Positions 1-64,000 of a stretch of DNA of 64,000 nt are shown here, one piece after another. Positions within the stretch are counted from its first letter, which is position 1, and each line of letters opens with the position of its first letter. Made by a program: the position numbers and the translations under genes. The notes below the pieces were generated by a model, which saw nothing but the letters and a program-made list of their open reading frames with translations, ran no database searches and was not told the origin of the DNA. This DNA comes from Xestospongia bergquistia. Taxonomy: Eukaryota > Porifera > Demospongiae > Haplosclerida > Petrosiidae. The stretch covers positions 5,784,380-5,848,379 of the forward strand of contig OZ014424.1 in the NCBI GenBank assembly GCA_963965975.1. Direction: 5' to 3'.

Positions 1-530
1 TAAAGTACATGATATTACCAGGATACCTGTTATAATAAAACCTTTAATGTGTCATTGGAAAAAAATCTATATGAAAGCTTCAGTATTGACTAGTAACTGG
101 GAACATGGATTATATACAGTATGTCCTTTACTAAGAAGTCATAAAGAGCCAGTCACTGCATTAGCTGTGGAAGGTTTGTGAAGAAATTTATTATATATAT
201 TTTATTTTGTTGTAGATGATATATTAGTGTCTGGTTCACGTGATTGTACTGTTCGTATTTGGAGTTTACGATCATTATCAACAATACTCACATTACAAGG
301 TCATACTGATGAAGTGACTACTCTTATTTTAAAGGTACTACATCACAAAACAATGAATTGAGATTATTTTATATGATAGAATGGACTTATAGTCACTGGA
401 TGTGGTGATGGAGTCGTACGAGTGTACTCTAGTTCAACTGGTCAATGTCTCTGGTCTCTAGAGACTGTACAAGGAGGAGTAGATCATGTTGCTTTTGATG
501 AGAATATAATTGTCTCTGCCTCCACTGACT

Positions 531-577
<47 letters not shown>

Positions 578-1483
578 TGATAAATGTATGCTAGTTCTTT
601 ACAGGTATGGCAGTTTAAAGGAGGTCATCCTGTTGCCATAGCAACACTACAAGGTCATACTAAACCTATTACTGTGAGTATACTTCATTATTAATCCATT
701 TTGTTCATTTGTCTGTCCATTTATCATTATTATCTATCCATTTAGTGTATTCAGTTATATTCATTTACTATTGTTACTGGTTCCTGGGACAGTACTATTA
801 GAATATGGGATTGTAAAGATGGAATATGTCGTCATGTCCTACCAGCTCATTTTGAAGGTAAATGGACATATAGTAATCCAAATAGATGCATAAATTTTCG
901 CTAAAGGTGTAAACTGTGTACTGATATATAATGACAAATTAATTAGTGGGGGTGGAGACTGTAAAGTGAAACTATGGGAACCAATTACAGGCCAATCTCT
1001 TGTAATCATGGCAGGGCATAATCAGGAAGTTGTAAGTCACATGATAGTCACATGGCTTGATATCAATGAATACAGTTGTGTATACAAGCTAATGAGAAGT
1101 TGATAATATCTTCATCTGCTGATAGTACTATTAGACTCTGGAACTATAATGGTAAAATGATGTCATTATGACTCTATAACTATGATGTCATAGGTATATG
1201 TTTACACGTTTTGGAGAATCATATTGGATTAGTACGTTGCCTTTGTCTTTATGGGCATCGACTTATATCAGGAGGTGATAGGAAAAGAGTTAATATATGG
1301 GATATTGAGGTATTATGTAACTATTGGAGTATATCTAATGTCATATATTGTGTATAGAGAGGTGTATTATTACATACTGTGCATCGTCAACAAATATTAC
1401 TACATTTAATGTGTGTCACTGATACTATGTTGATAACAGCATCACCAGATAATGGAGCAATATGTGTAATAAAATATTGGTAA
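1..1483 (+). CDS. F-box/WD40-repeat protein, C-terminal part (5' end outside window)
   Basis: The coding sequence enters from the left edge and ends at TAA 1481-1483. About nine short exons separated by 40-60 base GT..AG introns encode a run of WD40 blades, recognisable by GS-x-D-x-TV-x-IW and GH-x-D-V patterns, for example 'SGSRDCTVRIWSLRS' and 'LQGHTDEVTTL'. The segment before the first blade (WKKIYMKASVLTSNWEHG) resembles the linker between F-box and WD40 domains in FBXW proteins, which are substrate receptors of SCF ubiquitin ligases. The F-box itself is not in the window, so the subtype is not assigned and another WD40 family is possible. It converges on EEPD1, with 232 bases between the stop codons, mostly tandem repeat. 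Confidence 0.7.
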
Positions 1484-1490
1484 ATAAAAT

Positions 1491-1706
1491 ATATAATTTA
1501 ATTTGCAGATATAAAACAATATATATTAATTTAATTTGTAGATATAAAACAATATATATTAATTTAATTTGCAGATATAAAAAACAATATAATATATTAA
1601 TTTAATTTGTAGATATAAAACAATATATATTAATTTAATTTGCAGATATAAAAAACAATATAATATATTAATTTAATTTGCAGATGTAAAACAATATATA
1701 TTATAA
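1491..1706. repeat. AT-rich minisatellite between convergent genes
   Basis: Five to six units of about 33 or 38 bases alternate. Each contains an ATATAAAACAATATATATT block followed by AATTTAATTTG(C/T)AG. The 33-base and 38-base versions alternate towards the right, giving a dimeric higher-order unit. The array lies between the two convergent stop codons, where both 3' UTRs must run. Each unit carries a polypyrimidine-poor AG and AATATA-like strings, but no function is evident. Confidence 0.8.
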
Positions 1707-1715
1707 AATATAAAA

Positions 1716-3320
1716 CTATTTTTTAAAGTCTGCCCATACCAGACAATGATCTGACACTGTCTCCTGTTTGTTCTGTAATTTTAACCCTTCTCTCACTACA
1801 CCCCAAGATCCTGTTGTTCTAGATGACTTCACGTTTGTACTGAGCCATAGATTATCATATTGTTTACTGCCGTGAGGATTTCTACCACTAATATTAGTGG
1901 GTGTGGTTGGAGGAATAAGATAAATATAGCCTATATTAGTAAGTCCATCAAAACCTAGTCAAAAGGATGCATGTATAGGAAAAATGGATGAATAAACCAC
2001 TCACTGTCATCAGATGCATTCATATTGAAGTCACCAAGAATAATGATGTCTTTATGACCTAAAAATAGTAACAAATAATGACATCATTAATACATCAATT
2101 TTACCTTGCTCTTTAATAGCTTGTACTAATAATGGAAGCAACCCCAGTTCAGTCTAATATATATTATAATTATTACAATTATAAAATTAATTTAATTATA
2201 ACCTTTAATTGAGGTATGTCTGAGCCGTCCAGTCCAGTAGCTTTTAAATGTACACAGACTAATACCATCTCCCAATGATTCACCTACAATGACATCACAT
2301 GATATCATAGACAGGTCACATGATCACCTTAAAATAACCAATGAAAGGTCTTCGTACAAATCTATCTGATCCTGAAGTGAGTTTTCCACTAAAATTCCCA
2401 GCATTACGTAAATTGATAGAATGAACATTGTTCCATAAAAAGCCATTATATTCTTGTCCCTATAATTATAACATTAATTATAATTAACTAAAATACAATA
2501 TTGACCTGATACATTCTACCAGTTGCCTCAGATATTGAGTATGTCCATTTTAACTTATGATTTGTTTGAGCCTTTACTGATTGTGATGTTGGATGGTTTA
2601 ACTCATTACATATCTATAATGGATTGATGATTGTAACAAATGGATCAACAGTGTTAATAAATGAATAAACATTTATAACAATGGATCAATAAAATGATAA
2701 AGACCTTTTCCAAAGCAGAAGGATCACCAACTTCTTGTACAGCGACAATATCAACCCTATTAATTAATTAGTTAATTTATTAATTAATGTATAATTATAC
2801 ATACTGGCTATAAAGTAGTGCAAGACATATTGTTTCCATGACAACAGGGTCATTGGCTTTTTCCATATCAAAACATTTCAAGTTCCAAGTACCAATCCTC
2901 AATACATTACGACCTTTGACCCTATCTAACAATAGATATTGTGTAAACTAATGGTTGCCATGGCAACTCACTGATTGGAGGTGTGGCTGCAGCATGTTTC
3001 ACAGTTAACTTGTGTTGTATTTTGCTCATTGTTTGTGGCCCCACCCCTTGAACATTTATAAGATCATTGACATGTTGATATGGTCCATGTTGAACACGAT
3101 ATTGTATAATAGCTTTAGCTGACTTTGGACCAATACCAGGTAATGCTGCTAACTGATGTTCGTTAGCTTCATTAATATCTAATATATGTGGGGGCTGAGC
3201 TACTTCATGTCGATCTGGTCTTCTTTGATGATTATTTCTTGATCTATCTCTTGCTCCATGAGTAGATGGTTTAGATCTCACAGTATCAGTTGATCTATCT
3301 TTAGTACAACACCCACCCAT
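1716..3320 (-). CDS. EEPD1: Endonuclease/exonuclease/phosphatase family domain-containing protein 1
   Basis: The N-terminal exon (3320 down to about 2973) carries a helix-hairpin-helix DNA-binding motif (LPGIGPKSAKAIIQYR, followed by a second half NVQGVGPQTMSKI). Later exons encode the endonuclease/exonuclease/phosphatase fold: IGTWNLKCFDMEKAND (EEPD1-like), ILGDFNMNASDD, and a final SDHC motif just before the stop at 1716-1718. Vertebrate EEPD1 is a 5' endonuclease acting at stalled replication forks and is also membrane-associated. The chosen start gives MGGCC, a good signal for N-myristoylation and palmitoylation, as in the human protein that begins MG. An in-frame ATG five codons upstream (3335) would bury it. 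The head-to-head neighbour LONP2 starts only 57 bases away. Confidence 0.87.
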
Positions 3321-3377
3321 TACTAATAGACCCACCCATTAAATGCAGGTGTGCATTATTTAGAAAGTCAGCCAACA

Positions 3378-6300
3378 TGGCTAAATTGCTACCATCTCTG
3401 TTACCTATATTACCTGTCAATAATCAAGTTCTGTTACCAGCTTCTACTCTATACTTACAAATTACTGATCCAAGTGGGTAAGTTCAGTATCTTTAATACT
3501 GTACACATATGCTATGTCTATATCAGGTGTCAGTTAGTGGAGAAGTACTTGTGGGATGAACAAAACTGGGTCACTAAATATATTGGTATTGTTCCTCGTG
3601 AACATCAAAAAGAGGTACTCCTATTAATTTAATGACTGATTACTGTTATGTTAATTACAGCTTCATTCAGTGGGTGTGGCTGCTAGTGTGACAAAGATGA
3701 CATTTCGAACACACCCACAGCCATGTTTTTCATTACTTGTTACTGGACTTTGCCGGTGAGTGGGTGGAGTCTATAACTTGGTTGCTATTGACGACTACTT
3801 AGATTTCGTATTGATAAGATACGACAAAAAGTTCCATATATCATAGCATCTATCACACAATTGGACTATCTTGGTAAATCCAATGATTTAAAATATTATT
3901 ATAATTTTATTACAGACGAGAGTGAAGACTTGTCTACTGAAGTTGAAGATTTGGCTCAAGAGTTTCGTAGCAAAGCTAGTGAACTAGTAGACATTTTACA
4001 ACAATATACTCCTAGAGCTATCAAAATAAAAGTAAGTATCTCTTTAAATAAAAAATATTTATATAAAATTTTATTTTGTTTATAGAATCTTCTTGACACA
4101 TTACCTGATTATACTTTACCTGATTTTTTTACATCTATTGTTAAAGCTACAACTGATGAAAAATTGGAGATATTAGATGCTACAAATTTAACAGAGAGAT
4201 TTAAATTAGCCCAGCCCCTATTAATTAGACAAATTGAGGTATAATAATGAATGTTCCAATAACATGCTTAACTTGTTTTATAGACACTTCGTCACTTTGA
4301 TAGCAGTCATTCTACTATTAAAGATAAAGGAGTTGTATTAGTAAGTGAGAGAGTGAGAGAGAGAGAAGTAGACACATTGGTTGGTGGGTTTGTTATAGAG
4401 TGGGAGGAGAAGAAGAATGATAGAGCCATCATCTGATGATGACGATGATGACTTGAAAGAACTTCAAAGAAAAATTCAAAATGCTGATTTACCAGAACAT
4501 GCAATGAAGGCTGCTCAAAAAGAATTAAAAGTAAATATCATTCCATAACTATAATTATTGTAGACTCCATTTTATACAGAGACTAGTTGCTTTACCAACA
4601 CACTTTCCAGAGCATTCTGTCTCCAGGTATTATCAATATTATTATATTATTATTATTATTATTAATGTATATATATTAATTGTGTATTTATTAGAACGTA
4701 TCTTGAAGTGTTACTTGATTTACCATGGTCTAAGAGAACTTCTGATACATTAGATATTAAAAAAGCTAGACTTGATCTTAATCATGATCATTATGGTCTG
4801 GAGAAAGTGAAGAAAAGAATATTAGAATATTTAGCAGTTGCACAATTAAAGAATTCACTTAAAGGTATACATTTATATGTTAACATGGACTATTATATTT
4901 GTAGGTCCTATATTGTGTTTGGTTGGAGCACCAGGAGTTGGTAAGACTAGTGTTGGACGGTCTATTGCTAATACCATGGGAAGAAAATTTCACAGAATAT
5001 CAGTGGGTGGAGTAAGTGACCAGTCTGATATCAGAGGCCATAGGTTTGTTAATTTAACCCTTTGTTCTCTCTTGTGAGTGTTGTGTTGGTAGACGGACAT
5101 ATATTGGTTCAATACCTGGACGTATTATACAAGGGTTACGTAATGTAGGCGTGTGTAATCCTGTTATACTACTTGATGAAGTAGATAAACTGGTTAGTAA
5201 AACCTGTTTTGATAACCAGTACTCTCTCTCTCTCTCTATATATATATAGAGTAAAGGTATCCATGGTGACCCAGCTGCTGCATTATTAGAAGTATTAGAC
5301 TCTGAACAAAATCATACCTTTACTGATCAGTATGTTATATAAAGGGATGACTCCTGTTATTAAATGATTTAATATAAGTTATTTAGGGATTCCATTTGAT
5401 TTATCTCAAGTGCTCTTCATTGCAACAGCTAATTCTACCTCAACAATACCTTCACCTTTATTGGATAGAATGGAGGTGGATAACGAGAAGGTGTGGTCTA
5501 TTACTGATATATAATTATAGGTAATTCGTCTACCTGGATATACTATAGAAGAAAAAGGAGAAATAGCATCAAGACATCTTGTCCCTAAATTACTAGAGGT
5601 ACATGTATAAATGTCTACATGTATTTATATTAGCTTATTATAGCAACATGGATTAACTAATGATCAATTAACATTACCAATTGATATTATAAAGACCATT
5701 GGTAAGTGGGTGTGGTCATCTCTAGCCACACCTCTTTTATATTATATAACAGCCACATATTATACTCGTGAAGCTGGTGTACGAGAATTAGAACGACAAA
5801 TTAGTGCTATATGTAGAGCTATTGCTATTAAAGTGAAATATTTATTATGTGATATGACTCCACCCCCTCGTTATAGAGAGCCGAAGGTGACAAGAAAGCT
5901 ATCACGATATCTCCAGATATATTACATGAAATATTAGGGGTAAGATATTGACCACACCTACTTAATTAACTCTAATGATAGCCAAGAAAATACGAGAAGG
6001 ACATTGCAGAAAGATTAACCCAACCAGGTGTAGCAATTGGTAATGATCATGATTATCAGGGGCAGCCTCATTAATTAATGTACATTTATAGGCTTAGCTT
6101 GGACACCAAGTGGAGGGCAAATTATGTTTGTTGAAGCTACTCAAATGGTTGGAACTGGAAAACTTGTCCTCACAGGACAATTAGGTATATGATTATCAAG
6201 TGATTGGTCACATGACTATCTTGTGATTATAGGTAGCGTTATGAAGGAATCAGCACAAATTGCACTGAATTGGTTGAGAGCTAACTCCTCCCACTATCAA

Positions 6301-6738
6301 TTAAACTGTGGAGACATTAACAATACTGATATACACATACATTTCCCAGCTGGAGCAGTAGAAAAAGATGGACCCTCTGCTGGTGTTACCATAGCAACTG
6401 TGCTAGCCTCAATGTATTCTAAAGTTTGTGTTTGTTCTGATGTTGCCATGACAGGTGAATTAACACTACGAGGTCATGTATTACCAGTAGGGGGTATCAA
6501 AGAAAAAATATTAGCAGCACATCGAGCTGGTATTAAGAATATTATTTTACCAAAGAAAAATGAAAAAGACCTTACAGAGATACCATCACAAACAAAGGTA
6601 TGATTTATTTATCAGGTTCTTGATGAGCCCACCCATTTCTAGGACTCATTAAATCTGATATTAGTACAAACTATTGATGAAGTATTGGAAGCTGCATTTA
6701 ATAATAAATTGATAAAAAAATTAAAAAGCAAACTTTGA
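3378..6738 (+). CDS. LONP2: Lon protease homolog 2, peroxisomal
   Basis: An ATP-dependent serine protease of the peroxisomal matrix. The exons follow human LONP2 closely: N-terminal Lon substrate-binding domain, an acidic linker ([13 protein letters not shown]), the AAA+ domain with Walker [14 protein letters not shown] near 4930 and Walker B LLDEVDKL near 5170, a sensor region ([18 protein letters not shown]), and the protease domain with catalytic serine in [12 protein letters not shown] and lysine in [17 protein letters not shown]. The last residues are SKL, a canonical type 1 peroxisomal targeting signal, which separates it from mitochondrial LONP1. About 17 short exons. The start [14 protein letters not shown] was chosen because it is the first ATG that reads into the domain. 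Confidence 0.95.
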
Positions 6739-7000
6739 TTAATTAAAATTGTTTTTTGAAATAAAATTAAAATAACTGTCATATTGCGTTCTTGAAATCG
6801 TTAGCTATTTAGCGCCACATCGTTTAAACGTTATGCGCACGCTCATAAGTAACTGCCCACATAGTTAGTGGGTGTGGTGAGATGGGAGTGGTTATGTCAG
6901 ATGATGATCATGTGATTTACTATCACAAAGGAAGAGGAGAGAGTACTACATCATTATTGAAGAATTATTGCAAAGTTAGACTGTTACTCAAGCGATCAAT

Positions 7001-9038
<2,038 letters not shown>

Positions 9039-9236
9039 CATAAATGAACTGATCTATCATTATTATTATTATTTAAGTTGTTATATGTAGTGTGTCTGTC
9101 TGTCTAGCTACATCCAATATAATGCATGATACACTTTTATTGTCTAATAATTTGGAACTGGAACTTTTATCATATGACTGTCATACAATAATGAGCCAAA
9201 TAATTTTTAACCCTTTTCGGTACTAACGGTAACCTT

Positions 9237-9250
9237 GTTGCCATGGTAAT
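9237..9250 (+). promoter_or_regulatory. Candidate RFX X-box upstream of TSNAXIP1
   Basis: GTTGCCATGGTAAT matches the RFX half-site arrangement GTNRCC-NN-RGYAAC at all but the last base. It ends 16 bases before the start codon of a gene whose family is linked to cilia and sperm. A further GGTAACC lies just upstream (9228-9234). Assigned by motif only. Confidence 0.4.
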
Positions 9251-9266
9251 TATATTTAAAAACATA

Positions 9267-12147
9267 ATGGCGGGTATTAACCAGATAAAATCATCTGCTA
9301 CTGAAGCTGTTCAAGTAAGTACTGTTGATTCTTTCTTTTTTTACTCATTACTAGTCCAGAATAGAGAGAGGAGCGTTAGATACGTGGCCAGTTCACTCCT
9401 TACTACCACAAAACTATTCTACTAGTGTTGACAAGCCATCTTTTATACCTAAACCAAAGTTCTTACAACAACTAGAGAACCACCTAGAGAAAGAGCTCCT
9501 CCTATTAGGCTGTCCTTCTCAAGGTCCACATGAGTTAAGACTACAGGTACTTGATTTATTTAATTATAATATATATCATATCTTGATGTAGGCTCATCAA
9601 GAAGTATTTGAGTATCTTATTGAAGAGTTCAAGACTTATAAACCTCTTTTATCAGCCATAAAAAATGAGTATGACCTCTTTATTACTCACCAAAATGACC
9701 TAATTAGAGAACTATTACCACTACAGGTTTGAATAAACAAATGGATGGATAGATGGATGGATGGATGGATGGATGGATGGATGCATGGACAGATAATGAA
9801 TGATATTATATTATATTATAGTCTCAAGTATATCAGTTAAAAGATGAGTATGAGAAAAAAATGTTAGCTACAAAGGAAGAAGAGAAGAAACGTAAGTCAC
9901 ACCCACTTCAGATTAAACCACATCTTTCCCTTTCAGGAGATGACAGTGTTAGACAAGAATATCGTTACTTACAGAGCAGAATGGAAAAAATGAAAGAAGA
10001 AGAAGCATCATATCAAGCACAAATTAAAAAAGTATGTCCCTATTAATTAATGAGATAATATGATCAGATATTCAGTTACAGAGTGAACTTAGTGATATTT
10101 ATGAACAATATCGTAATGAAGCTGATGCTAGGTATTGTAATACATATTGTTTATTGTATGGTATTACCATATTAGGAAGTTGCTGATATCGGATTATAAT
10201 GAATTAAAGGTTCGACAATCTGAGGACCAAGATGAAGAAGAAACAATTGAAAAAGAGGACCCAGTAATATTGAAACTGAAACTAGCGTAAGTCTCCATAT
10301 ATGGACATATAATGTATCAAGAATACATGCTAATTATATTGTTTCTTGTAGACGTGCTCGAGAAGATCTTCGTGCTAGTAATCTTCGTATTAATCAAATG
10401 TTGGCAGATTATGGTGATGTTGTACCAAGAAGAGAATTTGAAATGATGGAAACCTCTTACAGAGTAAGTCCATTAATACATTGAATGTATTGTGGTAGTC
10501 TTGTACGTGTACTATAGGAATACTGGTATATAACAATACAGGTGGTATATAATAATGCTGGTATTATAGCAATACTGGTATATAAGAATACTGGTATATA
10601 ACAATGCTGGAATATAACAATGTAGGTATATAACAATGCTAGTACTATAGCAATGCTGGTATATATAACAGCCTGTCAAACCTTTAATATATGATGTGCT
10701 GATATATATTGTAGACACAGGAGAGTGAACTTGAGAATCTTAAATCTCAGCATACTAGTCTTATGGAAGAACACAGGTGAATAAGCCCCTGCTTAATCAA
10801 ACAGTTAATTACATAATTACAGTACATTATTGGTGATGTATAAGGATTTACAAATTCAGAGAGATAGGTCACTCACTGAACTAACACGTATTAAAGGCAC
10901 AGCTACTCCAAGGTATTTTATTAGTACACAAACTGTATTATATTAGGACTATTAGACCTGACTGGAGTCGTTGTGGAGAATTTATTGAGGGAGGACCTGA
11001 TAAGTGGGCGGAGATTAGTGAGGGGCGTTCTAGTAATGAGTTAGTTGATGTTTTATTAGCTCAAATTGCTGGGGTAGATATAAGTGAATTAAAACGTCAT
11101 GAAGTATTTCAGGCTCAGGTATAAAGATCCATTTATTAATAATAAATTAAGGGTCATCCCCATACTATATAACAGGGTCTTTCTACTGATGTACCACGAT
11201 ATCTTAGAGCTGAAGGTCAAATCAGAAATCATAGAATGGGTCGTCAAGAAATGGAGGAAACGATTAGTGGATTTTGGGAGTATCATTCGACTAAAGCAGC
11301 TAAAGGAAATGGTCATCATGATCTAGACACAGAGCTATATCAGTACTTATTATCACGTAATGGAGATGAGGAGAGTATAGCTATTGAAAATGGATATAAT
11401 ATACAAGATGCTATTAGTCGGTTTCATCATGAGCTTCATGTCAGTACATTTAGCTCTATATTATGTGGAGAGTTAATGGAAGAAATCTATAATAACTGGA
11501 TATCAATACAAGTAGCTCTCATGGAAACATTTAAGAAGACAACAGATCAAGTATATCTCCAATAGTTAACAGTAACTGATATATTGTGTTACAGGAATGT
11601 GTAACTTTAGCTGTATTAGAAGATGCTATTAAATGTGTATGTCCTGGTAAACCTGAGCCTTATCTTAAGGGCTTAATACAATGTGCAGTACATGTAGCTT
11701 CTGATGGTAATAACACTATCAATATTATAAAGTTGATGAGTAAAGTAAGACAGCTGGATTATATAATATTATGTAATTAGTCATTAAATTACTAGGGTCC
11801 TCAGAGTCAACCCAATCCATTTGTTACATTAATGCTTGAACAATCTCGAAATGAAACTAAAATCTTTGTAACAGAACTGAACAAACATTTAGGAGACAAA
11901 CAGTGAGTCTAAACAAACAAAATGTTATCAATACATTATTTTATTATTAAATAGAATGGTTACACTGAAAGATGTACATGATGCTGTTAAAAATATGGAT
12001 CCCAATAAACCTGAAGCTGAAATACAGTTAATTTTGTCAAAGATATTTTCAGTTCCATTGGGTCATGATGACAGTAGTGCTACATTACCTTTAGAGAAAC
12101 TGGTTAGTTTATTGGAAGCTAGTGATATCAGGAGATCTGGTCTTTAA
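9267..12147 (+). CDS. TSNAXIP1: Translin-associated factor X-interacting protein 1 homolog
   Basis: The first exon (9267 onward) encodes [16 protein letters not shown]. The second carries the diagnostic N-terminal region [18 protein letters not shown] then GPHELRLQ, continuing [20 protein letters not shown], which I recognise from TSNAXIP1. The middle is long coiled coil ([18 protein letters not shown] and later exons). The C-terminal third (about 11,000-12,147) has conserved segments that resemble degenerate EF-hand pairs ([21 protein letters not shown]). The vertebrate protein binds TRAX and is expressed in testis and ciliated cells, consistent with the X-box-like site upstream. The stop is 27 bases from the convergent YARS2 stop. 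A decayed copy of one exon/intron junction lies at 15,749-15,812. Confidence 0.85.
9745..9783. repeat. (GGAT)n microsatellite in TSNAXIP1 intron
   Basis: About nine near-perfect ATGG units in a short intron. A simple repeat with no other signal. Confidence 0.9.
10516..10670. repeat. Minisatellite in TSNAXIP1 intron
   Basis: Roughly eight units of about 18-22 bases built on GGTATATAACAATGCT, with variation between units. It fills most of one intron, which is much longer than its neighbours. Confidence 0.8.
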
Positions 12148-12174
12148 ATCCATTTTATTAAATGTTGTTGACCT

Positions 12175-14020
12175 TTACCTATTATTAACAATGATGTCAA
12201 TATTCCAATAATATATTACAATACCTATTCTGATAACAGTGACTTTATCTTGTAACATGTGACAGTCATGTGACCATTTCTCATGTACTGACTCCACTCT
12301 TTTATTATTAATGTACAGTCCTCCTCCTTGTATGAGTCGTCGCACTTCACCTACGATAGCCACACCCACATAATTAAACACACTCAATAGAACTTTACTT
12401 TTAGAAGAGACAACATTAGTTTTGGCCACTATATTGATAATATTAATATCACTTATACATTGATCACGTGATAGTAGTGTAGTAGGAACATCTTGAAATA
12501 ACTGATCTAGTTGTTTACCTATGACATATATTACAGTAGATAACTTTAACAATATGGAGAAAGAATACCTGATAATTGTTGTAATGCTATTGGGTCACCA
12601 AATAATGCTGATGTCGCTTGTTCTGCTTGGTTTAATCCTCTCTCTATTATGACACTATAATAATATGACTAACATATCTTATAACTTACCTCCATGTATT
12701 AATAATGTGATTTGTTCAGCTAAATATTTCTGAGCAATATGTTTCTCAGGACAAACCTAAATCATGTACTTTAATATGCATTAGTAGATGGTGAATATAC
12801 CTGATGTTGTGTTAAGATATCACTGATATAATCCAATGATGTGAACGTAAAATAATATAAATATTTACTAACATCTTCATCAGATGTCTTAAGAAAATAC
12901 TGAACACAATATGACATATTTTATAATCATTTGTACTATTACTTGATACAAATGATAGGGTGATGTCTTATCTGCTGATAACCACACAGCATTACCAACT
13001 GATTTTCCTAGCTTTTCTCCACTTGATGTTGTAACTAGTGGTACAGTTAATCCTATCAAGATTGTGATGACTATTATTATTATTATAGTAGTTAGTGTTA
13101 CCATGTACACGATTACCAGTGTATTTATGAACAAATTCACATCCAGCAGATATATTGCCCCATTGATCTCCACCTCCAATCTGTGAATCAAATTAAAAAT
13201 AATGTAATTACTTAGGGGGCTTACCTGTAACCAGCAATTATGATTTTGATGCAAACAGAGATAGTCATATGCTTGAAAAACTTGATATGAAAATTCTGTA
13301 AAACTAAGACCTTGTCCAGAGTTAAGTCTTTGTTGAACACTATTATGTAATGATATTTAATTTAAAGAGTGGGTGGATTGCTACCTCTCTTTGTTTAGCA
13401 TTGAAGACAGTCGAAAATGACATCCAATGTTTGACATGAATTCAATAATTGTCATACCTCTATACCAATTAGCATTGTTAATAATCCTATCATCAATATA
13501 TTATAATAATAGTAGTTTGAGTATATTATACTTTAAATCTGGCATAGCATACTGCTGTTGAGTGAGATATAATGCATTCTGAAATATCTTTGATAATACA
13601 TTAGATATTCCAATAACATTTTGCTCTAAGTCATCTTTCAACAAACTATCTCTCTCTTTGAGACGACCACTAGGATCTCCAATAAGTCCAGTAGCTCCAC
13701 CCACCTAAAAACATCATAACGACATCATACAGTTGTACTTACAACAGCAATAGGTTGATATCCATGTTGTTGGAAATGTAACAATGTTATTAATGTCACT
13801 AAGTTTCCAATGTGAAGACTATCAGCTGTTGGATCAAATCCAACATACACTGATGAAGGCAGATGATGTATTAGCTCATCAGTAATACTGCATTCATACT
13901 AGAAATGTGATAAGTAGTACATTGTAATTACCTAGTAGTTTTATTAAGGAGATATCTATTCTTCAAATGTTGTAGTACTTGTGAAGGAGACAAAGAAGAT
14001 AACTGCCTTAGTCTGATCAT
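12175..14020 (-). CDS. YARS2: Tyrosyl-tRNA synthetase, mitochondrial
   Basis: A class I synthetase that charges mitochondrial tRNA-Tyr. The N-terminus [20 protein letters not shown] could be a mitochondrial leader. It is followed by [18 protein letters not shown], where HIGN is the HIGH motif, and then [20 protein letters not shown], typical of bacterial-type TyrRS. The second signature appears as [15 protein letters not shown], where KLGKS replaces KMSKS. The C-terminal exon has an S4-like RNA-binding domain ([18 protein letters not shown]). Start 14,020 is the first ATG. The gene is tail-to-tail with TSNAXIP1 (27 bases) and head-to-head with a BTB fragment (75 bases). Confidence 0.93.
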
Positions 14021-14095
14021 GACTACACGTGCACTCAATTAATTTAACGAGCTCCACCCATCTTTGTTTGCAACTCTTTGTTCTCTTGAAAAGAA

Positions 14096-14500
14096 ATGGA
14101 ATCCTATTTTTATTGTGGTCCAACAAATGCTAGCAACTATTATGTATTAAGAGCAATGCAGCAACAAGTTGAACTATGTGATTCAGTACTAGAAATAGAC
14201 TCTGGAAAAAAAATTCGAGCTCATAAATATATTTTGTCTGCTACAAGTCCTTATTTCAGAGCTATGTTTAACACACCATTCTCTGAATGCCAGCAAGGAA
14301 TGGTTAAGTTAAGAGATAGGGACAGAGAGATACTTCAAGCTGTTATATCATATATTTATTGCTCTGATGTCTGTCTGCCTTCTGATCAAGTCTTGTCTTT
14401 ACTGATGGTTGCTGATAAGTTTCAAATGGATTGCCTTGTTGAAGAATGTAGGCTCATTATGCAAAAAAGATCGAAAAACAATGTTTCCTTCAATTATTAG
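14096..14500 (+). pseudogene. KLHL-type BTB domain fragment (probably a broken BTB-BACK-kelch gene)
   Basis: One open frame of 134 codons. It reads as a BTB/POZ domain: VELCDSVLEIDSGKKIRAHK, then YILSATSPYFRAMFNTPFSE and the closing helix VLSLLMVADKFQMDCLVEEC. BTB-kelch proteins are usually about 550-620 residues and act as CUL3 ubiquitin ligase adaptors. Here the frame stops right after BTB and no kelch repeats follow. A matching BACK-domain remnant lies 1.37 kb downstream (15,868-16,027), with unrelated fragments in between. I infer a disrupted KLHL gene, although a short BTB-only protein could still be expressed from the YARS2-side divergent promoter. Confidence 0.6.
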
Positions 14501-14566
14501 TTGTGTTTGTCTTCCATTTGTCTCTATGTCATGTATTTTAAAGTGGATTCAAAAATTTATTTCTTG

Positions 14567-14914
14567 AAATGAAGCTCACAGCATTAGCAGATACTTTGGA
14601 AAAGAAGGTAAAAGTAACTAATTATTAATGTAATTAATATATTATTACAGGAGGCTCAATTGAACGAGGTGCTAGCTGCTCCAATCTTGATCCATCAGCA
14701 TTGACTATGGTGACTAGAAAAGTTAGGTACAAGGTTTCACATAGCATTCTCAAAACATACTCTCTCCCTATTTCTCTTGGACTCCAAAAGTGGTGCTATT
14801 TGTGACCTAACTAGCTCGAATTTGCAAGATGCATTTACAAATTTAAGACGCTATTATAGTTAATATTATTATGTAAAGGCTCATAATGATCTTATCAAAA
14901 CCTATGAAGCTAAG
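14567..14914 (+). pseudogene. DRC4/GAS8 C-terminal fragment, frameshifted
   Basis: Three pieces match the end of DRC4 (GAS8), a nexin-dynein regulatory complex subunit of motile cilia, as I remember that family: LTALADTLEKK, with an intact splice donor at about 14,609; after an acceptor near 14,650, EAQLNEVLAA and then, in another frame, SNLDPSALTMVTRKV; and finally KAHNDLIKTYEAK at 14,876-14,914. The frame shift between the two halves of the middle exon corresponds to one lost base. The segment linking it to the last piece is not recognisable. No 5' exons are present, so this is a dead partial copy. Confidence 0.72.
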
Positions 14915-14924
14915 TTTTGGATTT

Positions 14925-15560
14925 GGATTGGATTAGATAGACCAGTTCTACTCACATTCCTAAATAGATTTATAAAAGCGTTCTTAAATAGATTTAAGAT
15001 TTATTTTTTTATAAATCTTATTAGGAATGTCAGTAGATTTAACATTTATATATCGAAAAAGAATTCTCAAGATTTATAAAATTAAAAAAAAAACCCTTGT
15101 GTGTTGCCCAAACGATTCCTACTCGCTCACCCACTCAGGCTTCCACTTAGGCTCCAGGATTCCCTGCTATTGCTAGCTGGGACCGCCACCTGGCTTGGTA
15201 ACCCTCGTCTTCGCGAGGTAATCCTGGCTGGAGCGTCGCCCTAACTTAAAACCAGCCGTACGGGATTCCAGCTCTTAGGGAATTTCGCATTCAGGAACCG
15301 GGAACCACAAATACACCAGCCTCGTCTCGTTTAAAGGGAGACTACCAGCCCTATCCTAGTCGGCCTTTCGGATACTCCGTAGAGTATGCTGGTAACCATC
15401 TCAGAGGTCTGATGCATTGCAGAACGCTGGCCCACAACACACTGGCTACTCATGACTGCTTTGGTTTCCTTTTATATGTACTTACGATTTTGTCTTCATG
15501 CTCTTGTGGGGCGCGGTGTGACCGACTATGAATCTCATTAACGATAGTTTTGACTCGGTG
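14925..15560 (-). repeat. Interspersed repeat, full-length-like copy
   Basis: GC-richer than its surroundings. Read on the minus strand, its first part (15,560 down to about 15,285) matches the unit of the tandem array at 61,696-64,000: TTAATGAGATTCATAG, GCCCCACAAGAGCATGAAGA, TGCATCAGACCTCTGAGATGG, GGGCTGGTAGTCTC and GGTTCCTG. It then continues for about 350 bases not present in the array (GCTAGCAATAGCAGGGA, TTTGGGCAACACA, ATAAATCTTAAATCTATTTA). The last part has a diverged second copy at 17,231-17,373. This copy holds 12 extra bases (TCGGTCACACCG) after CATAG that array units lack. No protein or tRNA-like head was recognised. Confidence 0.8.
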
Positions 15561-15748
15561 GAGTAAACATGAATTAAAATCATATTTTTTAAAGGTCAAG
15601 AATAAATCTACTCCTGTTTAAGCAAACTAGGACAGTACTAATCCTATTAATTTTTTATCATTCTTGTTTTAAGCCACTCATAGCTCAAATTACATGTTTA
15701 CACTACATTAAATGCTAAGCTATCACAGAATTCGTTCCACTTCCACAT

Positions 15749-15812
15749 AAAGTTGATGAATAAAGTAAAACTGTTGGATTATAATATTATGTATTTAGTG
15801 ATTAAATTACTA
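15749..15812 (+). pseudogene. Duplicated fragment of a TSNAXIP1 exon/intron junction
   Basis: About 64 bases closely match 11,729-11,793: AAAGTTGATGA-TAAAGTAA then CTGGATTATA/TAATATTATGTA and TTAAATTACTA. The parental segment ends a TSNAXIP1 exon and includes its following intron, so this is a genomic rather than retro-derived copy. It is too short to be functional. Confidence 0.75.
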
Positions 15813-15867
15813 AATAAATGCCAATAATGTTCTAAGTTTATATCAATGTTGGAAACTATTTTGATGC

Positions 15868-16027
15868 TGTACACAATATGTGCTTGATAACTTTAAAGAG
15901 GTTTCTGAAAGTGTTGATTTTCTCTCTCTGCCATTGAACCAGCTTAAAGATTTGCTAACTGATAATTCAATTCTATGGAACATTTTACGCCTGGTGATGA
16001 ATAGTGTTACACTGATGTTGCCATGAC
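15868..16027 (+). pseudogene. BACK-domain remnant of a BTB-kelch gene
   Basis: The frame starting at 15,868 reads YVLDNFKEVSESVDFLSLP then LNQLKDLLTDNSILWN, which fits the start of the BACK domain that follows BTB in KLHL proteins. It stops soon after (about 16,026), with no kelch repeats. It lies on the same strand as the BTB fragment at 14,096 and in the correct order, so both are probably parts of one broken gene. Confidence 0.6.
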
Positions 16028-16124
16028 AACTGAATGTATACATTTTAGTACTGTTACAACATAAATCACACAACACAGACAATAATATTACACGTGTTCA
16101 TTGATAGTCATTGTAGGAAAATGT

Positions 16125-16841
16125 TTAAAGAGTTTTCTTTGTAGCTTCTTTATATTTTTCCAATAAAACAATCTTGTAATCTGAAACACAGCATTAACAT
16201 GGTTCTCAACATAAATATCATGACTTACCAGTTTGATTGCTCCATAGTTCAGCAGCTTCTGTGTTCAAAGGACTCTCATTATTTGGTTCTGTAATAAGCT
16301 GATACTAATTACTAATAAATATAGGGTTGTACCTCCAAGTAAACTTTGTATTGATAATAAGATAGTTCTCACATCAAACAATGCTGACCATTTTTCCTAG
16401 CAATAAGGCAATAACACAGTAATTATTAAGGGGCTTACTTTGAGAATATCTAGACAAATGTTACCATGTTCATCGACATTAGGATGGTAAATTGGAGTTA
16501 AGAACTTAACAAGAGGTGGAACATAGGGGTATCGTCCAGGAAAAGAAAGTGTTAACTTGTAGCTAAGTCCATCGTATACTGTTCCTTGGGCACCATTAAT
16601 TGTAGCTATCCAACTAAACAAATTGTCACCATCTGGAAAAGCTGAAATGGATTGGTCACCAGACAACTAATAGGAAGACATTGATTACAAAGTCGGTTAT
16701 ATAATAATTGATTACCATAAGGGTTGTCAAGTCTTGTTGTAGCCTCTTCATTACTGAGTGACCATCTATATGAGTTGTGCTTGAGTTATCCATGTTTTTG
16801 GATCGGTTGTTGCTAGGGGGAGCAATATTTTGTGAGGCCAT
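16125..16841 (-). CDS. UBE2C: Ubiquitin-conjugating enzyme E2 C
   Basis: Five exons encode a close match to human UBE2C (UbcH10), the E2 that works with the anaphase-promoting complex to ubiquitinate cyclins. It starts MASQNIAPPSNNRS, with the family's unstructured N-terminal extension. The UBC core follows: ISAFPDGDNLFSWIATINGA, then PYVPPLVKFLTPIYHPNVD, with the catalytic cysteine in HGNICLDILKEKWSAL and then DVRTILLSIQSLLGEPN. The end YKIVLLEKYKEATKKTL stops at 16,125. The start codon was chosen for the MASQN match to UBE2C; an upstream in-frame extension to 16,895 has no such support. Confidence 0.94.
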
Positions 16842-17461
16842 CGTTGCTAAGGAGAACAGAGAAATGCACACGCTCTTCACACAGAGATGAATCAACTCAA
16901 CTCCCGGTTGAAATTTGAATTAATATTTAACCCGTTGATAACTACATTATTAAGATCATGGTGAGATAATATTAATATCAATTAATAAGGACCTATAACT
17001 CTAATTTCATAAAAAAATTCAAGCCATTTGATGTCGTGATCCAAATCTCAAATTTTTAAAAGTACCATGATTCAAATCAAAAATGGTCAAAAATGAGAGA
17101 GAATGAAATTACTTCAAATTGTTCATGAATGTAGATACATAAGTTCTTGTTAGTAATTTTTTCTGCATTAAAATGTTAAAGTGTCTAGAATTGAAAAGAC
17201 ATTTATAAATTAACTCAGACCAACTATGTAGGCAGTCCTAGCTAGCAATAGCAGGGAGCAGTATGCCACACTTGGTGAAATAGTAGGGTCATTTGGGCAG
17301 CACAACATTATAAATCTTAAATCTATTTAAATTACTAGAAGGAATGTCATTAGAACTGGTCAGTCTGTCATAGAGTACATTCCATGAAGTCATATTTTAT
17401 CAAAGTATGTTATTGTTACAATTATTATTATAAAATATAAATATAAAAAACAGAATAAATG
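16842..17461. other. Intergenic region between UBE2C and SAMHD1
   Basis: 620 bases with no gene recognised. The left part is AT-rich, unremarkable sequence that must contain the UBE2C promoter. The right part contains a diverged repeat fragment (17,231-17,373). The SAMHD1 stop codon is at 17,462. Confidence 0.7.
17231..17373 (+). repeat. Diverged fragment of the interspersed repeat
   Basis: It shares ordered blocks with the reverse complement of 14,930-15,180: GCTAGCAATAGCAGGGA, TTTGGGCAGCACA, ATAAATCTTAAATCTATTTA, then AGGAATGT-A-TAGAACTGGTC. The two copies therefore lie in inverted orientation on either side of UBE2C. Only the 3' part of the element is present here. Confidence 0.7.
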
Positions 17462-19725
17462 TTATGTTTCGTCTTTTAGAAAACTATCTCCAATGAATGT
17501 AGAGTCAGATGTTGTTATTCCATCAGTTAAGTTGTTTTCTTTGCACCATTCTTTAAAATGTCTACAATAAGATTATGAAATTAGACATTATTGTTTTAAT
17601 AACTAACTTTTTTAAACATTCCATTTTGGCTGAGTCTTTACAATATAATCGGACACATTTTTCTTCAAATTCTCGTGGTAACATTCGTGATTTCTTTCAT
17701 ATTACCAAATAATAAAACAATATATTGTATCATACCATTTCATCAGTCAATGGATGAGCTGTCAATGGTACTTCTCCTTTTCTATAAGTTCTTAATAATT
17801 GTAATGGATCTCTATCTTGCATGCCATAGTCAAATTTAGCTATCTATTAAAACCACTAAAAGTAATCATCATTGTTTATTATCTTACATAAATTTCAAAA
17901 TGTTTTTCTGTTAGTTTCTGTTGATACAAATAATCCTTCAACTTTTCTTTAATATTTTTGGCTTTATTTTTCCACTATTACATAAAATTATTTTCATATT
18001 ATTATTATTATAATCAACTACCTCATGACTAGATGAACACTCAGAAACTCTGCCTATCATTCTATATAAGTCTCTTGAGTGAAGTCGTTGTAATATGTCA
18101 GATACTTCCTACAATAGAAAGACAGTAAATTACATTAAACTTACAGTATTAACTAACAGTTTGACAAATACCAGACTGTCTTTCAAGAAAAATTACAGTT
18201 TGAAGGACAGAGTCATTGAATTGTTCATAAATTGACATGGCACAATTTATCTGATCTACAGATAGCCCCTCTTGTGCTGGAATTAATGACAATCTACATT
18301 ATTATTATAAACCATTTAGATTATAGTGTCATATATAATAATTTTTGTACCTAATATCAATTCCAAATTTAGACTGAAGTATTTGGCAAGCAGCTACCAA
18401 AGCATCTGCAATCCTTTGAACAGCCATTATTATAATCTTGTAGATAAAATGTCTTACTTACATCAATTCAATACTAACACAAGTAACATGTTGAAGAACT
18501 TTTCTATGTAACATTTCACGAGCATGGAACATGTCATAAAGTGTCACTACTTCCTATAACACATTATATGAGGAATCTATTTTAACAGAATTATTTACTT
18601 TGTCCATTGGACAAATTGTTTTTCTTTCAAGATCATGATCATATAATATACGACAGCCACTAATGTAATGTCTATATATATAAATGATATTAAAATAATA
18701 ATATTATATAATATATCATACTTCCAGTCAAAATCATATGACAGACCAACAGCATGACAATCACGAGCAAAATAATCCCATTTGTCAACATCTATACTAG
18801 TAAATTTATTATTAACAATCTGCAACACACAACAAATGAAGAAGTAAAACAATAAATTATCTCTATACCTCATACATAAACCATTTCTCCTTTGGTCTTC
18901 CTTTATAACAATATGTCTAGTAAAGTAATAGATGTATATTATATAAGAGGTTAGAATCACTCACTGTTGGATCTTCTGATGATCCTTGTTGTAGTGGACA
19001 TCCTAATATAATCTCTTTAATAAAGAGGAAATCAATATCAGTTAATCCCTCCTTTGTTATTAAAGCTTCTTTTAAGATAGTATTTTTATTAATCATGTAT
19101 TCAAACATTAAGACAGAACCGTCTTCATGCTTTTAATAGAATAAATAGAGATAATGATACTAATATGAATACCTTCCATGGATTAGCCAGTTTAGGAGTG
19201 ACCATTGAATCAAATACATGTGAAAAGGGGCCATGTCCTATGTAATTAGTACATTATAATAAATTAATATTAAAAACGGACCAAGATCATGGCAAAGACC
19301 ACCAATTTGAACACAGAGAATATCTTGGTTTGTAATATCAAGTGAACTACTATCTTTGTGATTGTCTCGTAATGCTTTTAAGAATTCACCAGCAAGATAA
19401 CATACACTGTTTGAATTATATTATATTGTTATAGAGTTTAGTTTATTTACCCAATACTATGTTCAAATCTGTTATGTGAAGCTCCAGGATATACAAAGTA
19501 TTTACCACCTTCATAAAAAAATGTCATAATATTGGTATACATCAAATGCTAGTCACTGACCCATTTGTTTTATTTGTCTTAATCGTTGAAATTGAGTAGT
19601 GTCAATAATATCAAATATTATCTGTGGTAACTTAATGCTACCATGAACAGCATCTTTCAAATCCTAAAAGTTTACAATATCACTTGGCTACATAAAGAGA
19701 AACTTACTTTATCTCGGCTTCCCAT
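17462..19725 (-). CDS. SAMHD1-like HD-domain dNTP triphosphohydrolase (no SAM domain)
   Basis: Many small exons. The protein starts [20 protein letters not shown] and continues [35 protein letters not shown] and [21 protein letters not shown]. These give the H..HD metal-binding motif of the HD fold and are nearly identical in layout to vertebrate SAMHD1, which hydrolyses dNTPs and also acts in DNA repair. Later exons carry [23 protein letters not shown]. The C-terminus matches the family end ([24 protein letters not shown]). The N-terminal SAM domain of the vertebrate protein is absent from the predicted start, and no upstream exon fits in the 90 bases before the divergent DUSP19-like gene. 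Confidence 0.88.
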
Positions 19726-19815
19726 CTTTGTTTATATAATTTTAACAGTAAAGGCGTGCCAGTTTACATAGTTAAGTACAATCCGCCCACTTCTAATTAC
19801 AATATTTGACATGTC

Positions 19816-20562
19816 ATGTCGTTCCTTGAAGATATCAAGTCATTTTCATTAGGAGAACTGAAGCCAGTCAATACTACTATTACAACTAGTGATGGTAGAA
19901 AAGTAAGGGAACCAAAACAACTTTATATTTATGTTTTCATAGTTTACAGAAACCAGAACTATTAATGGAGATATCAGTATTATAGAACACGATGAAGGAG
20001 GTCTAGGATTTTGTCCTGATCATGAAAAAGACTGGACTGTCGGTATTGTAATGCCACATGTCTTATTAGCTTCACAAGATGTAGCTTATGACAAGCCTTC
20101 TCTTGTAAAATATGGTGTAACACATATATTAAATGTTGCTGCAGATTTACCAAATGCATTTCCTGGAGTAAGAGACCTCACTAATAATATCATATTGTAT
20201 ACTTCCCTAACAGGACTATCAATATCTTAATATTAGAATGTATGATGAAGAGTCTGAAGATATTATGAATCATTATTATGAATGTGAAGCATTTATTGAC
20301 AGCTCGTTAAATACAGGTGGAACTGTTTTAATACATTGGTAAGATGTACTGAAAGATCATAGTTTAAGTTTATTATCATTAATTTAGTCGTGCAGGTCGG
20401 TCTAGATCTGTCAGCATTGCTGTAGCTTACGTGATGCACAAGAAACAAATACCATTTTCACAAGTTTTACAAGATATCAAGAAAACAAGACAATGTGTTG
20501 ATCCTAATCCAGGATTTTTAAAGCAACTCAAATGTTTAGAAGAATTATTAAATATTTCATAA
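19816..20562 (+). CDS. Dual-specificity protein phosphatase, DUSP19-like
   Basis: Four exons, about 190 codons. It starts MSFLEDIKSFSLGELKPVNT, then GRKFTETRTINGDI, as in DUSP19 (SKRP1). The phosphatase domain follows: VMPHVLLASQDVAYD and YGVTHILNVAADLPNAFPG. The P-loop is HCRAGRSRS, satisfying HCX5R with the catalytic cysteine present; the Cys codon is split by an intron (20,340-20,388). The end SLIK-type helix reads TRQCVDPNPGFLKQL. DUSP19 acts on the JNK pathway in vertebrates; the substrate here is inferred only. It shares a 90-base divergent spacer with SAMHD1, and its stop is 7 bases from the convergent AKTIP stop. Confidence 0.85.
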
Positions 20563-20569
20563 AACATTA

Positions 20570-21629
20570 TTAATGTGTGTCTTCTTTACTAAATGGTTGA
20601 TGAGTACCTTTTTTAATCCAAGATAGTCCGAGAGATAACACACTAGAAGATGACTCTTCTTGTTTAAACTGAAGAAATGTTGTTAAAAATATCAAATAGT
20701 TCTTGTAATACCTCTGGTTCAAAGATCTCTTGTCTGGCTGCTCTCATTACATCTGTATGCCATGAACTAATTCTAATGGGAGGAGTTATTACATTTATAA
20801 AGTATAGCATACTCTATTGAATGAGGGTCATTTAGATCAGTATCAAGTACAGATTCTTTACAACTTTGTATGCTTGATTTTACTTTCTCTTTATAGTCTT
20901 CAAAATTATCATTATAACTAAAGGACAATTATAATATAAAATAATAATATTACTTACAGTTTCACGGCTTCTTCATTTAATGGTGATAACATATCAATAG
21001 TCAGAAAAATATTTCTAGCATAACTTAATAAATCACGCAAATAGTTAACTTCACGTCTATATCAATTAATGTAACGCAATATATCAAGTGAAATATATAC
21101 CTCCATCTTGGAAAAGGTTTCTTTGTCTCCAACTCTCCAGTGTAGAAATCAATTTGAGGATGAAAAACACCAGATTGAAAATCTATTCTCTGATATAATT
21201 ATATTGTATAAACAAATTAATTAAAATATATAATTTACTGGACAACCTCCATCAGGATAATTAATAGGAATAGACAATGTAAATTTAAATACTCCTCCAT
21301 CATATAGACCAGTCTGTATAATCATGATACCATACCACACTATAACACATTATAAATAATATATAATATAACATTATATTACTTAATGGTGATATAGTAG
21401 ATGGTAATACATAGACTCCTGATACAGGGGACTGGACAAGATGAGCACTATATATAGAGATTATAATAACGTACAAAAATTAATCATCTAACTATTCAGC
21501 CATCACAATAGACTCCTGAAAGAAAGGTCCATATTTATTCGTTACTTCCTCTTTTGACAAAGTATGTGGCGATTTTCTGCCACTAGAACTAGCACCAGAT
21601 TCTATATTCATATTATAAGCCACACCCAT
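20570..21629 (-). CDS. AKTIP: AKT-interacting protein / Fused toes homolog (inactive E2-like)
   Basis: It contains a UEV-type UBC fold: [54 protein letters not shown], then [20 protein letters not shown]. The position of the E2 active-site cysteine is occupied by the DFYTGEL segment, so it is catalytically dead, as in AKTIP. The C-terminal [18 protein letters not shown] matches the family's conserved tail. The vertebrate protein is part of the FTS-Hook-FHIP complex that links dynein to vesicles. Two start codons are possible: 21,629 (used here) and 21,611. It is only 33 bases downstream of the GPATCH1 stop on the same strand. Confidence 0.88.
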
Positions 21630-21662
21630 TTACAAATAATTAATATTAATATTTTTTAAAGA

Positions 21663-24600
21663 TCAATGTCTTGAGTGTTTGTGTTTGCCCTAAAAATATA
21701 ATAAAAATAATAATTATAATTAATAATTAAATATATTGTTGTTACCTTTTTATGATGAGATGATTTGTGTTTGTGACGCTCAGATTTTGTAGTTTCATTA
21801 CATGATGTGGGCGGAGGTAATGCTGGACCAAATAATTCTGGTTCCACAGGTAGAGGTGGTTCCTATAATTAATCATGCTTAATAAAACTATTAACATTGT
21901 TTACATGAACATACAATTTGAACTGATACAGTTGGTAAGGGTAATGATATGTGAGAAAGATTCTGCCATTTTTTATCAGAATGAGAAACATCTACTTCCA
22001 TTGGCAACTCTTCTGTTGTCATGGTAACATCAGAAATATCATTCTCATCTTCCGATTGGCTCTCAGCGAAAATTGAGACAAATAAACTCATGGAAGGTCT
22101 CTGAACCTATAATTATATAATGTAAATACAGGGGCTCTTATAATTACCTCTTCAATAGTAGGTTCCTCTACTTCAATAGTAGGTTGTTCTAGTTCATTAG
22201 TTAAATCATCTTTTTCACTAATTGGTATTTCCTGTTCTACTGCTTTTTCAGTGCTTAGCATACTTGATGTTGTAGACAACTCAAATTGCATCACTTTATT
22301 GAATCTTGGAGAAGACTTCAATCTTAAAGGAATCCCCACAATATCTGAACTACAAATATCACATTATAATATACACAAACTAGTAGCTATATTGTACTTT
22401 GGGTAAGGATCTGGTACATTAAATCGTTTACAAATGACACAATGTGGATGCCATTCTAAGACTTCTCTTGTCATTACACCAAACATACCTATAGCAGCAG
22501 CTTCAGTAGCATCTTGGTTCTTGAATTAAGATAGTTTGAAAATAATGTAAAACAACTCTAACTTCTTCAATGACATGATCTGTTTCTTCACTACTACTCT
22601 GTCTAAACTTGTCAGAGAGAGCTTGAGATAAAGGTTGAAATAATCGAGCTTTACGTGAGAATTCATCTAACTCTTTTTGTTTCTCCCATTCAGTAAACTG
22701 GCGAGTTTCATTATCTATTGTTTGGATTTATTCTTTGTTGTTATTTTAGACTAACTTACCATTAAATTTCCTACGACCTTTAAGATAAGCTTCATAACGA
22801 GCTTGTTTAGAAGGATTGTCTTCATATGGTTGATAGGCTAAATGGTATAGATTTATAAACTATTGGACTACATTCATTAACTCACTTCCAGAAATAATTC
22901 TATCTCCAATATCATTGGTTCTTTGAGGAGGAGAGTGTGGTATCACTTTCTCACTGGTATCTTTACACTTAGAGGATTTCTCACTGGTATCTTTACACTT
23001 AGAAGACTTCTCACTGGTATCTTTATGCTTAGAAGATTTCTCATTGGTATCTTTATACTTAGAAGACTTCTCACTGGTATCTTTATGCTTAGAAGATTTC
23101 TCATTGGTATCTTTATACTTAGAAGACTTCTCACTGGTATCTTTATGCTTAGAAGATTTCTCATTGATATCTCTATAAAATAATAAATCTATGACAATTA
23201 AAAAAACATACTTTAAATTTTTAGCTTGTTGTGCTAATTTTTTGACTCGTTCTCTATCAGTTGAGCTCATAAGATCAAATACTGACCCTATCAATTAACA
23301 AGATATCATTTAATTAATTATTACATTAGAATACCAAGTGGTTCTGACAAGAGGTGACCCCTTTCATTAGCTGATATAACCACTGGTACTCCTAATAACA
23401 TATAATATTGTAATAGCATTATAAAATATTGCGTACCTTCTTTCTGTTCAACAGGACAACTTGTGAAGATATGAACTGGTACAAATGATTTGGGTACAAT
23501 AGGAGGAGAATAATTCTACAACTTAAATACAAACACTATTATATGTATTGTAAGTACTTTAACACGATGAGATCGAGTAGTTATTTTACCAAACATTTCT
23601 AAACTCCAAGAATCTATGTAGATAATGTATGTAACTAATCAGTTGCCATAGCAACAATATTTTACCTGATTTATGGCCAGTCCAGCCAAAATCCTGTGTC
23701 CGATTTAACTCAACATCTGAACTCATTGTCCTGTTATAAGATGTAATACTTTCTTGTGAATAAATATCTTCGTCTTCATCTTCTAAAGCACCCACACCAA
23801 ATGCCTAACTTATATTTGGACCACACCTACTAATTAAGTTAATACTAACTTGTCCTGACATTCCATATACACTTCCACTATATCCAGTAGTAGATAGAAC
23901 ACCTTGTTCTAACATTCCTTGATATCCTATACCATGTTCATTAACTTTACTATCATACTGCCAAGGTGCGATATCATGTGGACCAAACATGAAGACATTT
24001 TCATCAGGTAAAGAGCAACCATATACTTTAACACCATCTGTTAAAAGTGGGTGTGGCTAACTATTGTACTAAAAGAGGATACCTTCATCTCCTGTCTGTG
24101 CTGAGCGTAACACTTTGGGTCCAACACCTTGTCCTTCTCTCCAACCCATAGACTTTAATAGGACTTTACCAATTGTGGAGTGAGCTGGAATAATGAAGTC
24201 TTGTAAAGGAGGTTCACCCGGTATAATAGATAGACGAGGAGTGACTGGTTTCTTTATGGAAGTTGTCGTCTCTTGTTCAAAAGGTTCTCGAGTTGATACT
24301 TCACGAGGAGCAATACCGAAAATATCTAAATCCTTAAAAATAATAATATATTAATACACATAAAGATACATATTTACATCTTCATCCATATAATCTTCAG
24401 GTCGTTGTCTCTTGGATTGAGATTTTGTGCTTCGTGAAGATACAAAAGAAGATGGTACCCAACCTAATATAGTATATTATACAAACATTACACAAACGTA
24501 ATATACCTTCTTTAGATCCTACAGTATTATAATATCCTGCTGAAAATCCACCAGTAAAGGCGCCATGGAATCGTCTACGACCTTGTTTGTCAAGAACATA

Positions 24601-24720
24601 TTGATCTTTTTGTTTTTTTTCCTTCGCTTTAACAATATCTTCATCAGTTTGTAGTATTTCAAATGAACTTCCTATTCGAACATAACTTTCATCATCAGAG
24701 TCCTCATGTCTACCTGCCAT
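21663..24720 (-). CDS. GPATCH1: G-patch domain-containing protein 1
   Basis: A splicing-associated G-patch protein. The N-terminal block [20 protein letters not shown] then [15 protein letters not shown] is diagnostic. It is followed by [15 protein letters not shown] and the G-patch [14 protein letters not shown]. Later: [20 protein letters not shown], and [20 protein letters not shown] (split by an intron). The C-terminal part includes [19 protein letters not shown] and ends in a Lys/His-rich tail ([13 protein letters not shown]). A decapeptide tandem repeat (EKSSKxKDT[SN]) lies in the middle (22,941-23,180). G-patch proteins activate DEAH helicases; which partner applies here is not shown. 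Confidence 0.92.
22941..23180. repeat. In-frame 30-base tandem repeat in GPATCH1
   Basis: Seven to eight near-perfect 30-base units encode EKSS-K-x-KDT-x on the minus strand. H/Y at the sixth residue and S/N at the tenth alternate in register, so the repeat unit is really a 60-base dimer. Units nearest the 3' end of the gene carry C at the variable position. Because 30 is a multiple of three, all frames stay open, which explains the spurious long ORFs on both strands. Confidence 0.95.
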
Positions 24721-24877
24721 TATTACTAGTAGGCGTGGCTTACAAGACAACAAATAACACTTTTATTATTATAATAATTAAAGGATACATTTTAAAAACA
24801 GTCAATGATTTGGCCCTTAATTTACTAGTTATTTCTCATACTAAGACTGCAGGATTTATTATATACAATGTATGTGA

Positions 24878-26655
24878 TTACAACAACTCGTATCTGTGAA
24901 GGTGGATACGTTGAATGATATCACGACATGACTCAAACACTCTTCTAATATTTTCTGTGTCAACAGCCGTAGTAAAATGAGGATAACATGCATGACGTCC
25001 ATCATTGGAACGCTGGCTAATACGCTATATACAAATACATCAAATAAAATAAAAAGACAACTTAACTCACCAAAAATTGATCTCTAAAGAAATATTTTGC
25101 CTTGAAAACAAGATCACTGTCATTAGCATCTCTAATTTCTATATTCCATACAATATATAGTTATGATATTGTGACTATAAGTCTAACCATATGATGCTTG
25201 TGAAGGTCGATATGATGAAAACTCAGGAAAATAATCCTCTATTCTAAATCTACCACTTTCCAATTTTTCTTTTAAGATGTCCATTTTGTTTAGAAACAAT
25301 ATGATAGACACAGTTCTCAACCACCTAGCACAATGTTCAAAGCTAAATAAACTACACAATACATTATTACCTGTTATTCCATACTTGCTCAAATAATTGT
25401 AAAGATTCCCTCAATCGATTCTATTATTAAATATAGTTATTATAGTTAGTACATCAAAACTTACAGTACGATTATCTTCCCTGATGACCATATTAAAACT
25501 GCTACAAGCAATAACATAAATGATAGCAGTGACATCTGGAGAATGTCAATAATAAAATAATGATAATAATCTGTTGTTTACCATTAAAACACTGAATCCA
25601 TTTACTTCGCTCAATTCGTTGTCCTCCAACATCAAACATGCTTAAAACAATAGATAATGTTAACTTGTTTTAATAATAGGAGTGACTTACTGAAAATTAA
25701 CCTTCTCAATTATAAATCGAGTCTCATATATACCTTTGGTCATGCGACGAGCTCTCAAAATGTCCTAATATAAACAGAGGATATCTATATATTTTATAAT
25801 ACAATCATACGCTATCTGAGGGAAGGTAATCTGGAGAAGCTACTTGATGTATTTTTTCAGTATCCATAAAGCTAATCAGAGAGATAAGTGGGTGGAGTTA
25901 TTAGACTTAAACTTACTATCCAGCACAGTCTATTAGTTGATATTCATTAGAACGTCGATAACAAGTTTGGACACCTTTATCAGCCCATAATTCAATACAG
26001 TGTTCATAGAATTCCTAAATATGGGAGATATAAGGACATATCTAATATTATTTACTGGAGGGAAGTTTGTTTCATATTCTGGCAAGGGGAAAATGACATC
26101 TTGAACGTAAGCAAGTCTGAGGAGATTTTCAGACTTATGTAATGAAATAGGAGGATCTAGTTTAGCCATTTGAGATGTTACTGTCTATAAAATACACCAG
26201 ATGGTAGTAACAATATATTATCAGGTTAAATTACAATATATTTAATAAACTAACTTGTATAACGTCACGAATATTAGTACGAATATCAGCTACATTTTGT
26301 AAGCGTTCTCTATAACATATATAACATGAAGATAACTTAATAAACTAACATACTCATTAGAGAATCCATTCACATGTAGAATTTTCATTTGCTTAACAAC
26401 AGTTGACTTTCCAGACTCTCCAGCCCCTGTAATTTAACAAAATAGTTGTGTTAATTACTTTGTTAATTAAACAAACTATTTTAACACAGTCATTAGATTC
26501 TATTAACACTCACCAAGTAACAATAGTCGATGAGTTGACTTAAATTCTACCTTCTCTTTTCGTATTTGCTGATCAATAGCTTTGCTAACTTCCTTTTGCC
26601 GAGCTCTTCTCTCTCTCTCTTCTTCAGAAAGACTTGAGTCACCAATACAACTCAT
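24878..26655 (-). CDS. GNAS: Guanine nucleotide-binding protein G(s) subunit alpha
   Basis: It couples GPCRs to adenylyl cyclase at the plasma membrane. P-loop [14 protein letters not shown] near 26,420-26,380, switch I/II with [17 protein letters not shown], the guanine motif FLNKMD, and a Gs-specific C-terminus: [20 protein letters not shown] and [15 protein letters not shown]. The last residues RYELL match the receptor-contact end of Gs. The chosen start gives [13 protein letters not shown], so position 2 is Ser rather than the usual Gly while the palmitoylatable Cys3 is kept. The NKMD motif has Met where human Gs has Gln. It lies head-to-head with the DUF445-like gene (224 bases). Confidence 0.94.
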
Positions 26656-26879
26656 ACTTGTTGAAATACATACACGCACAAATAAATTAAATCATAAGCT
26701 TTACTTACTCTACCCAGTCAAAGGTACTGGTCCAAGACACACACACACATACAAAGTAAAGCGACCCTGCCCTTGAAATGGTAGAGTATTCTAAATATTA
26801 GAAATATGGGCTTTATTAAAATAAAGCTTATGTGTCATAACGTCATTAACCACGCCCTTCTTTAAGTAGGTGTGGTAAA

Positions 26880-28205
26880 ATGCAGTCTACAAGCAGTTCT
26901 TTGCTAAGATCTAAACAACGTAGATCCACTTACAGCTACAGGTATGAGACTGTTAATAAGTAATTATTGTATTAATATTATTAGTCAATTGAGAACACAA
27001 TGTGTGCAGACATTGGGAACTACTGAGTTACAGTCTGAACGAACTAGATCAGCAGGTGGCGCTAGTAGTTTAAGTGGATCAATACAATTAGAGTCACTAG
27101 TCCAAAATAAAGATGATATTGAACGTGATGGAAGAGTAGGTATGTACATATTACTGTGTTGTCATGGCAACCATTGTGTATAGTTGATCACGTGGCCTCT
27201 TATCAAAGAGTGAGTGATACTGATGATGGGTTTATTACAGTATCTTTTACTGAAGCTGAAAGAGCAGAACAAGAAGAGTTTAATGTTCTATTGAAAAGGG
27301 TATATCATATTATTAATTTAGTATTAATTATTGTAATCATTATAGGAGTCTAGCTGGAAACGATCTTGTCTTCATAAAGGACTTATTTCAAATATGATTT
27401 TTTTAATAATACTAGTAGTAGGTGTGGCATTAGTTGAGTATAATTTTCCATTTGAAGGGTTTCGTTTTGGGACACAAAGTGATATATCATGTCGTAATAG
27501 AACAGCACTATGTTTTGGTTTGAGAACTATTCGATCTGTCGGTGTTTTTGGATTTGCAAGTATGTTAGTCAAAATGTCTTTAAAAACATATCATTATTAT
27601 TATTATTATTATTATAGCTGGCATTATTAACTGGTTGTTTATTGAATTATTATTTAGAAAAGTATACTGTTTATTTGGAAGGTAAGTCATTAATAACAGT
27701 CAATGTTATATTGTTATATCTACAGTGGTGTTATTAAAACACATTACAAAGATATACTCAATGGATTTAGATCAGTCATTTTAGATGTAATATTTGATGT
27801 ACAAAAATTACAACAATTTTTCTCTGGGAAAAATGAAAAAGTTCAGAAAATGTTAAAATTAGGTACGTCATCACAGGCAATATATTATTGTTACAATATT
27901 TTATTAATAGATGCACAAATTGGAGGTTTATTAAATTCAGATGCAGCAAATACTGTAATTGATCAAAAAATTGATAACATACTCTCTAGTCCACAAGGTA
28001 ATTATGCAATTAATAGTAATTATTAATATATTATTTAGGGTTTGTCTTATTACATATGGGAGTTGATAAGGAAGCACTTCGTACAACTTTACAATGTCAT
28101 ATTAGATCCTTTATAAATGAAATATCTCCAACAGTAAATTAAAGTTTACCCAATCAATTTATTATATATTATAGATATATATATATATATTGTTATTATA
28201 ATATA

Positions 28206-28256
<51 letters not shown>

Positions 28257-28616
28257 TATTGTTATTATAATATATATATATATTATAGATATATAAACAA
28301 TTTGTTGTACCTGGTATATCAGATGGAGAAGGCCTCAAAAGTGAAGTCAGTTACATTTTATGCTGACAATGCATTTTATTATCTAATCTAGATCAATTAT
28401 ATATTGGAGCCTAAATTAGCAGCATTGACACCGACGGATATTAATAAAGTAAAAGGTTACCATGGTAACTTGTATATTACATGTATTTCATAGATTGTTG
28501 CTGTGATGTTACGTAAACACTTAAGTTGGGTTATTATATGGGGAAATTTATTTGGAGCAGGAGTGGCTTTATTATATGAACTTTTATTATTAACTCTTAG
28601 ATTAACAATTAATTAA
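26880..28616 (+). CDS. DUF445-like (YheB/YjiN-type) membrane protein
   Basis: About ten exons. A hydrophilic, Ser-rich N-terminal region (MQSTSSSLLRSKQRRS) precedes a transmembrane helix (LISNMIFLIILVVGVALVEY), then AGIINWLFIELLFRKVYCLFG. The latter resembles the 'G-TNWLAIKMLFRP' hallmark of bacterial DUF445 proteins. A long alpha-helical middle follows (VIKTHYKDILNGFRSVILDV; KIDNILSSPQG). The C-terminal hydrophobic segment LSWVIIWGNLFGAGVALLYE resembles the family's closing helix. The function of DUF445 is unknown. The assignment is from remembered family features and not certain. One intron near 28,150-28,290 is almost pure AT repeat. Confidence 0.55.
28160..28290. repeat. AT dinucleotide tract in intron
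   Basis: Long (TA)n runs broken twice by TTGTTATTATAA, forming a nearly palindromic, hairpin-prone block inside an intron of the DUF445-like gene. Confidence 0.9.
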
Positions 28617-28643
28617 TAATATGTGTGTATATTTATGTGGGCG

Positions 28644-30523
28644 TCACTTTCTTTTAAAATGTCCACCTGATTTGGTTTTCTTTTTAAGTGGTCCTTTGCT
28701 ATGTCCACTATCAGTACTCTTAATAATTAATAACATTTAATTAATAGGATCATACTCATTAACATACCTTTCTTTTATTAGCAGGAGAAGGAATTGCTTT
28801 AAAAAAAGAATCTAAACGACCTTGAGTTGAACCTTCTTTGCTTTTTAATAACTTCTTGACTCCATTACGAATACGATCTTCACTAATATAACATTGTAAT
28901 AATGTCACATGATTGTCACATGACTTACTTAAAACCTTTTTCTTCCACTAAGAACTGTATCAATCCTTCTTCATTAGGAGTAGTCCATTTTAACTAAAGA
29001 CATAATCTTATTACATTATTATAATTATAACACATTACCTCAATACTACCAGGATCAGTAACTTCTGGCTCTGAGAACAAGGCCCTAGCATCCTATATTA
29101 TAATCATGTTATCATCAATATTGTATATGATAGACAGACTCTTTATTTTCAATAACACTTACTTCATATGGCCAGTCATCAGGTACTTGGTAACCTTTCT
29201 ACAAGATATTATATGAACAAAAGATGAAATAAAATGAAAAAATTACTTTGCCTTCTTTCTTAATACTTTCTATTATCTTCTCAATTGTACCATGTTGACG
29301 TAACAATGTGATTGCTTTTACTGGTCCAACTCCTAATATTATATATAACTTAGTAGGTGTGGTTTACTCTACCCACCTCTAATAGAGTCACAATAATCAC
29401 AGCCCAATAAAATACATAGATCTATAAACTATAAGGAGTAGACTCCTGGTCATAATAAGAAAATTAAAATTTAATCTAAACCTCAGTTTGTGTCATCTCT
29501 AGTTCTGCTAATACACGATCTAAATGAATTTCTCTGACGGGAAGTTTCCTGTAATAACTTTAGTTATTGTTTAATTAATGTAATTTATACCTTGCTTCAC
29601 TTGCTGTTAAATTTCGTAGCAAAATATTTGATCCAAAAGTTAATGCATCCATATCTTCTGTGGCTGTTGCAAACACTTTACCAGATCTAGCCAGTACAGC
29701 ACATTGTGCTTCAGCTTCACAGGGAGCCTGAAAAAGAATTACATTATAATAATAAGTGGGTGGAGTTAATTACCTCAACATAAGGTATTCCCATTAATGT
29801 TAATAGTTGTTTGGCTTCATCAACATGTTGTGGTGTCACCTTTACCTAATAAGCTACGACATCATTATGACATCATTGTGTATATGACATACAAGTCTTT
29901 TTTGAAACTTTTCCATTTCTTCTGCATCACCTACATAATAATAATAAAAATAATATGACCACACCCCTATAATTAACATAATATTGCCTTGTTCTTCAGC
30001 TTTTTCAAATTCTTTTTGTGCTGCAGATCTTCGTTCTGCTCTTTTAGCTAACTAATATTATAATTATGTTATATTACATTAATTATTGTATACTGACTTC
30101 ACCAGATTTAAGTGTGGGTGGTTTACCATCAAATACATATCTAGTTAAAGTCATATACATATGACTATCACATGACAATCACATGACTTACACAGGTTTA
30201 ATACCATTTTCTACCATACGAATTGTCCGATAGAAGAAACCCATTAAGTGACTGTTTAAAGTATAAAATAAATACTATTAATATTAATATAGTAACCTTG
30301 TCGTTTCTCCACTTTCTGTTGTTAACATTTGTCCATCTTGTCTTACAGCTATTAAGAACTGATAGAGGCTCATTGATGCATCAATAGCAATTTTACGACC
30401 TACATTATATAATTATTATATAAATTTAATTGATTCCTTACCAAAATAACTTTTAAATTCATGATCTTTAATACTTGATGGAGCATAATCTCCTAGTAAT
30501 TTGGACAGTCCATGGATACCCAT
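28644..30523 (-). CDS. FEN1: Flap endonuclease 1
   Basis: A structure-specific nuclease for Okazaki fragment maturation and long-patch repair. It starts [20 protein letters not shown] and continues [20 protein letters not shown], the metal-binding Asp region of XPG-family nucleases. Further exons include [20 protein letters not shown] and [20 protein letters not shown]. The C-terminus has the nuclear-type basic tail [16 protein letters not shown], preceded by QGRLDSFFK, a PIP-box-like PCNA-binding motif (Q..[LI]..FF). About 13 exons. Its first codons overlap, on the opposite strand, the first codons of the next gene (30,512-30,523). Confidence 0.95.
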
Positions 30524-31362
30524 ACTGTGCCACCTCTTTTTAACACGTGGATACACGGAATTTTACGGAAGTATTTAAAAGAACTGGCAGAAATCATGGC
30601 ATTAGACAAACATATATCAAACCGAGATACTGAAGCCATTATTAGTATGTGTAACAATTATTTAAAGTTATTTGATATTATATATTGTAGATTGTGTACC
30701 TATTGACTTCCAACAAGAGACAGTTAATCCAGTTCATTTAGCGATCTTCACTGTCGAAGAAATATGGTCAAATAAAATGGCAGATTGGTACGACTCTTCA
30801 TTGGAGCTCATGAAATATATAAATGATTGTGTACCTAATGTACAGCCAAATAAATACAACAGATTACTCATGAATATGATGATGAAGGTGTGTTATTCTA
30901 CTAACGATATCTCTATCACATGTTTAATAGTCTGCAGTATACGTTTATATAAATGATTTATCTGAAAATAAGACAATATTTTACAACTGTGTTGATAAAT
31001 ACTTCAATAGTACAGATAAAGTAAGTTTACCATAAAATGTATTACATATATTATTATCATTACAGAACCCATTAAATGTTAAGGCTCGTAATAATCTGTT
31101 ATCTTTACCAAATGAAAGTAACTTGTTTATTAAGAGTTTATTATTTGGGAAAACAGCAGAAACTGAACATGTTCAATTAGTTCAGTTACTTGATAACTAT
31201 TTTAAATCAATAAAAGATACTTTATTGCCACCTTTAGAACTATCTACAAAACAAGTACATATTTACTATTAACTATAATATGATTTATTTGTTACTATAG
31301 CAACCTCAAACTCCACCTACGACATCCATTCTTAAGAAACATAAAAAGAAAAAAAAGTTATT

Positions 31363-31366
<4 letters not shown>
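30512..31366 (+). CDS. Helical protein, possible TRF-homology (TRFH) domain
   Basis: Five exons, roughly 230 residues, not a firmly recognised family. I see a possible TRFH domain as in TERF1/TERF2: [20 protein letters not shown], then [20 protein letters not shown] (compare a TRF2 pattern of 'C-SFD..-LTPLE-AI'), [17 protein letters not shown], and [19 protein letters not shown] (compare 'DP-T-KLRNDLLNII-EKN'). No Myb domain follows; it ends in a basic tail ([13 protein letters not shown]). The start at 30,512 overlaps FEN1 codons on the other strand. A downstream ATG near 30,597 would avoid the overlap but remove the first helix. The stop codon overlaps that of LARS2. Confidence 0.45.
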
Positions 31367-35348
<3,982 letters not shown>

Positions 35349-35412
35349 AAATCGACATGTGGTCAATGTTTGTGTGGCTTAATTCCACGTGGTTAAGAGA
35401 ATACTAAAGTAT

Positions 35413-35473
35413 ACGGAAACACTCTGAAATTTCTACACAAAATTAAAGCGGGAATATATAATCAGTTCCGTAT
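35413..35473 (+). promoter_or_regulatory. Shared 61-base divergent-promoter element, copy A (LARS2/NDC1)
   Basis: It runs from ACGGAAAC to TTCCGTAT. It shares CTGAAATTT, a GGGAATA block and the flanking GTATAC...GTATACTAC with two other promoters in this window, with identical end-to-end length. It lies 64 bases from the LARS2 start codon and 46 bases from the NDC1 start codon. The ends form an inverted repeat (AGTATACGGAA/TTCCGTATACT). Confidence 0.75.
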
Positions 35474-35519
35474 ACTACAGATAAAGTACACGTTTGGCTC
35501 CCTCTCTCCATCTGTTATA

Positions 35520-38028
35520 ATGCAATGGTTTACATATGTGGTAAGTGTTCAGCATATATTTATAAAACAGCAACTGTTTAGGTTTATCCATGGAGAACTG
35601 CTGCTAGTACTGTATGGCTTATAATATTGACCACACCTATTTTATTTGTCTATCAACTTATTTACGTGAGTTAAAATGATGTTGTATTACTTTTTAATAT
35701 ATTATAATTTAGTGTAATTTGTTATGGTGGACTAAAGAATGGGTGGAGTCACTGGTCATGTTAGCATACATTATATTTTATTATCTCTCTCTAATTTTCC
35801 TTCATATAAGTCACTCATGGTCACTAACAGGTATGATGTCATAATGATGTCTTATGATGTCATTTGTAACAGTTAAACCAGTCATTGGAAAAACTCGATT
35901 GGAAAAATTATGGAACATTATTAAACCAAACCATTTCTTTATCATATGCTTCTATGTTGCTATGGCAACCACACAAGCTATGTGTTTAATGACTTTTAGT
36001 GGATCAACACAACATCAGTAAGTTACTGTAGCTACCATTTTTGCTATGGTTACTGTTAATAAAGCATTAGGTTACCAGTTATGACTCAAGGAGCTTTTCT
36101 TGTAAGCCACACACTCTTACTAGTCAATATTATTCTCATATTTAACAGGGTTTGCTATACAGTCTACGATATTTTAAAAACAATGATTATGTGCTTTTAT
36201 TTCCTACACTTCAAGTAATTATTACATTAATATATACAAGAATTGTTTATCTTTATAGCAAAGGAAACTATTTAGAATTAAAGCACATTTTGTTCAGTTG
36301 CTGAAAAGGGCTCTTCTCTTTTATTTTAAGGCAATATAGACTATATATATTACTATAAATATTGGATTATTATAGGACATTACTGTTATTATACCAATAT
36401 GTTTTCTATTAAGTAAGTTGAACGTATTAAAAAGCAAATATATTACATGTTATTAGATTGGTGGTCATCAGGTCTTGTAACTTCTATCAAAATGTTCTTT
36501 GATATTTGGTTACTTTTGCAAATGATATTAAGTGGTATTACCTTATATATCACTTGGTATGTGAGTATTAAATTATTCAGAGTCTTTCATTCTGAGGTAA
36601 ACTCAACAGTTGTGAACAATAACTGACTACATTTCTATTAGGCCATTAGGTTTCTAGTTATTGCCTCTTTTACAGAGGAATCACCTCGTGTATTATCTAA
36701 TGCATTAAAATCTGATAATTTGTTACTTAAAGTATAGTAATATTATAATTATACCTCAAATATATCTATATGATGTATAGTACCTAGGATTTTTAGATTT
36801 AGCAGATATATCTCTGAATTCTCCAGCAAGGAGACGTCAGGTAGACATTTATAACTCAGTCATTTTAATGTTATCTTTTTGTTAAGATATTTGGTTTAAG
36901 TTCACAAGGTCAACCTGCTACATGGGACACTATTCACTTACAATGTATACAAGTAATACAAAGTTTTATTAAACAATTAGGAGGACAAGTACTTGAACAG
37001 ACACCTTCCTTCCCTCCAATAACAGGTAAGATCCTATCATTAATGATTTAATAAAGATCTAACTAAATAGAACAGCGTTCTAAACTGACAACAAACAAAG
37101 GATGGTATTATCCTGATCAAGTAACTCAATCTGTCATTACAAGAAGACAGATTGTAAACAAGAGAGCTTGTTTATCATACAGTAAGTATGTGTTATAAAT
37201 CTTTGTTGTATAATTCTTTCACAGGTGGTACACAAGATGTGGCCCCTCCTCATCATGAGGACCAGTGGAAGCAAGTTAGAGAAGCCATTATAACTTTAAA
37301 GAAAGTACCAAAAGCCCTTGCTGTCTATTTGAAAAAGAAAGCAATCTTCTCATTCTTCTTAAAAGAAGTATAAACAATATCGTAACCACACCCCTTCACT
37401 AATTCTTAATACTAGTTACCAGAGGCAACTCACGATACAACATATTGTCAGACCCCTCTTTATCTATGGGCAATAACTGGTATGGATTGCAATGTATGTA
37501 TATGTGTTATATTAAGTTCCTATAATAGCTTTATGTCAGTTATCATCTAAATCATATTATGAAGATAAATATGGTGTAGTTCAAAGAGTAAGTAACTTTA
37601 TAATATATCTTGTTAAATTGTTTTATTGTTCAGACATTGCCCAACACTCTCAATACATTACTACAGTTGTCACTGGTAAGAACAATATTTTGACCACACC
37701 CCCTTAAAAAGAATTAGTTATTGGAGAAACAAGTACGACAACCTTTTGGCTCTGCCCACTTTGATGACAACAGATTAGTGTTGCTACTGAGGAATGGTAA
37801 ATATGCTTTGAAAACAGGTACATGTGTCATAATTATCACAGCCGCTGATAACTGTATCTTCCTAGCTGTTAATGAAGGCCTGCAACTGTTATCTCAAACA
37901 TTCCATCATGAAACCAGGTACATTGTTAAGTAATATATCATGTATGTGTCTGTAGATTTCTACAGTTAACAAATGATAATATACAGCAATGGAATAAGCT
38001 CCACCCCCACCCAATAATGACAATATAA
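35520..38028 (+). CDS. NDC1: Nucleoporin NDC1 (TMEM48)
   Basis: A polytopic nuclear-envelope nucleoporin needed for pore assembly. About 17 short exons. The first half has several hydrophobic helices (VWLIILTTPILFVYQLIYV; MLAYIIFYYLSLIFLHI; IIPICFLL). The middle contains YLGFLDLADISLNSPARRRQ and then IFGLSSQGQPATWDTI, which line up with the conserved 'YLALQDL..S..SPSRRQ.VFSLSQPGGHP--W' block of NDC1. The cytoplasmic C-terminal half ends near QPFGSAHFDDNRLVLLLRN. The first exon is only seven codons (MQWFTYV). The stop is 23 bases from the convergent CDT1 stop. Confidence 0.88.
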
Positions 38029-38051
38029 AAAGTGATATGACTTGTGTAATA

Positions 38052-39782
38052 TTATAAAACACTTAATTCTTTTGTTCTCTTCTCTAATTTTTGGTTAATT
38101 GTCTTCAAATTTATACCTTTATTCTTAATTTTTAAGTATTCCACTTTACGAACGCTAACTTTCATGATCCATTCTGGAATTATATCCAACAAACAATGGA
38201 TATGTTCACTGACTTGATCTAAAAACCACACCCATTAATTATATTCATACTACCACAATAACATACCTGTAGTTAATGAGGAGGAGTGACTATCAGATAC
38301 TTTTTTGAAGACATCCTCTAAAGGAATAGCTGCTTTTCCTTCAGTCACAAATAATCTTTAGTTAATAAAGTAAATATTATTGATTATAAGAGATACAACT
38401 TACGATCGTAATATACGACACATTTCTGGTAATCTCGACATCATCTTTATTTTTTTCTCATTTGCTGGATTTCTTGTCATTTCAAGTTTCGCACGAATGG
38501 CTTCTTTCTGACGTACCTAAAATTTTATAATAATAATTAAAAGATAATTAAAGGGGCTTACTTTTTCTATAATAGCTGATGATACTCCTTTTAATGGAGA
38601 CACTGGGGGTTGACTAAGTTGACTCTCTGGTTTACTATCAGTTTCCTTAGCAACTGTTGCCAAGGCAACCTGAACTCTGGCAGATAATTTGTTCTGAGTA
38701 ACTTCCAATACATCTTTTGCTGTTGTATAACTCTCTAATTAGGGGTGTGGCAATAGCCTAGGCCATAACAAATAACTTACCTTTGATTGGTGGACGTGGC
38801 AATTCTCCCTCTACAACATCAGGGACACTATCTAATAAAAATGCCGGATGCCAGCGATATAACTTGTCCCTAGGTATTGTAATAGGTGGATTGAGACTGG
38901 ATAAAAAGTCCTATCAAATGCAATAAGAAAATTAATATTGACCCTCCCCACTCATTACTTCATGATGTTTAACAGCAATATCCAGCAACTTGTTGTGAAA
39001 TATATTCTTTCTTTTAATTAGAGAATTCTCTGTCTCTTCAATATTAGTTTCCACAGTTAGTTGATAGCTGTTATATTTAGATCGATCCATAGTACCAGGG
39101 ACATGAGTCTCCTGACGATAGATAAATGCCTTAGGATAAACAGTCTTCATTTGAGCTAAATGTTTAACTTCAAAGTTCCTATATAAATATTAGGTAGTGT
39201 AGAAAGTATGAGGGACTTACTTGCGTGTCATTTCTTGTACTGCTTGTTTTAATTTATCGAAAGTACAAATTTCTTGACGTTTGACAAACATACCAGAGAC
39301 CACATCAACACATCTAAACTTTTCCTCAAGTATTCGATATTCATAAGGTAATGGCAAGTCTTTTTGAGGTACTTGAGGAAGAGCTAAAGCATTTAGCCGT
39401 TTATATGCTGGAACTTTTTTTGTGCTTTCATTATCTGACAAAGAACTTCTACATGATGCAGAGTCAGGTGCCACCAACTCATCATATTTTAGACGACGAC
39501 TATATGTATGAAAGTCACATGACAGATCACATGATTATACACTTACTTTGATTTTTTTGGACTAGTAAATTCGATTGATTTAAATTTTTCAAGTCGTGGT
39601 GACTCCTTGGATGGAGTAGTCACTGTTTCTTCCCTACACTTTATCTTACAATCCCCACTTGTACTAGGAGGTGTGTCATCAAGATCACTATCACTTATTT
39701 TTCTTCGTTTTGATGGAATATTTTCATCATTACCTGCTCTTTTACGAACTGTAAAATATCTTTTCATTTGAGTCTGCGCCAT
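38052..39782 (-). CDS. CDT1: DNA replication factor CDT1
   Basis: A replication licensing factor that loads MCM2-7. The N-terminus MAQTQMKRYFTVRKR contains a PIP box (Q-x-x-M-x-x-Y-F) followed by basic residues, the arrangement used by CDT1 for PCNA-coupled destruction via CRL4-Cdt2. A disordered basic segment follows (PSKRRKISDSDLDDTPPSTS). The geminin-binding winged-helix region reads PLPYEYRILEEKFRCVDVVS then KRQEICTFDKLKQAVQ and KTVYPKAFIYRQE. The C-terminal MCM-binding winged helix reads MSRLPEMCRILRSLFVTEGK. Seven or so exons. A consensus E2F site lies about 60 bases upstream. Confidence 0.92.
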
Positions 39783-39843
39783 CTAGAAAAAACAAATGAT
39801 AGTACGTTAACATCCCCTAACTTACTGAAACACCTTTTCACAC

Positions 39844-39855
39844 TTTTCCCGCGCC
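39844..39855 (-). promoter_or_regulatory. E2F-type site in the CDT1/macroH2A promoter
   Basis: TTTTCCCGCGCC fits the consensus TTTSSCGC extended form. It lies 62 bases from the CDT1 start codon, in a 305-base divergent spacer. CDT1 is a known E2F target in other animals; here the site is by motif only. Confidence 0.55.
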
Positions 39856-40087
39856 TACGTAAATTAACCCTTTGGCAACTAGCTGCTAGATCTAATTAAC
39901 AACATCACGAGTTTGGGTGGGCGTGCCTTTCTTTATTTGTGAAGACAGATTGTTTGGTAAGTAAACACATATCATAATACATTGATCAACTGTAATCTAA
40001 ACTAATTTGTAATGTAAAAGCTCTAAATATAGTACGTTGACAATTACAGTGCACAAATTATTGTCCTATAGAAATCACGTGATCAAT

Positions 40088-41158
40088 ATGAGTGGCCGTG
40101 CAGGGGTACAACGTAAGAAACGTTTAAGTCGTTCTGCTAAAGCAGGTATTGTTTTTCCAATAACACGTGTTCAACGATACTTAAAGCAAACCTTAAAACG
40201 AAGGATCCAATATGGTGCACCAATTTATCTTAGTGCTGTATTGGAATACCTCTGTGCTGAGATCCTTGAATTGGCTGGTAATGCTGCTAGAGACAACAAG
40301 AAACGTATTGTAACCCCACGACATATATTACTGGCTATTGCTAATGACACAGAACTGCATCAATTGACAAAGGGTGTGACCATTAGTCAGGGTGGAGTCC
40401 TACCTAATATTCATGAGGTTTTAATTAGCAATAAAAAGAAAAAAGTTGGATCAACAAAGGCTATAGTAAGTCCTCAGCCTCCACCCAAAAAGGCAGTTCC
40501 TCGTCCTAAGCCCAAAAAAGCAATTCGTTCCACACCAAAAAAGGGCAGAGGACGACCACCCCTCTCTGCTGGTTCCCATGCTACATCCAAAACTAGTGGA
40601 TTTATTACATTGAGTGAAAAGCTTCTTAATGGTGGTCAAAAACTAACTGTATTTCAAGGTGATCTTGCTAAAATTACATGTGATGCTGTAGTCCATCCAA
40701 CTAATTCGTCTCTCTCTCTGTCCGGTCAATGTGGCAGTGCTCTAAGTCGAGCTGGAGGGCCATCATTTCGTTCTGAAGTCAACAAAGTCTCTAATAGTAT
40801 TTCCATTGCTGTAGCGGAGGCTGTTGTTAGTGGAAGTGGTGCACTACCATGTCGTTGTGTTATACATGTACACAGTCCTTCGTGGAATGACACTGATGCT
40901 CTCCCTAACTTAGAAAAATCTGTTCAGTCTTGTCTTGATATTGCTGAGAAAGAAAAGCTTTCAACTGTGGCATTTCCATCTATTGCCAGTGGCTCTAATA
41001 ACTTTCCAAAACAGACATCGGCTCAAACTATTCTTCGTTGTATTCGTGATTATTATTCTGCAGCTACTGCCTGCACTGTCAAAGAAATTTATTTTGTTCT
41101 TTATGATATGGAAAGTATTGGCATTTACACATCAGAACTTGCTCGACTAGATCTGTAA
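40088..41158 (+). CDS. Core histone macro-H2A
   Basis: One uninterrupted coding exon of 356 codons (human about 370). Residues 1-120 are an H2A fold: [52 protein letters not shown] and [19 protein letters not shown] basic Pro/Lys linker follows (residues about 125-190, [20 protein letters not shown]). The macro domain occupies the rest: [31 protein letters not shown], and ending [17 protein letters not shown]. The start MSGRAG was preferred over the longer frame from 40,037 because it is the H2A start. A probable 5' UTR intron runs from about 39,957 to 40,049 (GTAAGT...TTACAG). It marks repressed chromatin in other animals. Confidence 0.93.
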
Positions 41159-41246
41159 ACTAGTTTTGTGATAATATATCATTTTTTAACCCATATTTAA
41201 ATTTTTAGCAATATCCTTTTATTTTAGATATTATAGTTTGTTGTTA

Positions 41247-42859
41247 TTATGTTGTTAGAGGTTTAAAATGATGGTAATTAAGAGATTGTTTAGTGAGTTG
41301 TTGCCACGTCTGTTGATATGTACATAGTGTCATCTAAGAAGACAATATTATTGTATATAAATTTTGTATATAACTCTTACTTCAGCTATCTCCACTTTTC
41401 TTTGCCAAATGTGTAATGTTTTAGTCAATTCATATTGACTAGCTCTTTCCTGTACATATTCCATGATCTATATTATAATGTAATATTTAGCAGTTGGACT
41501 AAACACTTACATCAGGGACGCGATAATCCTCAAGTTGACTTCGCATAATTTTGTTAACTTCCTCAGCTTTCTCTTTCTCCTAATAATAATATTAATAATT
41601 ACATGTATTATATGTTAATTTACTTTGATAACACTAGTTGTCTCTGCTTCAACTTTCTCTAACAAATCTTGATGTAGTTTCATATCATTATCTAACGACT
41701 TTGAGTTTGACGTTAAACTTTGAACTTTCTGTTTGTATGAATTGAGTACTTGCATTGTATTACCAGAAGATAATTTTAATTCAAGTAATTCTTTGTTTTT
41801 TTCTTCAACTTTTTCATGAAGTTGTTTGTTTTCAATTTTTAACTGTTCAAAATCAACTTCATGTCGAACTTCACCACTTTCCTCTTTCTAAATGGGAACT
41901 AATTATTAATTTAATTAAAGGGGCAAGCCACACCTGTTTTAATTGAGTCACAAGTTTTTGCCTTTTAACACGCATTGTTGAATTTTTCAGCCTCAATTTC
42001 TCCATCAAATTATCCTAGAAATAAATAATATATTATAAATGATAGTAATGACTTACTCGAGATCGGACATAATCTTCAAAATATTTTATTACTTTTTCTC
42101 CTAATAATTTTCCAGTTCTCTGTAAACAGTTACATAATGTGTGACTATAATAAGTGGGTGTGACTTACTGTGTTAACAGCACCACGAAGAATGTCACGTT
42201 CAAATTCATAACGTGCTTTATTTAATTCAGTCAATTTATGTTCAGACTCTGTTATCATAGCCTAAATAATAATTTATTAATTAAATTATTTAGTATAGGG
42301 GTATTACCTTGTGATTGTCAAGAACCCTTTGTCTTTCCTCCTTTTTTTTAGCCATTTCTTCTCTCAGTTCATCTAACTCTCTAGTAGCTATATCACATTT
42401 TTGTTCGACACTCAAGCGAAGTAGTCTGTATTAGAAATAATTTATTTACATTATTTATTGGATATATAGACCTCTCTGGAGTTGAGCCTAGTTTTTGTCG
42501 AGTCTTCTTCCGTTGACCAGTACGTCCGTCCATTTGTGTTGAGGAAACACCAGGTACTAAATAATGTAGTAATATTATATATTATAACTTATACTAACTT
42601 GTTTTGATTTGAGTATCTTTTGGATCCAACCTTTTGAGAAACTTTTCAAACATATCTACTTCTTTTTGTAATCCCTTACAAGCTTGTCTAAATATAACAT
42701 AATGTAATGTCTACAATGAAAAACTTACTCTGCCTGTTCAATCAATTGCTTTATTGCTTCATCTTCCATTTCTACTAACATCTCTGGAGGGACTGGATTG
42801 GAACTCTCACTGACAAGAGAGCCAGATGCTTCACTTATGGTCCTAGATAAACTCGCCAT
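41247..42859 (-). CDS. CCDC113: Coiled-coil domain-containing protein 113 (ciliary)
   Basis: Ten or so exons encode an almost entirely coiled-coil protein. N-terminal ACKGLQKEVDMFEKFLKRLD PKD and C-terminal blocks EYVQERASQYELTKTLHIWQ then RKVEIAEMTLCTYQQTWQ correspond to CCDC113/CFAP263 (compare 'TEMFEKYYAKLEPRD' and 'RMWERKVEIAEMSLKGHRKAW'). CCDC113 is a satellite and axonemal component required for cilia. The last exon is separated by an intron near 41,340-41,395. Its promoter has an X-box-like motif. The related CCDC96 shares the C-terminal domain; the N-terminal MFEKFLKRLDPKD favours CCDC113. Confidence 0.82.
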
Positions 42860-42874
42860 TGTTATTTAGGAACG

Positions 42875-42888
42875 GTAACCATGACAAC
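42875..42888 (-). promoter_or_regulatory. Candidate RFX X-box upstream of CCDC113
   Basis: GTAACCATGACAAC matches GTNRCC-NN-RGYAAC with one mismatch. It lies 15-29 bases upstream of the start codon. It is preceded by ACG, as is the GGTAACC near the TSNAXIP1 start. Assigned by motif only. Confidence 0.4.
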
Positions 42889-42982
42889 AGTAGTTTTCTA
42901 TTTAATGGGCAGCCGGCAACGTGGTATGTACGTGCTGTTGTGTTATCATTGAAGCAGTTGTATCTTCTTCAATCTCTTTAAA

Positions 42983-43541
42983 ATGAAGCTTGTGAGGTAC
43001 TTTATTATTAATACATACATTGTCAATATTCTATAGTTAATTATCAATAGATTATTTGTATACTATATCATTGTTTTATTGGTACCTAGATTTCTCATGA
43101 AATTAAATCATGAGACAGTAACCATTGAACTCAAAAATGGAACTGTAGTACATGGAACCATTGTTGGTAAGTTGTACTACTAGTTAATAGGGTGGGGCAT
43201 TTGTCCTGTTAATTTATTAGGGGTTGATATGAGTATGAATACGCATCTGAAATCAGTGAAGATGACCATAAAAGGACGTGATCCTATAGCGCTAGATACA
43301 TTAAGTTTACGAGGCAATAACATTCGTTATTACATTCTACCTGAGAGTATACCCCTGGATACACTACTAATTGATGATACACCCAGAAGAAAAGCCAAGA
43401 AGAAGGAAGGTAATAATTATGTAATACCACACCCACTTAATTAATATTCATTTTGTAGTTGCATTAGGTCGTGGACGTGGTAGAGGAAGAGGTAGAGGAC
43501 GTGGCAGAGGGCGGGGTGGACCCAGAGGGGGTAGACGTTAA
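42983..43541 (+). CDS. SNRPD1: Small nuclear ribonucleoprotein Sm D1
   Basis: A core spliceosomal Sm protein. Four exons. [20 protein letters not shown] (Sm1 motif) continues [20 protein letters not shown], then the Sm2 motif [20 protein letters not shown]. The C-terminal tail is an uninterrupted GR/RG repeat ([12 protein letters not shown]...GGPRGGRR), the usual substrate of arginine methylation that binds SMN. Nearly identical in layout to human SmD1, with the first exon coding only five residues. It shares a 123-base divergent spacer with CCDC113. Confidence 0.96.
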
Positions 43542-43591
43542 TTATTATTGTAATGTGTTATTAATTCCAAAACTATGTAGTTATTAAAAAG

Positions 43592-46500
43592 TTATCTTTT
43601 TCCTGAAACATTTTGACAAACATGTTCTGAGAGCATACGAACACGTTTCATAGCTCTAAATAATTGAGCAGACCCTTCATTACGTTGTTGTAAATAGTCC
43701 ACAGTCTAATTATAAGATTTAATTGATATCTAAATACTTAACCACACCCACCTTAGTTATTTCAGCAGATAACGGACGCATTATTGTAGGGAGATGAGCA
43801 GCTGTTACACCATCAGTAGGATCAAGAGATAAAATGGCATGTTCCAAATACCTGTAATTATAATATTAATTACAATAAATTAAAAGTAATTAAGGGTACC
43901 TTATCTTCAGTTCAATGTTATCAGATAAATCTACTGCTATTTGTTGTATAAGAGATAACAACACAGGTTGAGAGAGTTGACACGATGTGTTAGCATCAAA
44001 CACTTCCTCTGGACTGATATTTTGACACACAAATGTCACCAGTTGTAAATCAGATGTTGATAATGCTAAATTAAAGGCAGTATCAAATTGTTTATCTTCT
44101 AAAAGTTGAAGAATACGCTCCTAAAGATCAAATAATCATATTATTAAATTCAATAAATAAATTACTTGATGAGGTTTAACTGAAAACTGAGAAGCAGCTG
44201 TTGTTGCTGGTATTAGTTTCTCTTCAATTAATGTCTCCATTTCGTGTTTAACAGCTGCAGAAATAACCTGTTTTAATGACTCGCCTAACCTGTATAGCCA
44301 TTACAATAACTACATATATAGTTTGTATGTACTGACTTTAATGACATTATTTCTTGTTGGATACAGCTTTGAATTGATGGCAAGAGAGGAGAATTAGGTG
44401 ATGCCAAAGATGCCATCCAAGTATTTAAAGATGTTGTTAACTGATGAATGGCTGGATCTAATGTCTGTCTTTGTTGCTCATGAAGTTGATCTAAATCTGA
44501 TCAGATGACATGATCACATGATCATCACATGATTTATCTCACATTCAGTTGTTCCTCTTCTAAATGCTTCATCTAATTGACGGAACATTTGCTGACATGA
44601 TCTTTCAAATGAGGGCAATATAGTTGTTTTAAATAAGGTTTCCATGGTTACTGGGATAACCTGTTGCAAGAATCCAACAACACAATTACCGATACTTTGT
44701 ACCAATCCCTAACATAAAATGGATGCATAGCAAATAAATGGATGCACATTATACCTCAGTATGAAGTATTTGTTGTAATCCATCACGTACTGCAGTATCA
44801 GTTACTCTAAGATGATCAGATACTGCTCCAGATATTTGATCTTGAGTGGCCGTCAGTGATTTCTGTAAAGCTATTATAACTAAATAAAGTGTTATATAAT
44901 AGACATATTTACTTGGTACAAGAACATTTTTAGTCTCTGTTTTAACAGCTTTTTCCAATCTACCAGCAATACTATTTTGAATTGATTGACTGACACTTTG
45001 ATTTAGACGATCATTTCTTTTACTCTCAGCATTTTTAATAAATCTCTCAATCCGTTGATCTAATTATATGATAATGATTAGAAGATGACTCATTATGACA
45101 TCATACTTTGTTCACGTAACATTTCTTGTATACCACTAGTATTTTGAGCAGTTACTGTTGTGATTGTATTCTCCATATGACTCTGTAACTGCTCGAATAA
45201 TGCCTTTTGTTGACAACTAAAGATACTATATAATTACAGATAGCAATAGAGACATTAATCTACCTTATAGCCTCAATATCTTGCTGTTGTTTAGCAACCT
45301 GTTCAACTAACTGATGAAGTAAAGTGATATCTACTGGCTCAACATGATCTGCCGAGGGTTGTACCTCTCTCTCTTCTACAAATGCTAATGCATTTGCCAT
45401 AGCTCTTGCAACAACAGCACTCGCTTGTTCTCTTGTTGTGTCCTCAGGAGGAGAGACAATTGATGGTAATGACTTAGGAGTCTCAAGTAATGGCCATTCT
45501 TCCTCTACTGGACTCTTACTCAAAATATCAGGCCTAGTATTAGATTCATTCTCGTTCCAAGATAGCTTAGCTGTAGACACATTCTCAGGAATAGTATTAG
45601 ACTCAAGCTCATTCCTAGTCCAAGGTGCTATTACAATAGACTCATCCTCATTCCCAGATTCTATAACTTTGGACTCAGTCTCAATAGGTTGTACTATTGC
45701 AGATTGTGACTCATTATCAAGTGGTACAATGCTAGACTCAGGCTCAGACTCATTCCCAGGTTGTACAATTATAGACTCGGACTCATTCCAGTGTGTTGTA
45801 GACTCAGACTCAATCAATGAGTCCTCAGATATTCCATTAAGAGCAGATGGGAATGTTATGGAGAGATCATGTTGTCCTGTTGTGGGTGTGGTTGCAGTTG
45901 GAGTTACGACAATTTCCTCTTGTGGCTCTCCCTTATCTGATGACAATCTTTGCAATGGTATCGCCACTAACAACCCACTTTCACCATCTCCACCCTCACT
46001 AGATGATGTCATCACCAAATGATTATTGGCCACATTAATGGAGTGGGAATCAGTCTCAGACTGGGTCACAGTCTTTAGCAGAGGAAGGCTAAGATTTGGT
46101 AAGGACTGAGAACCAAAATCACTAGGAGAACATAGCACAGGCCCTCCAGTAAGAGGTGAAGAGAGAGCTGAAGGATAACTAGTAAGACTACTAGGAGAAC
46201 TTTTAAGAAATGAATCTGGTGACAGCAATTTTACTGCAGGAGATGACTGGCCTGGACCATAAGGGGTGTGTCCAGCAGGTGGGGTTACAGATTCTAATTC
46301 TACTACACCACTAGTGACATAATCAGCAGGTGGATTCATTGATTGAGGTGACGACAGGGTATCCCCTTCACTAGTTGGAGGTTGACCTTCTGATTCATCT
46401 TCTAATGGAGGCATATCATCAAGTGGCGGAATTCCTGTTAGATCAGGAGGTTCAAAGGTCACTGACAATTCTTGCATGGACCTAAGACAATAAAAATAAT

Positions 46501-48358
46501 TTATTTATATTAAAATGTCAACAATTACTTAAGACAAGATATGTACCATATCATTTTAAACATCAATGTTGTCTATACATACTTGGATTGTATACAATGT
46601 AGCTTTAACAGGACTACATTACGACGAGGGTTAAACTTATCTCCTCCCACTTCTCCTTCTTCTTCTTCTTCTCCTGTACTATCTCCTCCCTCTTCAGGTA
46701 AAGCAGTATGACCAGATAATACAAAACTTAAAATATGTTGTGTTAACAAATATTCCGTTATTGAAGAGATAGAGGCATCTCCAATACCAGCTTCTTGATG
46801 AACTGGCATAACATACAGTACCTGTTATAATAAAATGTAGCATTACCACCTACACAGTTAATTAGCTTACCTCACGTTCTGAATCGGTAGCTAAAAGATA
46901 GGATGCTGATAGATCAAGTGATAAAAGCATTTTAGGAATAACTTGATCATTAGGTGAGGGTAAGAACCTAGTAATTACAAAGATAGAAAATTTTTGTTAT
47001 TGTAGGACTGACTGTATTGTTTGAAGACATTTCCATTTAACAGTACACCAAATTTTCAAAACAGAGTTATTTTGAGCAGCAGTTATTAAAAAACGCCAAA
47101 ACTGAGTACTAAAAACAATATTTATAATATAAAAATTATTAATTAACATGTACTTGGGGTCTTGAGTGAGATGATTGTCAAGAAATAACAGTCTTGTTAC
47201 TGGTAGTCCATTGTGAGGAAGGTAGTCATGAAGACATCTAACAAGTAATTAGTATTATACTAGCTTTCTTAATTATTGCAACTAACTTAGGGTCTTCCTC
47301 TTTTTGATCCATATTTAATTTCCAAAACTTAACATGTCCATCATCTCCAGCAGTAGCTAATACATTACCATCAGGAGACAAAGAAAGATCAGTAATAGAC
47401 TATTGCAGTGAGATATAAACAGTTAATAAGAAAAGATAAACTTACTCCTTGATGAGCTGATAATATAGATGTTGTTCCTTTTTCTATTTTACTAAATTCA
47501 AGTGGAATACCAGGAGAATATCTTGTAGCAATTTCTGGCAAGTCAAATATCTCAACCTTTAACAGTTACAATGGATAAAGAAGTTTTAGTTGGCAAAATG
47601 AACAGACATACCTTATCTTCATGAGAGACAGCTAGAATTAAATTCTCTTCAAGATCTTCATCATCAGATTGTGGCACATAGGGACACCACACTAAACGAT
47701 GAGTTAAATTATCAACAGTTGGACCATGATAAATATGTAATCTCAGACAATTACTAAATAAAATACAATAAATAGAATTATTATTATTATAGTAACTTCC
47801 TTACCTTATCTTCGATACATCTCCATGTGCGCTATCAAGGTCATAGACATGTACATTACCTCCTTCATCAATAGCAGCTAACATGTTAGAGTCAGAATGA
47901 GCGAATGCTATATCAACTACTCCACCCACAAATTTCTTCAACAACGTACGATCTTTTGTTTTTTGTTGAATAATTCGTACAACATGTCCAGTGCGACTCT
48001 CCAATACATATGCCAGATACTGATTATTACTGGCTATTATGTTGCCATGGAAACTTTTAGGTTCCCAGTTCTGATTGGTAATAGTTGACACACGAACCTA
48101 TTATATTAATTATAGAAGTGACATCACTATGACATCATACCTTTCTACTAGCTTCAGCACCATTCAGTAATTGGTCACTTGCATGTATATTAACATCAAA
48201 TCCATGTAATGATACAGGAACATCGTTACCTCGTAGAATACTATAAGAAATACAATTAATTAATGAATGTGATATTTTAGAGCTCACACTTGTTGTGGTG
48301 GAGTAGGCACTAAAAGCTCAAGACCTGGATGTTGTTCTTGTTGTTCTTGTTCATTCAT
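43592..48358 (-). CDS. EDC4: Enhancer of mRNA-decapping protein 4
   Basis: A scaffold of the decapping complex in P-bodies. The N-terminal WD40 propeller: NWEPKSFHGNIIASNNQYLA, TKDRTLLKKFVGGVVDIAFA and DEGGNVHVYDLD match EDC4 strongly, with further blades in later exons. A long Ser/Pro/Thr/Glu-rich linker is coded by one big exon (45,260-46,477), rich in ESES and NESE repeats. The C-terminal coiled-coil and helical domain begins LLHQLVEQVAKQQQDIEAI and ends RMLSEHVCQNVSGKR. It starts MNEQEQQEQHPGLELLVPTP. The promoter has copy B of the 61-base element and is shared with MRPL4. A 194-codon antisense ORF over the linker is a codon-bias artefact. Confidence 0.92.
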
Positions 48359-48431
48359 TATTGCTGAGAAAGTGAAGGAGGCTGAGTTAGTTATAACAAA
48401 GACACGTGGTCAACTTAGTTTTCGGACGTAA

Positions 48432-48492
48432 ACGGAAACATTCTGAAATTTGTTAGCAAATGTAATGGGGAAATAAAAATCCTATTCCGTAT
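48432..48492 (+). promoter_or_regulatory. Shared 61-base divergent-promoter element, copy B (EDC4/MRPL4)
   Basis: It runs from ACGGAAAC, through ATTCTGAAATTTGT and GGGGAAATA, to TTCCGTAT. It is the same length and orientation as copies A and C. It lies 73 bases from the EDC4 start codon and 28 bases from the MRPL4 start codon. CACGTGGT lies upstream, as also near copy A. Confidence 0.75.
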
Positions 48493-48520
48493 GTTAAGAA
48501 AACGTGTAACGTTATAAATT

Positions 48521-49252
48521 ATGTGTACCAAGCTGATCAGATCCCTATTCTTGCCGAAGAGAGGATATTCTAGTCAACCTTTAGTGCTATCATGTACAGA
48601 TCATGTAATTAGAACTCCTTTAGAAGCCTGGGTACTGAATCTAACTACTGGCAATAAATTAGGAATCATTGCATTAAATGAAAGGATTTTTGGTACATCT
48701 CTCCGTCTTGATATTCTTCAGAGGGTTGTTGTATGGCAATTGGCAAAGAAACGAGCAGGAACAGCAAAAGTTAAAGATCGTAGTGAAGTAAGAGGTGGAG
48801 GTCGTAAACCATGGCCTCAAAAAGGATTTGGGCGTGCAAGACAGGGATCTATCAGGGCTCCACACTGGCGAGGAGGGGGTGTGGTCCATGGTCCAAGAGG
48901 TCCTGTCTCTTACAACTACACTCTACCTAAAAAAGTCCGGAGTCTTGGATTACGTTCTGCATTGTCTTTGAAATATGGACAAGGAGATTTACATATTGTA
49001 GACTCTTTGTCTTTAGATAATCACAAAACCAAACATTTATTAAACATTCTTAATACAAACAATTGGAAGTCAGTCCTGTTTGTTGATGGAGGAAATACTG
49101 TTGATTCAAATATTGCATTGGCCAGTCAAAACCTTCCTGAAGTCGATGTTCTGCCAAGTATTGGTCTAAATGTTTACAATATATTACAACGACAAACATT
49201 AGTGTTATCTCTTGGGGCAGTACATCTGTTGGAAGAGCGTTTAGACTCATAA
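48521..49252 (+). CDS. MRPL4: Large ribosomal subunit protein uL4, mitochondrial
   Basis: A single exon of 243 codons. The N-terminus MCTKLIRSLFLPKRGYSSQP looks like a mitochondrial presequence. The uL4 core follows: GTSLRLDILQRVVVWQLAKK, AGTAKVKDRSEVRGGGRKPW, PQKGFGRARQGSIRAPHWRG and GGVVHGPRGPVSYNYTLPKK. These are the bacterial L4 rRNA-binding signatures. The absence of introns is unusual beside neighbours with many exons and matches macroH2A; it may reflect an old retrocopy or intron loss. It is convergent with CK2 alpha, with 98 bases between the stops. Confidence 0.94.
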   Translation: MCTKLIRSLFLPKRGYSSQPLVLSCTDHVIRTPLEAWVLNLTTGNKLGIIALNERIFGTSLRLDILQRVVVWQLAKKRAGTAKVKDRSEVRGGGRKPWPQKGFGRARQGSIRAPHWRGGGVVHGPRGPVSYNYTLPKKVRSLGLRSALSLKYGQGDLHIVDSLSLDNHKTKHLLNILNTNNWKSVLFVDGGNTVDSNIALASQNLPEVDVLPSIGLNVYNILQRQTLVLSLGAVHLLEERLDS

Positions 49253-49350
49253 ATGTATTAATATTTCTAATTAATGTACATTATAAATAATCGCAGTGAA
49301 TCAGACAAACATATAAAGAAAATGAGTTTACTGATGACATCAATATGATG

Positions 49351-51523
<2,173 letters not shown>

Positions 51524-51801
51524 ATTTGATTTTTAGTCCAAAAACTATATCAAGTAACAGAATAGATGACAGAACAATGACCACACCCACTTGTAATACA
51601 CACATGATCTTACTACTGTTACTATCAATATTACATGTTATACAATTTAATAGCAATTGTACGTACTTACCAGATTATATAACAGTTTGGCTCTCTCGTC
51701 AACTGAAGGACTTAGCAACTTCCTTCAGTGCGTTGGAGTTAACCCCTACAATAGAAATATTTAAAACTAACGCTTAATTAGAATATAGATTTCATACCAA
51801 A

Positions 51802-53517
51802 ATGGCGACTCCTGGAAAGGTACAAGAAGCAGAGAAGCACATAGCTGAGGCTGAGAAGAGGTGAGTCAGTTAATTAGACATTATGTTAAAATATTTTATA
51901 TTTAGTTTGAAAACTGGTTTACTAAAATGGTCACCTGACTACGATACTGCAGCAAATCGTTATGATAAAGCAGGTATGAGTATCTGTGGCCATTTAATAT
52001 AATATAACATATTTTAGCTGTGTGCTACCGAAATGCTCGATTACATGACAAAGCGAAAGATGCTTATCTCAAAGCTGCTAATGCTTATTACAATAATAGA
52101 GCGTATCCTCCTCCCACTCATATAATTAATTTTTGATAATACAATAATATTATTGTCCTTAACATTGTTCAGTATCTACCATTCTGCAAAGTATGTAGCA
52201 TTAAATACATGATAATATTTAACCCTTAATTTATAGGAGTTTGGAACAAGCTGCTCATGTTTGTAGGGTAAGTTATTACCATAGTTATGACATCATTATT
52301 ATTCTAATAATTAGGATGCAAAAAAGTTAAGCGATGCAGCTGATCTTCTTCATCAAGCTTGGTAAGTGTTGCTACAGTTTTCCCTAATTAGTGTCCACTA
52401 GTGATCGTTATAATGAGAGTGGACATCCTGATACTGCTGGACAAGTGCTATTAAAAGCAGGACAGTAAGTTAATTATTGTAATTATTTTTTGAAGCTCCA
52501 CCTACTTTTATTAGATTATTACAACATGAAGACCCAGAAAAAGCTGCAAAATATTATTTAATGTCTTCAGAATATTATTTACTTGACGACAAATACAGAG
52601 AAGGTGCTAATATTACTAAAGATGCTGTGAGAATGTACTGTAGAACAAGACCACGACAGTATGCCTTAACAAGTGGGTGTGACCAAATATTTTATGTTTT
52701 ATTAGGCTAGAGAAGATTGTAGAGACTAGTCAACATTCTCGTGTAGTGTGTCTTAATGCTAAAATGGTCAATATTGCTCATGAAGTAACTAAGTTATTTC
52801 AATAATTCATTATTATTGCATTGACTAGACCATAGCAGTTGAAATTATAGCATTGCTACATCAAAAAAAGACAATGCAAGCTAGAGAAGTACTTCAAGAA
52901 GCTGAAAGGTACTTTATTTCCAAGCAATTGTTTTATTTTTCTTTATGTAGTGTTCCAGACTTTGCTGCCTCAGATGACTATGCAGTATTAGATTCTTTGA
53001 TAGATGCAGTTACTTCCAATGATGAAGATGGTATTAAACAGGCTTGTTCAAGTGGAGTATTCAGAGCTATGGACCCTGAGGTAACGTCATTTAATTATAA
53101 TAGTATGATAATAAGTTCCTATTATAATAGTTTGCAAAACTTGTACATGATCTTCAAACAGGACAAGAATCTGTTGCTCCTCCTACCACTAGTGCCCCTA
53201 AGACAAAGTCATCTGAAGGCAGTAATTCTGTTGCCATGGAAATAAAACCTCTGGCTAAACAAGATCCAGCAGTATTAGCAGATATGAGAAGTCAGTTGTT
53301 AGGATCAAGTAAAAATGATAAAACAACTTCAAAGACTAAAAAGAAACAAGTTGTTGAAAGTTCACCTTGTGCCACACCCCCACCTGAACCACCAAGTGAA
53401 AAGCAACCAGTTGATGAGATAAGTAATGAGAAGGAAGATACAAGAAAAGATGAGGTAGAAGTAGAGATAACTAAAGATGATTCAGAGGATGAAGATGACC
53501 CCATTGATATAAATTAA
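51802..53517 (+). CDS. NAPG: Gamma-soluble NSF attachment protein
   Basis: A SNAP-family adaptor that recruits NSF to SNARE complexes. Ten or so exons. MATPGKVQEAEKHIAEAEK, then LKTGLLKWSPDYDTAANRYD (the gamma-SNAP-type N-terminus), YHSAKSLEQAAHVC, YNESGHPDTAGQVLLKAGQL, and C-terminal SVPDFAASDDYAVLDSLIDA. It follows gamma-SNAP (GHPDTA..L..AG) rather than alpha-SNAP. The C-terminal exon adds about 90 Lys/Glu/Asp-rich residues (KTKKKQVVESS... EITKDDSEDEDDPIDIN), longer and more acidic than the human tail. It shares a 278-base divergent spacer with CK2 alpha. Confidence 0.88.
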
Positions 53518-53560
53518 CAAAATGTAAAAACCCATTAAAAATGTCCTTTTTTAAAATCAT

Positions 53561-55137
53561 TTAATTATCATCATGTTCTTCACGTAATCCCTTGCTATGT
53601 CTGGATTTACCAGCTATTTCTAATATAGCTTGAGCTTCTTTATCTTTATCTAATATACTAGTCACTTGATCCTATTATAAAGTTATTAATATTAACAGAG
53701 TAAAATTAAAGGGGCTACCTCATCATCATCATCATCATCATCTGGGAGGTGTGGTCTTCCAATTCCCCAAGCTTCTAAAACATCAATTTCAAATTCCTCT
53801 GTTGAAGACAAGCATGGACTTCCAAATGTACTACATTTTGGACGGGCTCTACTATGACCACGCCCATATTCTGCTGACAACCATAAACCAAAGTAGTTCA
53901 ACTGTCCACCCATACCCTAATTAACAGTCATAAGACAGTCATGTAATTGTCATGTGACTTACTAAGCCATTAGGTAATGTTTGAGCTGACTGTTGTAAGT
54001 ACATGTAATTATCATTATAACCAGTTGGTATATAGACACCAAAGGAAGGTCTTAATGTGAACAGAAATGATGTGCCACAACCTGAATAATAAAATTAATA
54101 ATAATTACTAATTAATTAATAAGGGGTCACCTTGAAATTGAGGGTGGAATTTCCAACTGTTACCAGCAAATCCTCCAAATACATAACCCTGTTTATCACG
54201 TACTACAATTAATGTAGGACCTCTATTCAATATTTGACGGCATAATGTAGAGAAACTTTCTCCATGTAACTGACTAGAGAATAATGGGTAAACCATACCC
54301 CTTACATCATAAGGAAATACACTATTTAAAAACATAATGGCGACTTGATCAAGGAGTAGAGAAACAAATGTTTCTTTGACTAAAGGATGGATTATTTTGG
54401 ATGGCAAAAGTAACGTCTCAGAGTCTGACAGTCCATCAAAATCTTCAACTTTTGTAGAAGGAATTAAAAAACATAATGTAAAAACGGATTGGAAAATACA
54501 ATTAGCAAGGGGTGTGGTCATTAGCCAAGACTCGATATCATGAATTGTGAGGTAATGCTGACTACTATCAGATTCTGTTAAGTGTTTTAAAGACTCAGTT
54601 AGATAACTCACTAAGATACTAAGTGAATCTGGACCAGTTGGCCATTCATGTAATTGAGGTAATTGGATAGAGCTTTGTTTAGACATCAACAATACCTTCA
54701 AATAGTTCTCTATGGTCACATCTAGTCCTTGTACTAATGAAGGCTCACCCAATATACTCATAATAACTTGAGCACGTTTCTCAGCGCTACCTTTAGCAAT
54801 CCAACTCACATTCTCAATAAAACTAGGATACGTAACTTGACAAAGGGACAGAGTTGACTTGCCATCATGTTGACGAGAGACAGATAATGCTATAAAGAGC
54901 TTTTGTACATTAATTCCTGACACGCCCACTTTTTGGAGATAAGCCTATGTTATAAATAATACTAAGTTATAAACTCTGTCTTCAATCTCTTACTTGTAAC
55001 TGCTGTTCATTGAAATGTTCTGTTTCTTGACTGTTTGTAATTGCTTCAAAACTGTCGTTAATAAATATCTTTTCTTGAGAACTTAATAACGTCCCATATT
55101 TCTCCAATAAAGAAGACTTACTAGCTTTACCTCCCAT
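53561..55137 (-). CDS. MEAK7: MTOR-associated protein MEAK7 (TLD domain)
   Basis: Starts MGGKASKSSLLEKYGTLLSS, a good N-myristoylation sequence as in human MEAK7 (MGN...). A middle helical region sits in one large exon. The TLD domain reads LFSSQLHGESFSTLCRQILN, RDKQGYVFGGFAGNSWKFHP, FLFTLRPSFGVYIPTGYNDN then YMYLQQSAQTLPNGLGMGGQ, continuing LNYFGLWLSAEYGRGHSRAR. The C-terminus DKEAQAILEIAGKSRHSKGL matches the family ending. MEAK7 acts at lysosomes in an alternative mTOR pathway in mammals. An Asp-rich stretch (PDDDDDDDE) is local. It has copy C of the 61-base element in its promoter. Confidence 0.92.
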
Positions 55138-55174
55138 AGCTAAATTTATGAGGCAGCATAGAATACGGAGGCTT

Positions 55175-55235
55175 ACGGAAACATTCTGAAATTTGTATAA
55201 CAATTCAATACTGGAAATAATAATTAACTCCGTAT
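55175..55235 (+). promoter_or_regulatory. Shared 61-base divergent-promoter element, copy C (MEAK7/IMPA1)
   Basis: It runs from ACGGAAAC, through ATTCTGAAATTTGT and TGGAAATAA, to CTCCGTAT, with flank ACTAC as in copy A. It lies 37 bases from the MEAK7 start codon and only 16 bases from the IMPA1 start codon, so 5' UTRs must be very short or overlap the element. A second TACGGAGG lies just upstream (55,164-55,171). Confidence 0.75.
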
Positions 55236-55251
55236 ACTACAATTAATAATC

Positions 55252-56389
55252 ATGACAGACGTACAGGGCTATTATGACACTGCTGTTACTGTTGCTAAAC
55301 AAGCCGGTCAAGTTAGTTATTTAACATTTAAACAGTAATATTGCTGTATTATAGATAGTTCTGGAGGCACTACAAAATGTAGACAGTCATAGTATTACTA
55401 CTAAAGGAGGTTGTTCAGCAGATATGGTCACAGAAACAGATACTAAAGTAGAGCAATTCATTATTAACTCTATTAAAAAGGTTTATCCTAATCATCAGTA
55501 AGTTCTTAATATGTAATAACTCCACCCATCATTAATTGAAGGTTTATTGGAGAGGAAACGTCATTATCAACAGATTTTACAGACGCTCCTACATGGATAA
55601 TTGATCCAATTGATGGAACAACTAATTTTATTCATAGGTACTATAATTATGTTTAAATGTAATACAAGTTATGTCTATTAGATTTCCCTATTCAGCCATA
55701 TGTATTGGATTAACTATTAATAAAGAGGTACTGTACATTTACATTTAACATATGAATGATGTCATTATTATCTCAGGTTGTTGTGGGTGTTATTTATAAC
55801 TTCTTTCAAGATCAATTGTTTTCTGCTAAGAAAGGGGGTGGAGCTTATATGAATGATCGATCAATTCATGTATCTGATATTAGAGGTAACACCAGTTGAC
55901 CACACCTTTTAATTAACTTTAACAGAACTGCAGAAGGCAATTATAGTAACTGATCTGGGATATTCTCGTAAAGAATTTGAACTTACTCCAAAGCTAGCAA
56001 CAATTCAAGGACTGGCAGCTGATCCTAGCCATGTTCATGGGTAAGCCTACTAATAAAATAACTGCATTTAATAATACAGAGACTACAGCATTCGTACATT
56101 AGGTTCTTCAGCTCTTAGTTTGTGCATGGTTGCTGTGGGTGGAGCAGATGCTTATATTGAATATGGTATTCATTGCTGGGATTATGCAGCAGGAGAACTC
56201 CTTGTCAGAGAAGCTGGTGGAGTTTCTCTCTATCCAACAGGTAAAGTAAATATCTTTCACTATTTATGAAAATTTATTATAGGAGCTCCCCTTGATCTGA
56301 TGGGACGTGGTGTGCTAGTCTCTTGTACTAAGGAACTAGCAGATGCCATGATTCCTTTAATACATCATGTGGATTATCCTAGAGATTAA
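55252..56389 (+). CDS. IMPA1: Inositol monophosphatase
   Basis: A Li-sensitive, Mg-dependent phosphatase that recycles inositol. About nine exons. It starts [20 protein letters not shown]. Metal-binding motifs: FIGEETSL (motif around Glu), [15 protein letters not shown], and [15 protein letters not shown]. The middle reads [20 protein letters not shown] then [13 protein letters not shown]. It ends [20 protein letters not shown]. The order and spacing match human IMPA1. A stretch of the intron at about 55,884-55,926 recurs at 56,506-56,545 downstream, a leftover duplication. Confidence 0.95.
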
Positions 56390-56505
56390 TAATGTATTGT
56401 CTTTTTAATTCAGTCATTAAGTATATTATTGTAATATTACTGTTTGCTTTAATAATACATATTATTTTACACACATTAAAACATTTGTGAAAAATTACTC
56501 TATTA

Positions 56506-56545
56506 GTGGTAACACCAGTTGACCACAACTTTTAATTAACTTTAA
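56506..56545 (+). repeat. Copy of an IMPA1 intron segment
   Basis: GGTAACACCAGTTGACCACA then CTTTTAATTAACTTTAA repeats the IMPA1 intron at 55,884-55,926 with one difference. It lies about 115 bases past the IMPA1 stop and is probably debris of a partial duplication. Confidence 0.75.
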
Positions 56546-57699
56546 TATTAATGACTTTAAGTTCAGGACAATATTTGATGGAGCTATTTTTTCACATGTT
56601 GACTTGTTTAGTATAATAGTATATAATATAACAATATATGAAATGTGGTAGGTGCTCCATATTATAGTTATGTTATGATTTGGGAATCCAGCTGGACTTC
56701 TTGACATTGATACAGGAACTGTTCCTATTTGTGATTAACTGGGCTAACTAATGAGCAATGGGAGATATTATAGATTAGGTACATAAGAACTATCAAGGAA
56801 GACCATATGAAAAGAACCAGTTAGATTTGATTATGTTTGCTGTTGATTTTGATGACAAATATTTGGTTTTCTAAGGAGCCATGAAGAAGATTTGAGTTTC
56901 ATATTTTGTAGTTAACTTGTTGCCCATGTATATCAAGAACATAATCTCATTGTTGAGAACAGTACAATTGTAAGAAGTTATTAAAGATCAATAACACACA
57001 GAGAGATAACACAACAACATTACATATAATACAATCTTGCATGTTCCTTATTATCCAGGAGTTAAAACATAAGTCTGACTATATGTGACTGGATATGCAA
57101 AAAGCGACCACTTGAGTCATTTCTGTCATTTTCATATTTTCATATCATTTTAAAGTATAGATAATGTTGAATTGTTTGATACCTTGGATAAATACATGCG
57201 TTGCTAAAGAAACAAGATATAAACGGAAATACAGTGGCTACTACCAAAAATTAATTTTGAGAATAGTGGAATTTAATTTTCCACCCCCGCATATCGTACA
57301 CTAATATATGAGAACACGAATGCTTCTATGTGCTAATCTAGAAAGAACTTTGGATTTATAGACGCTTTAAAATAACTGTCAGGTACTATTCTCTTTTTTT
57401 TGGTTTAATTCAAATTCTCAAAAATATTGAAATCATCACTTTTTCTGTCCATACTGAGATTTTTTTATTTGACAGAAGTAGTCCCTTTTACCAAATTAGG
57501 TCACATATATTCTACTGTATTAACAACTGTGAGTTCAATCCTTCTTCAATTCTTGCTGCATCAATGTCAGTAGTTCAGTATTATGGTCGAAAATTGTATA
57601 CGTTCTCGTAACTTACAGTATACTGACTTAGTATACTACAGGTCATAGTTATAATATACTGAATACGTGCACTACGTCAGTATACTACAAATCACGTGA
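56546..57699. other. Gene-poor intergenic stretch
   Basis: No coding gene recognised. Short inverted similarities exist (CTTCTTCAATTCTTGCTGCA near 57,541 against AGCAAGAATCGAAGAAG near 57,737). A cluster of AGTATACT strings occurs at 57,610-57,700, followed by ATCACGTGAT, an E-box palindrome at 57,692-57,701. This could be a promoter for the possible transcript to the right. Confidence 0.5.
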
Positions 57700-59480
57700 T
57701 TGTGCAGAATTTGGCGCAATAACTTTTAAAAATAGACATTGCTACAGCAAGAATCGAAGAAGAATTGAAGGTCTGTCATTCTACATTGCAATATTGATAT
57801 GTTTCTAATTCATAAGTGTTCATGGAGTTGAATAAATTGTCAGATTTGTATACTAACTTCTGGATAATAAGGAATATGTAAGACTGTAGTATAATTAATT
57901 GTGTGTTCTCTCACTCTTTATCACAGGCTTATAATGAGTTTATAAAACTCGTTAACCAAATGTGTGTGGCTATAGGAACAACTTGATGTCTAAATATATT
58001 TGTAAGAATCCATTCTATTTAATTTTGTTCACATTTTTGTCAATGTATATTCTCAGACTACAGTAAGACTACTGATAAGGAGGTTAGTCAATTATCATAT
58101 TTATTGTTTATTTGTCTGTAAGAATAGGCTCATGGTTTATTGCAGTATTTTCTTTCATGTCAATGTCTCCTATCACCATAATATGAGGTACACATATAAA
58201 TTGTGTATTAATTTGTATATTAATCATAATGTGTTTGAGTGCTACTGATAGTAAGAACAACTTTGGATAAAAACAAGAAAGATTTCTCAAGTAAGCCTTT
58301 TGTCAGATCACTATTGTTATATCCCTTCTTTCTTCATAGGATTATATGCTATTCCTATCTCCTGAATAGTAATGAAAAGTTACCAAATATTAATTAGTTA
58401 TAAACTGCTTTATATGATATTGTAGACACTAGATCACTTCCAGAGTCTTTGGTATTATGGATGCTGCTAGCATATATAAGATGGTAACATAATGTAGTAA
58501 CATACACAATTATAGTTACTGATGATATAATTTTTTATTCTGTAGGCAGTTTATGTTGTGTCTATGTTATGTACTAGTGAAACAATCTGGACAGTTTGTT
58601 ATTAATGATTACTAAAGGTACATATAGTTTATTCTGTTAGTAAAATCATAACACTGTATAACATAACATTGTACCTTTTATGTTTGAGTCACACATACAC
58701 ACACAAACAGGTTAAAGAATTTATAAAGTGTAAGTTTCTTATTTGTTAGTAAAACTGTTAAGAGTACTTCGTAACTTTTATTTTGTGATACTGCCAAATG
58801 TACAACTGTCAAATGTACCACTCTCAAATGATATACTGTCAATATATTGTAATGTAATGTTAGCCTATATTACATAATTACTTTTTATTCTTCTTTCTTT
58901 ATGTAGCATCGTTGGAGTCCTGAATCTAGGTGTGGTGGTAGTAAGTTGGAGGTAACAATAATGTATGCTTTATTTTATAATTTTTATTATATATTATTTC
59001 ATATTTTTTCTTCTTTTCTTAATTCTTTTTCTACAGATCTTTAGGTTGGGGGTTGCTGCCCAAGACACATCTCTCCATCTCAGGGTGTAAGTTAGTGATG
59101 TGTATTATGTTGACTTAGTAGTTTATAGCACAATATTATTTCTTATTTCTGTTTCTTTTTATAGCATCATTGGAGTCCAGGATCTAGGTGTGGTTGTAAG
59201 TTGAAGGTAACAATAATGTATGCTTTATTTTATAATTTTTATTATATATTATTTCATTTTTTTCTTCTTTTTTCCACTTTTTTTCTGCAGATTTTTAGGT
59301 TGGGGGTTGCTGTCTCAAGACACTCTTCTATCTCCACACTGAGGGTGTAAGTTTACTAGTATTTTACACAAGGTCATAAAGTGTAGTTGTTGGTAGTATA
59401 TCATTTGAGAGTGGTACATTTGACAGTCATAGATTTGGTAGTGTGTATTTGTAATTAAAGTACAATACAATTATACCTTC
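57700..59480 (+). ncRNA. Possible spliced non-coding transcript
   Basis: No protein family was recognised, but the segment shows a series of well-formed splice boundaries spaced like those of the neighbouring genes: TTATCACAG|GCTTATAATG, TATTCTCAG|ACTACAG with GAG|GTTAGT, TTGTAG|ACACTAG, CTGTAG|GCAGTTT and TTTCTACAG|ATCTTTAGG. Between them the reading frames are interrupted. Two exon-like blocks are duplicated in tandem (58,907 and 59,165). I infer either a long non-coding RNA or a decayed gene. It is placed on the plus strand from the splice signals only; ends are approximate. Confidence 0.3.
58907..59352. repeat. Tandem duplication of about 258 bases
   Basis: CATCGTTGGAGTCCTGAATC (58,907) and CATCATTGGAGTCCAGGATC (59,165) begin two copies that stay alignable through GGTAACAATAATGTATGC, CTACAG/CTGCAG, TTTAGGTTGGGGGTTGCTG and AGGGTGTAAGTT. 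Each copy contains two exon-like pieces and the intron-like pyrimidine tract between them. Confidence 0.85.
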
Positions 59481-59611
59481 TAGAGTAAGGAAAAAGGGTG
59501 AGTATATAATCCAGGAGAAGGCTGAGGAAGTCACAAGCAACAAATTAGTTGTCTTGTTTCCACCCCCAAACACGCCAAGGCTATTCTGGGCAGACCTAGA
59601 GCATTAATAAA

Positions 59612-59880
59612 AATATGAGGTGTGGTCCAAATAAGCCACACCCAATAGTTGGTAGGTGTGTCTACTATAATTATGCGTGGTGCTGACCTAGGGATTAATT
59701 GAAATACGAGGTGTGGTCAGAATATGCCACACCCAATTGTTGGTAGGTGTGTCAGCTGTAATATTTGTGTGTATAGTCAGGCTTATATTCTAGGCTGACC
59801 TAGGAATAATTGAAATATGAGGTGTGGTCAAAGTAAGCCACAATTAAAATAGTCAGTGGGTGTGGCAGATGATGTCTGAT
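59612..59880. repeat. Three-unit repeat with GAGGTGTGGTC...GCCACACCCA
   Basis: Units begin near 59,612, 59,704 and 59,815. Each has TGAGGTGTGGTC, about 10 bases, then GCCACA(CCCA), an inverted GGTGTGG/CCACACC pair, followed by GGTAGGTGTG. CTGACCTAGG precedes two of them. No function is evident. Confidence 0.8.
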
Positions 59881-60344
59881 TGGTGGGTTATTGTGGTAGA
59901 AGTTAGACTTACACTTCTTGGTGTTGCTTTACTAATGAAGCATGGTTAAAGTGTATTTCTAATTGCCATTGTCTTCTTAGGTTACTAAAGTTCATTCACA
60001 TTCACCTGGCACTTCATTTTTTCGCTGTAACTTCCTTATTACTCATCAGATTTCAAAATTTCAAAGTCAAGTGGTTTTCTGACAAATCATCCAGTTCTTT
60101 TGACATCATGTTTTATATGATCAGACTCACAAGAACAAGATTCGTTGTACTTTCCATAAGCAAAGTATAGAAGATGCCATTGACCATGAGGAATGTGATC
60201 TCGTGAATTTCTTTAATCAATAAAATGGCTGCCATTTGAAGAGAGAAACCAGTATAGTCAGAAATTCATTCTAACGATAACAATTTAATCATATAGACAT
60301 AAGTAAAAGTACTATACTACTGTAGTTAATAAATAAAGAAGTAA

Positions 60345-61180
60345 ATAAAGGGTTAAATTTAAAAATTTTTTCCATCAAAAATCTTAAAAATTTTACAAAG
60401 CATTTGGATTGACTCTGGGGTTAAAATACGAGTATTTTTGGCGCCAAAAAAGGAAGGAAATAAAGGGTTGAATTTAAAAAATTTTTGGTGCTAAAAATTT
60501 TTGATATTATGACTTAAATTTCCCTAAGACTTTGGGGTGACAAAGGGGTTAAAATACGCGTTTTTATGGCGCCAAAAAAAAAAGATTTAAATGTAAAAAA
60601 ATTTTTGTGCCAAAAATTTTTAAATTATTAGTTTTATTTCCTTCGTATTTTTGGTGCCAAAAAAGAAAAGAAACAAAGGGTTAAATTTTAAAAAGTCTTG
60701 GCGCCAAAAATCGTTGAAATCAAGACTGAAATACGCGTATTTTTGGCGTGAAAAAACAAAGGAAATAAAGGGTTAAATTTTAAAAAATTTTCGCCCCAAA
60801 AATCTTATAAATTAAGACTGAAATTTTCCAAAGACTTTGGGGTAACTAAAAGGTTACAATATGCGTTTTTTTTGCGCAAAAAACGAAGGAAATAAGGGGT
60901 TAAATTTTAAAAAATCTTGGCGCCTAAAATCTTTGAAATTAAGACTGAAATTTTACGAAGACTTTGAGGTGACTAAGTAGTTAAAATACGCGTATTTTTG
61001 GCGCCAAAAAACGAAGGAAATAAAGGGTTAAATTTTCAAAAATTTTGGCGCCAAAAATCTTAGAAATTAAGACTGAAATTTTCTGAAGACTTTGGGGTGA
61101 CTAAGTGGTTAAAATACGCGTATTTTTGGCGCCAAAAAAGGAAAGGGTTAAAAGTTAAAAAATTTTGGCCCAAAAAATCT
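60345..61180. repeat. Satellite-like array with TTTGGCGCCAAA palindromes
   Basis: About six or seven diverged units of roughly 125 bases, although spacing varies. Recurring blocks: AAAATACGCGTATTTTTGG followed by CGCCAAAAAA, GGAAATAAAGGGTTAAATTT, TTTTGGCGCCAAAAATC, and GAAATTAAGACTGAAATTTT with GACTTTGGGGTGACTAA. Each unit has one or two TTTGGCGCCAAA-like palindromes, which coincide with E2F dimer sites. It ends about 30 bases before the first prominin exon. Confidence 0.85.
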
Positions 61181-61209
61181 TATAAATTATACCTGATATG
61201 ATTGATTAG

Positions 61210-61727
61210 AATGGTATTGATAATCTGTTGTCTGATATCAACTCCACGTTTAACAATTTCATTGAAAAAGGTGTTGATCCGCTAGTTCAAGTTAGTGCAC
61301 ACAATACTTGGTATAATGTTTTGTATTGCTAGGATGTTCAAACTGTCTTTCCTCGAGCAATTGGATATTCACAACAATTAATTGATCATGCATTTTCAGC
61401 AGTAAGTATAACTGTAGTGATTGTTTATATAATCTTGTTATTATAGCTTCAAAATGATGTTGGTAATTGCTATCCAGTCTATGATGTGTACACTGGATTC
61501 TTTAATGCAGTTTGTGGTTTTACTTTACATGGATTGGTGAGATAAAAAAGTTTTCATCTTGTCTTTTTCTTTAGAATGGATTCTGGTTATATTTTGGATT
61601 GTGTGGTGTTTTTCTGATTCCTGTCATTGTATTTGCTATTGTCACATCTCAATATTATCGTCGAATGAAGTATGATGAAGACCACAGTATTCCTTATGAG
61701 ATTCATAGGCGCCCCACAAGAGCATGA
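61210..61727 (+). CDS. Prominin, last four exons only
   Basis: Four exons with GT..AG introns encode the end of a prominin, a five-pass membrane glycoprotein of membrane protrusions (CD133 family): NGIDNLLSDINSTFNNFIEK; DVQTVFPRAIGYSQQLIDHA; LQNDVGNCYPVYDVYTGFFN then AVCGFTLHGL; and the final helix NGFWLYFGLCGVFLIPVIVF, followed by YYRRMKYDEDHSIP. This matches the family's last extracellular loop, fifth membrane segment and start of the cytoplasmic tail. The rest of the gene is absent upstream, where only tandem repeats occur. The last residues EIHRRPTRA and the stop (61,725-61,727) lie inside the first unit of the tandem array. It could be a true 3' end with distant exons or a truncated copy. 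Confidence 0.75.
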
Positions 61728-64000
61728 AGACAATCTTCAGTACATATATAAAGAAACTAAACAGTTGTGATTGCCAGTGTCTTGTGGGCCAGTGTTCTGC
61801 AATGCATCAGACCTCTGAGATGGTTACCAGCCTACTTACTCTTTGGAGTATCCCAAAGGCCGGCTGGAGAATAGGGCTGGTAGTCTCTCTTTATGGAGAT
61901 GAGGCTGGTGTATTTGTGGGGCCCGGTTCCTGCATAAATAGGATGAGTTTATTCTTGTCCCTTAAAAAAATATAGTTTCTTTAAACAGCCAATTTAGTTG
62001 ACCATTGCTGGTCTGTTGTCGTTAATGAGATTCATAGGTGCCCCACAAGAGCATGAAGACAATCTTCAGTACATATATAAAGAAACTAAAACAGTTGTGA
62101 TTGCCAGTGTGTTGTGGGCCAGTGTTCTGCAATGCATCTGACCTCTGAGATGGTTACCAGCCTACTCTTTGGAGTATCCCAAAGGCCGGCTAGAGAATAG
62201 GGCTGGTAGTCTCTCTTTATGGAGATGAGGCTGGTGTATTTGTGGGACCCGGTTCCTCCATAAATAGGATGAGTTTATTCTTGTCCCTTAAAAAAATACA
62301 GTTTCTTTAAACAGCCAATTTAGTTGACCATTGCTGGTCTGTTATCGTTAATGAGATTCATAGGTGCCCCACAAGAGCATGAAGACAATCTTCAGTACAT
62401 ATATAAAGAAACTAAAACAGTTGTGATTGCCAGTGTGTTGTGGGCCAGTGTTCTGCAATGCATCAGACCTCTGAGATGGTTACCAGCCTAGTCTTTGGAG
62501 TATCCCAAAGGTCAGCTGGAGAATAGGGCTGGTAGTCTCTCTTTATGGAGATGAGGCTGGTGTATTTGAGGGGCCGGTTCCTGCATAAATAGGACGAGTT
62601 TATTCTTGTCCCTTAAAAAAATATAGTTTCTTATAGTTTTAATTATTTAAACAGCCAATTTAGTTGACCATTGCTGGTCAGTTATCGTTAATGAGATTCA
62701 TAGGTGCCCCACAAGAGCATGAAGACAATCTTCAGTACATATATAAAGAAACTAAAACAGCTGTGATTGCCAGTGTGTTGTGGGCCAGTGTTCTGCAATG
62801 CATCAGACCTCTGAGATGGTTACAAGCCTACTCTTTGGAGTATCCCAAAGGTCAGCTGGAGAATAGGGCTGGTAGTCTCTTTTTATGGAGATGAGGCTGG
62901 TGTATTTGTGGGGCCCGGTTCCTGCATAAATAGGACGAGTTTATTCTTGTCCCTTAAAAAAATATAGTTTCTTATAGTTTTAATTATTTAAACAGCCAAT
63001 TTAGTTGACCATTGCTGGTCAGTTATCGTTAATGAGATTCATAGGCGCCCCACAAGAGCATGAAGACAATCTTCTGTTCATATATAAAGAAACTAAACAG
63101 TTGTGATTGCCAGTGTCTTGTGGGCCAGCGTTCTGCAATGCATCAGACCTCTGAGATGGTTACCAGCCTAGTCTTTGGAGTGTCCCAAATGCCGGCTAGA
63201 GAATAGGGCTGGTAGTCTCTCTTTAAGCGAGATGAGGCTGGTGTATTTGTGGGGCCCGGTTCCTGCATAAATAGGACGAGTTTATTCTTGTCCCTTAAAA
63301 AAATATAGTTTCTTATAGTTTTAATTATTTAAACAGCCAATTTAGTTGACCATTGCTGGTCTGTTATCGTTAATGAGATTCATAGGCGCCCCACAAGAGC
63401 ATGAAGACAATCTTCAGTACATATATAAAGAAACTAAAACAGTTGTGATTGCCAGTGTCTTGTGGGCCAGTGTTCTGCAATGCATCAGACCTCTGAGATG
63501 GTTACCAGCCTACTTACTCTTTGGAGTTTCCCAAAGGCCGGCTGGAGAATAGGGCTGGTAGTCTCTCTTTATGGAGATGAGGCTGGTGTATTTGTGGGGC
63601 CCGGTTCCTGCATAAATAGGATGAGTTTATTCTTGTCCCTTAAAAAAATATAGTTTCTTTAAACAGCCAATTTAGTTGACCATTGCTGGTCTGTTGTCGT
63701 TAATGAGATTCATAGGTGCCCCACAAGAGCATGAAGACAATCTTCAGTACATATATAAAGAAACTAAAACAGTTGTGATTGCCAGTGTGTTGTGGGCCAG
63801 CGTTCTGCAATGCATCTGACCTCTGAGATGGTTACCAGCCTACTCTTTGGAGTATCCCAAAGGCCGGCTAGAGAATAGGGCTGGTAGTCTCTCTTTATGG
63901 AGATGAGGCTGGTGTATTTGTGGGACCCGGTTCCTCCATAAATAGGATGAGTTTATTCTTGTCCCTTAAAAAAATACAGTTTCTTTAAACAGCCAATTTA
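61696..64000. repeat. Tandem array, seven units of 326-341 bases, running off the window
   Basis: Units start at ATGAGATTCATAGG: 61,696; 62,025; 62,351; 62,691; 63,032; 63,373; 63,703 (last incomplete). Lengths are 329, 326, 340, 341, 341 and 330. Units share GCCCCACAAGAGCATGAAGA, ATGCATC(A/T)GACCTCTGAG, GGGCTGGTAGTCTC and CCCTTAAAAAAATA. The longer units carry an extra TTATAGTTTTAATTA. Units 1-2 and 6-7 form a matching pair (unit 2 and 7 both have CATCTGACC and TCCTCCATAA), a higher-order period of 1,677-1,678. Fairly long ORFs within units are chance frames. Related to the inverted repeat at 14,925-15,560. Confidence 0.95.

What the first reader, a model, noticed from the sequence alone, without database searches (positions are those of the whole stretch)
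35413..55235. A rigid 61-base element shared by three divergent promoters
The spacers of LARS2/NDC1 (35,413-35,473), EDC4/MRPL4 (48,432-48,492) and MEAK7/IMPA1 (55,175-55,235) hold the same element. ACGGAAAC-A-TCTGAAATTT opens it, a GG-AATA block lies in the middle, and TCCGTAT closes it. All three are exactly 61 bases despite unrelated filler, and all point the same way relative to the minus-strand gene on the left. The ends form an inverted pair (ACGGAA/TTCCGT) that resembles ETS-type GGAA sites. Fixed spacing with diverged filler argues for a functional promoter module with protein-protein geometry, although domesticated copies of a short inverted-repeat element could look the same. I do not know if this has been described.
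Basis: seen in the sequence. Interest (0 to 1): 0.85.

Follow-up and report, generated by a model that had tools for sequence, protein, structure and literature searches.

The report
Shared two-way promoter module
Three short stretches between back-to-back genes are copies of one roughly 80-letter promoter design whose core recurs about a hundred times unchanged, and some three hundred times with small changes, in what looks like a sponge genome, often between housekeeping-type genes near chromosome ends.

Summary
In detail: three copies at 35413, 48432 and 55175, far above chance. It is much bigger than the window. The core occurs 101 times exactly in the genome (reversed-pattern control 0) and 346 times at up to 3 mismatches (control 52). 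The copies that I read share one compound module: an outer inverted pair of about 10 bp (AGTATACGGA ... TCCGTATACT), an asymmetric block of about 50 bp between the arms, an AT-rich spacer, and in about half of them a CACGTG box just outside. The fixed 61-base length is not a rule: the closing arm lies at 42-70 bases, mainly in three classes (about 53, 61, 69). Copies tend to lie between divergent genes; in 11 of 14 Pfam-supported ORFs the first in-frame ATG is 8-60 bp outside an arm. An older transposon origin stays open. Copies are concentrated near chromosome ends more than two control gene families. I read it as a bidirectional core-promoter module; the binding factor is unknown. No description of it turned up in the paper listings that I saw.

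The parts
35386..35391 (.). CACGTG (G-box) just outside the left arm of copy 1
   Evidence: Sequence; CACGTG is enriched at -60..-14 of the core, 30 of 95 copies
35398..35407 (+). Left arm of copy 1, degenerate (AGAATACTAA against AGTATACGGA)
   Evidence: Position -15..-6 of the family profile
35413..35432 (+). Core ACGGAAACACTCTGAAATTT, copy 1 (LARS2-like gene on the left, putative NDC1 on the right)
35433..35449 (+). Middle block (family GTAYAGAAATGNAATGG), diverged in copy 1
   Evidence: Profile columns +20..+36
35467..35476 (+). Closing arm TCCGTATACT, copy 1
48358..48358 (-). First base of the likely EDC4 start codon
   Evidence: Frame MNEQEQQEQ... in window:48287-48409:-; downstream exons match Ge1_WD40
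48403..48408 (.). CACGTG (G-box) left of copy 2
   Evidence: Sequence; enrichment
48417..48426 (+). Left arm AGTTTTCGGA, copy 2
48432..48451 (+). Core ACGGAAACATTCTGAAATTT, copy 2 (EDC4/MRPL4)
48452..48468 (+). Middle block, copy 2
48486..48495 (+). Closing arm TCCGTATGTT, copy 2 (TCCGTAT intact; over the 1-mismatch limit that I used for TCCGTATAC)
48521..49252 (+). MRPL4, single open frame starting 25 bp after the closing arm
   Evidence: PF00573, E=1.1e-67; start
55137..55137 (-). First base of the likely MEAK7 start codon (ATGGGAGGTAAAGC), 22 bp from the left arm
   Evidence: Sequence; TLDc exon window:54111-54944:-. The link from this ATG to that exon is my reading
55160..55169 (+). Left arm AGAATACGGA, copy 3
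55175..55194 (+). Core ACGGAAACATTCTGAAATTT, copy 3 (MEAK7/IMPA1)
55195..55211 (+). Middle block, copy 3
55229..55238 (+). Closing arm TCCGTATACT, copy 3; the likely IMPA1 start codon is at 55252
   Evidence: exons at 55355-55498 (23.8 bits, under the Pfam cut-off of 27) and 56075-56266 match Inositol_P

Best explanation
It is a compound, two-sided core-promoter module of about 75-90 bp used by a large set of gene pairs, many of housekeeping type. Each outer arm reads TCCGTATACT towards its own gene, usually a short way upstream of that gene's start codon, so each arm probably lies at or next to a transcription start. Between the arms, next to the left one, is an asymmetric block (ACGGAMGTRWACGGAAACRTTCTGAAATTTGTAYAGAAATGNAATGG). 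It probably binds one large sequence-specific factor or a fixed factor pair that recruits polymerase to both sides. The AT spacer sets the distance to the closing arm, mainly in three classes. An outside CACGTG box probably adds a bHLH-type factor. Shown: sequence anatomy, copy number, mostly divergent gene context, G-box association, start-codon distances, no clear target-site duplications. Inferred: transcription starts, the factors, and that the module drives both genes.
For: Copy number: 101 exact cores, control 0; 346 at up to 3 mismatches, control 52. Independent anchors recover it. From the middle block alone, 19 of 19 exact hits are copies (6 in the core list, 13 of 13 others read, one of these, L107, with a much changed core), and 18 of the 27 one-mismatch hits that I chose to read out of 81 listed. 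In 27 non-redundant copies found only that way 26 have the closing arm (1 of 187 control stretches) and 18 have CACGTG nearby. From the left block, 45 hits, control 0, 26 of them in my exact or variant core lists. Gene context: coding potential is divergent on both sides in 32 of 53 loci; within 600 bp 28 ORFs are divergent and 6 the other way. Pfam families beside copies include CwfJ, ALG11, Rad51, MRPL4, MRPS30, CSTF1, POP1, TIP49, ADPGK and tubulin; no enrichment test was made. First in-frame ATG of 14 Pfam-supported ORFs: 8-60 bp from the closing arm in 8 of 9 right-hand cases, 16-32 bp from the left arm in 3 of 5 left-hand cases. G-box: CACGTG at 6.9 per kb at -60..-14 against 0.05-0.14 per kb in the far flanks; 48 of 95 copies against 3.9% of control stretches. 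Conservation falls to near background outside the arms and in the spacer.
Against: There are no transcript, CAGE or chromatin data, so promoter activity is inferred. Not every copy lies between divergent genes: at L002 a helicase gene ends 13 bp from the module and at L003 a gene runs towards it; 21 of 53 loci did not show the divergent pattern on both sides. Copies in a tandem array on C3 have no recognised protein beside them. No related species could be compared, so conservation at orthologous promoters is untested. The exact-core set is chosen by its core, so core conservation in it is circular; only the other-anchor sets avoid this. The codon score was trained on long ORFs of the same loci and window.
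Confidence: 0.8

Rival explanations
1. Co-opted mobile element: an ancient short inverted-repeat transposon (MITE) with AGTATACGGA/TCCGTATACT ends spread through promoters and its copies were kept because a host factor binds them. Today it acts as a promoter; by origin it is transposon-derived.
For: Conservation stops at a 10-bp inverted repeat. A small set (L051, L087, L088, C9:2195061, C2:4583872, C2:4586091) shares sequence up to about 35 bp beyond the closing arm at dispersed, partly interior places. Related copies exceed shuffles: mean column information 0.0301 against 0.0279 +/- 0.0004 and most similar pair 0.92 against 0.83 +/- 0.03. Flank matches of 5 or more bases: 3 of 89 against 1.3 +/- 1.1. 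Precedents: C. elegans CERP2/CELE2 promoters (PMC9757741) and the placozoan Mutator TIR motif (PMC12221973).
Against: No overall target-site duplication signal: mean flank match 1.20 against 1.25 +/- 0.13 for shuffled pairs, 89 copies. Strongly non-uniform divergence with a near-random spacer. G-boxes lie outside the arms within a narrow range. Apart from the set above and gene duplicates, flank matches are few and not at the module's edge. No transposase profile was searched.
Confidence: 0.3
2. One reading: one rigid 61-base protein geometry.
For: All three window copies are 61; 59-64 is the main class, 73 of 115.
Against: 18 of 115 are exactly 61; classes at 52-54 (18) and 68-70 (12) exist; 11 of 13 copies at 67 or more carry a TTAATTA-like stretch in the spacer against 8 of 76 in the middle class.
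Confidence: 0.03
3. The copies are remnants of segmental or gene duplication, not a module of its own.
For: True for a few: the C12 339-363 kb cluster, L080/L145, L138/L146, L107/L123, L087/L088 and C9 copies 21066 bp apart.
Against: Flanks of 140 places compared (9 of them hits without the module; most 401-base loci give under 200 bp a side): outside those groups and L051 with L087/L088 there are L012/L031 (101 bp), L038/L044 (95 bp) and several matches of 23-54 bp, none continuing from the module's edge in register. Neighbouring genes belong to different families.
Confidence: 0.03
4. A small RNA gene or other transcribed unit rather than a promoter.
For: Length and a conserved inner block would fit.
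Against: No Rfam family reached its cut-off in the window; arms lie a short way from start codons on both sides.
Confidence: 0.03

Closest known systems
C. elegans m1m2 motif pair / CERP2 and CELE2 MITE-derived germline promoters bound by HIM-17 (PMC9757741; abstract and passages seen)
   Same: A multi-part motif with preferred spacing and orientation, in hundreds of promoters, linked to an inverted-repeat element; motif more conserved than its surroundings.
   Different: Here many of the genes look like housekeeping genes, no clear target-site duplications were seen, and the module is longer (about 80 bp) with arms close to the start codons of both genes. Factor unknown.
Placozoan promoter-hub motif in Mutator terminal inverted repeats (PMC12221973; one section and passages seen)
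   Same: An early-branching animal, housekeeping promoters, a shared motif resembling a transposon end.
   Different: The motif sequence is not in the text I saw, so similarity was not tested. Looping cannot be tested here. No Mutator element was sought.
G-box (CACGTG) of Amphimedon bidirectional promoters (PMC4773876; abstract, results section 5, legends and tables seen)
   Same: [quoted passage not shown] here CACGTG flanks 48 of 95 copies.
   Different: The ETS motif is reported as infrequent there and four motifs are called unknown; the strings CGGAA and TTCCG do not occur in its text. Logos and supplements were not readable.
ETS/GABP sites of vertebrate bidirectional promoters (recalled; search listing only)
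   Same: GGAA cores in divergent housekeeping promoters.
   Different: Long fixed context (ACGGAAACRTTCTGAAATTT) and inverted arms are, as far as I recall, not part of that class. Binding untested.

Membership tests
Bidirectional core-promoter element | Located between closely spaced divergent genes | tested here: met
   As a tendency: divergent coding potential on both sides in 32 of 53; 28 against 6 ORFs within 600 bp; exceptions such as L002 and L003
Bidirectional core-promoter element | Overlaps or abuts transcription starts of both genes | tested here: inconclusive
   Only start codons could be used: 11 of 14 Pfam-supported ones lie 8-60 bp outside an arm
Bidirectional core-promoter element | Drives transcription both ways | not testable with these tools
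   Needs reporter or 5' RNA data
MITE (miniature inverted-repeat transposable element) | Terminal inverted repeats at the boundary of homology | tested here: met
   AGTATACGGA/TCCGTATACT, with conservation falling to near background just outside
MITE (miniature inverted-repeat transposable element) | Target-site duplications | tested here: not met
   Mean 1.20 against 1.25 +/- 0.13, 89 copies; matches of 5 or more 3 against 1.3 +/- 1.1
MITE (miniature inverted-repeat transposable element) | Divergence spread over the whole copy | tested here: not met
   Closing arm and inner blocks conserved, spacer near background; inner-block agreement also high in copies found by another anchor
MITE (miniature inverted-repeat transposable element) | Transposase partner sharing the ends | not tested
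   The stretch between L087 and L088 could not be fetched
ETS/GABP site | Bound by an ETS factor | not testable with these tools
   Only the GGAA core resembles it

The most novel reading that the evidence does not exclude
A nearly complete two-way promoter of about 80 bp, possibly first spread as an inverted-repeat element, runs some hundreds of largely housekeeping gene pairs in an early-branching animal. One large factor reads it with stepwise spacing (about 53, 61, 69), and intact copies persist mainly within 1 Mb of chromosome ends, so promoter type and chromosome position are coupled.
Probability: 0.25. Interest if true: 0.87.

Novelty: new variant of a known kind. Interest (0 to 1): 0.72.

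Why it matters
Animal housekeeping promoters are usually thought of as loose collections of short motifs (recalled). Here one long, ordered module with arms facing both genes recurs some hundreds of times in what looks like a sponge. It is a clean test case for how a promoter fires both ways, for whether such designs are assembled site by site or copied, and for why they concentrate near chromosome ends. It gives an exact searchable sequence for finding the factor.

Tried and rejected
Strict 61-base rigidity: rejected. Length classes as sequence subfamilies: no column is clearly associated with class (highest z 2.25 among 70 columns). Helical 10.5-bp phasing: the class step is nearer 8-9 than 10.5, so I do not claim it. 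Target-site duplications: no clear signal. Copies elsewhere: 0 in viral contigs; 2 bacterial MAG contigs hold the 20-mer but I see no arms or middle block beside it, so I treat them as chance. Sequence strings in papers: 1,355 papers hold at least one of four short strings; none of the 40 listed is on sponge promoters by its title. The listings (6 of 6; 20 of 158; 20 of 70; 10 of 16; 8 of 8) brought no paper that I could see to describe the module; only three papers were opened. L107/L123/L124 first looked like dispersed transposon copies; L124 proved to lie in a 4.2-kb tandem array and L107/L123 to be near-duplicates of each other, so I dropped them as proof of transposition. Long start-codon distances kept in the count: L009 (112 bp), L022 (241) and MEAK7 (398); for the last two I think that the ORF used starts after an intron. 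For L010 and copy 48432 the closing arm failed my 1-mismatch limit and its edge was set by default. Rows dropped: 5 near-duplicates before the 95-copy profile; 9 of the 40 middle-block hits read, which hold no module (L120, L121, L122, L125, L126, L129, L132, L133, L137), and 4 more as near-duplicates, leaving 27. One exact core, C15:5317320, was seen only as a place and not read.
Full report
Observation. The window is C14:5784380-5848379 of a 146.5-Mb genome in 21 contigs, C14 being 5,860,811 bases, so it lies about 12 kb from that contig's end. GC is 33%. Species was not determined. MRPL4 has a 93% relative of no given name; animals named among the 120 hits listed are Halichondria panicea (64%), Oscarella lobularis (57%) and Trichoplax (65%), which fits a sponge.

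Family size. The core occurs 101 times exactly with 0 in the reversed control, and 346 against 52 at up to 3 mismatches, an excess of about 290. A close variant, ACGGAAAYRTTYTAAAATTT, occurs 33 times with control 0. Two searches that do not use the whole core find the same thing. The middle block with up to 1 mismatch gives 105 against 20; all 19 exact hits are copies, and so are 18 of the 27 one-mismatch hits that I chose to read out of 81 listed. The left block, which ends in ACGGAAAC, gives 45 against 0: 21 carry the exact core and 5 the variant. Of the other 19, two had been read (L139, L142) and are copies, and five lie at places that came up as similar DNA; the rest were not read.

Anatomy. 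In 95 non-redundant copies conservation begins at about -14 and ends at the T of TCCGTATACT. Order: AGTWTACGGA (left arm), a second CGGA 10 bases on inside ACGGAAACRTTCTGAAATTT, GTAYAGAAATGNAATGG, an A-rich stretch, a spacer near background composition, and CTCCGTATACT. The closing arm with at most 1 mismatch to TCCGTATAC is present in 94 of 100 copies read, exact in 74, and in 26 of 27 copies found by the middle block only, against 1 of 187 control stretches. Window copy 48432 is among the six misses, since its arm reads TCCGTATGT. The left arm is less uniform: exact ACGGA at the usual place (-10) in 64 of 122 copies, at -11 to -14 in 9, not found in 49.

Spacing. From core start to the end of TCCGTAT: 52-54 (18), 59-64 (73), 68-70 (12), others 12, of 115; none above 70 although the search ran to about 106. 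The pattern departs from a smoothed null at every tested period from 6.5 to 12.5, strongest near 8.5, so no single period is proved. Copies at 67 or more have a TTAATTA-like stretch in the spacer in 11 of 13 cases, against 8 of 76 and 0 of 24 in the shorter classes. Length class is not clearly associated with other columns, which speaks against simple subfamilies and for recurring constraint, though the long class is small.

Gene context. With a codon score trained on 44 long ORFs, the right flank is better on + in 37 of 53 loci, the left flank on - in 43, both in 32. Of ORFs scoring above 8 within 600 bp, 28 are divergent and 6 are not. Pfam was run on 30 ORFs chosen mainly by coding score and nearness, 22 with a family at E 0.001, one of these under its curated cut-off; not all are adjacent divergent genes. 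About half of the families point to RNA processing, translation, glycosylation or DNA repair; the rest are mixed (ankyrin, kinase, PH and others), and no enrichment test was made. Start codons of Pfam-supported ORFs are close to the arms in 11 of 14. In the window the likely MEAK7 and IMPA1 starts are 115 bp apart and the module covers 79 of those (sequence). Read outwards, ATGGC is found within 160 bp in 28 (right) and 31 (left) of 95 copies, GCCAT in 16 and 7.

G-box. CACGTG lies at -60..-14 of the core in 30 of 95 copies, mostly 10-40 bp left of it, and 14 boxes lie 0-20 bp right of the closing arm; 48 of 95 copies have one in -100..+170 against 3.9% of control stretches. Of 36 places of TTCCACGTGGG in the genome, 8 lie within 150 bp of a copy. 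That pattern was chosen after seeing G-boxes beside copies.

Transposon question. For: the inverted repeat marks the boundary, a few dispersed copies share up to about 35 bp more, and copies are slightly more alike than shuffled columns allow (column information 0.0301 against 0.0279 +/- 0.0004). Against: no overall target-site duplication signal, non-uniform divergence, little flank homology beyond gene duplicates. Part of the outer flank of L087 is repeated on C1 without the module, so repeats near single copies need not belong to it. I conclude that it most likely works as a promoter now; its origin is open.

Chromosome ends. 87 of 101 exact cores lie within 1 Mb of a contig end (20.5% expected if uniform), and none on the 28-Mb contig C1 (places). 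The 33 variant cores and the 45 left-block hits also show none on C1. The middle block has 13 one-mismatch hits there; the three that I read are not copies. Genes are also concentrated towards ends: 32 of 60 merged carrier and DEAD-box places lie within 1 Mb, against 71 of 83 merged core places (Fisher p = 3e-5). I took 40 carrier and 31 DEAD-box places by hand from 109 and 36 exon matches. The left block gives 39 of 45. G-box places without the module give 12 of 25. So the bias exceeds that of these controls, but two gene families are a thin yardstick.

Known work. The listings that I saw gave no description of this module. Amphimedon promoters are reported to have G-boxes enriched in bidirectional promoters and four unknown motifs (PMC4773876; abstract, results section 5, legends and tables); whether one of those is part of this module cannot be told without the logos. 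Closest systems in kind are MITE-derived C. elegans promoters (PMC9757741, abstract and passages) and the placozoan Mutator-TIR motif (PMC12221973, one section and passages).

Noticed in passing
whole genome; places: Module copies are more concentrated near contig ends than two control gene families, and no exact or variant core is on the largest contig C1, whose first 120 bases at least read N.
   Followed up: partly
C12:339238-363004 (L064-L070): Seven copies within 24 kb on one strand, six of them with similar flanks: probably a tandem gene cluster with its promoter.
   Followed up: partly
C9:7377904, 7398970, 7420036 and C2:27204-45943: Variant copies 21066 bp apart on C9, and four on C2 near the contig end; L138 (C9) and L146 (C2) share flanks: an amplified unit near chromosome ends that carries the module.
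   Followed up: partly
C14:5026269 (+) and C14:5029901 (-), L087/L088: Two identical 401-bp stretches in inverted orientation 3.6 kb apart, each with the module: transposon-like ends or an inverted duplication.
   Followed up: partly
L081 and L083: A second, slightly degenerate core follows directly after the first module, in tandem.
   Followed up: no
window:30540-30599: CACGTG, then two ACGGAA sites and ATGGC without the rest of the module: possibly a simpler promoter of the same vocabulary.
   Followed up: no
L147 (C3:7144400-7154200): Tandem array of units of about 4.2 kb that carry a degenerate module (CAAAAACATTCTAAAATTTT); no Pfam match in the six ORFs tried.
   Followed up: partly
L051 (C10:5997300-5997700), bases 6-79: A separate dispersed repeat, with matches on several contigs, lies beside the module of L051.
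   Followed up: no
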